Shown: in pieces, positions 1-56,675 of the stretch
Position numbering within the stretch: position 1 is the first letter of the stretch
Layout of the letters: each line of letters begins with the position of its first letter
NCBI RefSeq assembly: GCF_004116335.1
Contig: NZ_PDKN01000012.1
Span: 1 to 56,675, forward strand
Direction: 5' to 3'
Source: Candidatus Marinarcus aquaticus
GTDB taxonomy: Bacteria; Campylobacterota; Campylobacteria; Campylobacterales; Arcobacteraceae
Length of the DNA: 56,675 nt
Translations under genes and position numbers: made by a program
Notes under the pieces: model-generated
Seen by the model: only the letters and a program-made list of their open reading frames with translations
The model's database searches: none
What the model was told of the DNA's origin: nothing

Positions 1-68
1 ACAAACCTCTTCTTTTAAAGAACTCTTCAGACCAAAACTTTCTATCGTTCCTCTGAAATTGGACGGGA

Positions 69-97
69 ATTATAGACAAATTCTTACCCCTTGTCAA
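69..97 (-). promoter_or_regulatory. Perfect sigma70 promoter, probably of an rRNA operon off the left edge
   Basis: Read on the minus strand there is TTGACA (92-97), a 17-nt spacer and TATAAT (69-74), all at consensus. A GC-rich discriminator (TCCCGTCC) follows, as in stringently controlled stable-RNA promoters. Further into the leader, GTTCTTTAAAA (13-23) resembles a boxA antitermination site. No coding start is seen before the window ends. An rRNA operon leader is the best inference, but the RNA gene itself lies outside the window. Confidence 0.75.
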
Positions 98-140
98 GGG
101 TTTAATCTAAATATTGGCTTAAATTTTTGATTTTTTTGTT

Positions 141-2615
141 TTATGCTCTTTTTATGTCAAATGGCTTTAACATTACAAGCAGTTTTGGTAAGAGTAAAAG
201 GTCTGCTAGAAGTACCATGAACATGACTAAAACAGTCAATAGTCCAAAGTAAATGGTAGGGATAAAATTTGATAATACCAATATAGAGAATCCAAGCACA
301 ATCACTAAGGAAGTATAATACATGGCATAGCCAATACTGTTGTGTGCATTTTTCATGGCTTGAATATAATCATTTGTTTTTTCATACTCGTCAGTAAATC
401 GATGAATATAGTGAATGGTATCATCGACTCCAATACCAATAGAAATGGCTGCAATGGTGATGGTCATAATGTCTAATGGAATATTTAAAAAGCCCATCAC
501 ACCAAAAACAATACTAATAGGTATGATATTTACAATTAAAGCAATCAAAGCAACTTTAAGTGATCTAAAGAGTACCAAGAACATAATAAAGAGTATACCT
601 ACTACAATTCCTATGGTTAAAATTTGAGATTTGAATAACGACTGCAACATATTATTGTATAACACCATCAAACTTGAGAGTTGAAAAGTAGCCTCTTGCG
701 GTGAAACCACCGTAGGTAAATCAGTTTTGATTTTTTCAAGTAATTCGTTTCTACGTAAATTCTCTTTTGAGTCAATGATACGTGTCGTGAAACGTACTTG
801 GTTATTCTCTATGCTCACATAAGGTGAGAGAATAATATCTTTATACTCTTGTGGCAATTTTTTATATAGAAGTGCCAATTGAATGCTCTCTAACTCTTTT
901 CCTTCATTAAGGCTTTTACCAATTTTAAGAGTGGTTGCCAAAGATTGCACTTTTCCAATGGCATTAATGCTTTCTAAATAGTCATGCACTTTAATGATTT
1001 GATGCATTTTATCGAGTGTAAACCAGTATTCAGGTGCATCTTGATTAACCGAAAACTCCTCACTAAAAGAGTCCAAAAAGCCATCGTTGGCATCTTCTGT
1101 TTGCTCAACGGTTTTAAAATTCATAATAACATCCAGTGGTGTTGTACCTCCCAGTTTTTGGTCAATGACTTTCATTCCTTGATAAATTGGTGTGCTTTGT
1201 TTAAAATAACTGATAAAACTGTTTTCTACTATGAGTTTACTCGCACCCCATAAAGAGAAGATAAACACAAACAGACTGATGATTAAAATCGGTTTCCCAA
1301 AACGAATTACACTGTTAGAACAGAGTTTTGTCATGGAAAAAAGATGTTGCAAATCTGTTTTGTGTACTTCTACTTTTCGAAGTAACATTAACACAGAAGG
1401 AAAAACCAAAAAACCCAATAATAATGAGATAGCGATCCCTGTACTCATCATCCATCCAAGATTAATGACCGGTTTAATATCAGATACCATCAAAGAAGAA
1501 AATCCTGCAATGGTAGTAATAATGGCAAAAAATGAAGGTTTGGCTTTTGAAAGCACTGTTTGTAGAACCAACTCTTGTTGTGTTGCTGTAGAGTTTTCAT
1601 TGTGCAGTTCATTATACCGCACAATCAAATGCACTACAATTGAAATTGTAATAATCAGTTGCAAAGAGATAAAGTTAGACGAAATAACAGTCACTTGCCA
1701 ATCAAATAAACCCAACAGACCTGAAGTTGAAATTACTGAGAGTAAACAAATCCCTAAAGTAACCAAAATCCATCGAAGATGTCTGAAAATCATCCATAGT
1801 ACGGCTATAAGTATGGCTAAAAGTGTGGTACCATAAATGAGTAAGTCCCCTTTAATATAGGTGATAATATCGTCCACAATCATATTCACACCACCTAAAA
1901 ACAACTCACCAGTATCTTGGTATTTGGCCATCACTGTTCTGATGTTTTCAATGTTTTCATGCTCTTTTTGTCGTTGAATCTCTTTATGTTGTTTATACTC
2001 TTTTTGAAGGCTTTTAAGTTTTTCAGACTCTTCTTCACTTAGAGGTTGCTCTTTTTTCTTTAACTCCAACTCCTCTTTTTGTTGAATCAAAGAGAAGTAT
2101 TTTTCATCACGTTCCAAATAGATTAAAATTGCCGTAGTTTTAAAATCACTGCTTACTAGAGCATTGGCGTATAAAGGTGAGTTTAAAAACTCCTGTTTAA
2201 CAAGCTCTTTATCCACGCCACCTTTTTCTAATGTAGGCACATTATCCACTAAACTTGCCAAGTTTTTTGGCGGGCTTTGCAGAAGTGGTACATTTAAAAT
2301 AGAGTTAATGGAGTGTACACTTGGTAACTTCTTTAAAGCTTCACTCAACGAAGCAATGGTTTGAAGTGTTTGTTCAGAAAGAAGGTCATGTTTAGGTGTG
2401 TATGCTAAAAGAAGATAATCACTCGTTCCATATCGTTTATAAATCTCTCGAGAAAACTTTAAATCTTTATCATGTTCTAAAAGAAGGGTATCAGCGGAAG
2501 CATCAATCTCTAATTTCATGGCATGAAAACCTAAAAAACACACCGCTAAAAAAATAAAAAAAAGGATTTTTTTAGGGTGCGGTAGAATAAAAGATTGATA
2601 TATTTTTTCTAACAT
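141..2615 (-). CDS. RND/MMPL-family exporter (HpnN-like), putative lipid transporter
   Basis: This 824-residue membrane protein has the RND duplication: a TM near 15-33, a large periplasmic loop, a TM bundle around 255-415, a second loop of about 470-660 and a second bundle of about 665-815. The second bundle carries a GVDDTIHYIHRF-type motif typical of the MMPL/Patched-like branch (HpnN and relatives). The first loop contains a charged coiled coil at about residues 180-225. The gene starts 4 nt after mlaC and is the last of a three-gene operon with mlaA and mlaC. It probably moves phospholipid or another hydrophobic molecule between inner membrane, MlaC and the outer membrane. The substrate cannot be read from sequence. 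Family call is firm, role is inferred. Confidence 0.85.
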   Translation of the reverse strand: MLEKIYQSFILPHPKKILFFIFLAVCFLGFHAMKLEIDASADTLLLEHDKDLKFSREIYKRYGTSDYLLLAYTPKHDLLSEQTLQTIASLSEALKKLPSVHSINSILNVPLLQSPPKNLASLVDNVPTLEKGGVDKELVKQEFLNSPLYANALVSSDFKTTAILIYLERDEKYFSLIQQKEELELKKKEQPLSEEESEKLKSLQKEYKQHKEIQRQKEHENIENIRTVMAKYQDTGELFLGGVNMIVDDIITYIKGDLLIYGTTLLAILIAVLWMIFRHLRWILVTLGICLLSVISTSGLLGLFDWQVTVISSNFISLQLIITISIVVHLIVRYNELHNENSTATQQELVLQTVLSKAKPSFFAIITTIAGFSSLMVSDIKPVINLGWMMSTGIAISLLLGFLVFPSVLMLLRKVEVHKTDLQHLFSMTKLCSNSVIRFGKPILIISLFVFIFSLWGASKLIVENSFISYFKQSTPIYQGMKVIDQKLGGTTPLDVIMNFKTVEQTEDANDGFLDSFSEEFSVNQDAPEYWFTLDKMHQIIKVHDYLESINAIGKVQSLATTLKIGKSLNEGKELESIQLALLYKKLPQEYKDIILSPYVSIENNQVRFTTRIIDSKENLRRNELLEKIKTDLPTVVSPQEATFQLSSLMVLYNNMLQSLFKSQILTIGIVVGILFIMFLVLFRSLKVALIALIVNIIPISIVFGVMGFLNIPLDIMTITIAAISIGIGVDDTIHYIHRFTDEYEKTNDYIQAMKNAHNSIGYAMYYTSLVIVLGFSILVLSNFIPTIYFGLLTVLVMFMVLLADLLLLPKLLVMLKPFDIKRA

Positions 2616-2619
2616 GGAA

Positions 2620-3210
2620 CTACTTTGAGATCGCCTTCACTTCACTGAGTTTTTGAATCAACGCTTCAAAAGAGTCTTTTTGAAGGACGCCTACAAATTG
2701 GTTGATATAAGTTTGAATCATACTGACACCTAAAATATTGATATCATAAATCAACCAATCATTTTGTTTATTTTTATAAAATTTATAGATGACTTCGTAA
2801 GTATCTTCAGTCCCTTTGATATGCATCAACAGCTCAATTCTATTGGATTTTGTTTTTGTAATCCCTTGAACAAGGACTTGTTGATTGGTATATAAATTCA
2901 ATTGATCCATATACGAAGCTTTGAGTTTATCCTCAAAAGTCTTTTTATAAAGTTCTTGTTGTTCATTGGTTAAACTCATCCATTGTCGTCCCAAACTCAA
3001 TTTAGACATCAACTCAAAATCAAATACAGGATCAAACAGATTAAATAATGCATGCTCTTTTTGTGTTTCATCCATCGTTTTATTTTGTAAAAGTTTTGTA
3101 GCATTGTTAATTTTAGAACGCATTTGATCCAAAAGTACATCCTCTTTTAAAGCACATGCTTGCGTCAAAAACAGACAACAAATCACTACAATCTTTATTG
3201 TTTTTTTCAT
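2620..3210 (-). CDS. mlaC: MlaC/Ttg2D-like periplasmic phospholipid-binding protein
   Basis: The 196-residue protein has an N-terminal hydrophobic signal of about 20 residues ending near a Cys. The lipobox is poor, so cleavage by signal peptidase I is at least as likely as lipidation. The body matches the MlaC/Ttg2D family: Q-M-R-S-K start of the fold, a FDFELMSKLSLGRQW-type segment, then a long amphipathic helical and sheet domain. MlaC proteins shuttle phospholipids through the periplasm between MlaA and an inner-membrane partner. Here the downstream partner is an RND protein, not the MlaFEDB ABC complex. It lies 8 nt after mlaA and 4 nt before the exporter. Confidence 0.85.
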   Translation of the reverse strand: MKKTIKIVVICCLFLTQACALKEDVLLDQMRSKINNATKLLQNKTMDETQKEHALFNLFDPVFDFELMSKLSLGRQWMSLTNEQQELYKKTFEDKLKASYMDQLNLYTNQQVLVQGITKTKSNRIELLMHIKGTEDTYEVIYKFYKNKQNDWLIYDINILGVSMIQTYINQFVGVLQKDSFEALIQKLSEVKAISK

Positions 3211-3218
3211 TTCACCCT

Positions 3219-3986
3219 CTACTGTTCAATCTCATTTTTTCGACGCTGTTCGTACACGTCTCGTAAAAAAGGATATAAGTCTACAGCATATTCCTTTAAT
3301 TTTTCATATTCATTGAGGTGTAAAGAGGTATGATTGATCATTCGTACCCCAATTATTGCCGCTTGTTCAGAAGAGTGATTTGGGATTTGATACGGTTCAT
3401 AACCCATATTAGAAGATAAAGGATTGGCCAAATTATCGATACTCAATCCAACAATGTCTCGCATATTTGAAGGTCCTATAAAAGGCAATACCACATGAAA
3501 TCCACTGCCAACACCATAAAACCCTAATGTCTGCCCAAAATCCTCTTTGTGAGGTTTTAAATTGATATCTTTGGCAACATCCATAATGCCTAAAAGTCCA
3601 AAGGTTGAATTGATACCAAATCGTGCCAACTCTTCTGAAGCATTAACAAGTTTAAACTGTAAAATATTGTTAATAAATCGTACAGGAAACAAAAGGTTAT
3701 TAAACACATTATCAACACCCGTTCGAATGTTTTCATGTACATAATCCGCATAAACCGTAGATACTGGTTTTACGAAATTCATATAAAAAGAGTCATTAAA
3801 TGTCGTCATTGCACTGTTATAACCACTCAATGGATCAAAAATATCGTTGGCTTCATTATACTCTGCATCAAAGCTTTCCATAAATTCATCTTGATTGTGT
3901 GCTGACTGAGTTATCGATTCTTGTGCAAGAAGCGATGCATTCAAGACCGTCACAAAAATTAAAAAAATATAAACTACTCTTTTCAT
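3219..3986 (-). CDS. mlaA: MlaA/VacJ outer-membrane phospholipid transport protein
   Basis: The product is about 255 residues, starting at ATG 3986, where a classic signal peptide begins (MKRVVYIFLIF). A GTG nine bases upstream is an alternative. The mature protein shows the VacJ/MlaA signature: a DPLSGYN motif, the F-N-N-L-L-F-P-V-R segment, a GLLGIMDVA stretch and a FGQTLGFYGVG-like block followed by a hydrophobic PFIGPS segment. MlaA removes mislocalised phospholipids from the outer leaflet of the outer membrane. It is the first gene of the mlaA-mlaC-RND operon. The intergenic region upstream holds a TATTAAC-type direct repeat also found at htrA. Confidence 0.9.
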   Translation of the reverse strand: MKRVVYIFLIFVTVLNASLLAQESITQSAHNQDEFMESFDAEYNEANDIFDPLSGYNSAMTTFNDSFYMNFVKPVSTVYADYVHENIRTGVDNVFNNLLFPVRFINNILQFKLVNASEELARFGINSTFGLLGIMDVAKDINLKPHKEDFGQTLGFYGVGSGFHVVLPFIGPSNMRDIVGLSIDNLANPLSSNMGYEPYQIPNHSSEQAAIIGVRMINHTSLHLNEYEKLKEYAVDLYPFLRDVYEQRRKNEIEQ

Positions 3987-4048
3987 TCCACTCACTTTGC
4001 GTAAATATTTTTGAATAGTAACATTTTCTTGCCCTAAATAAGATAAAA

Positions 4049-4066
4049 GTTAACCAATTGTTAATA
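4049..4066 (-). promoter_or_regulatory. TATTAAC/GGTTAAC direct repeat upstream of mlaA
   Basis: On the minus strand TATTAAC (from 4066) and GGTTAAC (from 4055) are direct repeats with an 11-bp period, followed by TTTT. The spacing and sequence match the pair upstream of htrA (12468-12485). This is the geometry expected of an OmpR-family regulator dimer. The same bases can be read as an inverted repeat TTAAC-n5-GTTAA (4050-4064). Confidence 0.5.
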
Positions 4067-4101
4067 AAATATAAGTAGAACTGCTCATTTTTTATTAAAT
4101 G

Positions 4102-4122
4102 GTGACAAGTCCAAAATGTCAC
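4102..4122. promoter_or_regulatory. Inverted repeat in the mlaA / kinase divergent region
   Basis: GTGACA and TGTCAC form perfect 6-bp arms around 9 nt. The site lies between the divergent mlaA and sensor-kinase genes, 65 nt before the kinase ATG. It could be a regulator operator or a small stem-loop in the kinase leader. Confidence 0.35.
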
Positions 4123-4186
4123 TTAAAAGAAATAATTAAACATATTATGCAATTATCTTTAAACCTTCTCTTTTTTACAATTCATC

Positions 4187-6325
4187 ATGGAAAAAAAGAC
4201 TTATTTACATTATTTGATACGTTCCTTTTTAACAATTATTGTATTAGGTTTCGTTATCTCCGTCATACTCTATGTCGTTCTGTTTTTAAACCAAAAAGAG
4301 TGGCTGTATCAATCGTATAAAGAAAAAGCACAAGATGAATTTCAACAAACATATACCTTTTTACAACAACAAATCAATCATTACAAACTTCAACTGGATG
4401 CTATTTATGAGCTTTCTCATTTAAAACAAACACCCAAAACCAATCAAGCGTTTAAACACCTTGAAAACAATATGCTTTTAAACATCAAATCCAACAAACA
4501 TATGTTTCAACTGCGCTATATCAATGCCAAAGGTCAAGAAATCATCCGTTTTGATCGTCTTAAAAATAATAAAATTGAAAAAAAAGTGCAACTTCAAGAT
4601 AAAAGCAGTCGTTACTATTTCCAAAAAACAAAAGCACTCAGTGCAGAAAAATTTTATGTTTCTGATTTGGACTTAAATGTAGAAAACAAAACAATAGAAC
4701 GCCCTTTTAGACCCACCATACGTATTGCAAAACCGATCTATTCTGACAACATCTTTAATGGACTACTGATCATTAACTTTGATGCACAAGAACTTGTAAA
4801 TAAAATCAAAGAGATTAAAGAGTTTGATGTGTTTTGTATTGATTTAAATGGCAACTTTCTTCTGCATCCTAACCATGAAAAAAGCTGGAGCAACCAGCTT
4901 AAAACAGATTATAAAGCATTTCAAGAGATACCTAATCTCAATAATCTCATTGAAAATCCCTATTGGGATCAAAATAAAACCTATTATTTAAGAAAAATTC
5001 AACTGACAGACAATGACTTTTATATTTTATACGCCTTAAAAAAGAGCCTTTATACGCAACAACTCAATGAGTTGCAATTTGAAATGTTGAGACTCTTTTT
5101 TATCATTGGCATATTAGGGCTTCCTTTAGCGATGTTCAGTGCATACGTACAATCAAGTAAAACCATTTTACTGGATAACATCATCAACAATATTCCTCAC
5201 CCCATTTATATCAAAGACACAAACGGTGATTTTAAAATCATCAATCAAGCTCTTTTAGAGTTTTTAGGTTTTGCGCACAAAAAAGATCTGATCAACAAAA
5301 ATTCATATGAAGTGATTAAAGATAATACACCAATTAATTCGAATGAAAAAGACAAAAAAGCTTTAGAAAAAGGGGACTTAAGAACTATTGAGAAATACGT
5401 CAGTAAAGATAACAATGAATACTATTTTGAAATTATCCGTGTCAAAATACAATATTTCACACTTTTTTATAAAACCTATCTGCTTGGTATTGCCATTGAT
5501 ATCACCGAGATTAAAAGAAGCAATCAAGAGTTGACTCAAAAAGTGACCAATGAAGTTAATAATCGAATGCTCACCGAACGTCTTTTAATTCAACAAAGTA
5601 AGATGGCGTTAATGGGCGAAATGATAGGCAATATTGCGCATCAGTGGAGACAACCTCTTTCGGTTATTTCAACCTCTGCAACAGGTATTAAAATTCAAAA
5701 AGAGCTTGAAATGCTCAACGATCAATTTTTGCTTGATACATTGGATGCTATCAATAACTCCGTACAACACATGTCAAGAACCATTGATGATTTTAGGGAT
5801 TTTTTCAAACCACACAAAAGCAAAAATGCATTTCAACTCTGTGATGCCATCGCAAAAGCAATTTCACTTGTCAAACCCCAATATGTCAATCACGATATTC
5901 TTATAATAGAAGCTTTAGAAGATACAAAACTCTATAATCTGCAAAATGAGTTTACGCAAGCATTGTTAAATATTTTAAACAATGCACGTGATGAGCTCAT
6001 CAAACACAAACATCAACGACGCCTTATTTTCATAAAAAGTCATCTGTGTGAAGATAAAAAAAATGTTCATTTAATCATTCAAGATAATGCAGGTGGTATT
6101 CCACCTCAAATCATTGATAAAATCTTCGATCCTTATTTTACGACCAAACAAGAGAGCAATGGAACGGGTATTGGTCTTTATATGTCCAAGCAAATCATTG
6201 AAGAGCATATGGAAGGAGTCTTAAAAGCACAAAACAGAGTTTTTGAGTATGAAGATGTAGAGTACACGGGTGCCTGTTTTGAGATTATTTTGCCTATTTC
6301 GACTCAAAAACAAGAATTACTTTAA
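4187..6325 (+). CDS. Orphan sensor histidine kinase with dCache-like sensor, PAS and kinase core
   Basis: This 712-residue membrane kinase has a first TM at about residues 15-37, a periplasmic region of about 260 residues resembling a double-CACHE sensor, and a second TM at about 303-323. A PAS domain (about 330-440), a HisKA helix with the H-box IAHQWRQPL and a C-terminal HATPase follow. The HATPase carries LLNILNNARDEL (N box), DNAGGIP (G1) and GTGIGLYMSK (G2). No response regulator is adjacent, so its partner is elsewhere. The ATG has no convincing Shine-Dalgarno sequence. The ligand is unknown; CACHE domains usually bind small metabolites. Confidence 0.88.
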   Translation: MEKKTYLHYLIRSFLTIIVLGFVISVILYVVLFLNQKEWLYQSYKEKAQDEFQQTYTFLQQQINHYKLQLDAIYELSHLKQTPKTNQAFKHLENNMLLNIKSNKHMFQLRYINAKGQEIIRFDRLKNNKIEKKVQLQDKSSRYYFQKTKALSAEKFYVSDLDLNVENKTIERPFRPTIRIAKPIYSDNIFNGLLIINFDAQELVNKIKEIKEFDVFCIDLNGNFLLHPNHEKSWSNQLKTDYKAFQEIPNLNNLIENPYWDQNKTYYLRKIQLTDNDFYILYALKKSLYTQQLNELQFEMLRLFFIIGILGLPLAMFSAYVQSSKTILLDNIINNIPHPIYIKDTNGDFKIINQALLEFLGFAHKKDLINKNSYEVIKDNTPINSNEKDKKALEKGDLRTIEKYVSKDNNEYYFEIIRVKIQYFTLFYKTYLLGIAIDITEIKRSNQELTQKVTNEVNNRMLTERLLIQQSKMALMGEMIGNIAHQWRQPLSVISTSATGIKIQKELEMLNDQFLLDTLDAINNSVQHMSRTIDDFRDFFKPHKSKNAFQLCDAIAKAISLVKPQYVNHDILIIEALEDTKLYNLQNEFTQALLNILNNARDELIKHKHQRRLIFIKSHLCEDKKNVHLIIQDNAGGIPPQIIDKIFDPYFTTKQESNGTGIGLYMSKQIIEEHMEGVLKAQNRVFEYEDVEYTGACFEIILPISTQKQELL

Positions 6326-6413
6326 TAAAAAATTTATTTTTTTATTTTAAGTTTAATTAAATGTGACATCTTTTTGTTACAATAATTAAAATCATTCTCT
6401 TTAGGAGACAACA

Positions 6414-6506
6414 ATGGAAATCTTGGACTTTATCTACTTTATAGCAGCATTTGCAGCCGCTGGTTTTTCATTCATTTATATTAAAGAAAGAAGAAAAGCA
6501 AACTGA
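6414..6506 (+). CDS. 30-residue single-TM micro-protein
   Basis: A short reading frame starts at ATG 6414 after a good ribosome site (TTTAGGAGAC, 6401-6410) and ends at TGA 6504-6506. The product begins MEILDFIYFIAAF, has one hydrophobic helix of about 20 residues and ends in a basic tail (KERRKAN), so it should sit in the inner membrane with the C-terminus inside. A TACAAT -10-like hexamer lies at 6378-6383. It is downstream of the orphan kinase but separated by a T-rich stretch, so it probably has its own transcript. Function is unknown; size and topology resemble regulatory or complex-stabilising micro-proteins. Confidence 0.55.
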   Translation: MEILDFIYFIAAFAAAGFSFIYIKERRKAN

Positions 6507-6628
6507 CTTATAGACATTCTGCATAAAGCAGAAGTCTATATGCTGACATTTTTTTCTTATTGATTCTCTCAACCATTCATCAGCTTGGCAATATTGTATT
6601 CTCTGTTTTAGGGGTTTTATATAAGACT

Positions 6629-6704
6629 TGGAGGAGGTAGCCGGACTCGAACCGACGCATACAGGATTTGCAATCCCGGGCATTACCAACTTTGCTATAC
6701 CTCC
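6629..6704 (-). tRNA. tRNA-Cys (GCA)
   Basis: The minus strand folds as a cloverleaf. The acceptor arms are GGAGGTA and TACCTCC with discriminator U and an encoded CCA. The anticodon stem-loop gives GCA, and the T arm contains GGTTCGAGTCC. It is the last of three tRNAs in one leftward cluster. Confidence 0.95.
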
Positions 6705-6752
6705 AACAAAAATCATTTTAACAGTGATAAGAAAAAATGATTAAAAAAGAAG

Positions 6753-6841
6753 TGGCAGAGAGCAAGGGATTCGAACCCTCGGAGGCGTGAACCTCGCCGG
6801 TTTTCAAAACCGGTCCATTCGACCAACTCTGGCAACTCTCT
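6753..6841 (-). tRNA. tRNA-Ser (UGA)
   Basis: The minus strand gives an acceptor stem AGAGAGT/GCTCTCT (one G-U pair), discriminator G and encoded CCA. The anticodon stem CCGGT/ACCGG presents TGA. A long variable arm (GCGAGG...CCTC) marks a class II tRNA, as expected for serine. It is the middle gene of the tRNA cluster. Confidence 0.95.
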
Positions 6842-6858
6842 ACATAACATTATTATAG

Positions 6859-6945
6859 TGGTGCGAATGGTGAGAATCGAACTCACACTCCCAAACGGGA
6901 ACGGGATTTTAAGTCCCGCGCGTCTACCAGTTCCGCCACACTCGC
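6859..6945 (-). tRNA. tRNA-Leu (UAA)
   Basis: The minus strand gives an acceptor stem GCGAGTG/CATTCGC, discriminator A and encoded CCA. The anticodon loop CTTAAAA presents TAA. A class II variable arm (GTTCCCGTTTGGGAGT region) is present. It is the promoter-proximal gene of the cluster. Confidence 0.95.
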
Positions 6946-6992
6946 ACTTTGTGTGTACTTTTAGATAAGTCTTCTTATCAAAATGGAGTGGA

Positions 6993-7021
6993 ATTATATT
7001 TAAAAAATTTTTATTTGTCAA
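6993..7021 (-). promoter_or_regulatory. Consensus sigma70 promoter of the tRNA cluster
   Basis: On the minus strand TTGACA (7016-7021), a 17-nt spacer and TATAAT (6993-6998) precede the tRNA-Leu gene by about 47 nt. With the promoter at the left edge, it is one of two perfect consensus promoters here, both apparently driving stable RNAs. Confidence 0.85.
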
Positions 7022-7049
7022 GGCTTTTACTGAAATTTTTTTATTTTTC

Positions 7050-7058
7050 TGCTATAAT
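7050..7058 (+). promoter_or_regulatory. Extended -10 promoter of ilvD
   Basis: TGCTATAAT (an extended -10 with TATAAT at 7053-7058) lies 33 nt before the ilvD ATG. No good -35 is visible, which is normal for an extended -10. It is divergent from the tRNA promoter. A ribosome site AAGGAT is present at 7080-7085. Confidence 0.6.
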
Positions 7059-7090
7059 CAATCAAATTTATTAATGTATAAGGATATTCA

Positions 7091-8779
7091 ATGAGAAGTG
7101 ATGAAGTAAAAAGAGGTTTTCAACGTACACCTCATCGATCATTATTAAGAGCAACAGGATTACAAGATGAAGATTTTGACAAGCCATTTATTGGTGTTGC
7201 CAACTCATTTATTGAAATCATTCCAGGGCACTTCTTTTTAGATAAAGTTTCAAAAATTATTAAAGATGAAATCAAAGCAAACGGCTGTGTACCGTTTGAG
7301 TTTAATACCATTGGAGTTGATGATGGTATCGCAATGGGACATGATGGAATGCTCTTTTCTCTTCCATCAAGAGAACTGATTGCAAGTTCAATTGAAACCG
7401 TGATGAACGCGCATAAACTTGATGCAATGATTGCAATTCCAAACTGCGATAAGATTGTACCTGGTATGATCATGGGAGCATTACGAGTTAATGTTCCTAC
7501 GGTTTTTGTCAGTGGTGGACCTATGGCAAAAGGGCATACCAAAGAGGGAACTCCTATTGACTTAGCAACCGCATTTGAAGCCGTAGGTAAACACGAAGCA
7601 GGTGAGATGAGCGATGAAGAGCTGAAAGATATCGAGTGTAATGCCTGTCCTAGTGGGGGTTCATGTTCAGGAATGTTCACTGCAAACTCCATGAATACCC
7701 TTATGGAAGCCATGGGAATTGCCTTGCCAGGAAATGGTACGATTTTAGCCTTAACGCCTGAAAGAGAAAAGCTTTACAGAAAAGCTGCCAGAAGAGTGTG
7801 TGAAATTGCCAAAGATGCACAAGCAACAGAGAAGTTTAAATTACGAAACATCTTAAATGAAAATGCAGTTAGAAATGCTTTTGCAGTCGATATGGCAATG
7901 GGTGGAAGCTCTAATACAGTTCTTCACATGCTTGCTATTGCTAAAGAAGCTGAAGTAAACTTCAACCTTGAAGACATTAACAAAATCTCTAAAAGAGTAT
8001 CACACATTGCTAAAATTTCTCCATCACTTTCAACCGTGCATATGGAGGACATCAATAAAGCAGGTGGTGTAAACGCCGTAATGAAAGAGATGACCAAACG
8101 AGGTGATGATATCTTAATTGATAACTTAACCATCTCAGGTGAGTCTTTATATGAGAAAATCTCTGATGCATACATCAAAGATACCAACATCATCCACACC
8201 ATTGATAACCCCTATTCACAAGTGGGTGGTTTGGCGATTCTTTATGGTAATTTAGCAGAACAAGGTGCGGTTATTAAAACAGCTGGTATTACAGGTGATA
8301 GAGTATTTACTGGTAAGGCTGTTTGTTTTGATGGACAACCAGAAGCGATTAAAGGCATCATTGATGGTAAAGTAAAAGCGGGTGATGTGGTTGTTATTCG
8401 ATATGAAGGTCCTAAAGGTGGTCCAGGTATGCAAGAGATGCTTGCACCTACTTCATTGATTATGGGAATGGGTCTTGGAGATAAAGTTGCCTTGATCACC
8501 GATGGAAGATTCTCTGGGGCAACCAGAGGGGCTTCTATTGGTCACGTTTCTCCTGAAGCAGCAGAAGGTGGAATGATTGGACTACTGCAAGATGGCGATG
8601 AAATCCATATTGATGTGGATCAATATATCCTCTCTGTAAACTTAAGTGATGAAGAGATTGCACAACGAAAAGCAACCTTCAAACCACTCAAAAAACCTCT
8701 TAACTCAAAATGGTTAGGACAATACCGAAGCTTAGTAACCAATGCAAGTAGCGGGGCAGTCTTAAAAACTGACCTTTAA
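7091..8779 (+). CDS. ilvD: Dihydroxy-acid dehydratase
   Basis: IlvD (562 residues, full length) dehydrates 2,3-dihydroxy-isovalerate and -methylvalerate in valine, isoleucine and pantothenate-precursor synthesis. Iron-sulfur cluster cysteines are visible at about 119 ([10 protein letters not shown]) and 186/192 ([18 protein letters not shown]). The C-terminal part has the [12 protein letters not shown] and [20 protein letters not shown] signatures. It stands alone, without other ilv genes. It runs rightward towards a hairpin shared with the convergent phage-derived amidase gene. Confidence 0.97.
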
Positions 8780-8780
8780 A

Positions 8781-8808
8781 ATTAGTATAGCTTTTAAGCT
8801 ATACTAAT
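8781..8808. terminator. Convergent terminator hairpin after ilvD, overlapping the amidase stop
   Basis: ATTAGTATAGCTT (8781-8793) and AAGCTATACTAAT (8796-8808) are perfect 13-bp arms separated by TT. The amidase stop codon (complement of 8799-8801) lies inside the second arm. There is no long T-run, so termination on either strand may be partial. Confidence 0.7.
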
Positions 8809-9230
8809 GCGGGCATAAAATTCTCTAAAAACCATTCTTTGTCAAAATTGGGACAACTTTTAGAGGAGACTTCATAATGAAATAAAATATTCTCTTTTGT
8901 CCAATCATACTGTTGCACCAATGAGTTTAACACCGTTTGCAACGCCTCATACTGGCGGGTTGAAAACTGCTCATTTCCAATTAAACAGATCCCCAAATAG
9001 TCATTATACCCTTTGGCATGAGCTCCTGCTTTGTCCCAGTCTCTTCCCATCTCAATTTGACCGTTCATAAACTCCAAATAGGTGTTGTTTTCAACATGCC
9101 CATTAAGAATGACTAAATGGTAGCCAATGCCATCCCAACCTCTTTGTCTGTGCCACAATTCAATCTCTTGTGCATTTCCAAAATGACTTTCACTGCAATG
9201 AATGATGACTCCCGGATAACTACGTTTCAT
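8799..9230 (-). CDS. T7-lysozyme-type N-acetylmuramoyl-L-alanine amidase (phage endolysin)
   Basis: This 143-residue protein is an Amidase_2/PGRP-fold enzyme cleaving the amide between MurNAc and the stem peptide. Zinc ligands fit the T7 lysozyme pattern: His11 (VIIHCSES), His118 (ILFHYEV) and Cys126 (SKSCPNF), with Tyr37 in GIGYH. It has no signal peptide, so it would need the upstream holin to reach the wall. It is the last gene of the leftward phage-derived operon and overlaps the holin gene by 11 bp. All visible catalytic residues are intact. Confidence 0.88.
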   Translation of the reverse strand: MKRSYPGVIIHCSESHFGNAQEIELWHRQRGWDGIGYHLVILNGHVENNTYLEFMNGQIEMGRDWDKAGAHAKGYNDYLGICLIGNEQFSTRQYEALQTVLNSLVQQYDWTKENILFHYEVSSKSCPNFDKEWFLENFMPALV

Positions 9231-9627
9231 GTTTCTCCTTTTTATTCAAACTCTCAATAAAACCTCCGCCAAAATAGAAAGAGACAATGGCCATCATAAT
9301 CTCCCCAAGCCACATTTTATTGGCAAAATCCAACGCTTTGTGAACATTGTCCATATTCACCCATCCATACAGTGCACCTAATACCCCATTTGCCATGATG
9401 AACAAAAAAACAACGGTAAACATCACTGCTAAATATCGTTGTGCCAATTTAAAAGGCGCATATGCAGAAATAAGCTGCATTTTTGCTCGGGTTTTAACCT
9501 CTATGAGTTTGGCTTGATTTTGCACTTTTTCTTCATCTGAAGTCCATGCTTCATCGATGAGTTCCAAACTTTTTTTAATCACCTCACCGCTTCCAAATAT
9601 GGCAGACAAAACTTCCAACATACTCAC
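9220..9627 (-). CDS. Holin-like membrane protein (3TM/GTA-type)
   Basis: The 135-residue protein has an amphipathic N-terminal region (EVIKKSLELIDEAW), a charged helix to about residue 65, then hydrophobic segments at about 66-90 and 105-125 and a basic-acidic tail. This resembles holins of the three-TM/GTA type encoded next to endolysins. It overlaps the downstream amidase by 11 bp and the upstream coiled-coil protein by 4 bp, giving a lysis-module arrangement. Holin assignment rests on topology and context more than on motif identity. Confidence 0.65.
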   Translation of the reverse strand: MSMLEVLSAIFGSGEVIKKSLELIDEAWTSDEEKVQNQAKLIEVKTRAKMQLISAYAPFKLAQRYLAVMFTVVFLFIMANGVLGALYGWVNMDNVHKALDFANKMWLGEIMMAIVSFYFGGGFIESLNKKEKHET

Positions 9628-9938
9628 TCCTTATATTTTGCTTCGACATAGTTCAAAATACGCGCTACACTCTTATCCAACGTATCAAAGCGACGGTCCA
9701 AATGCTTTTCAAAAAGCTCAAACTCTTTTCTTCGCAAATAGACTTCATCCGCTCTGTGCGTGGTTAAATACTGTTTTTTTTGCGTTTGAAGTTGCACAAT
9801 ATCTTCAGAGTGTTTATCTGCACGTTTAAATAGACCATCAATTTGCTTTTTAAATTCACCGTTTTGATACTTATTCACAGCAAACTGAGCAATCACACCA
9901 CACACAACCACCGCCAAAGATACGTGCCAACTCTCCAT
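9624..9938 (-). CDS. Membrane-anchored coiled-coil protein of the lysis module
   Basis: The start is set at ATG 9938, which follows TTAGGC at suitable spacing; a TTG 24 nt upstream is an alternative. The product (104 residues) has one N-terminal TM (about 5-22) followed by a long charged helix with heptad character and many Asp, Lys and Arg. Such single-pass coiled-coil proteins sit in phage lysis modules, for example as inner-membrane spanin-like components. No specific family is recognised. It lies 8 nt after the tail fibre gene and overlaps the holin gene by 4 bp. Confidence 0.6.
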   Translation of the reverse strand: MESWHVSLAVVVCGVIAQFAVNKYQNGEFKKQIDGLFKRADKHSEDIVQLQTQKKQYLTTHRADEVYLRRKEFELFEKHLDRRFDTLDKSVARILNYVEAKYKE

Positions 9939-9946
9939 ATTTTTGC

Positions 9947-10930
9947 CTAATATTTGATGCAATACATCATTGCGATGTTTCGTGGTCGTGTTTCATTAGC
10001 ACCACTATCATCAATACTTATAGTAAATGATTGACTTGAGTTTGACATTATTACTGTACGACTATCATCATTTTGTTGCATCGTAGGTCTATAGGGTTGT
10101 CCTGATGAAAAACTACCTCCTTTTATAGTGTGCTTATGTGTTCCACTTGAAGTTACCGTACCAGTATGTGTATGATTCTTATTTTCACAATCCTGAAAAC
10201 TTGCAATATCTCTATCAATATCAACACCTCTTTCATTATCCCAACCTCGGACAAACTCGCCTCGTAAATCAGGTAAATTAAATGTAGTAATATCATCCCC
10301 TACTCCATAGGTTGTTCCAATAACGGCAAACAACTCTGCATACTCTTCTCTTGAAACTTCTGCTCCATTACACTCAAAGAAGCCTTCAGGAATCACCGAT
10401 GAAGGGTTAATAAAAATCATTCCCGTAGGTACGGTGAAGTTTTTTAACTCACTTTTAGTTGGTAGGTTTTCCAATTTCTCTTTTAAAGCTTGTGTAAAGT
10501 GTTTTAATTCGCTTGTTTCAGCAATATTACTTAAATCTAATGTTGCTAAATCTGCTTTGTTTTGTTTGATAAAGTTCACAATCTCTTGTAACTCGTCAAG
10601 CGTTGTGTCATCACTTGCAAGTACGGTTTTAATCGCCTCAATTGCACTGCTTGCAATGGTTAACTTCTCATTTAAAACTCTTCCTTGATTTGCACTCAAA
10701 GGGGCACTAGTAAGGGTTGAAACCAAATCATCCACAATATCAGATACATTGACTTTTAATGCCAAGATCTCTTCTAAACCTGTGATTTTAGAAGGTTCAA
10801 TGCTCTCTAAATCAATTCTGTTTTGTTTGACACAAAGGTCAATCTCTTTTAAACTCTCCAGACTTGTATCACTTGATAATAGAAGTCTTACGTTGTCCAC
10901 TAAATTTTCTACAACATTTTCTGTTGCCAT
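9947..10930 (-). CDS. Phage tail-fibre protein with tail-collar domain
   Basis: In this 327-residue protein the N-terminal half is helical and contains two copies of a unit of about 36 residues (SSDTSLESLKEIDLCVKQN, then ASDDTTLDELQEIVNFIKQN), around a phage-fibre motif PLSANQGRVL. The C-terminal half is a tail-collar domain (PF07484-like): a P-E-G-F-F-E-C-NGAEVSREEYAELF block, GDDITTFNLPDLRGEFVRGW, a His-rich NKNHTHTGTV...GTHKHT metal-binding segment and a final R-P-R-N-I-A-M-M-Y-C-I-K-Y. Such proteins form receptor-binding fibres of phages and tailocins. No tail tube, sheath or baseplate gene is nearby. A good ribosome site (AAAGG) precedes the ATG. Confidence 0.88.
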   Translation of the reverse strand: MATENVVENLVDNVRLLLSSDTSLESLKEIDLCVKQNRIDLESIEPSKITGLEEILALKVNVSDIVDDLVSTLTSAPLSANQGRVLNEKLTIASSAIEAIKTVLASDDTTLDELQEIVNFIKQNKADLATLDLSNIAETSELKHFTQALKEKLENLPTKSELKNFTVPTGMIFINPSSVIPEGFFECNGAEVSREEYAELFAVIGTTYGVGDDITTFNLPDLRGEFVRGWDNERGVDIDRDIASFQDCENKNHTHTGTVTSSGTHKHTIKGGSFSSGQPYRPTMQQNDDSRTVIMSNSSQSFTISIDDSGANETRPRNIAMMYCIKY

Positions 10931-10978
10931 GTTTTTTCCTTTTTTATTTTAATCTGTTAAAGCCTTGGGCTCACCATA

Positions 10979-11008
10979 TAAAACGAACACTCAAAGAGAG
11001 TCGTTTTA
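10979..11008. other. Stem-loop between the 52-aa gene and the tail-fibre gene
   Basis: TAAAACGA (10979-10986) and TCGTTTTA (11001-11008) pair perfectly, with a possible inner CTC/GAG extension. No long T-run follows on either strand. It could be an attenuator separating regulatory from structural genes, or an operator. Nothing else is seen in the 146 bp between the two genes. Confidence 0.4.
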
Positions 11009-11076
11009 CGCTTTCAACAGTCAAATTATAAAAGGATTGTTGTGCACAAAAGAGATGTTTTTTTTCAAATTTATCT

Positions 11077-11235
11077 CTAAATTTTTAAGAGCAATTCCAC
11101 CTCCTCCTCTTTAGTAGCACTGCCATTCTTAACCTTTTGTATCAACTTTTTATCAATATAAACCACCTCTTGAACCAATTGGTTCACCTCTTTTTGTTTG
11201 ATCTGTTTTTTTCTTTTTTTATTTTCGGTACTCAT
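11077..11235 (-). CDS. 52-residue charged protein of the phage-derived operon
   Basis: The frame starts at ATG 11235 inside the end of the upstream regulator gene (17-bp overlap) after a near-perfect ribosome site, AGGAGGTGG. It ends at the TAG complementary to 11077-11079. The product begins MSTENKKRKKQIKQ, is rich in Lys, Glu and Val, and looks like a short helical protein, possibly nucleic-acid binding at its basic N-terminus. No family is recognised. The strong ribosome site and translational coupling support a real gene. Confidence 0.6.
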   Translation of the reverse strand: MSTENKKRKKQIKQKEVNQLVQEVVYIDKKLIQKVKNGSATKEEEVELLLKI

Positions 11236-11497
11236 CTTCCACCTCCTGAATTATTTTATAAATCACTCGACGACTCAACTGCATTTCGGTGCTGAAAAAT
11301 TTCACAAATCGTGTTTTTTTATCTTCTATTTGTAACAGTTTCAAGTGTCGTCGTACCATCTCTTTAATGCGATAAGTCTTATGTGCTTTTTTGGGTATTT
11401 TAAGCTCAATGCCTGAAAAACTATCACACACTTTAAATGCCAGCTCTTCCCCTAACTCTTGCACAAGAAGTTCATATGTATTGATTCGAATACTCAT
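11219..11497 (-). CDS. Mor/C-like small HTH regulator
   Basis: This 92-residue protein begins MSIRINTYELLVQELG. An LKIPKK element precedes a helical C-terminal part with a helix-turn-helix-like segment (STEMQLSRRVIYKIIQEVEDE). The order, I-P-K-K beta element then a C-terminal HTH ending in R-x-I-Y-x-I, resembles Mor/C activators of Mu-like phages. It is the first gene of the leftward operon and faces the CI-like repressor across an operator-rich region. AAAAGGAG precedes the ATG. The family call is tentative; an unrelated phage HTH protein is possible. Confidence 0.5.
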   Translation of the reverse strand: MSIRINTYELLVQELGEELAFKVCDSFSGIELKIPKKAHKTYRIKEMVRRHLKLLQIEDKKTRFVKFFSTEMQLSRRVIYKIIQEVEDEYRK

Positions 11498-11545
11498 TTT
11501 TTCTCCTTTTAATGTTTGAACGATTGTATTGCAATTAGCAACATA

Positions 11546-11631
11546 ATTACTAAATGTAATAGTAATATTATTTCTATCAAAGTTCTCTTAAATAGTATTT
11601 TTGTTACTATATATTTTGGTAATATAATTAC
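11546..11631. promoter_or_regulatory. Cluster of TACTA-type palindromic operators
   Basis: There are three inverted repeats in 86 bp of very AT-rich DNA. ATTACTA (11546-11552) and TAGTAAT (11560-11566) are separated by 7 nt. ATAGTA (11592-11597) and TACTAT (11605-11610) are also separated by 7 nt, with the half-sites in the opposite order. GTAAT (11619-11623) and ATTAC (11627-11631) are separated by 3 nt. A further ATTACTA is at 11627-11633. The position between a CI-like repressor and the opposing operon matches a lysogeny switch. Confidence 0.6.
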
Positions 11632-11647
11632 TATACAAGGAGATGGC

Positions 11648-12373
11648 ATGCAATTTAGCAGTAATTTAAAATATTACAGAAACCAAGCAGGGCTTTCACA
11701 AGGCGTATTGGCACAAAAAGTTGAAGCCATCACGGGAAAAAAAACGACCTATGAAAACATCAAATCTTGGGAAAATGGCACCAATGTCAAAATCAGTGAT
11801 ATTTACGCATTAGCAGAGGCTTTAAGTATCCCTGAACAACTCCTTTTTGACAATTCACCACGCACATTAAAAAAAATATCAAAACATCAAACCATTCAAG
11901 CCAATAATGACAACTTTTTATTTGAATCAAGCTCCGAAGAGGACAGTTATATCTTAGAGGTTTACAATGGTGCAGTTGGAGCAGGAAGTGAAGGGGTCAT
12001 TGAAGAAGCAGACAGTAAAAAAATAAGAGTCAGCAAAGCCTTTGTACTGGATGCCAATATCAAACCTGAAAACCTGATGATGTTTAAAGTTGTGGGCGAC
12101 AGCATGGAACCCACTATCAGCATGAACGACTGGGTGATTATAGATATGGCCAATGGAAGAAGTTTCTATGAAGTGGATGGAATTTATCTTATTAATATTG
12201 ATGACACCCTTCAAATCAAACGATTACATTTTCGAGGGAAAAAAGGGATTGATATCATCTCTGATAACGAAAAATTTCCAAAACTCAATAGCTTAAGTGA
12301 TTGCGACAGAGTCACTGTGATTGGAAAACTCTATACACACATCAAGATTGGTTCAGGCTTGGCATTGAAATAA
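11648..12373 (+). CDS. CI-like repressor (XRE HTH plus S24 autopeptidase)
   Basis: The start is placed at ATG 11648 because AAGGAG (11637-11642) precedes it and the XRE helix-turn-helix begins directly (LKYYRNQAGLSQGVLAQ); an upstream frame would add an unconvincing AT-rich extension. The 241-residue product has an N-terminal HTH (about 6-68), a linker, and a C-terminal S24/LexA-like domain. That domain has an Ala-Gly cleavage site (NGAVGAG, about 112-113), catalytic Ser152 (VGDSMEPT) and Lys191 (LQIKRLHF). It should repress the divergent phage-derived operon and undergo RecA-stimulated self-cleavage on DNA damage. All key residues are intact. Confidence 0.9.
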   Translation: MQFSSNLKYYRNQAGLSQGVLAQKVEAITGKKTTYENIKSWENGTNVKISDIYALAEALSIPEQLLFDNSPRTLKKISKHQTIQANNDNFLFESSSEEDSYILEVYNGAVGAGSEGVIEEADSKKIRVSKAFVLDANIKPENLMMFKVVGDSMEPTISMNDWVIIDMANGRSFYEVDGIYLINIDDTLQIKRLHFRGKKGIDIISDNEKFPKLNSLSDCDRVTVIGKLYTHIKIGSGLALK

Positions 12374-12467
12374 ACCCAAAGAGAATCTTTTATTCACATT
12401 TTGATACTATATATAAAATATGAACAGAAAAACTTTAAAAGGTTACTAAAGCCCTTATTTTGCGCTT

Positions 12468-12523
12468 TATTAACCTTTTATTAACTTTTCATTGGTTTAC
12501 AGTTTATTCATAGTGGTTACAAT
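12468..12523 (+). promoter_or_regulatory. htrA promoter with TATTAAC direct repeat
   Basis: Two TATTAAC copies (12468-12474 and 12479-12485) are exactly 11 bp apart. They lie just upstream of a promoter with TTTACA (12496-12501), a 16-nt spacer and TACAAT (12518-12523). This is the typical layout for an OmpR-family activator binding next to the -35. The same repeat occurs upstream of mlaA. The regulator encoded two genes downstream is a natural candidate. Confidence 0.6.
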
Positions 12524-12554
12524 TTGGTAAACATTTAGAAAAAAGGATACACAT

Positions 12555-13973
12555 ATGTTGAAAAAGGGCGCAAAACTTTTTATCATTACTGGGTTTATGT
12601 CTGCAAATCTGTTTGCAGCATCCATTACATTTGAAACCGTTAAAGAGAATCCTCAAAGAGTGATTCCCAATACAACAACTCAACTCTTTTCATTTCATGA
12701 CATTATTAAAGAACCTATGAAGTCAGTGGTGAATATTTCTGCAAAAAAACATGTACGTCAAAATAATAATATTCCATTACAAATGCTCAATGACCCATTT
12801 TTAAGAAAATTCTTTGGGGAAGGCTTTGGACAGATGTTTAACGAAAGCAGAATCCAACGTTCACTGGGGTCTGGGGTGGTTGTATCAAGCAATGGATATA
12901 TTGTAACAAACAATCACGTCATTGAAAATGCGGATGAAGTTACCGTCACGCTTTCAAACGACAAAACAGAGTACACTGCAAAAATCATTGGAAAAGATGC
13001 CGATTCAGATATTGCCGTGGTTAAAATTGAAGCCAATAACTTAACTCCCATTAAATTTGCTTCATCAAACGATTTACGCATTGGGGATGTAATTTTTGCC
13101 ATTGGAAACCCATTTGGTTTAGGGGAGTCTGTTTCACAAGGAATTATTTCAGCACTGAATAAAAACAAAGTAGGGATCAACCGATACGAAAACTTCATTC
13201 AAACCGATGCCTCAATCAACCCAGGGAACTCTGGGGGAGCACTTGTAGACAGTCGTGGAGCACTCATTGGTATTAATTCAGCCATTATCTCAAAAAGTGG
13301 AGGTAATGACGGTATTGGATTTGCCATTCCTGTGGATATGGTCAAAAATGTGGTCACAAAACTGATTCAAGATGGGAAAGTCACTCGTGGTTATTTAGGT
13401 GTCATCATCGATGACTTAAGTCCAGAGTTAGAAAAAGTCTATAAACGAAAACAAGGGGCATTGGTACTTGATGTTGAAGATGACACACCTGCAGACAAAT
13501 ATGGTCTTAAACGTGGGGATTTAATCTATAAAATCAATGACATTGCCATAAAAGACCGTGTGGATTTACAAAACGTCATTGGAGATTTTAAACCAAAACA
13601 AAAAGTGGTCTTAGAAGTTGAAAGAAACAAAAAAGAGATCACCTTAGTCATTGTATTGGCCGATCGTTCAACACTCACAGCAGCGACAGAAGGAACTGTA
13701 CTTGGCGGCTTAAAACTGACACAGATTAATGACCAAATTATCCAACAATTCAGACTGCCTCGAAATTTTGAAGGGGTGATGGTACGAGATGTTGAACCAA
13801 AAAGCAAAGCTGAAAAAGTTGGTTTTCAAGCAGGGGATGTTATCATCCAAATTGAAGACATTGAAATCAAACAATTAAGCGATGTGGATAAAGCATTGAA
13901 ACAGTACAATAAAGCCAATAAACGAATCTATGTGAATCGATTTGGGCAAACTATTTTGTTTGTGATTCAATAA
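12555..13973 (+). CDS. htrA: Periplasmic HtrA/DegP serine protease-chaperone
   Basis: This 472-residue Do-family protease has an N-terminal signal peptide (about 1-22, cleaved after LFAA). The trypsin-like domain has the catalytic triad His121 (TNNHVIENA), Asp152 (DSDIAVVKI) and Ser226 (NPGNSGGALVD). Two C-terminal PDZ domains follow (about 280-370 and 385-470; GYLGVIIDDL and VMVRDVEPKSKAEKVG). It degrades or refolds misfolded envelope proteins. A response regulator and kinase follow immediately, the same neighbourhood as htrA-cprRS in Campylobacter jejuni. An AAAAAGGAT ribosome site precedes the ATG. Confidence 0.96.
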   Translation: MLKKGAKLFIITGFMSANLFAASITFETVKENPQRVIPNTTTQLFSFHDIIKEPMKSVVNISAKKHVRQNNNIPLQMLNDPFLRKFFGEGFGQMFNESRIQRSLGSGVVVSSNGYIVTNNHVIENADEVTVTLSNDKTEYTAKIIGKDADSDIAVVKIEANNLTPIKFASSNDLRIGDVIFAIGNPFGLGESVSQGIISALNKNKVGINRYENFIQTDASINPGNSGGALVDSRGALIGINSAIISKSGGNDGIGFAIPVDMVKNVVTKLIQDGKVTRGYLGVIIDDLSPELEKVYKRKQGALVLDVEDDTPADKYGLKRGDLIYKINDIAIKDRVDLQNVIGDFKPKQKVVLEVERNKKEITLVIVLADRSTLTAATEGTVLGGLKLTQINDQIIQQFRLPRNFEGVMVRDVEPKSKAEKVGFQAGDVIIQIEDIEIKQLSDVDKALKQYNKANKRIYVNRFGQTILFVIQ

Positions 13974-13985
13974 AAAGGATATCCC

Positions 13986-14663
13986 ATAACACCTGTACTT
14001 ATGATAGAAGACGATCTGGAGCTTGCAGATATCATCACGCGATATCTGAGCTCTTTTGATATTGAAGTAACCAACACGGACAGCCCTTATACGGGATTGT
14101 CCATGATCAGTACTGAAAAGAAGTATAAACTTTTGATTTTGGATTTAACTTTGCCTGAAATTGATGGATTAGAACTCATCCCTAAAATCAGAGCGGTCTC
14201 TTCTATTCCTATTATTATCACCAGTGCACGTGATGATATTTTAGATAAAGTCATGGGCTTAGAACGAGGTGCAGATGACTACTTGCCCAAACCCTATAAC
14301 CCAAGAGAGCTCAGTGCCAGAATCAAAGCGATTTTGAAACGCATGCAACCCGTTGAAACAACATCAGATGAAAGCAACACTGTCTTTACTCTTAAAACTG
14401 ATGACATGCAGATACTCTTTCAAGGTAAAGCCTTGGAGCTTACGATGGCAGAGTTTGATATCTTAAAACTGCTTATTCAAAGAAAAGGTGGGGTTGTATC
14501 ACGAGAAGATTTCATCTATGACAGTTTTCATATTGAAGATGACAGCAGTCTTAAAAACATCGATGTGATGATTTCACGAATCAGAACAAAACTCTCTAAA
14601 ATCGATGATTCTCAAACCTACATCAAATCCGTTCGAGGAATTGGTTATCAATTAATCCAATGA
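13986..14663 (+). CDS. cprR: OmpR-family response regulator (CprR/ArsR-like), apparent AUA start
   Basis: The regulator has an N-terminal receiver (phospho-acceptor Asp in LLILDLTLPEIDG, Lys in YLPKPY) and a C-terminal winged helix (AEFDILKLLIQRKGGVVSRE; VRGIGYQL). The first ATG (14001) would begin MIEDD, removing most of beta-strand 1 of the receiver, and has no ribosome site. Five codons upstream, ATA at 13986 lies 6 nt after AAAGGA and restores the expected start x-T-P-V-L-M-I-E-D-D. No ATG, GTG or TTG exists between the in-frame stop at 13971 and 14001. The start is therefore set at 13986. The gene overlaps the kinase gene by 4 bp. Confidence 0.85.
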   Translation: MTPVLMIEDDLELADIITRYLSSFDIEVTNTDSPYTGLSMISTEKKYKLLILDLTLPEIDGLELIPKIRAVSSIPIIITSARDDILDKVMGLERGADDYLPKPYNPRELSARIKAILKRMQPVETTSDESNTVFTLKTDDMQILFQGKALELTMAEFDILKLLIQRKGGVVSREDFIYDSFHIEDDSSLKNIDVMISRIRTKLSKIDDSQTYIKSVRGIGYQLIQ

Positions 14664-15874
14664 AAAACATATCCATCTCAACGTTTATCAATATCATTTT
14701 TGCCGTGGCTTTTTTTGCCATTACTCTCGCATTTGTGTTGTTTGTTAATCTTGATAAAGAGCGTTACATCATCTCTCAACATCAACGTTATATGTTCATT
14801 GCAGAGTCTTTGCTCAAACGTCTTCAAACCTACCCTAGCAGTGAAGATTTAGAAAGCATGTATGATCAATTTGATGTTAAAGAGGTTAAAAAACGAGATA
14901 AAAAGCTGGATATTATTAATAACTCTGAACTGCAACTGATTAAAAACTCCTATATAGGAAGAATGAGGGTTTATAAAGCCGATGATAACTTTTATATCTA
15001 CGTGCAACAACTTAGCTACAACCTCATGCTCAAAGACTTACAACCCAAACCCTATAACTTTCAAATTGCCCTGTTTATCTATACGCTGTTTTTTATCACT
15101 TTTATGATGTTGTACATTCTTTTGGGACGAAAACTTAAACCATTAAAAAAACTCACCAAACAAATTGACCAATTTTCACAAGGAGACATCAACGTCAAAA
15201 TAAACGCCTACAGCAACGACGAGATAGGAAAAATTGCGCGAAGTTTTGCCAAAGCTTTGGAGTTTATTAAAAACCAATCCAAGTCAAAAAACCTTTTTAT
15301 GAGAAACATGATGCATGAACTTAAAACCCCTATTACCAAAGGCATGATTATCGCAGAAACGCTTCCTAATGTGCGCGATAAAGAGATTTTACAAAATGCC
15401 TTTGAGAGAATGAATAACATCATTAAAGAGCTTTCAACCGTAGAGAAAATCTCTTCGAATATTTTAAATCTTCACAAAGAGAAAGTGGAGTTTTTTCATC
15501 TGTATACGCAAACACTTAAACTCATGCTCACAGATGCACTGCCGATTACCACGCGTTTTGAAAAATTTCAAGCGTGTGTGGACAGAGACCTTTTTTGTAT
15601 TGTTTTAAAAAACCTTTTAGACAATGCAGTGAAGTTTAATACGCATGGCGATGTGGTTGCACGAGCAACAAAACAAAAAGTGGAGATCATCTCGCATGGG
15701 GAACCTCTAAAAAATGAGTTAGATTACTACACGGAGCCTTTTTCACAAGAGGAGAAGCGAAGCGATGGTTTTGGATTGGGTCTTTATATTGTAAAAACCA
15801 TTGTTGATCTGCACGGCTTTAAGTTCAAATATACGCACCAAAAAGGGCAAAATATCTTCACCATTATTTTTTAG
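14660..15874 (+). CDS. cprS: ArsS/CprS-type sensor histidine kinase
   Basis: This 404-residue kinase has TM1 at about 8-30, a short periplasmic sensor of about 100 residues, TM2 at about 135-155 and a HAMP domain (GRKLKPLKKLTKQI). A phospho-acceptor His219 (NMMHELKTPITKGMI) and a compact HATPase follow, with LLDNAVKFN (N box) and SDGFGLGLYIVK (G2). The H-box MMHELKTPI is typical of the ArsS group in Helicobacter and Campylobacter. It is translationally coupled to the regulator. Its 3' end overlaps the convergent Cys-rich gene by 11 bp. Confidence 0.9.
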   Translation: MKNISISTFINIIFAVAFFAITLAFVLFVNLDKERYIISQHQRYMFIAESLLKRLQTYPSSEDLESMYDQFDVKEVKKRDKKLDIINNSELQLIKNSYIGRMRVYKADDNFYIYVQQLSYNLMLKDLQPKPYNFQIALFIYTLFFITFMMLYILLGRKLKPLKKLTKQIDQFSQGDINVKINAYSNDEIGKIARSFAKALEFIKNQSKSKNLFMRNMMHELKTPITKGMIIAETLPNVRDKEILQNAFERMNNIIKELSTVEKISSNILNLHKEKVEFFHLYTQTLKLMLTDALPITTRFEKFQACVDRDLFCIVLKNLLDNAVKFNTHGDVVARATKQKVEIISHGEPLKNELDYYTEPFSQEEKRSDGFGLGLYIVKTIVDLHGFKFKYTHQKGQNIFTIIF

Positions 15875-16289
15875 GTTCAACCTCTTTCATAATGCTTTTC
15901 CAATCTCGTTGGAAATGTTTTTTAATGTACGAGACTCTGTGCGGTACGATACAGCTTGCACAGTTTTGATGAATGTAATCTTCCCCTTCAAATTGACTTC
16001 CATCGCGACTGTCAATACTACAAAACGAGAAAAGGGTTTTGCCGTTTTGTTGCTCAAAGCCATCATCATCAAAACGAAAATTGGGGCAAGCACATAAATA
16101 ACAGTTGAGATTCTCCATCTCGTGGCACTGTTTATTTTTTTCATACAAAGGACAAAAGTCCGGTTCATGTTTCACCATGTTTTCAAAACGAAAATACTCT
16201 ATGACTTCATCATCACTTCTGTCTTTGAGTTTTTCCATGATTTTGGCATGTTTTTGTGCGTGGGCGTCAAACCACTTTTTATATGACAT
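15864..16289 (-). CDS. Cysteine-rich small-domain protein linked to cobalamin synthesis
   Basis: The 141-residue cytoplasmic protein has a helical N-terminus (DAHAQKHAKIMEKLKDRSDDE) and Cys residues arranged as FCPLYEKNKQC, NCYLCACPNF, FSFC and QNCASC. The NCYLCACPNF block matches the cysteine-rich small domain (PF04071-like), a probable metal-binding family often found beside cobalamin genes in archaea and some bacteria. It is the last gene of the cobalamin run and overlaps cbiB by 11 bp. A role in cobalt handling or iron-sulfur binding is inference. Confidence 0.7.
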   Translation of the reverse strand: MSYKKWFDAHAQKHAKIMEKLKDRSDDEVIEYFRFENMVKHEPDFCPLYEKNKQCHEMENLNCYLCACPNFRFDDDGFEQQNGKTLFSFCSIDSRDGSQFEGEDYIHQNCASCIVPHRVSYIKKHFQRDWKSIMKEVEPKK

Positions 16290-17169
16290 ACAATACTCCT
16301 AATAACAACACCACCGCCATATCCAATCGTGGTTTTAGACTTAAGGCTTTTTGTACATCCTCTTCACTGATTTGTTCTTTGCCATCTCCAAAATAGGGTT
16401 TCTCTTTCAAGACTCCGAAATAAGAGGTTTCACCACCGAGTTTCACACCTAACGCCAAGGCCATTGAGGCGATGGGAAGACCTGCATTGATACTGGCATG
16501 CTCTTTGCCGTACATATAAAACTCATTGAAGGCTTTTTTACTTCCCATAAGAACGGCAATCAACACTGCTGTGATTCGTGCAGGAATAAAATTAAGCAAA
16601 TCATCCAAACGCGCGGCCACTTTTCCAAAACGTTCATAATGTTTGGTTCGATACCCTACCATAGAGTCTAAGGTATTCGCTGCTTTATACAAATAAGCCC
16701 CCACCAAACCAAAACAGACCAAATAAAAAAGAGGTGCAATTACGCCATCACTGAGGTTTTCTGCATAGGTTTCAATACAGGCTTTATTCACATCACTCTC
16801 ACTTAAATCTTGCGTGTCCCTGCTTACAAGCATGGCTATGCGCTCCTTTTTTTGCACCAACGATAGACTCTCGATGACATCTTTTACGCTTTTAAAAAGC
16901 ATCTTTGAAGAGAGTGTAAAACTCGCAACAAGAGCTTGTATGATCAAACTGTCAATCCAACTTATTACCGTGGCAATACAAAACACAATCAACAGTAAAG
17001 ATAGGACCAACACCGCTCCTCGTCGTATGGAGTCTTTATAAAAGCGTTTTTCAAACCATACAATATACTCTCCCATAAAGACAATGGGGTGTTTAAACCA
17101 CTTAAAACGTTCAAACTCTGAAAAGAAAAAGTCAATGATATAGGCCAATAAAGCGATGCTATAAAACAC
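16279..17169 (-). CDS. cbiB: Adenosylcobinamide-phosphate synthase CbiB/CobD
   Basis: This 296-residue integral membrane protein attaches (R)-1-amino-2-propanol (phosphate) to adenosylcobyric acid, giving adenosylcobinamide (phosphate). Family features include the early HP-I-V-F-M-G-E segment, TYAENLSDGVIAPLFY, YKAANTLDSMVGYRTKHYERFGKVAARLDDLLNFIPAR and NAGLPIASMALALGV. It follows cobQ with an 11-bp overlap, matching the biochemical order. The aminopropanol donor would come from the CobC-like decarboxylase two genes upstream. Confidence 0.93.
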   Translation of the reverse strand: MFYSIALLAYIIDFFFSEFERFKWFKHPIVFMGEYIVWFEKRFYKDSIRRGAVLVLSLLLIVFCIATVISWIDSLIIQALVASFTLSSKMLFKSVKDVIESLSLVQKKERIAMLVSRDTQDLSESDVNKACIETYAENLSDGVIAPLFYLVCFGLVGAYLYKAANTLDSMVGYRTKHYERFGKVAARLDDLLNFIPARITAVLIAVLMGSKKAFNEFYMYGKEHASINAGLPIASMALALGVKLGGETSYFGVLKEKPYFGDGKEQISEEDVQKALSLKPRLDMAVVLLLGVLYVI

Positions 17170-18550
17170 TTTGTTCTATCCTTTGTATATTCAGATGTTG
17201 TTTCATTCGTTGAACAAAACTCTCAATACGCCTTTGTTTATACTCTTGAAAATCAAACCCTTCATACGTTGCATCAATACGTTTAAAAAATGCTGTTCGA
17301 AAGGCATTGTTATCAAACAAACCATGCACAAATGTGGCATTAATTTGTTTGCTTTCATAGACCAAACCATATTTTTGAAGCACTCCATGATGAATCTCAA
17401 ATCCTTCAAGAGAACATCCAAAAAGAGAATAAAGACTCTTTTTTAAGATTTTTTCTTGCTCAAAAATAACCTCATCGTCAATCAAGCCAAGCCCTCTTTC
17501 TTCTGTGGCGGTTTCATTTTCAATCGCATACGGATCTTTAAGTGTAACACACAACATCTCAAAGCCACCACAAATGCCCAAAATTTGTTTCTCATAACTT
17601 TGTAAAGCATGAAACAATCCCGTACTTTTTAACCACTGCAGATCTTGTATCACCAGTTTTGACCCTGGCAGAATAATGGCATCAAAAGAGTCCAACGCGA
17701 TGTTGTTATGTATGAACTCTACAAAGACTTCTTCATCTGCAATGAGTGGTTCAAAGTCATTATAGTTACTCATCGTAGGATACGCAATCACCCCTACTTT
17801 GATTTTTGATTTCTCTTTGTTTTGTACAAAATTTTTTAAACTGGCACTGTCTTCAAAACCTAAATTAAAAGGCTCATACGGCAACACTCCTAACACAGGA
17901 ATTTTAAAATCCTCTTCTATGATACGTAGCCCCTCTTCAAAAAGGGTCATGTCTCCTCTAAACTTATTGACAATCACCCCGATTACATTGTGACGCAGTT
18001 TTTCAGGCAGTAAGTTATAGACACCCCAAATAGAAGCAAATACGCCCCCTTTTTCAATATCTGCTACAAGTATGATTTTGGTGTTGTACTCTTGGGCTAT
18101 AAAAATATTGGAGAGGTCTTTGTCCATTAAATTAAGCTCAACTGGACTTCCAGCACCTTCACACACCACACAATCATAGGTTCTGTTTAAAAAATCAAAA
18201 CATCGTTTTACAGCCGGTTTAAGCATGTCCAAATCACGATAATACTCTCGCACATCTTTATTGGTCACCACTTTTCCTTCCACAATGAGTGATGCAGAGT
18301 TGCCTCGTCCTGATTTTAAAAGCACGGGATTGAGATGATAACTTGTTGGTACGCCTAACACTTCTGCTTGAAAATATTGAGCAATGGCAATCTCACTGCC
18401 ATCATCACACACATGCGCATTGTTGGAAACATTTTGAGCTTTAAAAGGCGCCACAGTGTGGCCCAACTCTTGTAAAATTCTGGCAATGACAAAGGTGATG
18501 GTTGATTTTCCAGCGTCACTGCTGGTTCCGAAAATTGAAATATTTCTCAT
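17159..18550 (-). CDS. cobQ: Cobyric acid synthase
   Basis: CobQ/CbiP (463 residues) amidates four side chains of adenosylcobyrinic acid a,c-diamide using glutamine and ATP. The N-terminal P-loop-like ATPase domain shows FGTSSDAGKSTI and FKAQNVSNNAHV. The C-terminal class I glutamine amidotransferase domain has the nucleophile Cys in GICGGFEML and a catalytic His in FVHGLFDN. The length is slightly below the usual 480-500. It sits between the decarboxylase and cbiB. Confidence 0.95.
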   Translation of the reverse strand: MRNISIFGTSSDAGKSTITFVIARILQELGHTVAPFKAQNVSNNAHVCDDGSEIAIAQYFQAEVLGVPTSYHLNPVLLKSGRGNSASLIVEGKVVTNKDVREYYRDLDMLKPAVKRCFDFLNRTYDCVVCEGAGSPVELNLMDKDLSNIFIAQEYNTKIILVADIEKGGVFASIWGVYNLLPEKLRHNVIGVIVNKFRGDMTLFEEGLRIIEEDFKIPVLGVLPYEPFNLGFEDSASLKNFVQNKEKSKIKVGVIAYPTMSNYNDFEPLIADEEVFVEFIHNNIALDSFDAIILPGSKLVIQDLQWLKSTGLFHALQSYEKQILGICGGFEMLCVTLKDPYAIENETATEERGLGLIDDEVIFEQEKILKKSLYSLFGCSLEGFEIHHGVLQKYGLVYESKQINATFVHGLFDNNAFRTAFFKRIDATYEGFDFQEYKQRRIESFVQRMKQHLNIQRIEQSVL

Positions 18551-18555
18551 ACGCC

Positions 18556-19569
18556 CTACTTCATGCTTTCCAATGCTTGTTTTAAAACTTCTATGCTTTG
18601 AGAACTCTTCACTGCAATACGCACATACGAATCATCTAAAAAGTCAAAATTGCCACAGTTTCGTACCATGATTTTAAAAGGTTTCAACTGCTCTTGAAAC
18701 TGCACGGCATTCATGCTGTTAAGTTGTACCAACAAATAATTGGCACTGCTGCTGTAGACATGTTTAAACAAGCCAGAGTTTTTCAACACCTCTTCAAGCA
18801 AAAGATTGTTTTTTATATTGACTGATTTGGCAATTTGTTTAAAGCTTTTGTCTTTTAAAGCAGCTTGTAAATAGTGTGAGTCAAACTGTGAGAGTTTCCA
18901 CATGGGCTCTTTTTCTTGCAGTTTTTTAATATTGTTTGCATTGGACACAAGCGTTCCCACACGAATACCTGCACTGCTGTAAAATTTGGTCATCGATTTT
19001 AAAATATAGAGATTTTCATACTCATTGAGATATTTAATCACACTCTTTTCATTAGTAAAATCCAAAAAAGATTCATCGACAAGCACTGTGGCATTTTGCT
19101 CTTTCCAATACTCCAAGAGTATCTCAATATCATAATAACGTCCATCAGGCGTTGAAGGGTTAACAAACACCACTAAAGAGTTGAGCTCTATGCCTGCATC
19201 AAAGTGATTAAAGCGATTAATCAGTTGCAACTCATAGCCAAAGTTTTTTGCTGCTTTTTTATACTCTAAATACGCAGGTGAATAAATCGTACACTTATTT
19301 AATTGAAGATGTCTAAAAAGAGTGAAAATGGCACTGCTTCCCCCATTGAAAAGCTCCATTTGCTCTTTTTTTATTCCATAATTCGAAGCAATCGCTTCAT
19401 ACAATGCATCGTACGTTGGATACGAAGAGATATCCAAATCATTAAAATTTAAATGAATACTGGGCTGTACAAAGTTAATGTTCGAAGATAAATCAATCAC
19501 TTCATTGACTTCACAGTCCAATGCTTTAGCAAAAGCCTCTATTTGTCCACCGTGTTCAAATGTTTTCAA
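18556..19569 (-). CDS. cobC: PLP-dependent threonine-phosphate decarboxylase (CobC/CobD class)
   Basis: This 337-residue fold-type I aminotransferase-like protein begins EHGGQIEAFAKAL and has SSNINF, the typical start of the cobalamin-linked branch. The PLP lysine lies in ILKSMTKFYSSAGIRVG, with a substrate-phosphate Arg in the same block and DESFLDF earlier. It would convert L-threonine phosphate to aminopropanol phosphate for the nucleotide-loop linker. The HisC-like fold is shared with histidinol-phosphate aminotransferase, but context favours cobalamin. It overlaps cobS by 4 bp. Confidence 0.85.
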   Translation of the reverse strand: MKTFEHGGQIEAFAKALDCEVNEVIDLSSNINFVQPSIHLNFNDLDISSYPTYDALYEAIASNYGIKKEQMELFNGGSSAIFTLFRHLQLNKCTIYSPAYLEYKKAAKNFGYELQLINRFNHFDAGIELNSLVVFVNPSTPDGRYYDIEILLEYWKEQNATVLVDESFLDFTNEKSVIKYLNEYENLYILKSMTKFYSSAGIRVGTLVSNANNIKKLQEKEPMWKLSQFDSHYLQAALKDKSFKQIAKSVNIKNNLLLEEVLKNSGLFKHVYSSSANYLLVQLNSMNAVQFQEQLKPFKIMVRNCGNFDFLDDSYVRIAVKSSQSIEVLKQALESMK

Positions 19570-20318
19570 AGCAGCATCAATCCTATGTTTAATAAAATCA
19601 ATTCAACCACTTCTAACGTAAAGCCCAAACAATCGCCGTTTAAAAAGCCAAATTTACTTTTTAGCAGACGTAAAATAAGTGTAAACGCCACAATAGAGAC
19701 CACAGCAAAGAGTAACACTGCATTCACATTCAAAGCAAAATAGACCAAAATCATATAAGCAATCAACATCACCACCAGCAGTTTACCTTTGGCACTCTTT
19801 TTAAGCTCCTGTGCAAACGTTGAGTTTTTGTGCACTTTAAACCAATTAAGAGAAAAGGCCAATCCCAAACGACTGAACACCATCGCAGCCAATGCCAACG
19901 TAATCAAACCATTTAAAAAAAGCGTTACCATCACAGAGACTTTTAGAAGCACTAAAATAAAAGTTGCAATGGCACCAATTGCTCCCACATGTGGCTCTTT
20001 CATAATACTGTACACATCTTTACCACTTAAAGAGGCATACCACGCATCCACCACATCACACACCGCTTCAAGGTGTAAAAAACCATATAAAACCAGATAG
20101 ATACAAGCACTCACAATAGCACTGTACTCTAAGGGCATAAAACCTTTTAAAAACAAAAAACTTGCTGCACTGATAAGCCCAATAATAAACCCCACCAATG
20201 GCAGTCCAAAGAGTACGCCATCATACGTCATCTTATGCATCTTTTTAATATTACTGCCTAAAGGCAAGATTGAAAAGTATGAAAAGCTCAAAAATATCCC
20301 ATCCAGAAAATATCTCAT
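19566..20318 (-). CDS. cobS: Adenosylcobinamide-GDP ribazoletransferase
   Basis: CobS (250 residues, multi-pass) joins adenosylcobinamide-GDP to alpha-ribazole (phosphate) to complete cobalamin. It has the opening FLSFSYFSILPLG, the metal-binding D-rich segment HLEAVCDVVDAW, and KEPHVGAIGA; the SRLG and N-G-D-C-L-G-F blocks also fit CobS. It overlaps the neighbouring cob genes by 4 bp on both sides, so translation is probably coupled. Confidence 0.93.
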   Translation of the reverse strand: MRYFLDGIFLSFSYFSILPLGSNIKKMHKMTYDGVLFGLPLVGFIIGLISAASFLFLKGFMPLEYSAIVSACIYLVLYGFLHLEAVCDVVDAWYASLSGKDVYSIMKEPHVGAIGAIATFILVLLKVSVMVTLFLNGLITLALAAMVFSRLGLAFSLNWFKVHKNSTFAQELKKSAKGKLLVVMLIAYMILVYFALNVNAVLLFAVVSIVAFTLILRLLKSKFGFLNGDCLGFTLEVVELILLNIGLMLL

Positions 20319-20806
20319 TTTAACCTTCTTTCTATTGTGTATTTAACTTCAATCACTTCATCGCACTGTTGTGCTAAAAACTGACCTAAAAGCCCTGATT
20401 TATCAACAAATTCTCGACTCTGCTTCTCTAAAGGAATCACCCCACTATTAATATCATTAAGGATAAATATCACATTGCATTCTATGCTAAAAAGTGCATT
20501 TAACTGCTCTAAAAGTTCCTCAAAATTGTTTTGCATGTGATTCAATAAATACATTGTCATACAATCTACCACATACGTATTGCCTTCTTTTATCACTTTG
20601 GCTAAGTCATGACTCTCTTCAATACAAATAAAATCCTCTTTTCTCTCTTCTTGGTGTTTTTTTATTCGCTCTTGCATCGCCTCATCATTAAAACTGTTAT
20701 CATATGTTGCGATATAGTAGGGCTTATTATCAGCTATTTGCAGTGCCCGTTTGGAAGCACACGACGTTTTGCCCGATTTTTGACCACCAAAATAAAAAAG
20801 TTTCAT
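20315..20806 (-). CDS. cobU: Adenosylcobinamide kinase / guanylyltransferase
   Basis: CobU/CobP (163 residues) phosphorylates adenosylcobinamide and transfers GMP to it, activating it for CobS. The P-loop is near the N-terminus (FGGQKSGKTSCA). Other family features are the KHQEERKEDFICIEE block carrying the guanylylated His, VVDCMTMYLLN, and NDINSGVIP. It lies between cobT and cobS. Confidence 0.92.
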   Translation of the reverse strand: MKLFYFGGQKSGKTSCASKRALQIADNKPYYIATYDNSFNDEAMQERIKKHQEERKEDFICIEESHDLAKVIKEGNTYVVDCMTMYLLNHMQNNFEELLEQLNALFSIECNVIFILNDINSGVIPLEKQSREFVDKSGLLGQFLAQQCDEVIEVKYTIERRLK

Positions 20807-20808
20807 GT

Positions 20809-21876
20809 TTATCCTAAATAACTTTCTATTTTTTGAACAATAGTATTTGTGCTTAAACCATTAATCAAACCATACACCAACGCTCCACCAGCACCAACGC
20901 CCTCTTTTGCTTCCCCTTTATCGTAAAGCTTTAACACCTCACTTTGACTGCTTGAAAAGTCAAAAGTGGCACAATAGGCATTGACTTTAAAGTCCAACAA
21001 CTCTAAAAGTGCTTTGATATTGGAGTGCTCATCTTGAGCAATCCATTTGGTCGTACAAAGTGCCAGATTATCACTGTTGATTTCACCGCCCATGGTTTTT
21101 AATACTGAGTTAACAACCAACAGTACACTTGCCATTTGAGTGCCACCAGCAAGTATGAGTTTATGATCTTGTGATTGAAGTCCTAAAATAAACCCTGCAT
21201 TAAAAACAATCATATTATCACTGACCAAACTGAGCTTAGTAAAAAGATCCTCGCTTGTTTGAGCTTTATTTAATGCTTTTTGGATGACTTCATCACGAAG
21301 TGTTCTCGGTACATTTTTAAATGAACTTGAAAAATACTCTTTACAATCATAGCCCAAAGCTTGTGCTGTTGCATTGGCGGTTGTTGTACCTGCGGGTATG
21401 GTCTCTGCTAAAAGAGTATACTGTGCTTGGGTAGTGTAACTTTGCCCAAACTCAACCCCTTTTTGGAACACTTCCAAAGCATCCATCACGGAACCCTCTT
21501 GGGCAATATTGCCACAACTTGGAATCTCTAAAGCGTGTGTTGTAAAGTAGTTGATATTTGCTTTCACACTCATGCCCAAATCAAGCAGTTCAATACTTGA
21601 AAAAGGGTGCAATTCATGAACCGCACGCGTAATAAGTGCAGGAGTAGGAATACCTGAAGGTGTGCTTGCAATCTCTGGCAAAGAACGTACCTCTCCCGTG
21701 GTAACAAACTCCGCATCCAATGTGGGTGTTAAATGCAAATTTCCAGGAATACCTGCTTGAGACAGTCCTTCTATCTCACATGTTTTTGTCACTGCACATG
21801 ACAACAAAAAGTTGGCCTGTTTTCCACGAAGACTCTCCAAAAAATCAACATTTCCTAAAAGGGTTTGATATGACAT
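20809..21876 (-). CDS. cobT: Nicotinate-nucleotide-dependent phosphoribosyltransferase CobT (archaeal/cyanobacterial type)
   Basis: The 355-residue protein matches the TIGR00303/UPF0284-type CobT family found in archaea, cyanobacteria and Campylobacterota. Visible blocks are SCAVTKTCEIEGLSQAG, GIPTPALITRA, LLAETIPAGTTTANATAQALG and LAGGTQMASVL. It activates the lower-ligand base as alpha-ribazole phosphate. It is the first cobalamin gene of the run, 2 nt before cobU and 8 nt after the thioredoxin gene. No bluB or bza gene for lower-ligand synthesis is in the window. Confidence 0.87.
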   Translation of the reverse strand: MSYQTLLGNVDFLESLRGKQANFLLSCAVTKTCEIEGLSQAGIPGNLHLTPTLDAEFVTTGEVRSLPEIASTPSGIPTPALITRAVHELHPFSSIELLDLGMSVKANINYFTTHALEIPSCGNIAQEGSVMDALEVFQKGVEFGQSYTTQAQYTLLAETIPAGTTTANATAQALGYDCKEYFSSSFKNVPRTLRDEVIQKALNKAQTSEDLFTKLSLVSDNMIVFNAGFILGLQSQDHKLILAGGTQMASVLLVVNSVLKTMGGEINSDNLALCTTKWIAQDEHSNIKALLELLDFKVNAYCATFDFSSSQSEVLKLYDKGEAKEGVGAGGALVYGLINGLSTNTIVQKIESYLG

Positions 21877-21884
21877 TTTTTTCC

Positions 21885-22283
21885 TTATAATTGTGCTTTA
21901 TATTGTTTTAATACGTTTAAAAATGCTGGAGCTTGTGCCCCACCTACAAATTGACGTCCCACTTTTTGACCGTTTTGATTCAAGACATAAAACGTAGGTG
22001 TACCATACACTTTTAAGCCCATAGGGATGTTTTGTTTGTTGATGTCCAATTCAAGCAAAACAAACTGTGTATGCATATAAGAAGAGAGCATTTCATCTTC
22101 AAATACTCTCTCTTTCATGTATTCACATGCTGAACACCTCTCTTGTGTAAACATGATTAAAAGAGGTTTTTTTTCACGTTGGGCTTCTTGTTGGGCTTGC
22201 TCTAAAGAGGTGAAAAAAGTCAACTCTTGTGCGTGAATAATCGCAGCTAAAAACAGAAATATCCAACACCATCGTTTCATCAC
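21885..22283 (-). CDS. Periplasmic thioredoxin-fold protein
   Basis: This 132-residue protein has a signal peptide of about 19 residues (WCWIFLFLAAIIHAQ) and a thioredoxin fold with redox pair Cys50-Ser-Ala-Cys53 (TQERCSACEYM) and a cis-Pro loop (VYGTPTFYV). It resembles SoxW/DsbD-gamma-like periplasmic thioredoxins that reduce protein disulfides. It sits between the two-component regulator (4-bp overlap) and cobT. Its relation to cobalamin is not known. Confidence 0.8.
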   Translation of the reverse strand: MMKRWCWIFLFLAAIIHAQELTFFTSLEQAQQEAQREKKPLLIMFTQERCSACEYMKERVFEDEMLSSYMHTQFVLLELDINKQNIPMGLKVYGTPTFYVLNQNGQKVGRQFVGGAQAPAFLNVLKQYKAQL

Positions 22284-22936
22284 AACTCCTTGCTTTTGGT
22301 TTCAAATTTATAGCCCATGCCCCCTTGGGAAATAATCGTATCGTGCGGCAATTTTTTTCGTACACGTTTGACCAAGGCTCGAATGTTATCCATAGAGGTC
22401 AAGTCTCCTTCCCACACATACTGTTCAATCTGCTCAAAAGTGATGATATGCTCTAGATTTTTAACAAACAAATTCAACAATAAAATCTCTTTTTTAGAGA
22501 GTTTTATCTCCTCGTTGTTATTGTAAAGTTTCTCTTTTTCAATATCATAACAGTAGTTCTCTTTGAGCTGTACACTGCAAACATTATGTCGACACAATTT
22601 TTCTACTTTGGTTTCAAGCTCATAGATATAAAAAGGTTTCTTTAAATACTCACTGCATCCTTTACAATAAGCCTCTTTAATCGTCTCTAAATCCACATTG
22701 GCACTGATGATAATACAAGGAGTGGTTTCATCCATACTCTTAATTTCATTGAGCAGTGTTAAGCCATCAATTCCAGGAACATTGATATCCAAAATAAAAC
22801 AATCATAGCCATCATAGATGCTTTGCATCGCCTTTTTTCCATTATCAAACCAGTCTACTTTGTAGTTTTTCTCTTGTAAAGACTCAACAATCAACTTTGA
22901 GAGTCTCTCATTGTCTTCAAGCAGTAATATCTTCAT
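22280..22936 (-). CDS. OmpR-family response regulator
   Basis: This 218-residue regulator has a receiver domain (acidic ED at 7-8, phospho-acceptor Asp50 in FILDINVPGIDG, Lys100 in YLKKPF). A winged-helix output domain follows (LSKKEILLLNLFVKN; DNIRALVKRVRKKLP; GGMGYKF). It overlaps the sensor kinase by 4 bp and is the obvious partner. A candidate target is the tandem TAACG element in front of the divergently transcribed autotransporter genes. Confidence 0.92.
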   Translation of the reverse strand: MKILLLEDNERLSKLIVESLQEKNYKVDWFDNGKKAMQSIYDGYDCFILDINVPGIDGLTLLNEIKSMDETTPCIIISANVDLETIKEAYCKGCSEYLKKPFYIYELETKVEKLCRHNVCSVQLKENYCYDIEKEKLYNNNEEIKLSKKEILLLNLFVKNLEHIITFEQIEQYVWEGDLTSMDNIRALVKRVRKKLPHDTIISQGGMGYKFETKSKEL

Positions 22937-25113
22937 TCTTCACTGCTTTTTTGAAAACAGGTCATGATGTGTGCCCCTTTTTCATACTCCAACGCTTTAA
23001 TACGTCCGTTCATTTTATCTTCTATTAACAATTTTGCCATGTATAAACCAAAACCATCACCCTGCTTTTTAGTGGTATAAAAGGGTTTAAAAATGGTTTT
23101 AAGATTGGTTTTGGGTATGCCTATTCCATTATCTTTAATACTGATACAAATATAGTTTTTATCATAAAATACTTTAATTTTTATACTGCCTTCAAACTCT
23201 TCTTTTTGTTTTCGCTTTTTAATCCCATCAATGGCATTGTTAATAATACTGATAAGCGCTTGTTTGAACTCATTTTGATAGCCCAAGATAGTAAAGTCCT
23301 CTTGGTCTTTAAACTTTACACTCAGTTCAATATAGTTGTACTTAATATTGTGTTCAATTACAGCAATGGTCTCGTCTATGGCTTTTTTCACACTGAAATA
23401 GCTCTGTTGCAGAGATGGTTTAATAAAACTTCTAAAGTCATCAATGGTTTTGGTCATATACTGCACTTGCGTCATAATTTCATCTACGTGCAACTGGGTC
23501 TCTTCAAGTGTAATATCACGTTTTTTTCGAATAAACAACAACTCCTGAGCAATGGTTGAAATTTCGATAAGCGGTTTTTTCCATTGATGTGCTATGGAGG
23601 TTACCATCTCTCCAATTTCAGAAGATTTAGAACGTTGGATAATAAACTGCTCATCTTTTTGTCGTTGAAGTTCCAGTTTTCGCATATTAGTGTGGTCACT
23701 TAACACCGTTACAATCCCCACCACTTTATCATTTTTGTCATGATACCGTTTACGCCGTACAAGTGCATAAATTTTTTTGCCTTCACTGTCTAATAGTGTC
23801 AACTTTTTCTCTTCAAAATCACCTTGCAGTTTTCCTATTGAAAGCTCATTTTTAGGCATCAAAGTACTGATATGTTGACCAATAATCTCCTCTTTTTGTT
23901 TGTTTAAAAAACTGCAAAAAGTGGCATTGCATCCTAAAACAATCCCTTCATTACTCTCCCAAAAAATGGCATTTTTAATATTATTTAAAAGCACGCTGTC
24001 CAATTTATTTTGTTCTAACAACGTAATCTCCAAGCGTGTTTTTCGCACCACAGTGACCAACAAAATCAACAATAAAATCAACAATAATGGAACCACCACA
24101 AAAACACTGTTGACAAACTCACGATTCTCATCTAAAAAACTTTTGGGTCGGTTAACAATCGTAGCTAAAATAGGCATATTTTCATTTTTAATATCAAAAT
24201 TTTTTAATACGTTGTAATCAAAGTAATATTTGCCTTTAGGCGTATCAATAGGAATGCTAGCAGGCAATTTCCCGTCAATGATTTGCAACACTTTTTTTGC
24301 TGCAAGTACTCCTTGCTCACGAGGATCGATCATCACACCCCCAAGAACTCCCTCTTCAAGATGGATGGTATTAATAGCAAAAATTGGATACGAAGTATTT
24401 TTAAAAAATTGACGTATCTCATTGTAAGGAATGTATCGTTTAAATTTATCGATATACAGACTTGTAAAAAGTATGGCACTGTGTGTAGGCAATTTTTCAA
24501 GCTTTTGTTTAAGTTCAGGCAGATAAATTTCATTATCATACACAATTTTAAATTGGCTCTCAAAACGACGCATTGTATTTAATATTTGATCTTTGATTGC
24601 TAAAGAAGAGAGCGTTTGATCGCTTATAATATACAGGGTTTGTAAGTTAGGAATAAGCTCAGCAATAAGCTGGATATTTTTTTTAAAATCTTTATACTCA
24701 ATGACCCCCGTAACACTTTGTTCAGATTGTAAAGGGATATTCAGTCTTGAAAAGTTCTCTACTCCACAAAAGACAATGGGTGCACCATTAAACAACTCTT
24801 CATGATGTTGTAAGGCAAAGGTAAACGCATAATTATCTGCGGTGATAATCGCTTTATATTGACGCTTTTCAAACTTCTTTTCGTACAGTTTCACCAACGC
24901 ATCAAAATACTCTTTTGTATCATTTTTTTTGGTGTCCATATACTCTGTAGTAATTTCATACTGCGTATTTTGGGCAAAAACAGAGTTGATCCCTTCAGAG
25001 ATACCATCACTCCACTTTAAACCTTTATTATAAGAGTGCAATAACAACACTTCATTTTTTTCATTGGCCCATAAAGCAAAAAAAGAAAAAAAGATACAGA
25101 AAATTATTTTCAT
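22933..25113 (-). CDS. Sensor kinase with ABC-type substrate-binding sensor, PAS and kinase core
   Basis: The start is set at ATG 25113, where a signal peptide begins (MKIIFCIFFSFFALWA); upstream ATG 25122 and TTG 25128 are alternatives. The product (about 726 residues) has a periplasmic ABC_sub_bind-like domain (about 20-320; VLLLHSYNKGLKWSDG, TADNYAF), a TM at about 340-362, PAS (about 375-490) and a kinase core with IAHQWKKPLIEIS (H box) and DNGIGIP and GDGFGLYMAK (HATPase). It is the first gene of a ten-gene leftward run that continues into cobalamin genes. Its ligand is unknown. Confidence 0.88.
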   Translation of the reverse strand: MKIIFCIFFSFFALWANEKNEVLLLHSYNKGLKWSDGISEGINSVFAQNTQYEITTEYMDTKKNDTKEYFDALVKLYEKKFEKRQYKAIITADNYAFTFALQHHEELFNGAPIVFCGVENFSRLNIPLQSEQSVTGVIEYKDFKKNIQLIAELIPNLQTLYIISDQTLSSLAIKDQILNTMRRFESQFKIVYDNEIYLPELKQKLEKLPTHSAILFTSLYIDKFKRYIPYNEIRQFFKNTSYPIFAINTIHLEEGVLGGVMIDPREQGVLAAKKVLQIIDGKLPASIPIDTPKGKYYFDYNVLKNFDIKNENMPILATIVNRPKSFLDENREFVNSVFVVVPLLLILLLILLVTVVRKTRLEITLLEQNKLDSVLLNNIKNAIFWESNEGIVLGCNATFCSFLNKQKEEIIGQHISTLMPKNELSIGKLQGDFEEKKLTLLDSEGKKIYALVRRKRYHDKNDKVVGIVTVLSDHTNMRKLELQRQKDEQFIIQRSKSSEIGEMVTSIAHQWKKPLIEISTIAQELLFIRKKRDITLEETQLHVDEIMTQVQYMTKTIDDFRSFIKPSLQQSYFSVKKAIDETIAVIEHNIKYNYIELSVKFKDQEDFTILGYQNEFKQALISIINNAIDGIKKRKQKEEFEGSIKIKVFYDKNYICISIKDNGIGIPKTNLKTIFKPFYTTKKQGDGFGLYMAKLLIEDKMNGRIKALEYEKGAHIMTCFQKSSEE

Positions 25114-25148
25114 ATCGACCATACTCAATGATTTTTTTTTATTGTATC

Positions 25149-25165
25149 AAAAAAGTCCTATTTTT
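25149..25165. repeat. 17-bp motif AAAAAAGTCCTATTTTT, copy 1
   Basis: The identical 17 bp recur at 28822-28838 on the other side of the autotransporter pair. A related CCTATTTT followed by TGTGATGA is near 32855-32873. This copy is in the divergent kinase/autotransporter region, where on the minus strand it lies just upstream of a TACAAT hexamer (25141-25146). Confidence 0.4.
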
Positions 25166-25200
25166 GTGATGAGAGTTATTTTAAGTAAAAAATACAACAA

Positions 25201-25235
25201 ATATAACGTGAGATGTAACGTTGACGTGTTATGCT
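25201..25235 (+). promoter_or_regulatory. Tandem TAACG element and -10 of autotransporter 1
   Basis: TAACG occurs at 25204-25208 and 25216-25220 (12-bp period), followed by TTGAC and a TATGCT -10-like hexamer at 25230-25235. The same arrangement precedes the second autotransporter. The tandem repeat sits where a regulator would replace or assist the -35. Confidence 0.55.
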
Positions 25236-25260
25236 AAAAAAAAGATAAAAAAGGCTCAAA

Positions 25261-26919
25261 ATGACCCAAATGAAATGGACTGTTTTCACATCCTCTTTGC
25301 TTTTAAGTGGTATGCTTAGTTCTACCTATGCACAAACAAGTAAAGAAAAATGGGAACCATTCCTAGATGTAGAAGGAAAACTTGGGAGTCACCGACATCT
25401 TGGAGAAGGCAACTTTTTTATCCCTTTAGTGCAAGATAAAGATACTCTTTTATATACCGATATTCGTTACAGACTGGATAATAAAAGCAGCCGTGAAGGC
25501 AACTTTGGTTTGGGCCTTCGGCACATCCTTCCAAGCAGCTGGATTGTGGGTGGTTATACCTATTATGACCGACGTAAAACGCCTTACGACAACTACTTTT
25601 CTCAAATAACTGCAGGGCTGGAAGCCCTCTCAGTGGATTGGGATTTTCGTGCGAATGTATATATTCCTATTGGAACAACAAGCCATTTAGAAGATTCGTT
25701 AAGTTCAGTCGATTTTTCAGGTACATCTATCATGTACTCCCAAGGGGAAGAGCGTTCCATGAAGGGGTATGATGCAGAAATTGGCTACAGATTGCCTATC
25801 TTTGATGCGCAAGAAGAGCAACAAATTCGTCTTTTTGCAGGTGGGTATCGTTTTTATGAAGATGATGTACAAAGTGTTCAAGGCCCAAGAGGAAGAGTGG
25901 AGTTAACCTTTGATGAAGTCCCTTTTTTATGGAAAGGATCACGTTTGACCTTTGGAGCAGAGGTTCAAAGAGACGATGTAAGAGGAAGACAGAGTTTTGC
26001 AAGTTTAAGACTTCGTATCCCTCTTAATTGGGATAAAGAGTACTCTTTGCCTAAAAAAGAGTTAAGCCCCATTGAAAAACGTATGACCACTCCTATAATA
26101 AGAGACGTGGATATTGTCTCTCAAGCAGGAACATTTGGAGCACCTGTGGAGGTAACTACTACTGCAGATGGTAATAAACTCGTATATATAAAACATGATG
26201 AGATTTCAAGTGGAGCTGAGCTTAATACACTCATCCAAAATGCAGGGGAAAATGCTACCATTGTTTTAAATGGTACTTTAACGGGTATCAATAGTCTTTC
26301 AACGATGAAAGATGGGCAAACCATAATTGGAAAAGGCAACATTGATATTACGACACCTGCAGGAAACAAAGTATCTGTTCCCTCACCGGGTGGAAGTATT
26401 AGTGGGCAAGGCGGCTATATCCCTACTTCAGGCTCAAACACATTCTTTCTCATGGGGAATAACACCACTCTTACTGGTATCACAGCTCATATCACTAATA
26501 GTTCAGGAACGGGTACAGCCATTGCTCATATCCATAATGTCAACAACGTTACTATAAAAAACAGTAACTTAACTGTAATATCTTCTCCCATAGAGGTTTC
26601 TTATGTATTCACTGTAAACGATTCTGATAATATCTATATTGGGAATAATACTTTAAAGATGCACAGCGATGGTCCATATGCTTCTTTAATTGGTTTTATA
26701 GGTACGCAAATAAATAACGTCACTATTGAAAATAATGATTATACGATTTCAGGTACAACCGATAAATCAAGAACTTTCTACTTTTACAATGTATCCGTGA
26801 ATAATTTAAATGGTTCAAATAACACCACGAATCAATCTGCAGGCTCTATGGGTACATATAATAATGCGAGTACTATCAATGGAAGTGTGAGTTTCACCAA
26901 TGGGTTTACCGTACAATAG
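25261..26919 (+). CDS. Inverse autotransporter with beta-helix-like passenger (copy 1)
   Basis: This 552-residue surface protein has a signal peptide of about 24 residues (cleaved near STYAQ). An inverse-autotransporter beta-barrel domain follows (about 30-275): EPFLDVEGKLGS, YTDIRYRLDNKSSREGNFGLGLR, GGYTYYDRRKTPY, GYDAEIGYRLPIF and FASLRLRIPL. After a linker (MTTPIIRDVDIVSQAG) the passenger (about 300-552) contains repeated short strands such as TIIGKGNI and NVTIKNSNL, suggesting a right-handed beta-helix, not intimin-type Ig domains. No LysM domain is seen. It would display the passenger on the outer membrane. It is a tandem paralogue of the next gene. Confidence 0.87.
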   Translation: MTQMKWTVFTSSLLLSGMLSSTYAQTSKEKWEPFLDVEGKLGSHRHLGEGNFFIPLVQDKDTLLYTDIRYRLDNKSSREGNFGLGLRHILPSSWIVGGYTYYDRRKTPYDNYFSQITAGLEALSVDWDFRANVYIPIGTTSHLEDSLSSVDFSGTSIMYSQGEERSMKGYDAEIGYRLPIFDAQEEQQIRLFAGGYRFYEDDVQSVQGPRGRVELTFDEVPFLWKGSRLTFGAEVQRDDVRGRQSFASLRLRIPLNWDKEYSLPKKELSPIEKRMTTPIIRDVDIVSQAGTFGAPVEVTTTADGNKLVYIKHDEISSGAELNTLIQNAGENATIVLNGTLTGINSLSTMKDGQTIIGKGNIDITTPAGNKVSVPSPGGSISGQGGYIPTSGSNTFFLMGNNTTLTGITAHITNSSGTGTAIAHIHNVNNVTIKNSNLTVISSPIEVSYVFTVNDSDNIYIGNNTLKMHSDGPYASLIGFIGTQINNVTIENNDYTISGTTDKSRTFYFYNVSVNNLNGSNNTTNQSAGSMGTYNNASTINGSVSFTNGFTVQ

Positions 26920-26946
26920 AATTTGTCTTTCAACACTTTCATCATG

Positions 26947-26980
26947 AAGTAAATGGCACTTTTACTACAGCTATTTACTT
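26947..26980 (+). terminator. Weak stem-loop after autotransporter 1
   Basis: AAGTAAAT (26947-26954) and ATTTACTT (26973-26980) are perfect 8-bp arms around an 18-nt loop. No T-run follows, so termination is doubtful. It may only attenuate read-through to the second copy. Confidence 0.3.
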
Positions 26981-27012
26981 TGTGAGCATCGTTTTAAAAA
27001 AGCTTTCATATA

Positions 27013-27056
27013 TAACACAATATAACGAACAATATAACGATGACACGATATTATAA
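27013..27056 (+). promoter_or_regulatory. Tandem TAACG element and -10 of autotransporter 2
   Basis: TAACG at 27023-27027 and 27035-27039 (12-bp period), then ATGAC and a TATTAT -10-like hexamer (27049-27054), align base for base in spacing with the element before autotransporter 1. A weaker TAACA half-site is at 27013-27017. AAAAGG before the ATG is the ribosome site. Confidence 0.55.
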
Positions 27057-27080
27057 AAAAAATAAGATAAAAGGTAAGAA

Positions 27081-28748
27081 ATGAACAAAAAAAAATGGGC
27101 AATTTTAACATTCTCTTTGCTTTTAGGAAGTACACTCATGGGTGCCCCTACTCATACAAATCAAAAAAAGCAAAAATGGGAACCATTCTTAGATGTAGAA
27201 GGGAAAATGGGCAGTCAACGACACTTAGGTGAAGGGAACTTTTTCATTCCTTTGGTGCAAGATGACAACACCCTTTTATATACCGATATTCGTTACAGAC
27301 TGGACAATAAAAGCAGCCGTGAAGGTAACTTTGGTTTGGGTCTTAGACATATTTTACCCAGTGAGTGGATTATTGGTGGTTACACGTACTATGACAGACG
27401 TAAAACGCCTTACGACAACTATTTTTCTCAAATAACTGCAGGTATGGAAGCCCTCTCAGTGGATTGGGATTTTCGTGCAAACGTCTACATACCAACAGGT
27501 ACCAAAAGCCATCTGGAAGAGTCTTATAGTAGTGTAGCGTTTACCGATGCAGGTATCATGTATGCTCAAGGAGAAGAGCGTTCTATGAAGGGGTATGATG
27601 CAGAGATTGGTTACCGACTTCCTATCTTTGATGCGCAAGAAGAACAACAAATCCGACTTTATGCAGGAGGATTCCGCTTTTACGAAGATGATGTACAAAG
27701 TATTCAAGGGCCACGAGGTCGTCTTGACTTAACTTTCGATGAAGTTCCTTTTTTGTGGGAAGGTTCACGATTGACCTTGGGTGCAGAAGTACAAAGGGAC
27801 GATGTACGAGGTCGACAAAGTTTTGCAAGTTTAAGACTTCGTATTCCTTTAGGAAATCAAAAAGAAAAATCTGCTCCTATTCAAAAGCTGAGTGCCATTG
27901 AAAAACGTATGACCACGCCTATTATTCGTGACGTGGATATTGTCTCTCAAGCAGGTGTTTTTGAAGCGCCCAAAGAAGTTACTACTGATGCCAATGGAAA
28001 CCGTATTAAATTTATAAAAAGCAATTCAACAACAGGTGCAAATTTGACAACAACCATTGAAAGTGCAGGAGAAAACTCTACGGTTGTTTTAAATGGAGAT
28101 TTCAGTGGTGTTGATTCATACACATCACTCAAAGAGGGACAAACTATTATTGGAGGTGGAAGTATGGGTATCACCACTCCAGCGGGAAAAAAAGTCTCTG
28201 TGTTTATTCCCAATGCATCCATAACAGGAAAAGGTGCGTATTTCGGAAATGCGAATACCTTCTTTAATATGGCAAATAACAGCAGTCTTATAGGTATATC
28301 CGCCAACCTCAATCATACCGATCCTGCATCAGGGACGACTATGTTTTTTATGAATGATGTTCATAATGTCACTATCAAAGACAATCACTTCTCTTTGAGT
28401 GCATCAGATGGTACAAATTTTTACATGACTACCATCATTGATTCAACAAATGTTTATATTGGAAACAATACGATGAACATGAACAGTGATGGAGATTTCT
28501 CATATTTTATGAGCGTTTTAGGTCGTCAGAACAAGAATATTACTGTTGAGAAGAATGCTTACAATGTTTCAGGAACGGCCCTTCCCATTAGAACTTTCTA
28601 TGTTTATAGAACAACCATTGAAAACTTAAAAGGTTCAGGCAATACAACTAATCTGAATGCTGCTCAAATGAGAACTTGGGATGCAGATTCAAGTATCATC
28701 AATGGAAGTATCAGTTTTACCAATGGGTTTACAGTAACATTGCCATAA
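27081..28748 (+). CDS. Inverse autotransporter with beta-helix-like passenger (copy 2)
   Basis: The 555-residue paralogue of the preceding gene has a signal peptide of about 21 residues (cleaved near LMGA) and a beta-barrel domain almost identical to copy 1. The same linker follows. The passenger is more diverged but keeps the architecture: GQTIIGGGSM, NVTIKDNHF, STNVYIGNNT, and a shared C-terminal block SFTNGFTV. Barrel conservation with passenger divergence suggests duplication followed by selection on the exposed part. It could be an adhesin or a carbohydrate-binding surface protein. No catalytic residues for polysaccharide lyase activity are obvious. Confidence 0.87.
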   Translation: MNKKKWAILTFSLLLGSTLMGAPTHTNQKKQKWEPFLDVEGKMGSQRHLGEGNFFIPLVQDDNTLLYTDIRYRLDNKSSREGNFGLGLRHILPSEWIIGGYTYYDRRKTPYDNYFSQITAGMEALSVDWDFRANVYIPTGTKSHLEESYSSVAFTDAGIMYAQGEERSMKGYDAEIGYRLPIFDAQEEQQIRLYAGGFRFYEDDVQSIQGPRGRLDLTFDEVPFLWEGSRLTLGAEVQRDDVRGRQSFASLRLRIPLGNQKEKSAPIQKLSAIEKRMTTPIIRDVDIVSQAGVFEAPKEVTTDANGNRIKFIKSNSTTGANLTTTIESAGENSTVVLNGDFSGVDSYTSLKEGQTIIGGGSMGITTPAGKKVSVFIPNASITGKGAYFGNANTFFNMANNSSLIGISANLNHTDPASGTTMFFMNDVHNVTIKDNHFSLSASDGTNFYMTTIIDSTNVYIGNNTMNMNSDGDFSYFMSVLGRQNKNITVEKNAYNVSGTALPIRTFYVYRTTIENLKGSGNTTNLNAAQMRTWDADSSIINGSISFTNGFTVTLP

Positions 28749-28768
28749 TGTAAACTCTACTTCTTCGT

Positions 28769-28802
28769 GTGTGAATAGTAACCATACCAGTTTTATTCAC
28801 AC
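28769..28802 (+). terminator. Stem-loop after autotransporter 2
   Basis: GTGTGAATA (28769-28777) and TATTCACAC (28794-28802) are perfect 9-bp arms around 16 nt. A moderately T-rich stretch follows. It is the probable end of the autotransporter transcript. Confidence 0.45.
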
Positions 28803-28821
28803 TCTTACTTCATTTTCTTGT

Positions 28822-28838
28822 AAAAAAGTCCTATTTTT
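28822..28838. repeat. 17-bp motif AAAAAAGTCCTATTTTT, copy 2
   Basis: This is an exact copy of 25149-25165, here 52 bp before the DASS transporter ATG and upstream of a TATAAT hexamer (28855-28860). The two copies flank the autotransporter pair. Confidence 0.4.
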
Positions 28839-28890
28839 ATCCCTAGCTTAAAGTTATAATTTAATTATAAAACTATTAAAGGAGTTTAAG

Positions 28891-30300
28891 ATGTCACCGA
28901 TTTTATCATTTAAATCGTTAGCACCAATTGCAACACTGATTGTATTTTGGTTTATACCAGCCCCTGAAGGGCTCAGCATAGAAGCATGGCACTTTTTAGC
29001 TGTATTCTTTGCCGTGGTTGTAGGACTTATTGTAGAGCCAGTTCCTGCTGCGCTCGTTGGTTTTACAGGAATTTCTGTTGTTGCCTTACTTGGGTTAATG
29101 GGAAATGCAAAAGCAAGCATCTCTTGGGCACTCTCTGGGTTTTCAAATACTGTTATTTGGCTTATCTTTGCAGCATTTATGTTTGCTCTTGGGTACAAAA
29201 AAACAGGTCTGGGACGAAGAATTTCTCTTGTTATGATTAAATACATGGGGAAAAGCTCATTGGGTCTTGGGTATGCTGTCGCATTCTCTGACTTAGTACT
29301 TGCGCCATTCATGCCATCAAACACTGCAAGAAGTGCGGGTACGATTTATCCCGTAGCAAGTAATATTCCATTGATTTTTGATTCAACTCCCGATAACGAA
29401 CCACGAAAATTGGGTTCATATATCTCTTGGGTTGCAATCGCAACAACGTGTGTTACAAGTTCTATGTTCTTAACCGCACTTGCACCCAACCTTTTAGCCG
29501 TTGACTTAATTGCACAAGGTACAGGAAATACCATTTCATGGTCAGCTTGGGCAAGCATCATGTTGCCATTGATGATTCCATTGTTCTTATTAACCCCTTG
29601 GTTGGTCTATGTTATTTACCCACCAACACAAAAAACATCTCCTGAAGCTCCAGCATGGGCAGCAGAAGAGTTAAAAAAACTGGGGAAAATAACTTCTAAA
29701 GAGCTGTTAATGGCAGGACTTGCTATCTTAGCATTGTTCTTGTGGATTTTTGGTAAAGAGTTTGGTATTCACTCAACCACTGCAGCAATTTCTATTGTTG
29801 CTATCATGGTAGGAACTCGAGTTATTACTTGGGATGATGTTATCTCTAACAAAGCTGCATTTAACGTACTTATCTGGTTCGCCTCACTTGTTGCGATGGC
29901 AGCTGGGCTTAAAAAAGTAGGGGTTTTAACATGGATTGGGAACAGTGCAGAGATTCACTTAGCAACCATGACACCAACGATGTTGATTCTTTCTATGCTG
30001 TTATTGTTCTTTGTACTGCACTACTTCTTTGCAAGTACCACAGCACATACAACTGCATTGATGCCTATTTTCTTGGCCATTGCCGTTAAATTGATGACAC
30101 CAGAACAACTCATTCCATTCTCTATTTTACTTGCGGGTAGTTTAGGGGTTATGGGTATTATCACACCATATGCTACTGGTCCATCACCTATTTGGTACGG
30201 AGCAGGTTATATTACACAAGCAAGATGGTGGGGTTTAGGTGCCATTTTTGGAGCGATTTACTTAGCAATGATCATCTTAGGATCATTCATATTTATCTAA
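28891..30300 (+). CDS. DASS-family sodium:anion (dicarboxylate-type) symporter
   Basis: The 469-residue polytopic protein has about 12 hydrophobic segments and the DASS/CitT signatures: an LAPFMPSNTARSAGT block with the S-N-T motif in the first re-entrant hairpin, and a second hairpin FASTTAHTTALMP. It likely imports a di- or tricarboxylate (malate, succinate, oxoglutarate) with Na+; tartrate or sulfate-type substrates cannot be excluded. AAAGGAG precedes the ATG. It is monocistronic and ends at a strong bidirectional terminator. Confidence 0.9.
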   Translation: MSPILSFKSLAPIATLIVFWFIPAPEGLSIEAWHFLAVFFAVVVGLIVEPVPAALVGFTGISVVALLGLMGNAKASISWALSGFSNTVIWLIFAAFMFALGYKKTGLGRRISLVMIKYMGKSSLGLGYAVAFSDLVLAPFMPSNTARSAGTIYPVASNIPLIFDSTPDNEPRKLGSYISWVAIATTCVTSSMFLTALAPNLLAVDLIAQGTGNTISWSAWASIMLPLMIPLFLLTPWLVYVIYPPTQKTSPEAPAWAAEELKKLGKITSKELLMAGLAILALFLWIFGKEFGIHSTTAAISIVAIMVGTRVITWDDVISNKAAFNVLIWFASLVAMAAGLKKVGVLTWIGNSAEIHLATMTPTMLILSMLLLFFVLHYFFASTTAHTTALMPIFLAIAVKLMTPEQLIPFSILLAGSLGVMGIITPYATGPSPIWYGAGYITQARWWGLGAIFGAIYLAMIILGSFIFI

Positions 30301-30301
30301 T

Positions 30302-30328
30302 AAAAAGAAGAGATCTTCTCTTCTTTTT
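30302..30328. terminator. Bidirectional terminator between the DASS and TauE genes
   Basis: AAAAAGAAGAGA (30302-30313) and TCTCTTCTTTTT (30317-30328) are perfect 12-bp arms around TCT. The A and T runs serve both strands. The stop codon of the convergent TauE/SafE gene overlaps the end of the second arm. Confidence 0.85.
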
Positions 30329-31070
30329 AGACACTTACTTGAACAATCAACAACACTGCCATAATAAACAACAACCCTTTTATACAGAGTTTATATAAAG
30401 GCCCTTCTATTTTTCTTTTTATCTTTACACCAACAAAGAGTGCAAGCGCTACAACAAAAAGTGTCGTTAATGAAAATCCCATTTGAACGTGCGTAAATGA
30501 AGCATAAAAAGAGAAAATAATCAACTGCACAATCTTACCAAATAAAAAGCACAAATTAGAAAACTGTATGGTTTGACTTTTTGTATGATTGGATTCAAAA
30601 GAATAAACAATCAACAATGGAGCCATGGCATTGGTCAAACCACCCATAAGACCTGCACTCAAACCAAAAAAAACCAATGATTTTTTAGGATGCTTGTGCA
30701 CTACATTGGTTTTTACTTTGAACTTATCCATGGATAAATAGAGTAAAATAATTACAGCAAGAAGCAGTTTAAAAAATTCAGAATTTAAAGAGATTAAGAT
30801 GATGGTTCCAATCAAACTTCCAAGGGTACTCACAATTGCAAATGGAGCAAACTCTTTAAAGACTGTCATAAACTTCTCTTCACTTTTGATACTGACAATA
30901 TTGACTAAAAGAGTGGGAATAAGTGTAAAAAAGACAGCCGTTTGCATATCTGTAAACAGTGCAATAATTGGAGTAGCAATTAGAGGAAAACCAAAACCAA
31001 TGGAGCCATGTATTATTGCAGCGACAAAAAGTGTTGCTGCAACAATAAAAAGCAACTCCAATGGCATCAA
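30327..31070 (-). CDS. TauE/SafE-family membrane permease
   Basis: The 247-residue protein has about eight TM segments and the family opening HGSIGFGFPLIATPI, with the internal repeat GLMGGLTNAMAPLLIVY. TauE/SafE members export sulfite, sulfoacetate or other small organic anions. It overlaps the end of dsbD by 4 bp, so both are probably on one transcript. The substrate is not predictable; the dsbD link hints at sulfur or redox handling. Confidence 0.85.
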   Translation of the reverse strand: MMPLELLFIVAATLFVAAIIHGSIGFGFPLIATPIIALFTDMQTAVFFTLIPTLLVNIVSIKSEEKFMTVFKEFAPFAIVSTLGSLIGTIILISLNSEFFKLLLAVIILLYLSMDKFKVKTNVVHKHPKKSLVFFGLSAGLMGGLTNAMAPLLIVYSFESNHTKSQTIQFSNLCFLFGKIVQLIIFSFYASFTHVQMGFSLTTLFVVALALFVGVKIKRKIEGPLYKLCIKGLLFIMAVLLIVQVSV

Positions 31071-32791
31071 AAACTCTTATTGATAATTGTTAAAAAATCT
31101 TCAGGATTTTTATAACCAATGATTTTGGATTCATTGATTTCTTGACCGTTTTTATTCCAAAAAATAAGCGCAGGAGGCCCAAAGAGTTTAAAACGCTGTT
31201 GCAGTTGTTTGTCTTCTACACTGTTTGCAGTTACATCGGCTTTAAGCAACGTAAATTTTTTGAGTTTTTCAATGACACGTTCATCTTTAAAAGTAATCTC
31301 CTCAAACTCTTTACATGCCACACACCATTGGGCCCAAAAATCAAGCATCACAGGTTTGTTTGAGTTGGCGATGGCTTGTTCAAGCTGGGCAATATTTTTC
31401 ACATAATTCCATTGTAACTCTTGAGTTGTTGCTTGTTGTAAAGCGTTTGTAGAGAGTGTCAATTTCTCTAGTGGTTTTAAGACATTGGTTGCGCCACTGA
31501 TGGCTCCAATAAATGTCAACACCCCATAAATTAAAATCATGGTCATCAACGTTCGAGCTAAAAAGTGTCTGTATTGAAGCAGATAATAACCTGTTCCAAT
31601 CAAAAGAGCTGCCCACAAATAAATCACATATTCAGAAAAGACTCTGTCTAACATCCACACAGCAATGGCCAACATCAAAATACCAAAGAGTTTAGAGACA
31701 GTATCCATCCATTTGCCTGGTTTTGGCATGTATTTTCCAGCACCTACTCCTAAAGCAAGCAAAGGCATACCCATACCCAAACTCAAAACAAAGAGTGCTG
31801 CAGCACCTAAAAGTGCATCTCCTGTTTGCCCAATATAGACCAACGCTCCAGCCAGTGGTGGAGCCACACATGGTCCGACAATCAATGCCGATAAAAACCC
31901 CATCACTGCAATACCAACGACCCCATGCCCTTTTTGCCCATCGGTGGTTTTATAGATTCGTGTTTGTAGCCATTTGGGTGGTTCAATTCTGTAAAAACCA
32001 AACATTGAAAAGGCCAATGCCACAAAAATAAGAGCAAACACCACTAGAACATAAGGGTTTTGTAATAAGACTTGTAAGTTTGAACCAAACAGACCTGCAA
32101 GAACTCCTGCAATAGTATAGGCTAAACTCATGGCCAATACATAGACCAACGAGAGCAGAAATCCTTTTTTGGCACTCATGCCATTTTTATTGCCTTCAGC
32201 GACGATGATGGATGAGAGTATTGGAATCATAGGAAAAACACATGGTGTGAGTGAAAGCAGAACTCCAAATCCAAAAAAAGTAAGTAATACAATGATAAAA
32301 TTCTCATCTTTAAGTGTATTGGTAATAATGTCCGTTTCATTAAGATTTTGAGATGCACTCTTTGGATTTTTAACTGTATCAGAACTTGTTCCAAAAACTT
32401 TTTTCAAACTCATAGGTGCATAACAAAGCCCTGCTTTTGAACACCCTTGATAAAAAAACTCTATTTCAAATTGATTGGTATTTGCATATTGCTCAATCAC
32501 ACTCAGTGGCACATTGATTTGCACGGGATTAAAGACCACATCAAATCCATCATACGTAACACTTTGTGGAATCACAGCTTGTACAGTAATCTCTTTTTGA
32601 ATGGGTTGTGTGAGTTTCACTTTGAGTTTATCATGATATAAGTAGATATCTTTTCCAAGAAGAATATCAAATACTATAGCCTCTTTCGTTTGTGTTATGG
32701 TTGGTTTAAAAGCCTCGTCTGGCTCTAAAAAATCGTTTTGAAATGACCAAGCATAAATAACAGTAACAAGTAAAAAAAGAATTTTTCGCAT
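31067..32791 (-). CDS. dsbD: Thiol:disulfide interchange protein DsbD
   Basis: DsbD (574 residues) has a signal peptide and an N-terminal periplasmic DsbD-alpha domain (about 20-145, with Cys in YQGCSKAGLCYAPM). Eight TMs follow (about 165-440; SLTPCVFPMIPIL and VGPCVAPPLAG hold the membrane Cys pair). The C-terminal thioredoxin domain has WCVACKEFEE. It carries electrons from cytoplasmic thioredoxin to periplasmic partners such as cytochrome c maturation and DsbC-like proteins. The domain order is complete, with all three Cys pairs present. Confidence 0.94.
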   Translation of the reverse strand: MRKILFLLVTVIYAWSFQNDFLEPDEAFKPTITQTKEAIVFDILLGKDIYLYHDKLKVKLTQPIQKEITVQAVIPQSVTYDGFDVVFNPVQINVPLSVIEQYANTNQFEIEFFYQGCSKAGLCYAPMSLKKVFGTSSDTVKNPKSASQNLNETDIITNTLKDENFIIVLLTFFGFGVLLSLTPCVFPMIPILSSIIVAEGNKNGMSAKKGFLLSLVYVLAMSLAYTIAGVLAGLFGSNLQVLLQNPYVLVVFALIFVALAFSMFGFYRIEPPKWLQTRIYKTTDGQKGHGVVGIAVMGFLSALIVGPCVAPPLAGALVYIGQTGDALLGAAALFVLSLGMGMPLLALGVGAGKYMPKPGKWMDTVSKLFGILMLAIAVWMLDRVFSEYVIYLWAALLIGTGYYLLQYRHFLARTLMTMILIYGVLTFIGAISGATNVLKPLEKLTLSTNALQQATTQELQWNYVKNIAQLEQAIANSNKPVMLDFWAQWCVACKEFEEITFKDERVIEKLKKFTLLKADVTANSVEDKQLQQRFKLFGPPALIFWNKNGQEINESKIIGYKNPEDFLTIINKSF

Positions 32792-32974
32792 TCAGCTACC
32801 TTTTGTATAAACACAAGATTATAGTCTATTTATGTGTAGTTAATGTGGGACAGGCCTATTTTCTTGTGATGATATTATAATCTAAAAGACTAAACTTTTT
32901 ATTAAATATTAACTTTTTTGCATAAGTTTGTATAAGTTTTTTTTATATAGTATAGCAAACATAAAAGGAGTGTT

Positions 32975-33331
32975 ATGGCGTTTGAACTCAAAGAGATAAG
33001 TCCAATAAGTTTAGAAAAGAGTGTTGATGATTACGTCTTAGTCGATATACGAAGAGCCAGTGAGTGGCAACTCACAGGTATCGTTGAAAATTCTCATTTG
33101 TTAACATTTTTTGATGAATATGGTCGGTATGATTTACAACAATGGTTAGAAGCATTTGAAGCTTTGGTACCAAGCAAAGCAACTCCGTTTGTACTTATTT
33201 GTGCACATGCCAATCGTACACTGGATGTGGGACTCTTTTTAGTCAATAAATTAAAATATGAAAACGCGTATCACCTCAAAGGTGGGATCATCAATTGGTT
33301 ACAAGAGGGGAAAAGTGTTGTGGCGGTTTGA
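32975..33331 (+). CDS. Single-domain rhodanese-like sulfurtransferase
   Basis: The 118-residue protein has the rhodanese fold: YVLVDIRRASEWQLTGIVENS at the CH2A-like start and active-site loop LICAHANRT with Cys76. The loop is C-A-H-A-N-R, where many family members have C-R-S-G-x-R, so sulfur-transfer chemistry is plausible but substrate preference may differ. KGGIINWLQEG ends the fold. It has no signal peptide, so it acts in the cytoplasm. AAAGGAG precedes the ATG. Confidence 0.87.
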   Translation: MAFELKEISPISLEKSVDDYVLVDIRRASEWQLTGIVENSHLLTFFDEYGRYDLQQWLEAFEALVPSKATPFVLICAHANRTLDVGLFLVNKLKYENAYHLKGGIINWLQEGKSVVAV

Positions 33332-33353
33332 AACATGGGAGTATCCCATGTTC
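33330..33353. terminator. Bidirectional terminator after the rhodanese gene
   Basis: AACATGGGA (33332-33340) and TCCCATGTT (33344-33352) are perfect arms around GTA, extended by a flanking G-C pair. It separates convergent genes. Confidence 0.75.
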
Positions 33354-33355
33354 AA

Positions 33356-33577
33356 TTATTTATTTGCTTTTGCTTCTAATAAAACTTTAACAACTTCGTC
33401 AATATTATCATAAGGAATATGTGACTTCCACTCAACATCTTCACCATTTAGTGCAATACCAATGCTGACAACATCTGCAGTACCTGCACCGTATGGTTCT
33501 GTTACATTTGAAATTGAAATAACACCTTTTTTTGTCCCTGACAGTGGGATTTTCGCTAATTGAGTAACTTGTGACAT
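33356..33577 (-). CDS. Conserved small hypothetical protein
   Basis: The 73-residue acidic soluble protein begins MSQVTQLAKIPLSG and looks like a compact beta-rich domain (GVISISNV, VVSIGIAL, VEWKSHIPYDN) ending in a helix (IDEVVKVLLEAKA). No family is recognised. It lies 3 nt after psd on the same strand with an AAGGAT ribosome site, so it is probably co-transcribed with it. Confidence 0.75.
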   Translation of the reverse strand: MSQVTQLAKIPLSGTKKGVISISNVTEPYGAGTADVVSIGIALNGEDVEWKSHIPYDNIDEVVKVLLEAKANK

Positions 33578-33580
33578 CTT

Positions 33581-34399
33581 TTATCCTTGTAAGTTATTTG
33601 TTATTATTGTTCCGAAACTAACCTTTTGATTTGTTAAATCTTTTAAGTTAACAAAATCCTTTTCCCAAATCATAACCACGGTTGAACCCATCTTGAAGTA
33701 ACCTAAACAGTCTCCTTTTTTAATCTCTAAGTCATCATACTCAATGCATTTGATCTCTTGCGTATCGATATTCGTCTCTACACTTGGTTCAAACTCAAAT
33801 ACCATTTGCCCCACATTCAAAGCACCCACAAAAACCATATAAAAAAGCTTGTTATCTTCGGTTTCACACTCTAAAATCACACGCTCATTTTGGCAAAACA
33901 GATGCAACTCTTTTTTTAAATATCTGAAGTTAACTGGGTAGAGTTTTCCAGGTACATGAATAAGTTTTTTAACTTTACAATCATACGCAGCATGGTATCG
34001 ATGATAATCTTTTGGTGATAAATAGAAGTTCATGAACGCACCATCGAGCACTTTGCCTCGATTCTCTTTTGAAACATAATAGCTCAAAAGCTCTTCAACA
34101 TCATACGCCATGCCTTTGATTTGCAACAGAGTATTCGTTTGCAATTTTCCAGACTCAGTGATAAAACTATCTGCTGGTGAGATAAAATTGGCTTTGCTTT
34201 GGTCAATCTCTCTTGGCTGAAGCAGTGCGCGTGTGAACAAAGCATTTAAAGAACGATACTCTTCAGGTTTTAAAAACTCCTTCATGTCCAACTTCAAAAA
34301 AAAGACATAGCCTTTGTTGATGATTGTTTGAATGAATGATGGAAATTCTGTTTTAGCAAATTTCCCGAAATATTGTGAAATGACATTGGTGATATGCAT
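33581..34399 (-). CDS. psd: Phosphatidylserine decarboxylase proenzyme
   Basis: Psd (272 residues) makes phosphatidylethanolamine from phosphatidylserine at the inner membrane. The self-cleavage site is the Gly-Ser pair in YFKMGSTVVM, where Ser becomes the pyruvoyl group (the family more often has LGST). Catalytic His residues are in FYLSPKDYHRYHA, and NFRYLKKELHLFCQNER is typical. It has no long N-terminal extension. AAAGGA precedes the ATG. Confidence 0.94.
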   Translation of the reverse strand: MHITNVISQYFGKFAKTEFPSFIQTIINKGYVFFLKLDMKEFLKPEEYRSLNALFTRALLQPREIDQSKANFISPADSFITESGKLQTNTLLQIKGMAYDVEELLSYYVSKENRGKVLDGAFMNFYLSPKDYHRYHAAYDCKVKKLIHVPGKLYPVNFRYLKKELHLFCQNERVILECETEDNKLFYMVFVGALNVGQMVFEFEPSVETNIDTQEIKCIEYDDLEIKKGDCLGYFKMGSTVVMIWEKDFVNLKDLTNQKVSFGTIITNNLQG

Positions 34400-34457
34400 T
34401 GTGTTCCTTTTAAAAAATCTATTTTATCCAAACTTGACTTGATTTTTAAAATTTAAA

Positions 34458-34488
34458 TTTAACTCGTTAAAATAAGATAAAAATTATC
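34458..34488. promoter_or_regulatory. Two palindromes in the psd / Cys-rich divergent region
   Basis: TTTAAC-TC-GTTAAA (34458-34471) and GATAA-AAA-TTATC (34476-34488) are perfect inverted repeats in the 140-bp divergent intergenic region. They could be operators for psd or for the small Cys-rich gene. The second resembles GATAAT-type metal-regulator half-sites, but that is weak evidence. Confidence 0.35.
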
Positions 34489-34539
34489 CTAATTAGCTAA
34501 TCTTCCATTTTATAAAAATTATATAATAAGGATTTAAAT

Positions 34540-34776
34540 ATGCATAAAGTTTTAGTGGCACAAGAGTGTGGATGTTTCAAACGAAGCGACTTATCAAACA
34601 ATATTTCTGTAGAGAGTAAAGATGACGCATTAAGCAAAGCCATAGAGATGCGAGATATCATGAATGATGAATTCTGTGGTAAACACGACTTTGAAGTCTT
34701 AGAAGAGAGCAATAATTTTGTTATTGGTTTTAAACAAGAAGCGCACAGCGGATGCTGTGGTGGAGGTTGCCACTAA
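34540..34776 (+). CDS. 78-residue Cys-rich small protein
   Basis: The protein has Cys at 10 and 12 (QECGCF), Cys46 and a C-terminal cluster SGCCGGGCH (Cys72, 73, 77, His78). The middle is helical (DDALSKAIEMRDIMND). The arrangement suggests metal binding. AAGGAT precedes the ATG. No characterised family is recognised. It is monocistronic, ending at a perfect bidirectional terminator. Confidence 0.75.
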   Translation: MHKVLVAQECGCFKRSDLSNNISVESKDDALSKAIEMRDIMNDEFCGKHDFEVLEESNNFVIGFKQEAHSGCCGGGCH

Positions 34777-34800
34777 TATACAGCCTTCTGGCTGTATATT
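34775..34800. terminator. Bidirectional terminator between the Cys-rich gene and mltA
   Basis: AATATACAGCC (34775-34785) and GGCTGTATATT (34790-34800) are perfect 11-bp arms around TTCT. It serves two convergent genes. Confidence 0.8.
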
Positions 34801-34801
34801 A

Positions 34802-35893
34802 TCAGTTGGGCATTAATACAAACAGCTTTCCAGCCTCTTTCATTCGTCCAGCTGTGGCTTCTGCCTCTTTTCCATATCCCCAGAAAAAATCTGCTCGAAT
34901 CTTTCCTTTAATAGCACCACCCGTATCAGCAGCAACCATCAGTTGAGAAATGTCCTCTTTGGTTAAAGGGTTTCTTGTTTGAATAAACACAGGCACTCCC
35001 AATGGAATATACTTTCGATCAACTGCCAAGTTTCGTTTGGCCACCAATGGTACCCCTAAACTTCCTGTAGCACTCTGGTCATTTTCATGGAAAAAGACAT
35101 AACTTTCGTTGACATTCAAGACTCTGTCTGTCTCTTCAGGATGGTCTTCAAACCATCGCTTCATCGCTTGCATCGAACCACCATACTCTTTTAACAATCC
35201 ATTGCTGATCATATATTTTCCAACGGAGTTATAGTTTCGACCATTTTGATTGGCATAACCCACATTGATGATTTCTCCTGTGTCTAATTGTACTTTTCCC
35301 GAACCTTGAATATGTAAGAAGAACAGATCAACTTTGTCATCCACATAACAAATGGCTTCCATATTCTCACTCTCTTTGATTTCTCCTCGTGATGCATACG
35401 GCACAAGGGTATTGCCTACAAGTTTACCTCGCAATCTGTAACGCTTCAATTCAGGATAAATCGCACTTAAGTTCACCGTCACTAAATCGTTTGGTTCTTT
35501 ATAAATAGGGTATTGATATTTGTCTGTTTTGGTTCTGCTTCCATGAAGTAAAGGTTCGTAATACCCTGTAATCAACCCTTCATCGCTGTGGTGATCATCG
35601 TAGAGCTTATAAGGAGTAAAGTTGCTTTGAAAAAACTCTTTGGCCGATACATAATCTTGTGCTTGTACACACGCTTTTTTTAAGATGGCTTTTCGTTTTG
35701 CTTTCTCACATCCACGTTTAAATACCATAAAAGCGTGCTCTAAGTCATCTTGTTCAAACCCTTCTAAGTCATTCCAGTCTGCCTCTTTAAAATTTCCTTT
35801 TGAGACATCTTCAAATGAAGCATATTTTGGGGTACATCCGGTGATTAAAAACAGTGCGCCAAGTGTTAAAATAAATAGATATGTTCTTTTCAA
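34802..35893 (-). CDS. mltA: Membrane-bound lytic murein transglycosylase A (lipoprotein)
   Basis: MltA cleaves peptidoglycan glycan strands to 1,6-anhydro ends. The start is placed at TTG 35893: AAAAGG lies 7 nt upstream, and the product then begins directly with a lipoprotein signal (KRTYLFILTLGALFLITGC, lipobox I-T-G-C). A GTG at 35926 is an alternative. Family signatures include GLITGYYEPLLHGSR, CYVDDKVDLFFLHIQGSG, YVFFHENDQSATGSLGVPL, and the catalytic-Asp region MVAADTGGAIKGKIRADFFWG. The length is about 363 residues. Confidence 0.92.
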   Translation of the reverse strand: MKRTYLFILTLGALFLITGCTPKYASFEDVSKGNFKEADWNDLEGFEQDDLEHAFMVFKRGCEKAKRKAILKKACVQAQDYVSAKEFFQSNFTPYKLYDDHHSDEGLITGYYEPLLHGSRTKTDKYQYPIYKEPNDLVTVNLSAIYPELKRYRLRGKLVGNTLVPYASRGEIKESENMEAICYVDDKVDLFFLHIQGSGKVQLDTGEIINVGYANQNGRNYNSVGKYMISNGLLKEYGGSMQAMKRWFEDHPEETDRVLNVNESYVFFHENDQSATGSLGVPLVAKRNLAVDRKYIPLGVPVFIQTRNPLTKEDISQLMVAADTGGAIKGKIRADFFWGYGKEAEATAGRMKEAGKLFVLMPN

Positions 35894-35965
35894 TGCTTTG
35901 CCTTTTGGTTTTTGTAATTTTAGCACGAAAAAGTTACGGAAAAGTTAATGCCAGAAAATTAAGTC

Positions 35966-36247
35966 TTAGGATTGAGAGTAAACCTCTTTTAAACCACACT
36001 CTTTACAACGATACTCTATGTCGTACACACCACAGCATCCGTGGCTTTTTAAAACATTTTTAGTGATTACTTCTTGGGTAAATCGTGTCTTATTGACCTC
36101 ATCAAAAAAGACTTTGGCTTTGGCTCCACACGATGGGCACTCACCTCGATTGAGTTTGTCTACTCGAGAATGTTTGTTTTTAAAATATAAAAGTATGGCA
36201 AATATTGAAATTAAAAAAAGTAAGAGTATAAAAATAAGGGTTTGCAT
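35966..36247 (-). CDS. Membrane-anchored zinc-ribbon protein
   Basis: This 93-residue protein has an N-terminal TM (about 3-22) then a basic stretch and a soluble domain with two CxxC pairs (GECPSCG and RCKECG) and SHGCCGVYD between them. The pairs probably bind one zinc. No functional family is recognised. It lies about 70 bp upstream of mltA on the same strand, and downstream of dnaK and the 39-bp repeat pair. Confidence 0.7.
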   Translation of the reverse strand: MQTLIFILLLFLISIFAILLYFKNKHSRVDKLNRGECPSCGAKAKVFFDEVNKTRFTQEVITKNVLKSHGCCGVYDIEYRCKECGLKEVYSQS

Positions 36248-36286
36248 CAGGGAAGTTACCTCCCCTTTTGCATCGAGAACATCATC

Positions 36287-36364
36287 TTGCGCTTCTCAAA
36301 GTACCATTCAGGTACTTCTGCGATATTGCGCTTCTCAAAGTGCCATTTAGGCACTTCTGCGATG
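36287..36364. repeat. Tandem 39-bp repeat pair with covarying palindrome
   Basis: There are two abutting 39-bp units (36287-36325 and 36326-36364), each starting TTGCGCTTCTCAAAGT. Each holds an inverted repeat: AAGTACC/GGTACTT in unit 1 and AAGTGCC/GGCACTT in unit 2. The A-to-G change in one arm is matched by T-to-C in the other, so pairing is preserved. The pair lies between the dnaK stop and the zinc-ribbon gene. Confidence 0.75.
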
Positions 36365-36393
36365 CTCTTCTTTTTTAGCTTTTTGTACAAAGA

Positions 36394-38286
36394 TTATTCA
36401 ACTTCCGCGTCGATAACATCGTCATCATCTTTTTTAGCTTTAGCGTTTGGTTGACCTTGAGCACCTGCTTGGTCACCACCCTCTTTTTTGTACATTGCTT
36501 CAGCAAGTTTGTGAGATTTTTCAGTTAAAGCTTTTACTTTATCTTCAATTTGCTCTTTGCTTGCATTTTCATCTTTTAATACTTCTTCAAGTTCAGCTGC
36601 GGCATCAATAATTGCTTTTTTCTCATCTTCAGATACGGCATCTTCGTTCTCTTCTAACGTTTTTTTAGTAGAGTGTAACAATGCGTCTGCTTGATTTCTG
36701 ATTTCAATCACCTCTTTTTTCTTCGCATCTGCTTCTTTGTTTGCTTCTGCTTCTTGAACCATTTTTTCAATCTCTTCATCACTTAATCCAGATGAACCAG
36801 AAATAGTAATTTTGTTCTCTTTACCAGTCCCTTTATCTTTAGCAGATACATTTAAAACACCATTGGCGTCAATGTCAAATGTAACTTCAATTTGTGGAAC
36901 CCCTCTTGGAGCTGCTGGGATATCAGACAGTTCAAACATACCTAAAGATTTGTTGTCTTTAGCAAACTCTCTCTCACCTTGTCCTACGTGAATAGAAACA
37001 GCTGGTTGGTTGTCTTCAGCAGTTGAGAATGTTTGTGATTTTTTAACAGGAATGGTTGTCCCTTTTTCAATCAGTTTTGTTAATACTCCACCTAATGTTT
37101 CAATACCAAGTGAAAGTGGTGTAACGTCAAGTAATAATACATCTTTTACATCCCCTTTTAAAACACCCGCTTGAACTGCAGCACCAGCAGCAACCACTTC
37201 ATCAGGGTTAACACCTTTATTTAAATCTTTTCCGAAGAACTCTTTAACCACTGCGTTTGCTTTTGGTAATCTTGTTGATCCACCCACCATGATTACTTCT
37301 TGGATTTCACCTTTATCTAAATCTGCATCTTTAAGAGCAGTTTTGATGTGTTGCAGTGTTTCAGCAATTAAGTGTTCTGTCATAGACTCGAATTTTGCTC
37401 GAGTGAGTGATTTAACTAAGTGAACTGGTCCAGCATTACCCATAGAGATAAATGGTAAGTTAATCTCTGTTGACTCAGCAGATGAAAGCTCTTTTTTCGC
37501 ATTTTCAGCGGCATCTTTCAGTCTTTGAAGTGCCATTTTATCTTTTTTGATGTCAAATCCATTTTCAGATTCGAACTCTTTTGCTAACCAATCAATAATA
37601 GCATTATCGAAGTCATCTCCACCTAAGAATGCATTACCATCTGTTGAAAGTACTTCAAATGTTCCATCACCAATTTCTAAAACAGTAACGTCGAATGTTC
37701 CTCCACCTAAATCGTAAACAAGAACTTTCTCTTCACCTTTTTTATCTAAACCATACGCTAAAGATGCTGCAGTTGGTTCATTGATAATTCTTAATACATT
37801 AAGACCCGCAATGGTTCCTGCTTCTTGAGTTGCTTTTCTTTGTGCATCGTTGAAGTATGCTGGTACAGTAATAACTGCATCCGTAACAGGTGCACCTAAA
37901 TACTCTTCAGCATCTGCTTTTAATTTTCCTAAGATTTTTGCAGAGATTTCTTGTGGAGTATAAACTTTATCTCCAATTTCAACGGCTGCTGCACCATTTC
38001 TGTTAACGATTTTGTACCCTACTTTAGATTGTGCTTCTTTCGCATTCTCTTCATCCATCATAAGACCCATGATTCTTTTTACAGAATAAATAGTCTTCTC
38101 TGGGTTTGTGATTGCTTGTCGTTTTGCTGGGTCCCCTACTAGAACTTCACCTTTGTCTGTAAATGCAACGATTGATGGAGTTGTGTTTTTTCCTTCTTTA
38201 TTTGGAATAACCTTTGCTTCACCACCTTCGTATACTGCCATACAAGAGTTTGTTGTACCTAAATCTATACCAATAACTTTGCTCAT
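36394..38286 (-). CDS. dnaK: Chaperone DnaK (Hsp70)
   Basis: DnaK (630 residues) is a full-length cytoplasmic Hsp70. The nucleotide-binding domain starts [17 protein letters not shown] and contains [15 protein letters not shown] and [10 protein letters not shown] linker ([16 protein letters not shown]), the substrate-binding domain and an acidic helical lid ending [12 protein letters not shown] follow. It acts with GrpE and a DnaJ protein that is not in this window. It is the third gene of the hrcA-grpE-dnaK cluster but is separated from grpE by 272 bp of hairpin-rich DNA. Confidence 0.98.
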
Positions 38287-38347
38287 TTTTTCTTCCTTAA
38301 TTTTATTTTATAAAATGAAGGGACCATCTTTTTTGATGTTCTTTAGC

Positions 38348-38366
38348 GGTTGAAATAAATTCAACC
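38348..38366. other. Stem-loop in the dnaK leader
   Basis: GGTTGAA (38348-38354) and TTCAACC (38360-38366) are perfect arms around ATAAA. It is the hairpin nearest dnaK in the grpE-dnaK gap. Confidence 0.4.
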
Positions 38367-38384
38367 TAAGAATCAATCCTAAAG

Positions 38385-38402
38385 CACATGCTGAAGCATG
38401 TG
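38385..38402. other. CACATGCT-GA-AGCATGTG palindrome in the grpE-dnaK gap
   Basis: Perfect 8-bp arms flank GA. No T-run follows, so an RNA structural or processing site is more likely than a terminator. Confidence 0.4.
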
Positions 38403-38470
38403 TGATTCCCTCATGTTGTTTAACTTCATTGATAGTTTTTTGACGTTGCGGTCAGTGATGCAATGCATCA

Positions 38471-38529
38471 AATGAATAATGAAAAGTGAAAAATGAATAA
38501 TTTCAGAAAATCACTCTTCATTGTTCATT
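38471..38529. other. Long imperfect stem-loop in the grpE-dnaK gap
   Basis: The arms 38471-38488 (AATGAATAATGAAAAGTG) and 38512-38529 (CACTCTTCATTGTTCATT) are 18 nt and pair at 16 positions, with a 23-nt loop. A smaller TGATGC-AAT-GCATCA palindrome precedes it at 38456-38470. Confidence 0.45.
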
Positions 38530-38545
38530 ATTACCTATTCATTTA

Positions 38546-38572
38546 TTTGTAAAAAGTTTTACTTTTTACAAA
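38546..38572 (-). terminator. Hairpin overlapping the grpE stop codon
   Basis: TTTGTAAAAAGT (38546-38557) and ACTTTTTACAAA (38561-38572) are perfect 12-bp arms; the grpE stop codon (complement of 38559-38561) sits at the loop. It could attenuate transcription between grpE and dnaK, or protect the upstream mRNA. The stem is AT-rich and no T-run follows. Confidence 0.5.
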
Positions 38573-39128
38573 TACTCACCATCGCTGGTCGAAGTAGTCT
38601 CTCTTTATACTTATACCCCTTTTGAAGCTGTTGAACAATTTGTCCATCTTCATGATCTGGGCTATCTACTTGCATGACTGCATCGTGGAAGTTTGGATCA
38701 AATTCACCGTCTGTTTCTACTGTGGTAATATCGTGTTTTTCAAACGCCGTGTAGAAGTTTTTAATGGTTAACTCAACCCCTTGCTTCAATTTTGCAAGCA
38801 ACTCTTCTGCAGGCAGTTCTGTTGCAGCCTCTTCTGCTGCTAGTGCCATCTCCAATGTATCAATGGGTGCAAGTAAATCTTTTGCAAACTTCTCAGACGC
38901 ATAATCAATAGCTTGATACTTCTCTTTTTCTAAACGTTTTTTAATGTTTTCAAAATCCGCATGTACTCTTAAATATTTATCTTCACTCTCTTTTAACGCC
39001 TCTTCAAGTTGCGCTACTTTCTCTTCTAAAGTGGGTTCAGCCGCTTCTTGTGTAGCTTCTGCTGTCTCCTCTTCATTTTGTACTTCTTCTTGAATAACTT
39101 CTTCTTGTTCGTTTATTTTATCACTCAA
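38559..39128 (-). CDS. grpE: Nucleotide exchange factor GrpE
   Basis: GrpE (189 residues) releases ADP from DnaK. A long acidic N-terminal coiled coil (about 5-65, very rich in Glu) leads into the conserved [19 protein letters not shown] and the C-terminal beta domain ([30 protein letters not shown]). It lies 14 nt after hrcA. Confidence 0.96.
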
Positions 39129-39142
39129 AATTGTCTCCTAAT

Positions 39143-39934
39143 TTATACCAATGTAATTTTATTAAAAAAGTATTCGTAGTCTTTGGAGAGTTCTCCCACT
39201 ACAAATATCTTTGTCTCATTACCATCAATCATGCAGTTATAACAAGCACCCATATATTCAGGAGGCAATAACTCATCAAAGTATAATCCCTCTTTGAATT
39301 GGTCAAGAATTCTTCCTGTTAAAAAATTGTTGATATCATGGTCTGCAAAGTTGTAATTCAATGCCAGTCGTAAAAACTCTTTAACATTATATATATTGAA
39401 ATCTCTGCTTTGTAAAACTCTGTTCACTTTTTCATAAATCTCAACCGCACCCACTTGTTTTGATATGTTGATGATATGAGAAATCTCAAACCCAATCATA
39501 TCACTTAAAAAACGATACAATGCATCAGAGTACTTAATGGTTACGGGGAATGTTGTAAACTCCAGCAACATATATTTCCCCTCTACATTAATGATATTTT
39601 GTAGTGTATCGGTTGTTTGGTTTTTAGCAAAAACGGTCAATCCAATTTTACTGGTCAAATACTCTAAAGCTTTTAAATTCACACCACCGATTTTAAAGTT
39701 CAACTTTGAAATCCAGTACTGCTTCAACGCTTCAGTTGTTGGAGTTCTTCCACTGCTTACGTGCTCTTGAGCAAGATAACCTTCATCACCCAACTTTTTA
39801 AAATATCCACGAATGGTTGCAGGTGAATATGTAATGTCATACATTGTTTTTAACTGAGTTGAACCAATGGGTTCAAGATGTTCAATGTACGCTTTGATTA
39901 TCGACTCTAATAAGAACTCTTTTTTATTTACCAT
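39143..39934 (-). CDS. hrcA: Heat-shock repressor HrcA
   Basis: HrcA is 263 residues, shorter than the usual 340 or so, as in other Campylobacterota. The N-terminal winged helix is clear (KKEFLLESIIKAYIEHLEPIGSTQL; SPATIRGYFKKLGDEGYL; VSSGRTPTTEALKQYW). The C-terminal dimerisation part is reduced. It represses its own operon and other chaperone genes through CIRCE elements; a CIRCE-like site lies in its own promoter. It is first in the hrcA-grpE-dnaK cluster. Confidence 0.92.
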   Translation of the reverse strand: MVNKKEFLLESIIKAYIEHLEPIGSTQLKTMYDITYSPATIRGYFKKLGDEGYLAQEHVSSGRTPTTEALKQYWISKLNFKIGGVNLKALEYLTSKIGLTVFAKNQTTDTLQNIINVEGKYMLLEFTTFPVTIKYSDALYRFLSDMIGFEISHIINISKQVGAVEIYEKVNRVLQSRDFNIYNVKEFLRLALNYNFADHDINNFLTGRILDQFKEGLYFDELLPPEYMGACYNCMIDGNETKIFVVGELSKDYEYFFNKITLV

Positions 39935-39953
39935 GATACTGTCTCACAATTTT

Positions 39954-39980
39954 TTAGCACTTTATGTCTTATACTGCTAA
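39954..39980. promoter_or_regulatory. CIRCE-like operator of hrcA-grpE-dnaK
   Basis: TTAGCACTT, 9 nt, then TACTGCTAA reproduces the 27-bp CIRCE layout (TTAGCACTC-N9-GAGTGCTAA) with mismatches at the inner ends. It lies immediately downstream of the -10 of the hrcA promoter, so bound HrcA would block initiation. Confidence 0.75.
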
Positions 39981-39983
39981 AGA

Positions 39984-40013
39984 ATTATAACGAATTGAGT
40001 CTTGATTTGTCAA
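39984..40013 (-). promoter_or_regulatory. Consensus sigma70 promoter of hrcA
   Basis: On the minus strand TTGACA (40008-40013), an 18-nt spacer and TATAAT (39984-39989) lead straight into the CIRCE-like operator. Confidence 0.8.
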
Positions 40014-40091
40014 GTAGTTTTTGGCAATTCCTTTATAATTGTGCTAAAGCATCCATTCTATGGTAAATATAGAACCTTAGGTGAAAATTAA

Positions 40092-40133
40092 TTGACCAAA
40101 GTCATGGCATCTGTTTTGCTTTTTAACTATACT
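40092..40133 (+). promoter_or_regulatory. FNR/CRP-family-like box with -10, upstream of the HPP gene
   Basis: TTGAC-CAAA-GTCAT (40092-40105) is a near-consensus FNR-type palindrome centred at 40098.5. A TATACT hexamer at 40128-40133 predicts a transcription start near 40140, which puts the box centre at about -41.5, the classic class II activator position. Confidence 0.5.
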
Positions 40134-40159
40134 GGCACTCAAAGAACAAGTGAGTCAAT

Positions 40160-40729
40160 ATGAAACAATTTTTACAACAATTTCAAAGAAACAGTACTGA
40201 AAAAATAGACTTAGCTAACCTCTTTTGGTCATGGATTGGCTCTTTTTTAGGGATTGTTTCTATCTCCTATTTACATTTTGACCTTTTAAAAGGTACGGAT
40301 TTGAGTCTGGTTATTGGTTCGTTTGGGGCAAGTGCTGTTTTAATCTATGGGGCAGTGCACTCCCCTTTGGCACAACCGCGTAATTTAATTGGTGGTCATA
40401 TTTTAAGTGCCATTGTGGGAGTGATCAGTTTTAAACTTTTAGGAGACTATATTTGGTTATGTTCTGCCGTTGCTGTAGCAACGGCAATTTTGGTAATGCA
40501 ACTGACTTTAACCCTTCATCCTCCAGGAGGTGCCACAGCTCTTATTGCTGTTATTGGAAGTGAAGAGATACACCACTTAGGTTTTTTATATGTTTTAGTA
40601 CCTGTGGCAACGGGAGCATTTATTATGTTAGGGATTGCTATTGTTATCAACAATATTCCCAAACACCGTTTTTATCCCAACAGTTTTAAAGATAGGAATT
40701 TTTTCAAGGATTTTTTTAAAAGAGACTAA
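40160..40729 (+). CDS. HPP-family membrane protein
   Basis: This 189-residue protein has four to five TM segments and the family signature LHPPGGATALIAVIG in the second half; GSFGASAVLIYG is also typical. Some HPP proteins from cyanobacteria and chloroplasts transport nitrite, but most bacterial members are uncharacterised. An FNR-like site in the promoter would suit a role in low-oxygen nitrogen-oxide metabolism; that is inference. The ATG lacks a strong ribosome site. Confidence 0.87.
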   Translation: MKQFLQQFQRNSTEKIDLANLFWSWIGSFLGIVSISYLHFDLLKGTDLSLVIGSFGASAVLIYGAVHSPLAQPRNLIGGHILSAIVGVISFKLLGDYIWLCSAVAVATAILVMQLTLTLHPPGGATALIAVIGSEEIHHLGFLYVLVPVATGAFIMLGIAIVINNIPKHRFYPNSFKDRNFFKDFFKRD

Positions 40730-41253
40730 CCAATTTCATAACACTTACCGAAACAAGTTTTTGAGTAACCTCTTGAAGAACAAGTTCTTCGCTCTCTTAC
40801 TTTTGTATTGACAAAAAGTAAGCAAAAACAACCACGGCTTCAAAGGTCTTACGACTTCCCTCACTCACTGTTTTGAATTTCTAGCTTGCGGAACTCGTCG
40901 AAAAAGTGCATTAAGCACTTTTCTCTCCTCAAACAGTCCTCAGCTTTTTCCGAAATGAAAAACAGACATTCGGCTTTTGCAGATGTGGTCATATTCCATA
41001 TTATACAAAAGAAGGTAAAGTAAAAATTTATCATCGTGAGACAATGTTTGATTTAGTAATTATGAAGGTGGAGCGTCAGTCCTTAGAAACAGTGCTTTTG
41101 CGCTACTTATTCTCGCGTTGAGAAAAGTAGCAAAGCGTGACTCACGAAAGTGAGCACAGGAGAGATTAGAAGCAAAGCTTCTGCATGTGTAGTTTATCTT
41201 AATCAATATATTTATATAAAAATAGTAGTATATTTTAACAAAGGATAATCATC
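40730..41253. repeat. Hairpin-rich non-coding stretch (REP/MITE-like)
   Basis: This 524-bp stretch has no convincing gene. It holds many inverted repeats: GAAGAAC-AA-GTTCTTC (40775-40790), CTTACTTTT/AAAAAGTAAG (40796-40822), AAAAGTGC/GCACTTTT (40902-40922), GCTACTTATTCTC/GAGAAAAGTAGC (41102-41131), CTCAC-GAAA-GTGAG (41141-41154) and AGAAGC-AAA-GCTTCT (41168-41182). The first long hairpin and the one at 41102 carry related CTACTTT-type arms and may mark the ends of one element. An open frame of 68 codons at 40915-41121 has no start codon. Confidence 0.5.
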
Positions 41254-41784
41254 ATGAATACTTTTATTAAAAATTATTATCAAATGTTATATGCAATTGA
41301 ACAGTCTATTGAACAAAAACTACAACTTCCTACATTGACATTAATTTACTCTACAATTGATAGTTTATCGTGGGTTGCATATGGTGATATAGGAGTTAAA
41401 AAACGATTTACAAAATGGATTCATGATTATATGTTTAGGACAAAAAAACTAAATGTCAATGCACTTGATTTGTATGCTGCAAGATGTGCTATTTTACATA
41501 CGTTAACTCCAAACTCAGACCTTTCAAATAATAATCAAGCTTCAACTTTATGGTATAGTTGGGGAATAGGAGAAGATATAGAACTTGAACAATTGATAAA
41601 AAAGAGAAAAGTGGAAAATGCAAAAGTAATTCATATCAATGAACTATACGAAAGTCTTAAATTAGGTATATTACAATTCATTCAAATTGAAAACTTAAAT
41701 GAAGATTCTCAAAAAAGAATAAATCAACATTATGAAAACATTACTAGAGAACAATTAACAAAATATCTAAAACTAAATAACTGA
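41254..41784 (+). CDS. Orphan protein with HEPN-like R-x4-H motif
   Basis: The 176-residue, mostly helical protein is not firmly recognised. The central segment LDLYAARCAILHTLTPNSDLS contains R77-CAIL-H82, the R-x4-H spacing of HEPN ribonuclease domains, preceded by long helices (IEQSIEQKLQLPTLTLIYSTIDSLSW). The C-terminal half is charged and Lys/Asn-rich. AAAGGAT precedes the ATG. It follows a hairpin-rich stretch and no antitoxin-like gene is adjacent. It could be a defence-type RNase, a toxin remnant, or an unrelated helical protein. Confidence 0.7.
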   Translation: MNTFIKNYYQMLYAIEQSIEQKLQLPTLTLIYSTIDSLSWVAYGDIGVKKRFTKWIHDYMFRTKKLNVNALDLYAARCAILHTLTPNSDLSNNNQASTLWYSWGIGEDIELEQLIKKRKVENAKVIHINELYESLKLGILQFIQIENLNEDSQKRINQHYENITREQLTKYLKLNN

Positions 41785-41832
41785 GTAAATTTATTGTTTT
41801 GACGCTGAGATTGCTACAAAGATGGCTTTTGC

Positions 41833-42189
41833 TTACTCTTCGACGTCAATATCCCAGATGACGGATACCCCATATTCTTGGTTTAGGGTAATATATTTCT
41901 GATAGGTAATCTTTTCCTTATACTTCTTCGAATGAAACGTCACCATCACATCTTCCCCATTAAGAAGTGCCCTCACCTCTCTTTGTTTCAAATACTTTCC
42001 ATACTTTCGTAAAGCATTTTGCCAAATACGAAAATCACACGTAGCATCAGCAGTGAGTTCAAAGAGTTCGCCATCTTCAGAGTACCACTTGGCATTAGAA
42101 CAAGCATACAGCTCTACTTTCTTGCCATTAACCTCTTTTTTTCGAACCTCAATTTGCCCATCTTCACAATAGGGGCATTTGCCTAACAT
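41833..42189 (-). CDS. Small zinc-finger protein (topoisomerase C-terminal-like finger)
   Basis: The product is about 118 residues, starting at ATG 42189 so that it overlaps the MFS stop codon (TGATG). The N-terminus has GKCPYCEDGQIEVRKK, then YACSNAKW and a later Cys (ATCDFRIW), a Zn-ribbon like those in topoisomerase IA tails. The C-terminal half resembles a repeat of the same fold (VTFHSKKYKEKITYQKYITLN). It may bind nucleic acid. It is probably co-transcribed with the two upstream transporters. Confidence 0.7.
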   Translation of the reverse strand: MLGKCPYCEDGQIEVRKKEVNGKKVELYACSNAKWYSEDGELFELTADATCDFRIWQNALRKYGKYLKQREVRALLNGEDVMVTFHSKKYKEKITYQKYITLNQEYGVSVIWDIDVEE

Positions 42190-43334
42190 CAACTGTACGC
42201 CTTAAAATGGTTTCGATTAAAATGCACGAACAAAGTTATAAGTACAAGAACAAAGACAAAGGTTAACACCGTAGGATACCATCCAAAGTGTTCATAAATA
42301 ACCGCAGGTAGAAGTGAACCTACCGCTCCACCAATGTAATAAAAGGTCAAATACATGCCTGATGTGAGTGATTTTTGAGACTCCTTCATGGAGTTTGCTA
42401 AGCGTGTAGAGAGTGTATGCACGGTGAACATCCCAAAACAAAGCACAAAGACCATTGCAAAGACAAACCAGATATGGTCATTTAAAAATGCCAATGTGGC
42501 AAGAAAAAAGACTCCCAGCCCAAACATAATGGTACGCATCTCTTTTTTAAACAGTGCTGTGATTTTATGAATAGTAAGAGAAACCACAATACCCACACCA
42601 TAACCCAAATACAGTAAACCAATTTGTGCTTCAGTCACATCAGGCAATTGCTCTTTGATTCGAAATGGCACAATATTTAAAAGCCCAGAGAAGACAAAAA
42701 AGACCGTAAACATCAACATATATATCACGACAAATCGTTTGTCTTTTAAAATCATCACCACATCTTTGACTTTGGCTTTGGTCAGTGTTGCTTCCCCATT
42801 AAATGAGAGTTTAAAGATAAAATAAAGCCCCACAAGTAAAGCAACAGAGAGTGAAAAGAAGACATAACGCCACCCAAACTGTGTGGCAATGGCTCCGGAC
42901 ATAACCCGACCAATCAAACCTCCAAAAACCGTTGCAGCCACATAAAAAGACATGTTGCGTTTAATGTTTGCTTTGTCATTGGCCAAAATACTCATGGATG
43001 CAGTTAAAATAGCGGGTACAACAACCGCTTCACACGTACGCAAAAACAGAAAAACTTCATATGTGTTTGAAAATCCCAATGAAATATTGGTCACACACAA
43101 AATCAAAGAGGCGATAATCAACACTTTTTTTGCATTGATGCGCTCTAGAATATAACCATAAATAATAGGAGCCACTGCTAAGAAGAACATGATCACCGCA
43201 GTAAAAGAGGAAGCTTGTGTCACAGAGACACTGAACTCCTGCGCTAACAGTGGTTGCAACGGTTGCGTTGCATACATCACTGAAAGTAAGATAATGATTG
43301 TATAAACAACAATCCAGAAGTCAATTTTTTTCAT
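42189..43334 (-). CDS. MFS transporter
   Basis: The 381-residue protein has 12 predicted TMs and the MFS opening YATQPLQPLLAQEFSVS, with loop 2-3 motif GYILERINAKKVLI. The YATQPLLP start is typical of the YnfM/arabinose-efflux-like drug:H+ antiporter branch, so drug or metabolite efflux is likely. It shares one base with the NSS transporter stop (TAATG), giving coupled translation. Confidence 0.85.
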   Translation of the reverse strand: MKKIDFWIVVYTIIILLSVMYATQPLQPLLAQEFSVSVTQASSFTAVIMFFLAVAPIIYGYILERINAKKVLIIASLILCVTNISLGFSNTYEVFLFLRTCEAVVVPAILTASMSILANDKANIKRNMSFYVAATVFGGLIGRVMSGAIATQFGWRYVFFSLSVALLVGLYFIFKLSFNGEATLTKAKVKDVVMILKDKRFVVIYMLMFTVFFVFSGLLNIVPFRIKEQLPDVTEAQIGLLYLGYGVGIVVSLTIHKITALFKKEMRTIMFGLGVFFLATLAFLNDHIWFVFAMVFVLCFGMFTVHTLSTRLANSMKESQKSLTSGMYLTFYYIGGAVGSLLPAVIYEHFGWYPTVLTFVFVLVLITLFVHFNRNHFKAYS

Positions 43335-44680
43335 TAAAAGGAGATGACACCCATTTCATTGAGCATCACTAAAAGTACGGCAATGGGTGCAACCACACGC
43401 ATGATAAACAACCACACTTTATATAAATTTTCACCAATATAAGGAACCAACGCTTCTCGTGCCACTTTTTGATCCATAATATAACCCACGAAAACTGCCA
43501 CAATGATTCCACCTATAGGCATAAGAATGGCTGCAGAGATAAAGTCAAACCAATCAAACAGATTTTTACCTCCAAAAGTTAACAGTGAAGAGAACGCGGT
43601 GGTGTTTGATAAGAGCGTAAAGATACCAATAATATAAAAAATCACCGATACACTGTAGGTTGCTTTTTTTCGTTTCATGCCTCTTCGTTCTACCAGATAC
43701 ATCACCGTTGGTTCAAGCACAGAAACAGCAGAGGTCACAGCGGCAAAAGCTAAAGCAACGAAAAATGCAATCGCTAAAACCGTACCAATGCTTCCCATTT
43801 CATAAAAGACTGCAGGTAGCGTAATAAATACAAGCCCTGCCCCTTTTCCTGGTTCTTGACCAGCTGAAAACAAAATAGAGAAGATAATCAATCCAGCCAC
43901 AATGGCAATGAGGGTATCCATGATTACAATTGTTAATGAGGCTTTAACAATATTCACGCCCTTATCCAGTGAAGCAGCATACGTTAAAATGGTTACCATA
44001 CCAATAGAGAGTGTAAAGAAAGCGTGTCCCACTGCTACAATGATAGAACCCGATTTAAATTTGTCAATATTGGGAGAGAACATAAATGAAAGCGCTTGAG
44101 TGAAACCATCGAGTTGCACCGAATAAATAAGCAAAACAGCTAAGATGATAATCAGGGTAGGCATCAAGATGTTATTGAGTTTTTCAATCCCTTTTTTAAC
44201 CCCACGTGAAATCGTATAGGCAATCACAATAAATGCCAAGGTATAATAAAAGATCTGTGTCCACACATCTTTTTGAAGCAAGCTCATAAAGACGCTTTCA
44301 GCCTCTTGTACATTTGCAGGCAATGCGGTGGCAGCCACAACCACATAATTAAAAATCCAACCTACGACCACGGCATAAAACGACAGAATAAAAACTCCCG
44401 TTAGAAAAGTAAAACCTGAAAATTTCCAATATTTTTTCTTTGAAGGAGAGTGAGTTTCAAATGTAGTGACGGCATCTTTGTGTGCATAACTTCCAAGCAA
44501 CACTTCGCCAATAAAAATAGACATTCCAATAAACAACACGGTGGCAAGATAAACCAAGACGAAAACACCACCACCGTTTTCCCCTGCAATGTAGGGAAAC
44601 TTCCAAATATTTCCCAATCCTACGGCACTTCCTGCTGCTGCAAGAATGAACCCAATACGCGTAAATCGATTTTTATGCAT
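43334..44680 (-). CDS. Neurotransmitter:sodium symporter-family transporter
   Basis: The 448-residue LeuT-fold protein has 11 to 12 TMs. The TM1 signature RIGFILAAAGSAVGLGNIWKFPY carries the substrate and Na+ unwound segment; TM6-8 contain SFMFSPNIDKF and GHAFFTLSIGMVTILTYAAS. Bacterial NSS members import amino acids or indole-type compounds with Na+. The substrate is not predictable. Confidence 0.92.
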   Translation of the reverse strand: MHKNRFTRIGFILAAAGSAVGLGNIWKFPYIAGENGGGVFVLVYLATVLFIGMSIFIGEVLLGSYAHKDAVTTFETHSPSKKKYWKFSGFTFLTGVFILSFYAVVVGWIFNYVVVAATALPANVQEAESVFMSLLQKDVWTQIFYYTLAFIVIAYTISRGVKKGIEKLNNILMPTLIIILAVLLIYSVQLDGFTQALSFMFSPNIDKFKSGSIIVAVGHAFFTLSIGMVTILTYAASLDKGVNIVKASLTIVIMDTLIAIVAGLIIFSILFSAGQEPGKGAGLVFITLPAVFYEMGSIGTVLAIAFFVALAFAAVTSAVSVLEPTVMYLVERRGMKRKKATYSVSVIFYIIGIFTLLSNTTAFSSLLTFGGKNLFDWFDFISAAILMPIGGIIVAVFVGYIMDQKVAREALVPYIGENLYKVWLFIMRVVAPIAVLLVMLNEMGVISF

Positions 44681-44711
44681 ATCTGTCCTTTACTATGATA
44701 ATACAGACATC

Positions 44712-44744
44712 TCTCAAAAACCAATTGCACTGTGATTTTTGAGA
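44712..44744. terminator. Stem-loop between truA and the NSS gene
   Basis: TCTCAAAAA (44712-44720) and TTTTTGAGA (44736-44744) are perfect 9-bp arms around 15 nt. It probably ends the long housekeeping operon at truA, though no clean T-run follows on the minus strand. Confidence 0.45.
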
Positions 44745-44786
44745 AATATCTGGAAAATTATATCGAAGAAAGGCTGAAAAAATCGG

Positions 44787-45509
44787 TCAGTAGATTACTT
44801 TTGCGAGGTATAAACCATTGCCATTGATGGGGGTTTTAAAGCTTCGTTTCTCTTTTTTAAGTTGCAATTGAAGCTCTTTTATGGTGCGTTTTCCCAGAGA
44901 AATTTGAATTAAAAACCCCACCATCAATCGAATTTGTGAACGCAAATAAGAGTTGGCAGTGAATTTAAAGACATACAGATTTTTATGTTTATAAAATTTT
45001 GCTTGATAAATGTGTTTGATAAAGTTGGTTTTATCACTGCCTTGTTTATGAAAATACTCAAAATCATGTTCGCCTATAAAACACGTTATGGCTTCTTTGA
45101 TTTTTGCTTCATCCACTGTTTTAACATGTGTGATATACCGTGCATTAAAGGCCGTGAGTTCTTCTTGCGTGATGAAGTAACGATAGACTCTTTTTTTTGC
45201 ACTGAAACGTGCATGAAAATCATCGTTGACATGTTCTGCTTTTTTCACACGAATAGAGAGAGGAAGTTGATGATTGAGCAGTTTTTGAAGTTTTTTGAGG
45301 TCATGAAGATGTTCAGGTAACACGGTATTAAAAACCTGTCCAGTGGCATGCACACCTGCATCTGTACGTCCACTTAAGATGATTTTGGCTTGAACATTGA
45401 GTCGTTGAAATGCTGCTTCTAAAGCATCTTCAACAGAAGTTTTAGATGGTTGTTTTTGAGAACCGCTGTAATCTAAACCATCGTACGCAATGGTTATTTT
45501 GGTATTCAT
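44787..45509 (-). CDS. truA: tRNA pseudouridine(38-40) synthase
   Basis: TruA (240 residues) modifies uridines 38-40 in the anticodon arm. The catalytic Asp lies in LSGRTDAGVHATGQVF; YDGLDYSGSQKQP near the start and FTANSYLRSQIRLMVG near the end are typical. It is last in the leftward operon, 3 nt after the LptF/G gene. Confidence 0.96.
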   Translation of the reverse strand: MNTKITIAYDGLDYSGSQKQPSKTSVEDALEAAFQRLNVQAKIILSGRTDAGVHATGQVFNTVLPEHLHDLKKLQKLLNHQLPLSIRVKKAEHVNDDFHARFSAKKRVYRYFITQEELTAFNARYITHVKTVDEAKIKEAITCFIGEHDFEYFHKQGSDKTNFIKHIYQAKFYKHKNLYVFKFTANSYLRSQIRLMVGFLIQISLGKRTIKELQLQLKKEKRSFKTPINGNGLYLAKVIY

Positions 45510-45512
45510 ACC

Positions 45513-46529
45513 TCAATAGACCTTTTTAACGTTTCTATGATAGACATAATAACACAATACCATCCAAATAGGAGGAATGATATACAAAGCATTGAGCTGG
45601 ATTTTTTTAGACAAAAAATCAGCCATCACATAATAAATGACAATAAAAAGCACACTCCAAGGCACACTTCTGTTCTTTTCATATCGTGGGTTATAGTACC
45701 CAAAGGCAATGACTAAAAAAAGTGAGATAAAAGGGAAAACAGAGACCAAAATATAAAAAGTAAACTTATCCACATTATCATTTCGTCTGATTTTATCTTT
45801 CCAGTAATTAAATGAATCAGTAAAAATCTCAAACTCTGAATCATTAACTCTATCTGCAATGGTCATTTTTTCAAAATCAATTTGGTTGATTTCATCGGGT
45901 TTAAAATGAAAGAGTTTTCCATTATTTAATAAGAAGTTCAAATCTCCCTCTTGGTTCTGCATGGTCGCTGTCTTAGAGACAATAAACTGATCCGCATTAT
46001 CTTGGGTTTTAAAGAGTTTAACTTCTGAGTAAGTATTCTCTTTTTTATCCTCAATATAAATCATCCAATCTCCAAACTTCTGTCCAAATTCAGAAGATTT
46101 GATGTTAAAGTTGGCCTCTTTTTTCTTTACGGTCATCATCTGTTCAGTCAGGTGTCTTGTTTTGGGAATTAGTCCTAAAGAGACAATCAACAGCGCCACA
46201 GAAAGTACAAACGTCACAGGTAAGAATACTTGTAAAATACGTGTCGGTTTTAATCCAAAAGAGGTGATAACAATGAGTTCATACTCACTTGAAAGTTTCG
46301 ACAATGAAATCACCAATGAGATAAAAAATGAAATGGGCAATGTGTAAAAAATGATATTGGGTATGGTATACGCATACATCGTAAAAAGTTCAAATACATT
46401 GATGGTGACAACCGAGGTCAAAGCTGCAATTTTAACTAAAAATACAATTGATGTGATAAAAAAAAGTCCAAAAAATATAGGAAAAAATGTAATCGATAAT
46501 TGTGAAAAAATGTATTGATTTAACTTCAA
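45513..46529 (-). CDS. LptF/LptG-family LPS export permease
   Basis: The 338-residue YjgP/YjgQ-type protein has TMs near residues 10-35, 50-75, 95-120 and three at the C-terminus (about 265-335), with a periplasmic beta-jellyroll region of about 130-250. It works with LptB2 and the partner permease to extract LPS. The family does not easily separate F from G; the second copy is elsewhere. It overlaps the peptidase gene by 4 bp. Confidence 0.9.
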   Translation of the reverse strand: MKLNQYIFSQLSITFFPIFFGLFFITSIVFLVKIAALTSVVTINVFELFTMYAYTIPNIIFYTLPISFFISLVISLSKLSSEYELIVITSFGLKPTRILQVFLPVTFVLSVALLIVSLGLIPKTRHLTEQMMTVKKKEANFNIKSSEFGQKFGDWMIYIEDKKENTYSEVKLFKTQDNADQFIVSKTATMQNQEGDLNFLLNNGKLFHFKPDEINQIDFEKMTIADRVNDSEFEIFTDSFNYWKDKIRRNDNVDKFTFYILVSVFPFISLFLVIAFGYYNPRYEKNRSVPWSVLFIVIYYVMADFLSKKIQLNALYIIPPIWMVLCYYVYHRNVKKVY

Positions 46530-47299
46530 CTAAAAACCTTTGAAAATGAAAAAATATACTCTATAAAAAGTCCCAAACTCAAAAAAGGGATAAAGGCCAA
46601 CTGCCGTTGCTTTTTTACAAGGGTAAAATAGAGTGAGGGTATTATAGCAAAAAGTGCCGCAAAAAAAAGAGCCACAAAGCCAGAAAAGGTTCCAAGCAGC
46701 GCAGAAATGAGTGCAACTATAGGAATATCTCCCTCTCCTAATGCGGTTTGTTTTTTGAGTTTTTCATCTTTTAGAAGTCTGCTTTTAATGTTTTGAATAT
46801 AAAACGTTACAATAAAATTCAACAAAGAAAATCCACCTGCAAAGAGTAAAGCATCTTTTAATTGCTCAATGAAACTTCGAGAAGGCAAGAAAAAAACCAG
46901 CACCAAAACAAACAGCAACAAATAATCAGGTACCGCTTGATACTTGATATCAATGCCTGAAAGCACAATCAACGCATAAAAAAGGGCGGTCACAACCAAA
47001 AACTCTATCCCAAACTGCAATTTATAAAACAAAAGTGTGGTCACAAGGGCCGTAAGAGCTTCAACCATGGGGTATTGCCAACTGATTTTGGTATGGCAAG
47101 ATGAACAGTGACCTCTTAAAAAAACAAAAGAGATAAAGGGAATGTTTTCATACCATCGTATTTTAGTATGGCATGAAGGACAGTTTGAAGAGGTTAATAT
47201 AGAGAGGTTTAAAGGGAGACGCACAATCAATACATTTAAAAAAGAGCCCATACAAGCGCCTACTATAAATGCAATAATAAGTGCCTCATACTCCACCAA
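46526..47299 (-). CDS. pilD: Type IV prepilin peptidase (A24)
   Basis: This 257-residue polytopic protease/N-methyltransferase processes type IV prepilins and pseudopilins. The N-terminal cytoplasmic domain keeps both Cys pairs (SNCPSCHTKIRWYENIPF and HCSSCHTKISW). Catalytic Asp residues lie in SGIDIKYQAVPD and GEGDIPI. It overlaps uppS by 14 bp and lptF/G by 4 bp. No pilin or secretion genes are in the window. Confidence 0.92.
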   Translation of the reverse strand: MVEYEALIIAFIVGACMGSFLNVLIVRLPLNLSILTSSNCPSCHTKIRWYENIPFISFVFLRGHCSSCHTKISWQYPMVEALTALVTTLLFYKLQFGIEFLVVTALFYALIVLSGIDIKYQAVPDYLLLFVLVLVFFLPSRSFIEQLKDALLFAGGFSLLNFIVTFYIQNIKSRLLKDEKLKKQTALGEGDIPIVALISALLGTFSGFVALFFAALFAIIPSLYFTLVKKQRQLAFIPFLSLGLFIEYIFSFSKVFS

Positions 47300-47975
47300 A
47301 ACGCCGCTCTCTTTTTATAAAATCATCAATGATGTCATCTAAGTCATATTTTGTGAAATTGGGCCAAAATTTTTGTACAAAAAACATCTCAGCATATGCG
47401 CACTGCCACAACATAAAGTTTGAAATACGCACTTCACCACTTGTGCGAATCAGAATATCCACATCAGGAAAACCTGCTGTATCCAAACACGCTTCAATGT
47501 TCTCTTGGCTTATCTCCAAGCCTTTTTGAGTGAGTCTTTTCACTGCTCGTGTGATTTCATCTTGGCTTCCATAGTTCAACGCCAACACTTGGGTTAAACC
47601 TTTGTTTTTTGCCGTTGTTGATTCGGTGAGTGCAATCTGCTTTTGCAACGATTTTGAGAATTTACTCATATCCCCAATGGCTCTGAATCGAATATCATTT
47701 TGCATATAGATATCCAATTCACTTTTAAGATACTTCTCCAAAAGTTTCATCAAAAACTCTACTTCCAGTTTAGGACGATTCCAATTCTCCGTAGAAAAAG
47801 CGTACAAAGTTAAATACTTCACACCTAAAGCAGCACAGTGTTGTGTGATTTCACGCACCACTTTTGCACCCTCTTCATGTCCTGCTGTTCGTTTTAAATT
47901 TCGCTCTTTGGCCCAACGCCCATTTCCATCCATAATGATGGCAATGTGTTGAGGAAAGTTATTGTTACTGCTCAC
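47286..47975 (-). CDS. uppS: Undecaprenyl (isoprenyl) diphosphate synthase
   Basis: UppS (229 residues) condenses isopentenyl diphosphate units to make the C55 carrier for cell-wall and LPS synthesis. Motifs are IAIIMDGNGRWAKERNL, GHEEGAKVVREI, YAFSTENWNRPKLEV and VDILIRTSGEVRISNFMLWQ. It overlaps coaBC by 11 bp. Confidence 0.96.
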   Translation of the reverse strand: MSSNNNFPQHIAIIMDGNGRWAKERNLKRTAGHEEGAKVVREITQHCAALGVKYLTLYAFSTENWNRPKLEVEFLMKLLEKYLKSELDIYMQNDIRFRAIGDMSKFSKSLQKQIALTESTTAKNKGLTQVLALNYGSQDEITRAVKRLTQKGLEISQENIEACLDTAGFPDVDILIRTSGEVRISNFMLWQCAYAEMFFVQKFWPNFTKYDLDDIIDDFIKRERRFGGV

Positions 47976-49203
47976 TGAATTCCTTTTGCAAATGCGTTGC
48001 TAATGCTAAAGAGAGTTGCAATTTCTCTCCTGAAAAACTTACAGCCTCTTCTTTGTTTTTACAATAGAGTTCAATGCTATTTTGAGTCGATCCAAAACTC
48101 TTTGAGTCATTCAGTACATTTAAACACACAACATCCAACTCTTTTTTACTCAACATATTTTTAGCATTACTTGAAGCTACCAATTCATCCATCTCTGCTT
48201 TAAAACCAACAGAAATCACATCTTTTTTATCCAAAGAGTGCAAGATATCCATGTTCTGTTTCAACTCTATTTTCCACAACGTTCCCAAAAACTCTTTTTT
48301 GAGTTTTCCCTCTTGCACATTTTCAGGCACATAATCACTCACAGCTGCTACCATAAACAAATAGGGTGTTTTTGGACTGTTTTTTTTAGCTTTGTGCACG
48401 TTTTCTTGAAGATGTTCATACATCTCTTCACTGCTTTGCACAGGAACAACATGCATTGTTTTAGGCAAATTTTCATGCCCTCGAGTAGACACCAAACGCA
48501 CATTTGCCCCTTTTAAGTAGAATGCCAAAGCCAAACTTGAAGCCATTTTTCCTGAAGAGAAATTACTGATATAACGTACATCATCCAGTTTCTCAATCGT
48601 TCCACCGCCACTTAACACAACCTCACGATTGCTCCAATACTGCTCTTGTAACAACTCGCGTGCAGTGGCATAAAAGATATCTTCCACGTCACTCATCGCC
48701 CCATTGCCGATATCTCGGCATGCCAACTCTTTTGAAACGGGTTCGACCATCACGTAGTTGCTTTTTTGAAGAATTTCTAAACTCTCTTGAGTGATGGCAT
48801 TGTGCAACATATTAGTATTGGCTGCGGGGCAAAGCAGTTTTCTTTGAGGGTAGGCAATCGCTGTTTGTGTGAGCAGATTATCGGCAATGCCATGTCGCAG
48901 TTTATTAATGGTATTCACACTTGCAGGAGCTATGACGAAAATATCGGCCCACTTTCCTATGGCGATGTGATTATAAATAGAGTCTTTGTCCCAACACTCA
49001 CTCTCTTCTGTTAAGACAGTGTGTTGCGAGATAGTTTCAAAGGTCAATGCTGAAATAAAACGTTGTGCACTTTGAGTCATAATCACACGAACTTGGGCCC
49101 CTGCTTTCACATACAGACGTATAAGTTCCAGTGTTTTATACACCGCAATAGAACCTGTCACCGCGACGAGTATCTTTTTGTTGTTTAAAAGTTCTGCATG
49201 CAT
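47965..49203 (-). CDS. coaBC: Bifunctional phosphopantothenoylcysteine synthetase/decarboxylase CoaBC
   Basis: CoaBC (412 residues) performs two steps of coenzyme A synthesis. The N-terminal flavin-dependent decarboxylase (about 1-180) has GSIAVYKTLELIR and the active-site PAANTNM. The C-terminal synthetase (about 190-405) has SGGGTIEKLDDVRYISNFSSGKM and AAVSDYVP. It lies 12 nt after glmU. Confidence 0.96.
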   Translation of the reverse strand: MHAELLNNKKILVAVTGSIAVYKTLELIRLYVKAGAQVRVIMTQSAQRFISALTFETISQHTVLTEESECWDKDSIYNHIAIGKWADIFVIAPASVNTINKLRHGIADNLLTQTAIAYPQRKLLCPAANTNMLHNAITQESLEILQKSNYVMVEPVSKELACRDIGNGAMSDVEDIFYATARELLQEQYWSNREVVLSGGGTIEKLDDVRYISNFSSGKMASSLALAFYLKGANVRLVSTRGHENLPKTMHVVPVQSSEEMYEHLQENVHKAKKNSPKTPYLFMVAAVSDYVPENVQEGKLKKEFLGTLWKIELKQNMDILHSLDKKDVISVGFKAEMDELVASSNAKNMLSKKELDVVCLNVLNDSKSFGSTQNSIELYCKNKEEAVSFSGEKLQLSLALATHLQKEFSEQ

Positions 49204-49215
49204 GACTCTCCTTTT

Positions 49216-50526
49216 TTATTTATTGAAAAACTTGTAAAAATAGTCTTTGATGACTTTCAAAGGAGCTCTTGTAATTGCTAAAGAACCCTTTGAAATATTT
49301 TTTGTGATGGTACTTCCTGCAGCAATAATCACATCATCTTCTATGGTCACTGGAGCTACGAGTTGCGTATCACTTCCTACAAATACATTTTTCCCAATGA
49401 TGGTTTGATGTTTATTCATACCATCATAGTTGCACGTGATGGTTCCACAGCCAATATTCGTACCCTCATCAATTTCACAATCACCCAAATAGCTTAAATG
49501 GCCTGCTTTGACCCCTGTGAGTTTCGCTTTTTTGGTCTCTACAAAGTTTCCAATGTGCGTATCTTTAAGAACACTTCCTGGTCGAACGCGTCCCATTGGT
49601 CCCACATCTGAATCTTCTACAACAGAGTCTTCAACCACACTGTTAGTTTTAATGTGCGCATTAATCAATTTGCTGTTACCTAAAAGAGTTACGCCATTTT
49701 CTAAAATCGATTCACCCTCAATTTGAACCCCATACTCAATATAGATGGTATCAGGCAGTCGCATGATTACACCTTGCTTTAAAAAGGCCTCTTTGATTCT
49801 GTTTTGATGAATGACTTCTGCTTGGGAGAGTTCTACTTTGGAATTCACCCCTTTAAAGTTCTCAACACTCACAGCCAATGGTTTCAAACTCAAACCTTGA
49901 TTGATTGCCATTTCCACTAAGTCGGTGATGTAGTACTCTTTTTGAGCATTGTTGTTGTTAAGTTTTGGCAAGTGTTCGAGTAAAAATTGTGTATCAAACT
50001 GATAAATACCTGCATTGGCAGTTGTGATGGCCAATTCTTGTTCATTGGCATCTTTTTGTTCTACGATTTTTACAACGTTGCCATTTTCAACAACCACTCG
50101 ACCATAACCATCCGCACTATCAAGTTCTAAAACAGACATTACAATGGTAGCATCAATATCAAACTTCTCCAACTCACTTGCTTGAATCAATGGCATGTCG
50201 GCATTAAGTACCAACGTCTTTTCATGTGTAGGAGTGATATTCATCACTGCCCCACCCGTTCCTGGATAGTTTTCATGGTCTTGTACTACAAATTTCAGTT
50301 GTCCTGTTTCAAGCTCTTTTTGAAAAAATTGTTCCATGCTGCTTTGTACTCTTTGAGCTTGATGATAAATCACCACGGTGATGTCATCGCTTAATTTGAG
50401 TGACTCTAAAATAGAGTAATACAACATTGGTTTACCCGAAATCGTATGCAACACTTTTGGTGTTGTTGATTTCATTCGTGTTCCTGCACCTGCAGCTAAA
50501 ATAATAATTGATAAATTTTTTTTCAT
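49216..50526 (-). CDS. glmU: Bifunctional GlcNAc-1-P acetyltransferase/uridyltransferase GlmU
   Basis: GlmU (436 residues) makes UDP-GlcNAc for peptidoglycan and LPS. The N-terminal uridyltransferase shows ILAAGAGTRMKSTTPKVLH and NYPGTGGAVMN. The C-terminal half is a left-handed beta-helix with hexapeptide repeats (IGNFVETKKAKL, HLSYLGDCEIDEGTNIGCGT, NYDGMNKHQTIIGKN). It lies 9 nt after the ankyrin gene. Confidence 0.97.
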   Translation of the reverse strand: MKKNLSIIILAAGAGTRMKSTTPKVLHTISGKPMLYYSILESLKLSDDITVVIYHQAQRVQSSMEQFFQKELETGQLKFVVQDHENYPGTGGAVMNITPTHEKTLVLNADMPLIQASELEKFDIDATIVMSVLELDSADGYGRVVVENGNVVKIVEQKDANEQELAITTANAGIYQFDTQFLLEHLPKLNNNNAQKEYYITDLVEMAINQGLSLKPLAVSVENFKGVNSKVELSQAEVIHQNRIKEAFLKQGVIMRLPDTIYIEYGVQIEGESILENGVTLLGNSKLINAHIKTNSVVEDSVVEDSDVGPMGRVRPGSVLKDTHIGNFVETKKAKLTGVKAGHLSYLGDCEIDEGTNIGCGTITCNYDGMNKHQTIIGKNVFVGSDTQLVAPVTIEDDVIIAAGSTITKNISKGSLAITRAPLKVIKDYFYKFFNK

Positions 50527-50535
50527 AGACCTTCC

Positions 50536-52500
50536 CTAAACTTCGTGTATCTCTTTTTTTAAATTTTTCACCACTTGTGCAATGGCATGTTGCATCTTCA
50601 CATCGGTGATACTGTTGTGTAACAGTTTGTCCAAATTGGACTCATTTTTAATAAAAAATTGCGTGACGGACTTACTTTTTTTATTTTTATTATACATCAA
50701 AACACCATAAGAAATCAGCACTTGCACCAAATTCAAATGTCCTAAAATAGCCGCATAATTTAAAAGCGTATACCCTGCCCCATCGGGTTCATTTACATGT
50801 GCTCCAGTGGCAATTAACAGACGTGCAATTTTAGTATTGCCTCTCCATTGAGTATGGTGAAGGGCGGTTCTTCCTTGCTTATCTTTGATGTGTAAATCGA
50901 CTTTTTTTGAAGCAATGAGTTTTTCAATCACTTCTAAATCATTGGCAATGACTGCTTTGTGAAGCACCGTTCTGCCATCTTTATCTGCAGCGTTAACATT
51001 GACTCGATACTTCAATAAAAAACTTAAACGCTTTATAAAATCCTCTCTCTCTTGCGGATTGGTCAGTTTCAAACCATTCTCAATCATCACACAAAGTGGT
51101 GTTTTCTGTTCATCATCCGTGATGTGCAAATTGATATCATAATTTAAAAAGAGTTTGAGCAGTTCAAAGTCATTGTAATTGACAAGCTCATAAATAATCG
51201 TTTGCCCATTGCTTTTGGGTTTGTTTATGTGCGGTCGATACGCTAACAGACGTTTCAAAACGCCAAAATAGGGTTCTTCTTGTTTAATATCCAAAAAACG
51301 TCGATGTTCGGGTCGTTTATAGTTTTGTTGGATTAAAATGATGTCCACCATCTCATCAATGACCGTCCGCTCTTCATAATCACGATGCTCAATATCTGCC
51401 CCATGTTCGATTAAGTACTCAATCATTCTGATGTTGCTTACCCCACCATAAAGGACTGAAAAAAGTACGGTTTGTCCCTCTTCATTGGGCACATTCAAAG
51501 AAGCTCCCGCTTTAAGTAAAAATTCAATGGTTACCACGCTCTTTTTCATCACTTCATTATAAAGCAATGACTTGCCATTTTTTTGTGGTTCATTAATGGG
51601 CAGATCATACTGCATCATAATGGTCATCAGTTTCAAGTAGTTTCGTGAAGGTTTGACCAGTCGATATTTACTTTTGGTTTCGTCATCATCAATGGGTTTT
51701 TTCACCATTTTGTAAATCATTAAAATCTCATTGACCACATTAAAACCATTGTTATCGCTGCACGATAAATCGATCCCTTTTCGAATCATCTTTTCAATAA
51801 TTTCTAAATTGTCTGCACCCAATAACACAGCATTAAAAAGAGCATTTCTGCCTTCAAAATTGACGATATTGACATCAATCCCATGTTTGATTAGATATAT
51901 CGCCAGCCTCGAGTCCTCTTTAAGTACCGCATTAAAAAGGGCACTCTGACCTTCATTATCACAAACGTTTAACTCTTCAGGTGGTACATTGTTGACAATC
52001 TCTTCAACAATTTCAAAACTCTCACCTTCAATGGCATCAAAGAGCACATTTCGATTATAGCTGTCTTTATGAAGTAAATCAGCCTCTCGGACAATAAAAA
52101 TTTCAAAGAGTTTGTGTTTGCCTTCAAGTGCAATGTCTTGTACAATACTTCGTCGTGATTTATTAATGTAATTAAGACTGAATCCCATGTCCAATAAGAA
52201 ACGAACCATCACACCATCGTTGTTATCAATGGCTTCATTCATCACTGTTTTCCCGTAAATGTCTTCAATTTCAAGTTTTAAGCCATGTTTTAAAAGCAGT
52301 TTAATGGATTCCGTTTTTCGTTTTTTAACCAAGTCAAAAAGAAGTGTTCGACCTTTATCGTCAAGTTGATTGATATTGATCTCTTTGTTTTTGATGAGTT
52401 TAACCACTTTTTTCTCATCGAGAATGTTTCTATTGAGTTCTTTAATAAGTTCGTTAAATAAAGCTTTATTTTTAATCGTTGACTTAATAAAGTGCAGCAT
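50536..52500 (-). CDS. Large ankyrin-repeat protein
   Basis: This 654-residue protein is almost entirely ankyrin repeats: DDKGRTLLFDLVKKRKTESIK, GKTVMNEAIDNNDG, GRNALFNAVLLGADN, GKSLLYNEVMKKSV, DGRTVLHKAVIANDLEV and GRTALHHTQWRGNTK are examples, giving roughly 15 units. Repeats typically read x-G-x-T-x-L(F/H)x-A-V. It has no signal peptide or catalytic domain, so it probably is a cytoplasmic binding scaffold. It sits inside a housekeeping operon between the SUV3-like helicase and glmU, 9 nt before the latter, so it is not an isolated acquisition. The partner is unknown. Confidence 0.88.
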   Translation of the reverse strand: MLHFIKSTIKNKALFNELIKELNRNILDEKKVVKLIKNKEININQLDDKGRTLLFDLVKKRKTESIKLLLKHGLKLEIEDIYGKTVMNEAIDNNDGVMVRFLLDMGFSLNYINKSRRSIVQDIALEGKHKLFEIFIVREADLLHKDSYNRNVLFDAIEGESFEIVEEIVNNVPPEELNVCDNEGQSALFNAVLKEDSRLAIYLIKHGIDVNIVNFEGRNALFNAVLLGADNLEIIEKMIRKGIDLSCSDNNGFNVVNEILMIYKMVKKPIDDDETKSKYRLVKPSRNYLKLMTIMMQYDLPINEPQKNGKSLLYNEVMKKSVVTIEFLLKAGASLNVPNEEGQTVLFSVLYGGVSNIRMIEYLIEHGADIEHRDYEERTVIDEMVDIILIQQNYKRPEHRRFLDIKQEEPYFGVLKRLLAYRPHINKPKSNGQTIIYELVNYNDFELLKLFLNYDINLHITDDEQKTPLCVMIENGLKLTNPQEREDFIKRLSFLLKYRVNVNAADKDGRTVLHKAVIANDLEVIEKLIASKKVDLHIKDKQGRTALHHTQWRGNTKIARLLIATGAHVNEPDGAGYTLLNYAAILGHLNLVQVLISYGVLMYNKNKKSKSVTQFFIKNESNLDKLLHNSITDVKMQHAIAQVVKNLKKEIHEV

Positions 52501-52539
52501 CGATGTCCTTGGTTTATTATAGCTTAATAGTATAACAAA

Positions 52540-54114
52540 CTATGAATTAAATTTCCTGTTTCCTCGGCTTTTTTCTCTGTTGCCACGCGCTTTACTGTTT
52601 CTTTTAGGAAATCGTTTTTTAGATTGAAATTCTCTGTTTTCAGAAGCAAGTTTTACATTACTTTTAAGTGAGTTTTCAATGAAGGTATTTAATGCATCTC
52701 GGGTCATACGAGCTTTATTTTCATCGGGGAATAAATTGGGCAATTTATATGAAAGCCATAAATACAGTGAGATTTTTTTCACTTCATCTTCAACCAGCAA
52801 TAAATCTTTTTGCGTTTTGGCTACTTTAGGAACCGTAATTGAGGGTTTGTATCGCACCACTCGTGACTTTAACACAGCAGCAATATAGGCTTCATACGCT
52901 TGTTTGATGATGGTTGACTTTGTGGTCATGGGTGCTTGGGAGAGCATATATTTATCTTGAAGTTTTAAATTAAACTTAGTATCCACAATGCTTGAAGCCT
53001 CAATCATTGAAGCAATATTGGCAGCCACAAAAGGCCCACTGAAACTCATATTGCGTTTAAAAAACTTCAACACTTTACTTAAACTTGTGGTTTGCAAGTG
53101 TGACGCAATGGCTTCAATTTGCTCGGCACTGGCTTTGACTTTAAAAGGTGGTTTTATAGTACTTACAGGGGTTTCAAACAGCTTTTGAACTTGTGCTAAG
53201 GTCTTTTTATTGAGTGCTCCAATATGTCCTTTTTCATGATGACCATATCGTCCTGCACGTCCTGATATTTGAATGATTTCACTGGGACTGATTAATCGTC
53301 GTTGCACCCCATCAAACTTCTCACACGTGGTAAACAAAATTGTTTTAATAGGCAGGTTTAAGCCCATGGCAATGGCATCCGTGGCTATAAGAATATCGGT
53401 CTCTTTATCTCTGAAACGACGTGCTTCATCCCGTCTGACTTCCGGAGAGAGATTTCCATAAATCACCGAGACTTTGTGATACTTTTGAAGACGTTCTTTA
53501 TACATCAATACATTTTTTCGACTAAAAGCAATCAATGCTGTACCTGGTTGTAAATCTCTTAAATTTATGGGTTTGTCAAGTACTTCTAATGGATTCTTTC
53601 TTTTAAATCGTACAATTTCAAGTTCTTCACCTAAATACTCAGCAATCTTTTTAACTGCATCCAAAGCATTGACACTGCCTGTCATAATGACTTTGTTTGC
53701 AGGTGTACCAATAATAGCATTGACCCATGCCCAACCGCGGTCAATATCGTCAAGCATTTGTACTTCATCAATAATGGCAACATCCACATCCATGTTAAAA
53801 TCAATCATCTCAATGGTGGAGCATACATGCGCTGCTTCTTCATCAAAATGTTGTTCTTCTCCTGTGACCAAAGAGACAGGAATATTTGCCTCTTTTAAAC
53901 TCTCATACCCTTCTAATGCAAGCAGTCTTAAAGGTGCTAAATAAATACCACAATCGGCGCTTTTAAGCTCACTCATTGCAGAATACGTCTTTCCACTGTT
54001 GGTTGGTCCTACATAAAAGTAGAGTTTTCGTTTTAATGAACGTGCGAGTGGGTAGAGTGTTTTTAAATCACAATTTAAAAGGTTGTGTAGTTGGTCTTGC
54101 CATGATGTTTTCAT
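52540..54114 (-). CDS. SUV3-like ATP-dependent RNA helicase
   Basis: This 524-residue superfamily 2 helicase has Walker A VGPTNSGKTYSAM, a DEVQ motif II (IIDEVQMLDD), MTGSVNAL (III), VIYGNLSPEVRRDEA, ILIATDAIAMGLNLP (V) and QISGRAGRYG (VI). These match the mitochondrial SUV3 branch found in some bacteria. The C-terminal tail is very basic (GNREKSRGNRK), suggesting RNA binding. It may act in RNA turnover. It is first in the leftward operon, and 56 bp separate it from the divergent trmA. Confidence 0.9.
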   Translation of the reverse strand: MKTSWQDQLHNLLNCDLKTLYPLARSLKRKLYFYVGPTNSGKTYSAMSELKSADCGIYLAPLRLLALEGYESLKEANIPVSLVTGEEQHFDEEAAHVCSTIEMIDFNMDVDVAIIDEVQMLDDIDRGWAWVNAIIGTPANKVIMTGSVNALDAVKKIAEYLGEELEIVRFKRKNPLEVLDKPINLRDLQPGTALIAFSRKNVLMYKERLQKYHKVSVIYGNLSPEVRRDEARRFRDKETDILIATDAIAMGLNLPIKTILFTTCEKFDGVQRRLISPSEIIQISGRAGRYGHHEKGHIGALNKKTLAQVQKLFETPVSTIKPPFKVKASAEQIEAIASHLQTTSLSKVLKFFKRNMSFSGPFVAANIASMIEASSIVDTKFNLKLQDKYMLSQAPMTTKSTIIKQAYEAYIAAVLKSRVVRYKPSITVPKVAKTQKDLLLVEDEVKKISLYLWLSYKLPNLFPDENKARMTRDALNTFIENSLKSNVKLASENREFQSKKRFPKRNSKARGNREKSRGNRKFNS

Positions 54115-54170
54115 GAGGGTATTATATTGCTTTTAATATAATATCAAATTAAATTAGGAGTATTACGTAT

Positions 54171-55289
54171 ATGAATTGTAAATATTTTGGAGAGTGTGGA
54201 AGTTGTACGCTTCATAACTTCTCGTATGAAGAGCAACTGAACCATAAAATTCAAAGAGAGAAAGAGCGTTTTAAAGCATTTACAACAAGTGATTTTGACA
54301 TCATTAAGAGCAATGATAGCCACTTTAGAAACCGAGCAGAGTTTCGAATCTGGAAAAACTTTGATGAACATAATAACCCAACTCTTTCGTACGCCATGAA
54401 CGATTTTAATAAAAAAGCACTTGAAATTGACTCCTGTGAAATTATTTACAATGATATTGACCTGCTTATGCCACAACTGTTAGATGCCATTCAAAACAGT
54501 GATGAACTAAAAAACAGACTCTTTGCAGTGGAGTTTTTATCTTCTACTACACAGGATATGTTAGTGACCCTTATTTACCATCGAAAGTTGGATGAAGCTT
54601 GGGAACTTGCAGCTCGCCTTTTAGAAAAGAGTTTAGCTATAAAGGTCATCGGACGAGCACGTAAACAAAAAATTGTTCTCAGCCAAGACTATATCCAAGA
54701 AGAACTCACTATTAATAAGGATCCTTTCTATTTTGAATACAAAGAGGGTGGCTTTACTCAACCCAATACAGGTGTGAATATACAGATGATTGAGTGGGTT
54801 TTAAACCATATGGATGCGAAAGAGGACTTGTGTGAACTCTATTGTGGAGGAGGAAATTTTACCATTCCTCTTTCAAAAAAGTTCAACAAAGTCTTAGCCA
54901 CAGAAATTTCAAAAACATCAATTAAATCTGCCAAACGTAATTGTGAGCTAAATAATATCAATAATATTGACTTTATTCGTATGAGTGCAGAAGAGTTTGT
55001 AGATGCACTCAATGAAGTGCGAGAATTCAATCGATTAAAAGAAATAAATTTAAAAGAGTATCACTTCTCAACTATTTTTGTGGATCCACCAAGAGCCGGA
55101 CTGGATGATTTAACCAGAAAACTTGTGTGTGATTACGAACAGATTATTTATATTTCTTGTAACCCAGAGACATTGGCTCGAGATTTAGAACATATTACTC
55201 AAAGTCATACTGTAGAACATTTTGCACTTTTTGATCAATTTGCATACACACAACATATTGAGTGCGGTGTCATTTTAAAACTAAAGTAA
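54171..55289 (+). CDS. trmA: tRNA (uracil-5-)-methyltransferase TrmA
   Basis: TrmA (372 residues) makes ribothymidine-54 with SAM. Features are FRNRAEFRIW, QPNTGVNIQMIEWV, the SAM motif LCELYCGGGNFTIPL, DPPRAGLDD, and the nucleophile Cys in IYISCNPETLARDL. Cys in MNCKYFGECGSC at the N-terminus (three in 12 residues) is unlike E. coli TrmA and recalls the cluster-binding residues of RlmC/RlmD; those enzymes also methylate uracil, so rRNA specificity is a minor alternative. TTAGGAG precedes the ATG. Confidence 0.9.
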   Translation: MNCKYFGECGSCTLHNFSYEEQLNHKIQREKERFKAFTTSDFDIIKSNDSHFRNRAEFRIWKNFDEHNNPTLSYAMNDFNKKALEIDSCEIIYNDIDLLMPQLLDAIQNSDELKNRLFAVEFLSSTTQDMLVTLIYHRKLDEAWELAARLLEKSLAIKVIGRARKQKIVLSQDYIQEELTINKDPFYFEYKEGGFTQPNTGVNIQMIEWVLNHMDAKEDLCELYCGGGNFTIPLSKKFNKVLATEISKTSIKSAKRNCELNNINNIDFIRMSAEEFVDALNEVREFNRLKEINLKEYHFSTIFVDPPRAGLDDLTRKLVCDYEQIIYISCNPETLARDLEHITQSHTVEHFALFDQFAYTQHIECGVILKLK

Positions 55290-55300
55290 AATGTATAACA

Positions 55301-55343
55301 AATAAAGCTCTTTTAAGCAACATTTCTTAAATTTAGCTTTATT
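55301..55343 (+). terminator. Rho-independent terminator of trmA
   Basis: AATAAAGCT (55301-55309) and AGCTTTATT (55335-55343) form the base of a stem, with inner TTTAAG/CTTAAA pairing. The sequence CATTATTTTTTTTT follows, giving a T-run. Confidence 0.75.
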
Positions 55344-55457
55344 CATTATTTTTTTTTAAAAAAGGTTATATTTTTCATTAAAATGCACTCTGTTTGGTTT
55401 GACATCATACTTTAATATAGGTTACTCTATAAGTATAAAATAAGAAAAGGGTACAAG

Positions 55458-56297
55458 ATGAGAATTAATACAAATATTGCATCTTTAAATGCACAAGAAT
55501 CAAACAACAATACGAACATTGCACTCAATGAGTCACTGGAAAAACTGAGCTCAGGTCTTAGAATCAACAAAGCAGCGGATGATGCATCAGGTCTTGCTAT
55601 TGCGGATAAATTAAGAACTCAAGCAACTTCAGTTCGACAAGGTATTGATAATGGTAACTCTGCAGTTGCTTTATTACAAATTGCAGATAAATCAATGGCG
55701 GAACAATCAAACATTCTTGATACAGTAAAAGCCAAATTGATCCAAGCCAATACGGCTACTACGTCTAGTGCGGGTAGAGCATCAATTGCTTTAGATATCT
55801 CTAAACTGTTGACACAACTTGATAACATTTCAAAATCAACCAACTATAATGGAACACAGCTTATTTCAAATGCTGCAGGAACCAGTTCTGCTCCAGCATT
55901 AAACTTCCAAATTGGAGAGAATGCAACTGCCAATATGATTCAAACGACGGCGATTAACTCAAATACAACAGCGTTAAGTCTGAATGCGTATACAAGTGTC
56001 ACTACCATGACAGCAGCATCTGCTGCAACTGCACAAGGTACAGTTGATACAGCTATTACCACACTGAATACCTACCGAGGAGCGATCGGGTCGATTCAAA
56101 ATCAAATTGAATCTGCAGTTAGAAACCTTATGACGCAAGAGACAAATATAAAAGCAGCAGAATCCATTATTCGAGATGTTGATTATGCTGAAGAGAGTGC
56201 AAACTTCAACAAAAGTAACATCATCTCTCAAGCAGGAGCATTTGCATTGAGTCAAGCAAATCAAGTACAACAAAACGTGCTTAGACTTCTTCAATAA
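55458..56297 (+). CDS. flaA: Flagellin (short)
   Basis: This 279-residue flagellin has only the conserved D0/D1 core. The N-terminal part contains MRINTNIASLNAQESNNN, LSSGLRINKAADDASGLAIA and a coiled-coil D1 helix; the C-terminal part has IRDVDYAEESANFNKSNII and ends QQNVLRLLQ. The central variable D2/D3 region is nearly absent, replaced by a Thr/Ala-rich linker. AAAAGGG precedes the ATG. No sigma54 or sigma28 promoter was recognised upstream; TTGACA (55400-55405) suggests sigma70-type transcription. Arcobacter is reported to lack RpoN and FliA, consistent with this. It is followed by a strong terminator and a second flagellin. Confidence 0.95.
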   Translation: MRINTNIASLNAQESNNNTNIALNESLEKLSSGLRINKAADDASGLAIADKLRTQATSVRQGIDNGNSAVALLQIADKSMAEQSNILDTVKAKLIQANTATTSSAGRASIALDISKLLTQLDNISKSTNYNGTQLISNAAGTSSAPALNFQIGENATANMIQTTAINSNTTALSLNAYTSVTTMTAASAATAQGTVDTAITTLNTYRGAIGSIQNQIESAVRNLMTQETNIKAAESIIRDVDYAEESANFNKSNIISQAGAFALSQANQVQQNVLRLLQ

Positions 56298-56327
56298 CCA
56301 TTTTATCAATATCTACTCAACCCTTTT

Positions 56328-56360
56328 AGCCTTCTGCATTATTGTGCAGGAGGCTTTTTT
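56328..56360 (+). terminator. Rho-independent terminator of the first flagellin
   Basis: AGCCTTCTGCA (56328-56338) and TGCAGGAGGCT (56345-56355), one G-U pair, form an 11-bp stem with loop TTATTG and a T6 tract. It isolates the second flagellin from the first. Confidence 0.9.
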
Positions 56361-56457
56361 ATTGTCTATAAACTCAACCTCACACTTCAAACATTAAAAA
56401 ACTTCTTTGAAAATATCAAAATTTAAGCTAAAAATAAGAAATGGTATGTGATACTTC

Positions 56458-56593
56458 TATTATGGATTAGTAGGGGCCAATTGGTTCCGAGAAGATAAAC
56501 TCTTAGAGTTTAAGCTTCATGCTTGCTTCAAACAAGAAGGTATCCGGCGAAAACTTTTACGTTTTCAATGTGTCATAATTAAAAGGATTTATT
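56458..56593 (+). promoter_or_regulatory. Structured 5' leader of the second flagellin gene
   Basis: A TATTAT -10-like hexamer (56458-56463) is followed by 130 nt before the ATG with consecutive helices: GGGGCC-AATT-GGTTCC (56473-56488, two G-U pairs), AAACTC-TTA-GAGTTT (56497-56511), AAGC/GCTT (56512-56524), CTTG/CAAG (56522-56536) and GAAAAC/GTTTTC (56549-56566). GGAT (56464-56467) can close on ATCC (56542-56545). It ends with AAAAGGATTTATT before the ATG. No known riboswitch consensus is recognised. Confidence 0.55.
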
Positions 56594-56675
56594 ATGAGAA
56601 TTAATACTAACGTTGCATCTTTAAATGCACAAGAATCAGCATCTCTTACTAATAACAGAATGCAAAGTTCTTTAG
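56594..56675 (+). CDS. flaB: Second flagellin, partial (5' end only)
   Basis: The reading frame starts at ATG 56594 after AAAAGG and runs off the right edge. The first 27 residues (MRINTNVASLNAQESASLT then N-N-R-M-Q-S-S-L) match the flagellin N-terminus, nearly identical to the first gene through residue 14. It is the tandem partner of the upstream flagellin but has its own leader. Confidence 0.92.
   Translation, partial: MRINTNVASLNAQESASLTNNRMQSSL

Follow-up and report, generated by a model that had tools for sequence, protein, structure and literature searches.

The window analyzed here is a 56,675-nucleotide stretch of contig NZ_PDKN01000012.1 from Candidatus Marinarcus aquaticus (Arcobacteraceae), and at positions 8799-12373 it contains a 3.6 kb island of seven ORFs located between ilvD and htrA (ORF calls with Pfam and PHROGs annotation). 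The repressor gene is read rightward, and the genes for the Mor-like regulator (mor), p52, the fibre, the coiled-coil protein, the holin-like protein and the amidase are all read leftward. The amidase, holin-type, coiled-coil and fibre ORFs overlap end to start, mor overlaps p52 as well, and all of the ORFs are intact, both in the window and in the copies of relatives. The genes and features are as follows.

8799..9230, minus strand: T7-lysozyme-type N-acetylmuramoyl-L-alanine amidase (endolysin); Pfam Amidase_2 6e-13, PHROG 822 3e-27
9220..9627, minus strand: holin-like membrane protein, PHROG 9646 (2e-27), with a weak match to a holin PHROG
9624..9938, minus strand: membrane-anchored coiled-coil protein of the lysis module, with an N-terminal transmembrane segment
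9947..10930, minus strand: collar-domain tail fibre or receptor-binding protein, 327 aa; Collar 2e-21, Phage_fiber_rpt 5e-7
11025..11071, minus strand: late promoter, with TATAAT at 11025-11030 and an upstream activator-site block at 11042-11071 (six-leader alignment)
11077..11235, minus strand: p52, a 52-aa basic protein kept in all five known cassettes, its start overlapping the end of mor
11219..11497, minus strand: Mor-like transcriptional activator, 92 aa; PHROG 836 (late transcriptional activator) 2.5e-6, Pfam Mor 21.1 bits
11547..11633, no strand assigned: operator/promoter region with TAGTAA/TTACTA half-sites at 11547, 11560, 11604 and 11628 (shuffle test)
11648..12373, plus strand: CI-like S24 repressor, predicted to be self-cleaving; Pfam Peptidase_S24 4e-17 and HTH_3

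Neither an integrase nor a transposase was seen inside the island on inspection of its ORFs with Pfam and PHROGs, the fibre is the only virion gene that these two collections recognize there, and no scar or repeats were found at the island boundary. The profile matches agree in most respects with an earlier sequence-only reading, which had described seven ORFs between ilvD and htrA, an S24 CI-like repressor (S24 and HTH domains, divergent from mor) facing a leftward operon, a collar tail fibre in that operon (Collar plus Phage_fiber_rpt), a T7-type amidase with a holin-like and an anchored coiled-coil protein (Amidase_2, PHROG 9646 and a transmembrane segment), overlapping frames with intact catalytic residues, and no integrase, transposase or virion gene beyond the fibre. 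Its call of a Mor-like regulator fared less evenly, as the match to PHROG 836 agrees with it but the Pfam Mor score of the 92-aa protein falls below the curated cut-off of 24.9 bits and the AlphaFold model gives no fold match.

The repressor start is placed at ATG 11648, which is preceded by GGAG and is where the homologues begin, and the TTG at 11516 was discarded. Across genera the repressor retains 86-91% amino acid identity in the comparison of selection, and a protein search of 104 genomes of the family recovered it at 86-88% in the same five carriers. Its self-cleavage motifs, namely the Ala-Gly site (VGAGSEG), the Ser (GDSMEP) and the Lys (QIKRL), are invariant in the carriers. The gene is adjacent to, and divergent from, mor, and the gap between the two holds three to four half-sites in every cassette (against a shuffle mean of about 0.3; p about 5e-4 in four and 4e-3 in one), laid out alike. 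In the window, four half-sites lie within 150 bp versus a shuffle mean of 0.29 (p about 5e-4). We infer that the repressor is a damage-sensitive switch, cleaved with the help of RecA, over the lysis and fibre genes, and both the gene set and the intact self-cleavage motif fit the damage-type control that had been proposed from the sequence.

Membership of the 92-aa regulator in the Mor family is weakly indicated. Its profile recovered neither AlpA nor any other regulator from the PDB (one chance match, E 0.59), and among 399 genomes sampled from the order no other match to the protein was found outside the cassette carriers. Alignment of six late leaders upstream of the fibre shows a nearly invariant block followed by TATAAT. 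With three mismatches allowed, genome-wide searches of the five carriers recovered this block from their cassettes and from nowhere else; G080, with two fibres, has one copy for each, and there were no matches either in a reversed-pattern control or in G085. No further regulon members were recovered by the late-promoter search, and hence the cassette looks like a self-contained regulon. The late promoter is presumably the target to which the Mor-like protein would bind, and the simplest reading of the control region is a private two-step switch in which the repressor governs the Mor-like activator and the activator governs the fibre and lysis genes. Also conserved in the late leader (window 10940-11020, minus strand) is an inverted repeat, TAAAAC...GTTTTA, which together with a second small hairpin ahead of the fibre start may act in attenuation or antitermination. 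An RNA switch in this leader was considered and rejected, with weak support from one covarying pair and no Rfam family.

The fibre is the promoter-proximal late gene, and its repeats, which also occur in fibres of Campylobacter phages, are conserved while the C-terminal tips are swapped between species. The collar-type tip is found in the window genome, G069, G082 and one of the two G080 fibres, the G054 tip differs from it, and the second G080 fibre has a C-type-lectin tip like that of Mtd. This second fibre (L010:14466-15959) has an Mtd second domain and a C-terminus resembling the variable region of retroelement-diversified fibres; a diversity-generating retroelement behind it was rejected, as the template copy was not found in that genome. 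No second fibre copy was found elsewhere in the window genome. The N-terminal length of the fibre varies so widely among its phage relatives that length does not decide whether the tail-attachment domain is truncated.

When aligned to T7 lysozyme (1lba) the amidase keeps the His, Tyr, His, Lys and Cys ligand and catalytic positions. In G080 and G082, which belong to one genus, it is replaced by an unrelated endolysin of PHROG 181; the slot is thus kept while its occupant is swapped, which suggests that lysis, and not the amidase protein, is under selection. The PHROG 9646 protein has hydrophobic segments at residues 66-84 and 106-124 and is termed holin-like on the basis of its PHROG membership and neighbourhood. 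The coiled-coil protein, whose start is most likely at 9938, is a candidate i-spanin-like protein or holin accessory, and no outer spanin or lipoprotein partner for it was found in the cassette.

A protein search with the holin-like protein recovered high-identity matches in 5 of 104 family genomes (the window genome, G054, G069, G080 and G082), representing five species in three genera, and all five have the whole cassette in the same orientation at the same ilvD-htrA site. Its recurrence at this site in four other genomes rules out chance. Throughout the family the usual order is ilvD-htrA-response regulator, and in 36 of 40 inspected genomes the ilvD-htrA gap is short (about 65-195 bp); of the other four, three have unrelated ordinary chromosomal genes in the gap and one has no htrA downstream. 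A prophage at the same locus in relatives is rejected by these same contents of the gap. Both the cassette and any scar are missing from close relatives of two carriers (G068 for G069, G083 for G080) and from the same-genus G085. Given this patchy presence and the cleanly empty closest relatives, any benefit is conditional. G070 has a distant holin-like copy, and the contig that carries it also matches a phage portal and, weakly, a tape measure.

Between genera, the identity at 4-fold-degenerate sites is 0.22-0.68 for the cassette versus 0.29-0.64 for ilvD and htrA, so that synonymous divergence about equals that of the flanking genes or is saturated. The proteins are conserved, and in the repressor, mor, coiled-coil, holin and amidase genes dN is much smaller than dS. 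From the synonymous divergence and the conserved proteins it follows that the cassette is old and that purifying selection has kept it in these lineages for roughly the time since the genera split. On the same synonymous divergence, we reject a recent horizontal transfer from genus to genus. Within genus g16 (G082 L013 versus G080 L010) the 4-fold sites are 0.82-0.95 identical in the mor-fibre-lysis part, 0.58 in the repressor and 0.64-0.72 in the flanks; the first of these is closer between the two genomes than the flanks are, which points to exchange of parts by local recombination.

Every gene of the island is of a phage type and the site is empty in most relatives, as would be expected were this the last end of a decaying and functionless prophage, but the same stripped set at the same site in three genera, with intact ORFs, strong purifying selection, a conserved promoter and operators, and neither integrase nor boundary scar or repeats, makes such debris very improbable. 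The sequence-only reading had named, as the mark of ordinary debris, relatives with these genes only in full prophages and a decaying copy here. Comparison of the ilvD-htrA interval across the family instead gave the stripped cassette at the same site in relatives, all intact, and the per-gene dN/dS gave purifying selection in the non-fibre genes.

As to origin, environmental phages frequently carry members of the holin-like family (59 IMG/VR loci), and the holin-like gene adjoins an endolysin gene in the podophage CRP-143 and in Marinomonas phage P12026, which carries HK97-type head and tail genes, and lies near one in L008. A relative of the coiled-coil protein, 55% identical, lies between a fibre and a putative endolysin in L144, a contig of siphophage type whose tail tip is of the J type. 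Close viral relatives of the repressor and the Mor-like protein were not found in the collections searched. The cassette therefore resembles the late end of marine tailed phages such as P12026 and L144, where fibre, membrane coiled-coil, holin-like and endolysin genes are neighbours, but it differs from them in joining this module straight to a repressor/activator pair and in lacking everything else. The island has no MuA/MuB transposase or Mu virion genes, and Baseplate_J and sheath are absent genome-wide. Of the suggestion that this is a trimmed Mu-like prophage kept under selection, the trimming and the selection are supported, but the Mu-like ancestry is not, as the relatives of the holin-type and coiled-coil proteins are of siphophage and podophage type. 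Gene transfer agent genes (capsid, portal, terminase) are likewise absent from the island, and a genome-wide scan for portals of the HK97 type found none.

The fibre could in principle arm a tail made elsewhere, by a tailocin, a resident phage or an infecting helper phage, as its tips are swapped and duplicated like those of phages and tailocins and as Baseplate_J and a tape measure occur in G082 on an element of their own. Genomes were scanned with five profiles, Phage_sheath_1, Baseplate_J, PhageMin_Tail, Phage-tail_3 and Phage_portal (HK97), which cover the canonical sheath, baseplate, tail-tip and portal families and one tape-measure family. None of the five was found in the window genome (a 20-contig draft rated 99.98% complete), G054 or G069, and G080 gave a single sub-threshold PhageMin_Tail match; in the window genome, PF04984, PF04865, PF10145 and PF13550 have no match in the profile scan, and the five profiles reveal no contractile-tail, baseplate, tape-measure, tail-tip or HK97-portal gene. 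As the late-promoter block also occurs nowhere beyond the cassettes, we regard the arming of a tail from elsewhere, which the sequence-only reading had allowed, as quite unlikely. Only two genomes of the family have Phage_sheath_1 matches (G043:C344:5245-7896, with two adjacent sheath-like matches, and G022:C6:148732-149214).

The closest known arrangements differ in instructive ways. R/F-type pyocin clusters contain a CI-like repressor and an activator (PrtR/PrtN) together with a fibre with variable tips. They also carry holin and endolysin lysis genes (PMC8609362). The island resembles them in bringing together repressor, activator, fibre with variable tips and lysis genes, but its cluster lacks tail tube, sheath, tape measure and baseplate, and none was found in the genome. 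In Pseudomonas aeruginosa, AlpR self-cleaves after DNA damage, which leads to production of AlpA and to cell lysis by alpBCDE, and a prophage origin has been inferred for this system (PMC7969949). Like alpR-alpA-alpBCDE, the island is a phage-derived chromosomal cassette with a repressor predicted to be self-cleaving and damage-sensitive, a small putative positive regulator and, outside any prophage, a dedicated lysis operon with holin-type genes. Unlike alp, it pairs a Mor-like regulator with an endolysin of its own and with a single tail fibre or two, and the search for its late promoter found no further operon; AlpA is an antiterminator, and no AlpA homologue was recovered with the profile of the cassette regulator. 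As its activator does not match AlpA, the cassette is not a member of alp by descent on present evidence, and judged by its anatomy it would work like alp. Recruitment of phage lysis cassettes for matrix and vesicle formation has been reviewed (PMC8987985), and a literature search of partial coverage found no tail-less fibre-plus-lysis cassette.

We propose that the island is probably a lysis cassette that has been domesticated, is self-contained and is switched by DNA damage, and that it also encodes a receptor-binding fibre. That it is an old, selected and self-contained lysis-and-fibre cassette is well supported by the comparisons above, and that lysis is induced by damage is likely. In an undamaged cell, the CI-like repressor would occupy the operators in the gap that separates its gene from mor. 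Upon DNA damage, active RecA would promote self-cleavage of the repressor at Ala-Gly, and with its loss the Mor-like activator and p52 would be made. The activator would then fire the cassette-specific late promoter, giving first the fibre and then the membrane coiled-coil protein, the holin and the endolysin, and the cell would burst and release the fibre and its contents. Against this proposal stand the score of the Mor-like protein below the Pfam cut-off, the assignment of the holin by PHROG membership and gene neighbourhood, the patchy presence of the cassette and the fact that a fibre is needless for lysis alone. Released public goods or DNA are a possible role.

In another reading, which we hold as tentative and somewhat doubtful, only a fibre and a lysis kit were kept as a particle-free phage weapon or shield, with damaged or infected cells bursting so that free fibre acts on neighbours. 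Free fibres would then block phage receptors, bind competitors or mis-target phages, and their tips would evolve like those of phage fibres. A related and unlikely reading is an anti-phage suicide cassette, in which lysis would be set off early, ahead of phage maturation, by an anti-repressor from the phage or by DNA damage that it causes, and the freed fibre would coat receptors of sister cells or mis-target phage particles that incorporate it. The repressor, the lysis kit and a receptor-binding protein with a changing tip, made from the promoter-proximal late gene, suit defence, and patchiness among close relatives is typical of defence loci, but PADLOC gives weak matches in generic domains only, none convincing, the flanks are ilvD and htrA and not a defence island, and no precedent for free fibres in defence was found.

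Phage tails, capsids and lysis cassettes that bacteria have domesticated are already known. What is unusual about the damage-switched cassette proposed here is the conservation of a fast-changing receptor-binding fibre with lysis genes and a private switch but without a tail, and if free fibres function, they would represent a new use of phage parts. The cassette also suggests damage-triggered programmed lysis in Campylobacterota, which are not known to have a LexA-type SOS system. Elsewhere in the window, two neighbouring ORFs at 25261-26919 and 27081-28748, encoding 552 and 555 aa, have closely similar N-termini, an apparent tandem duplication.
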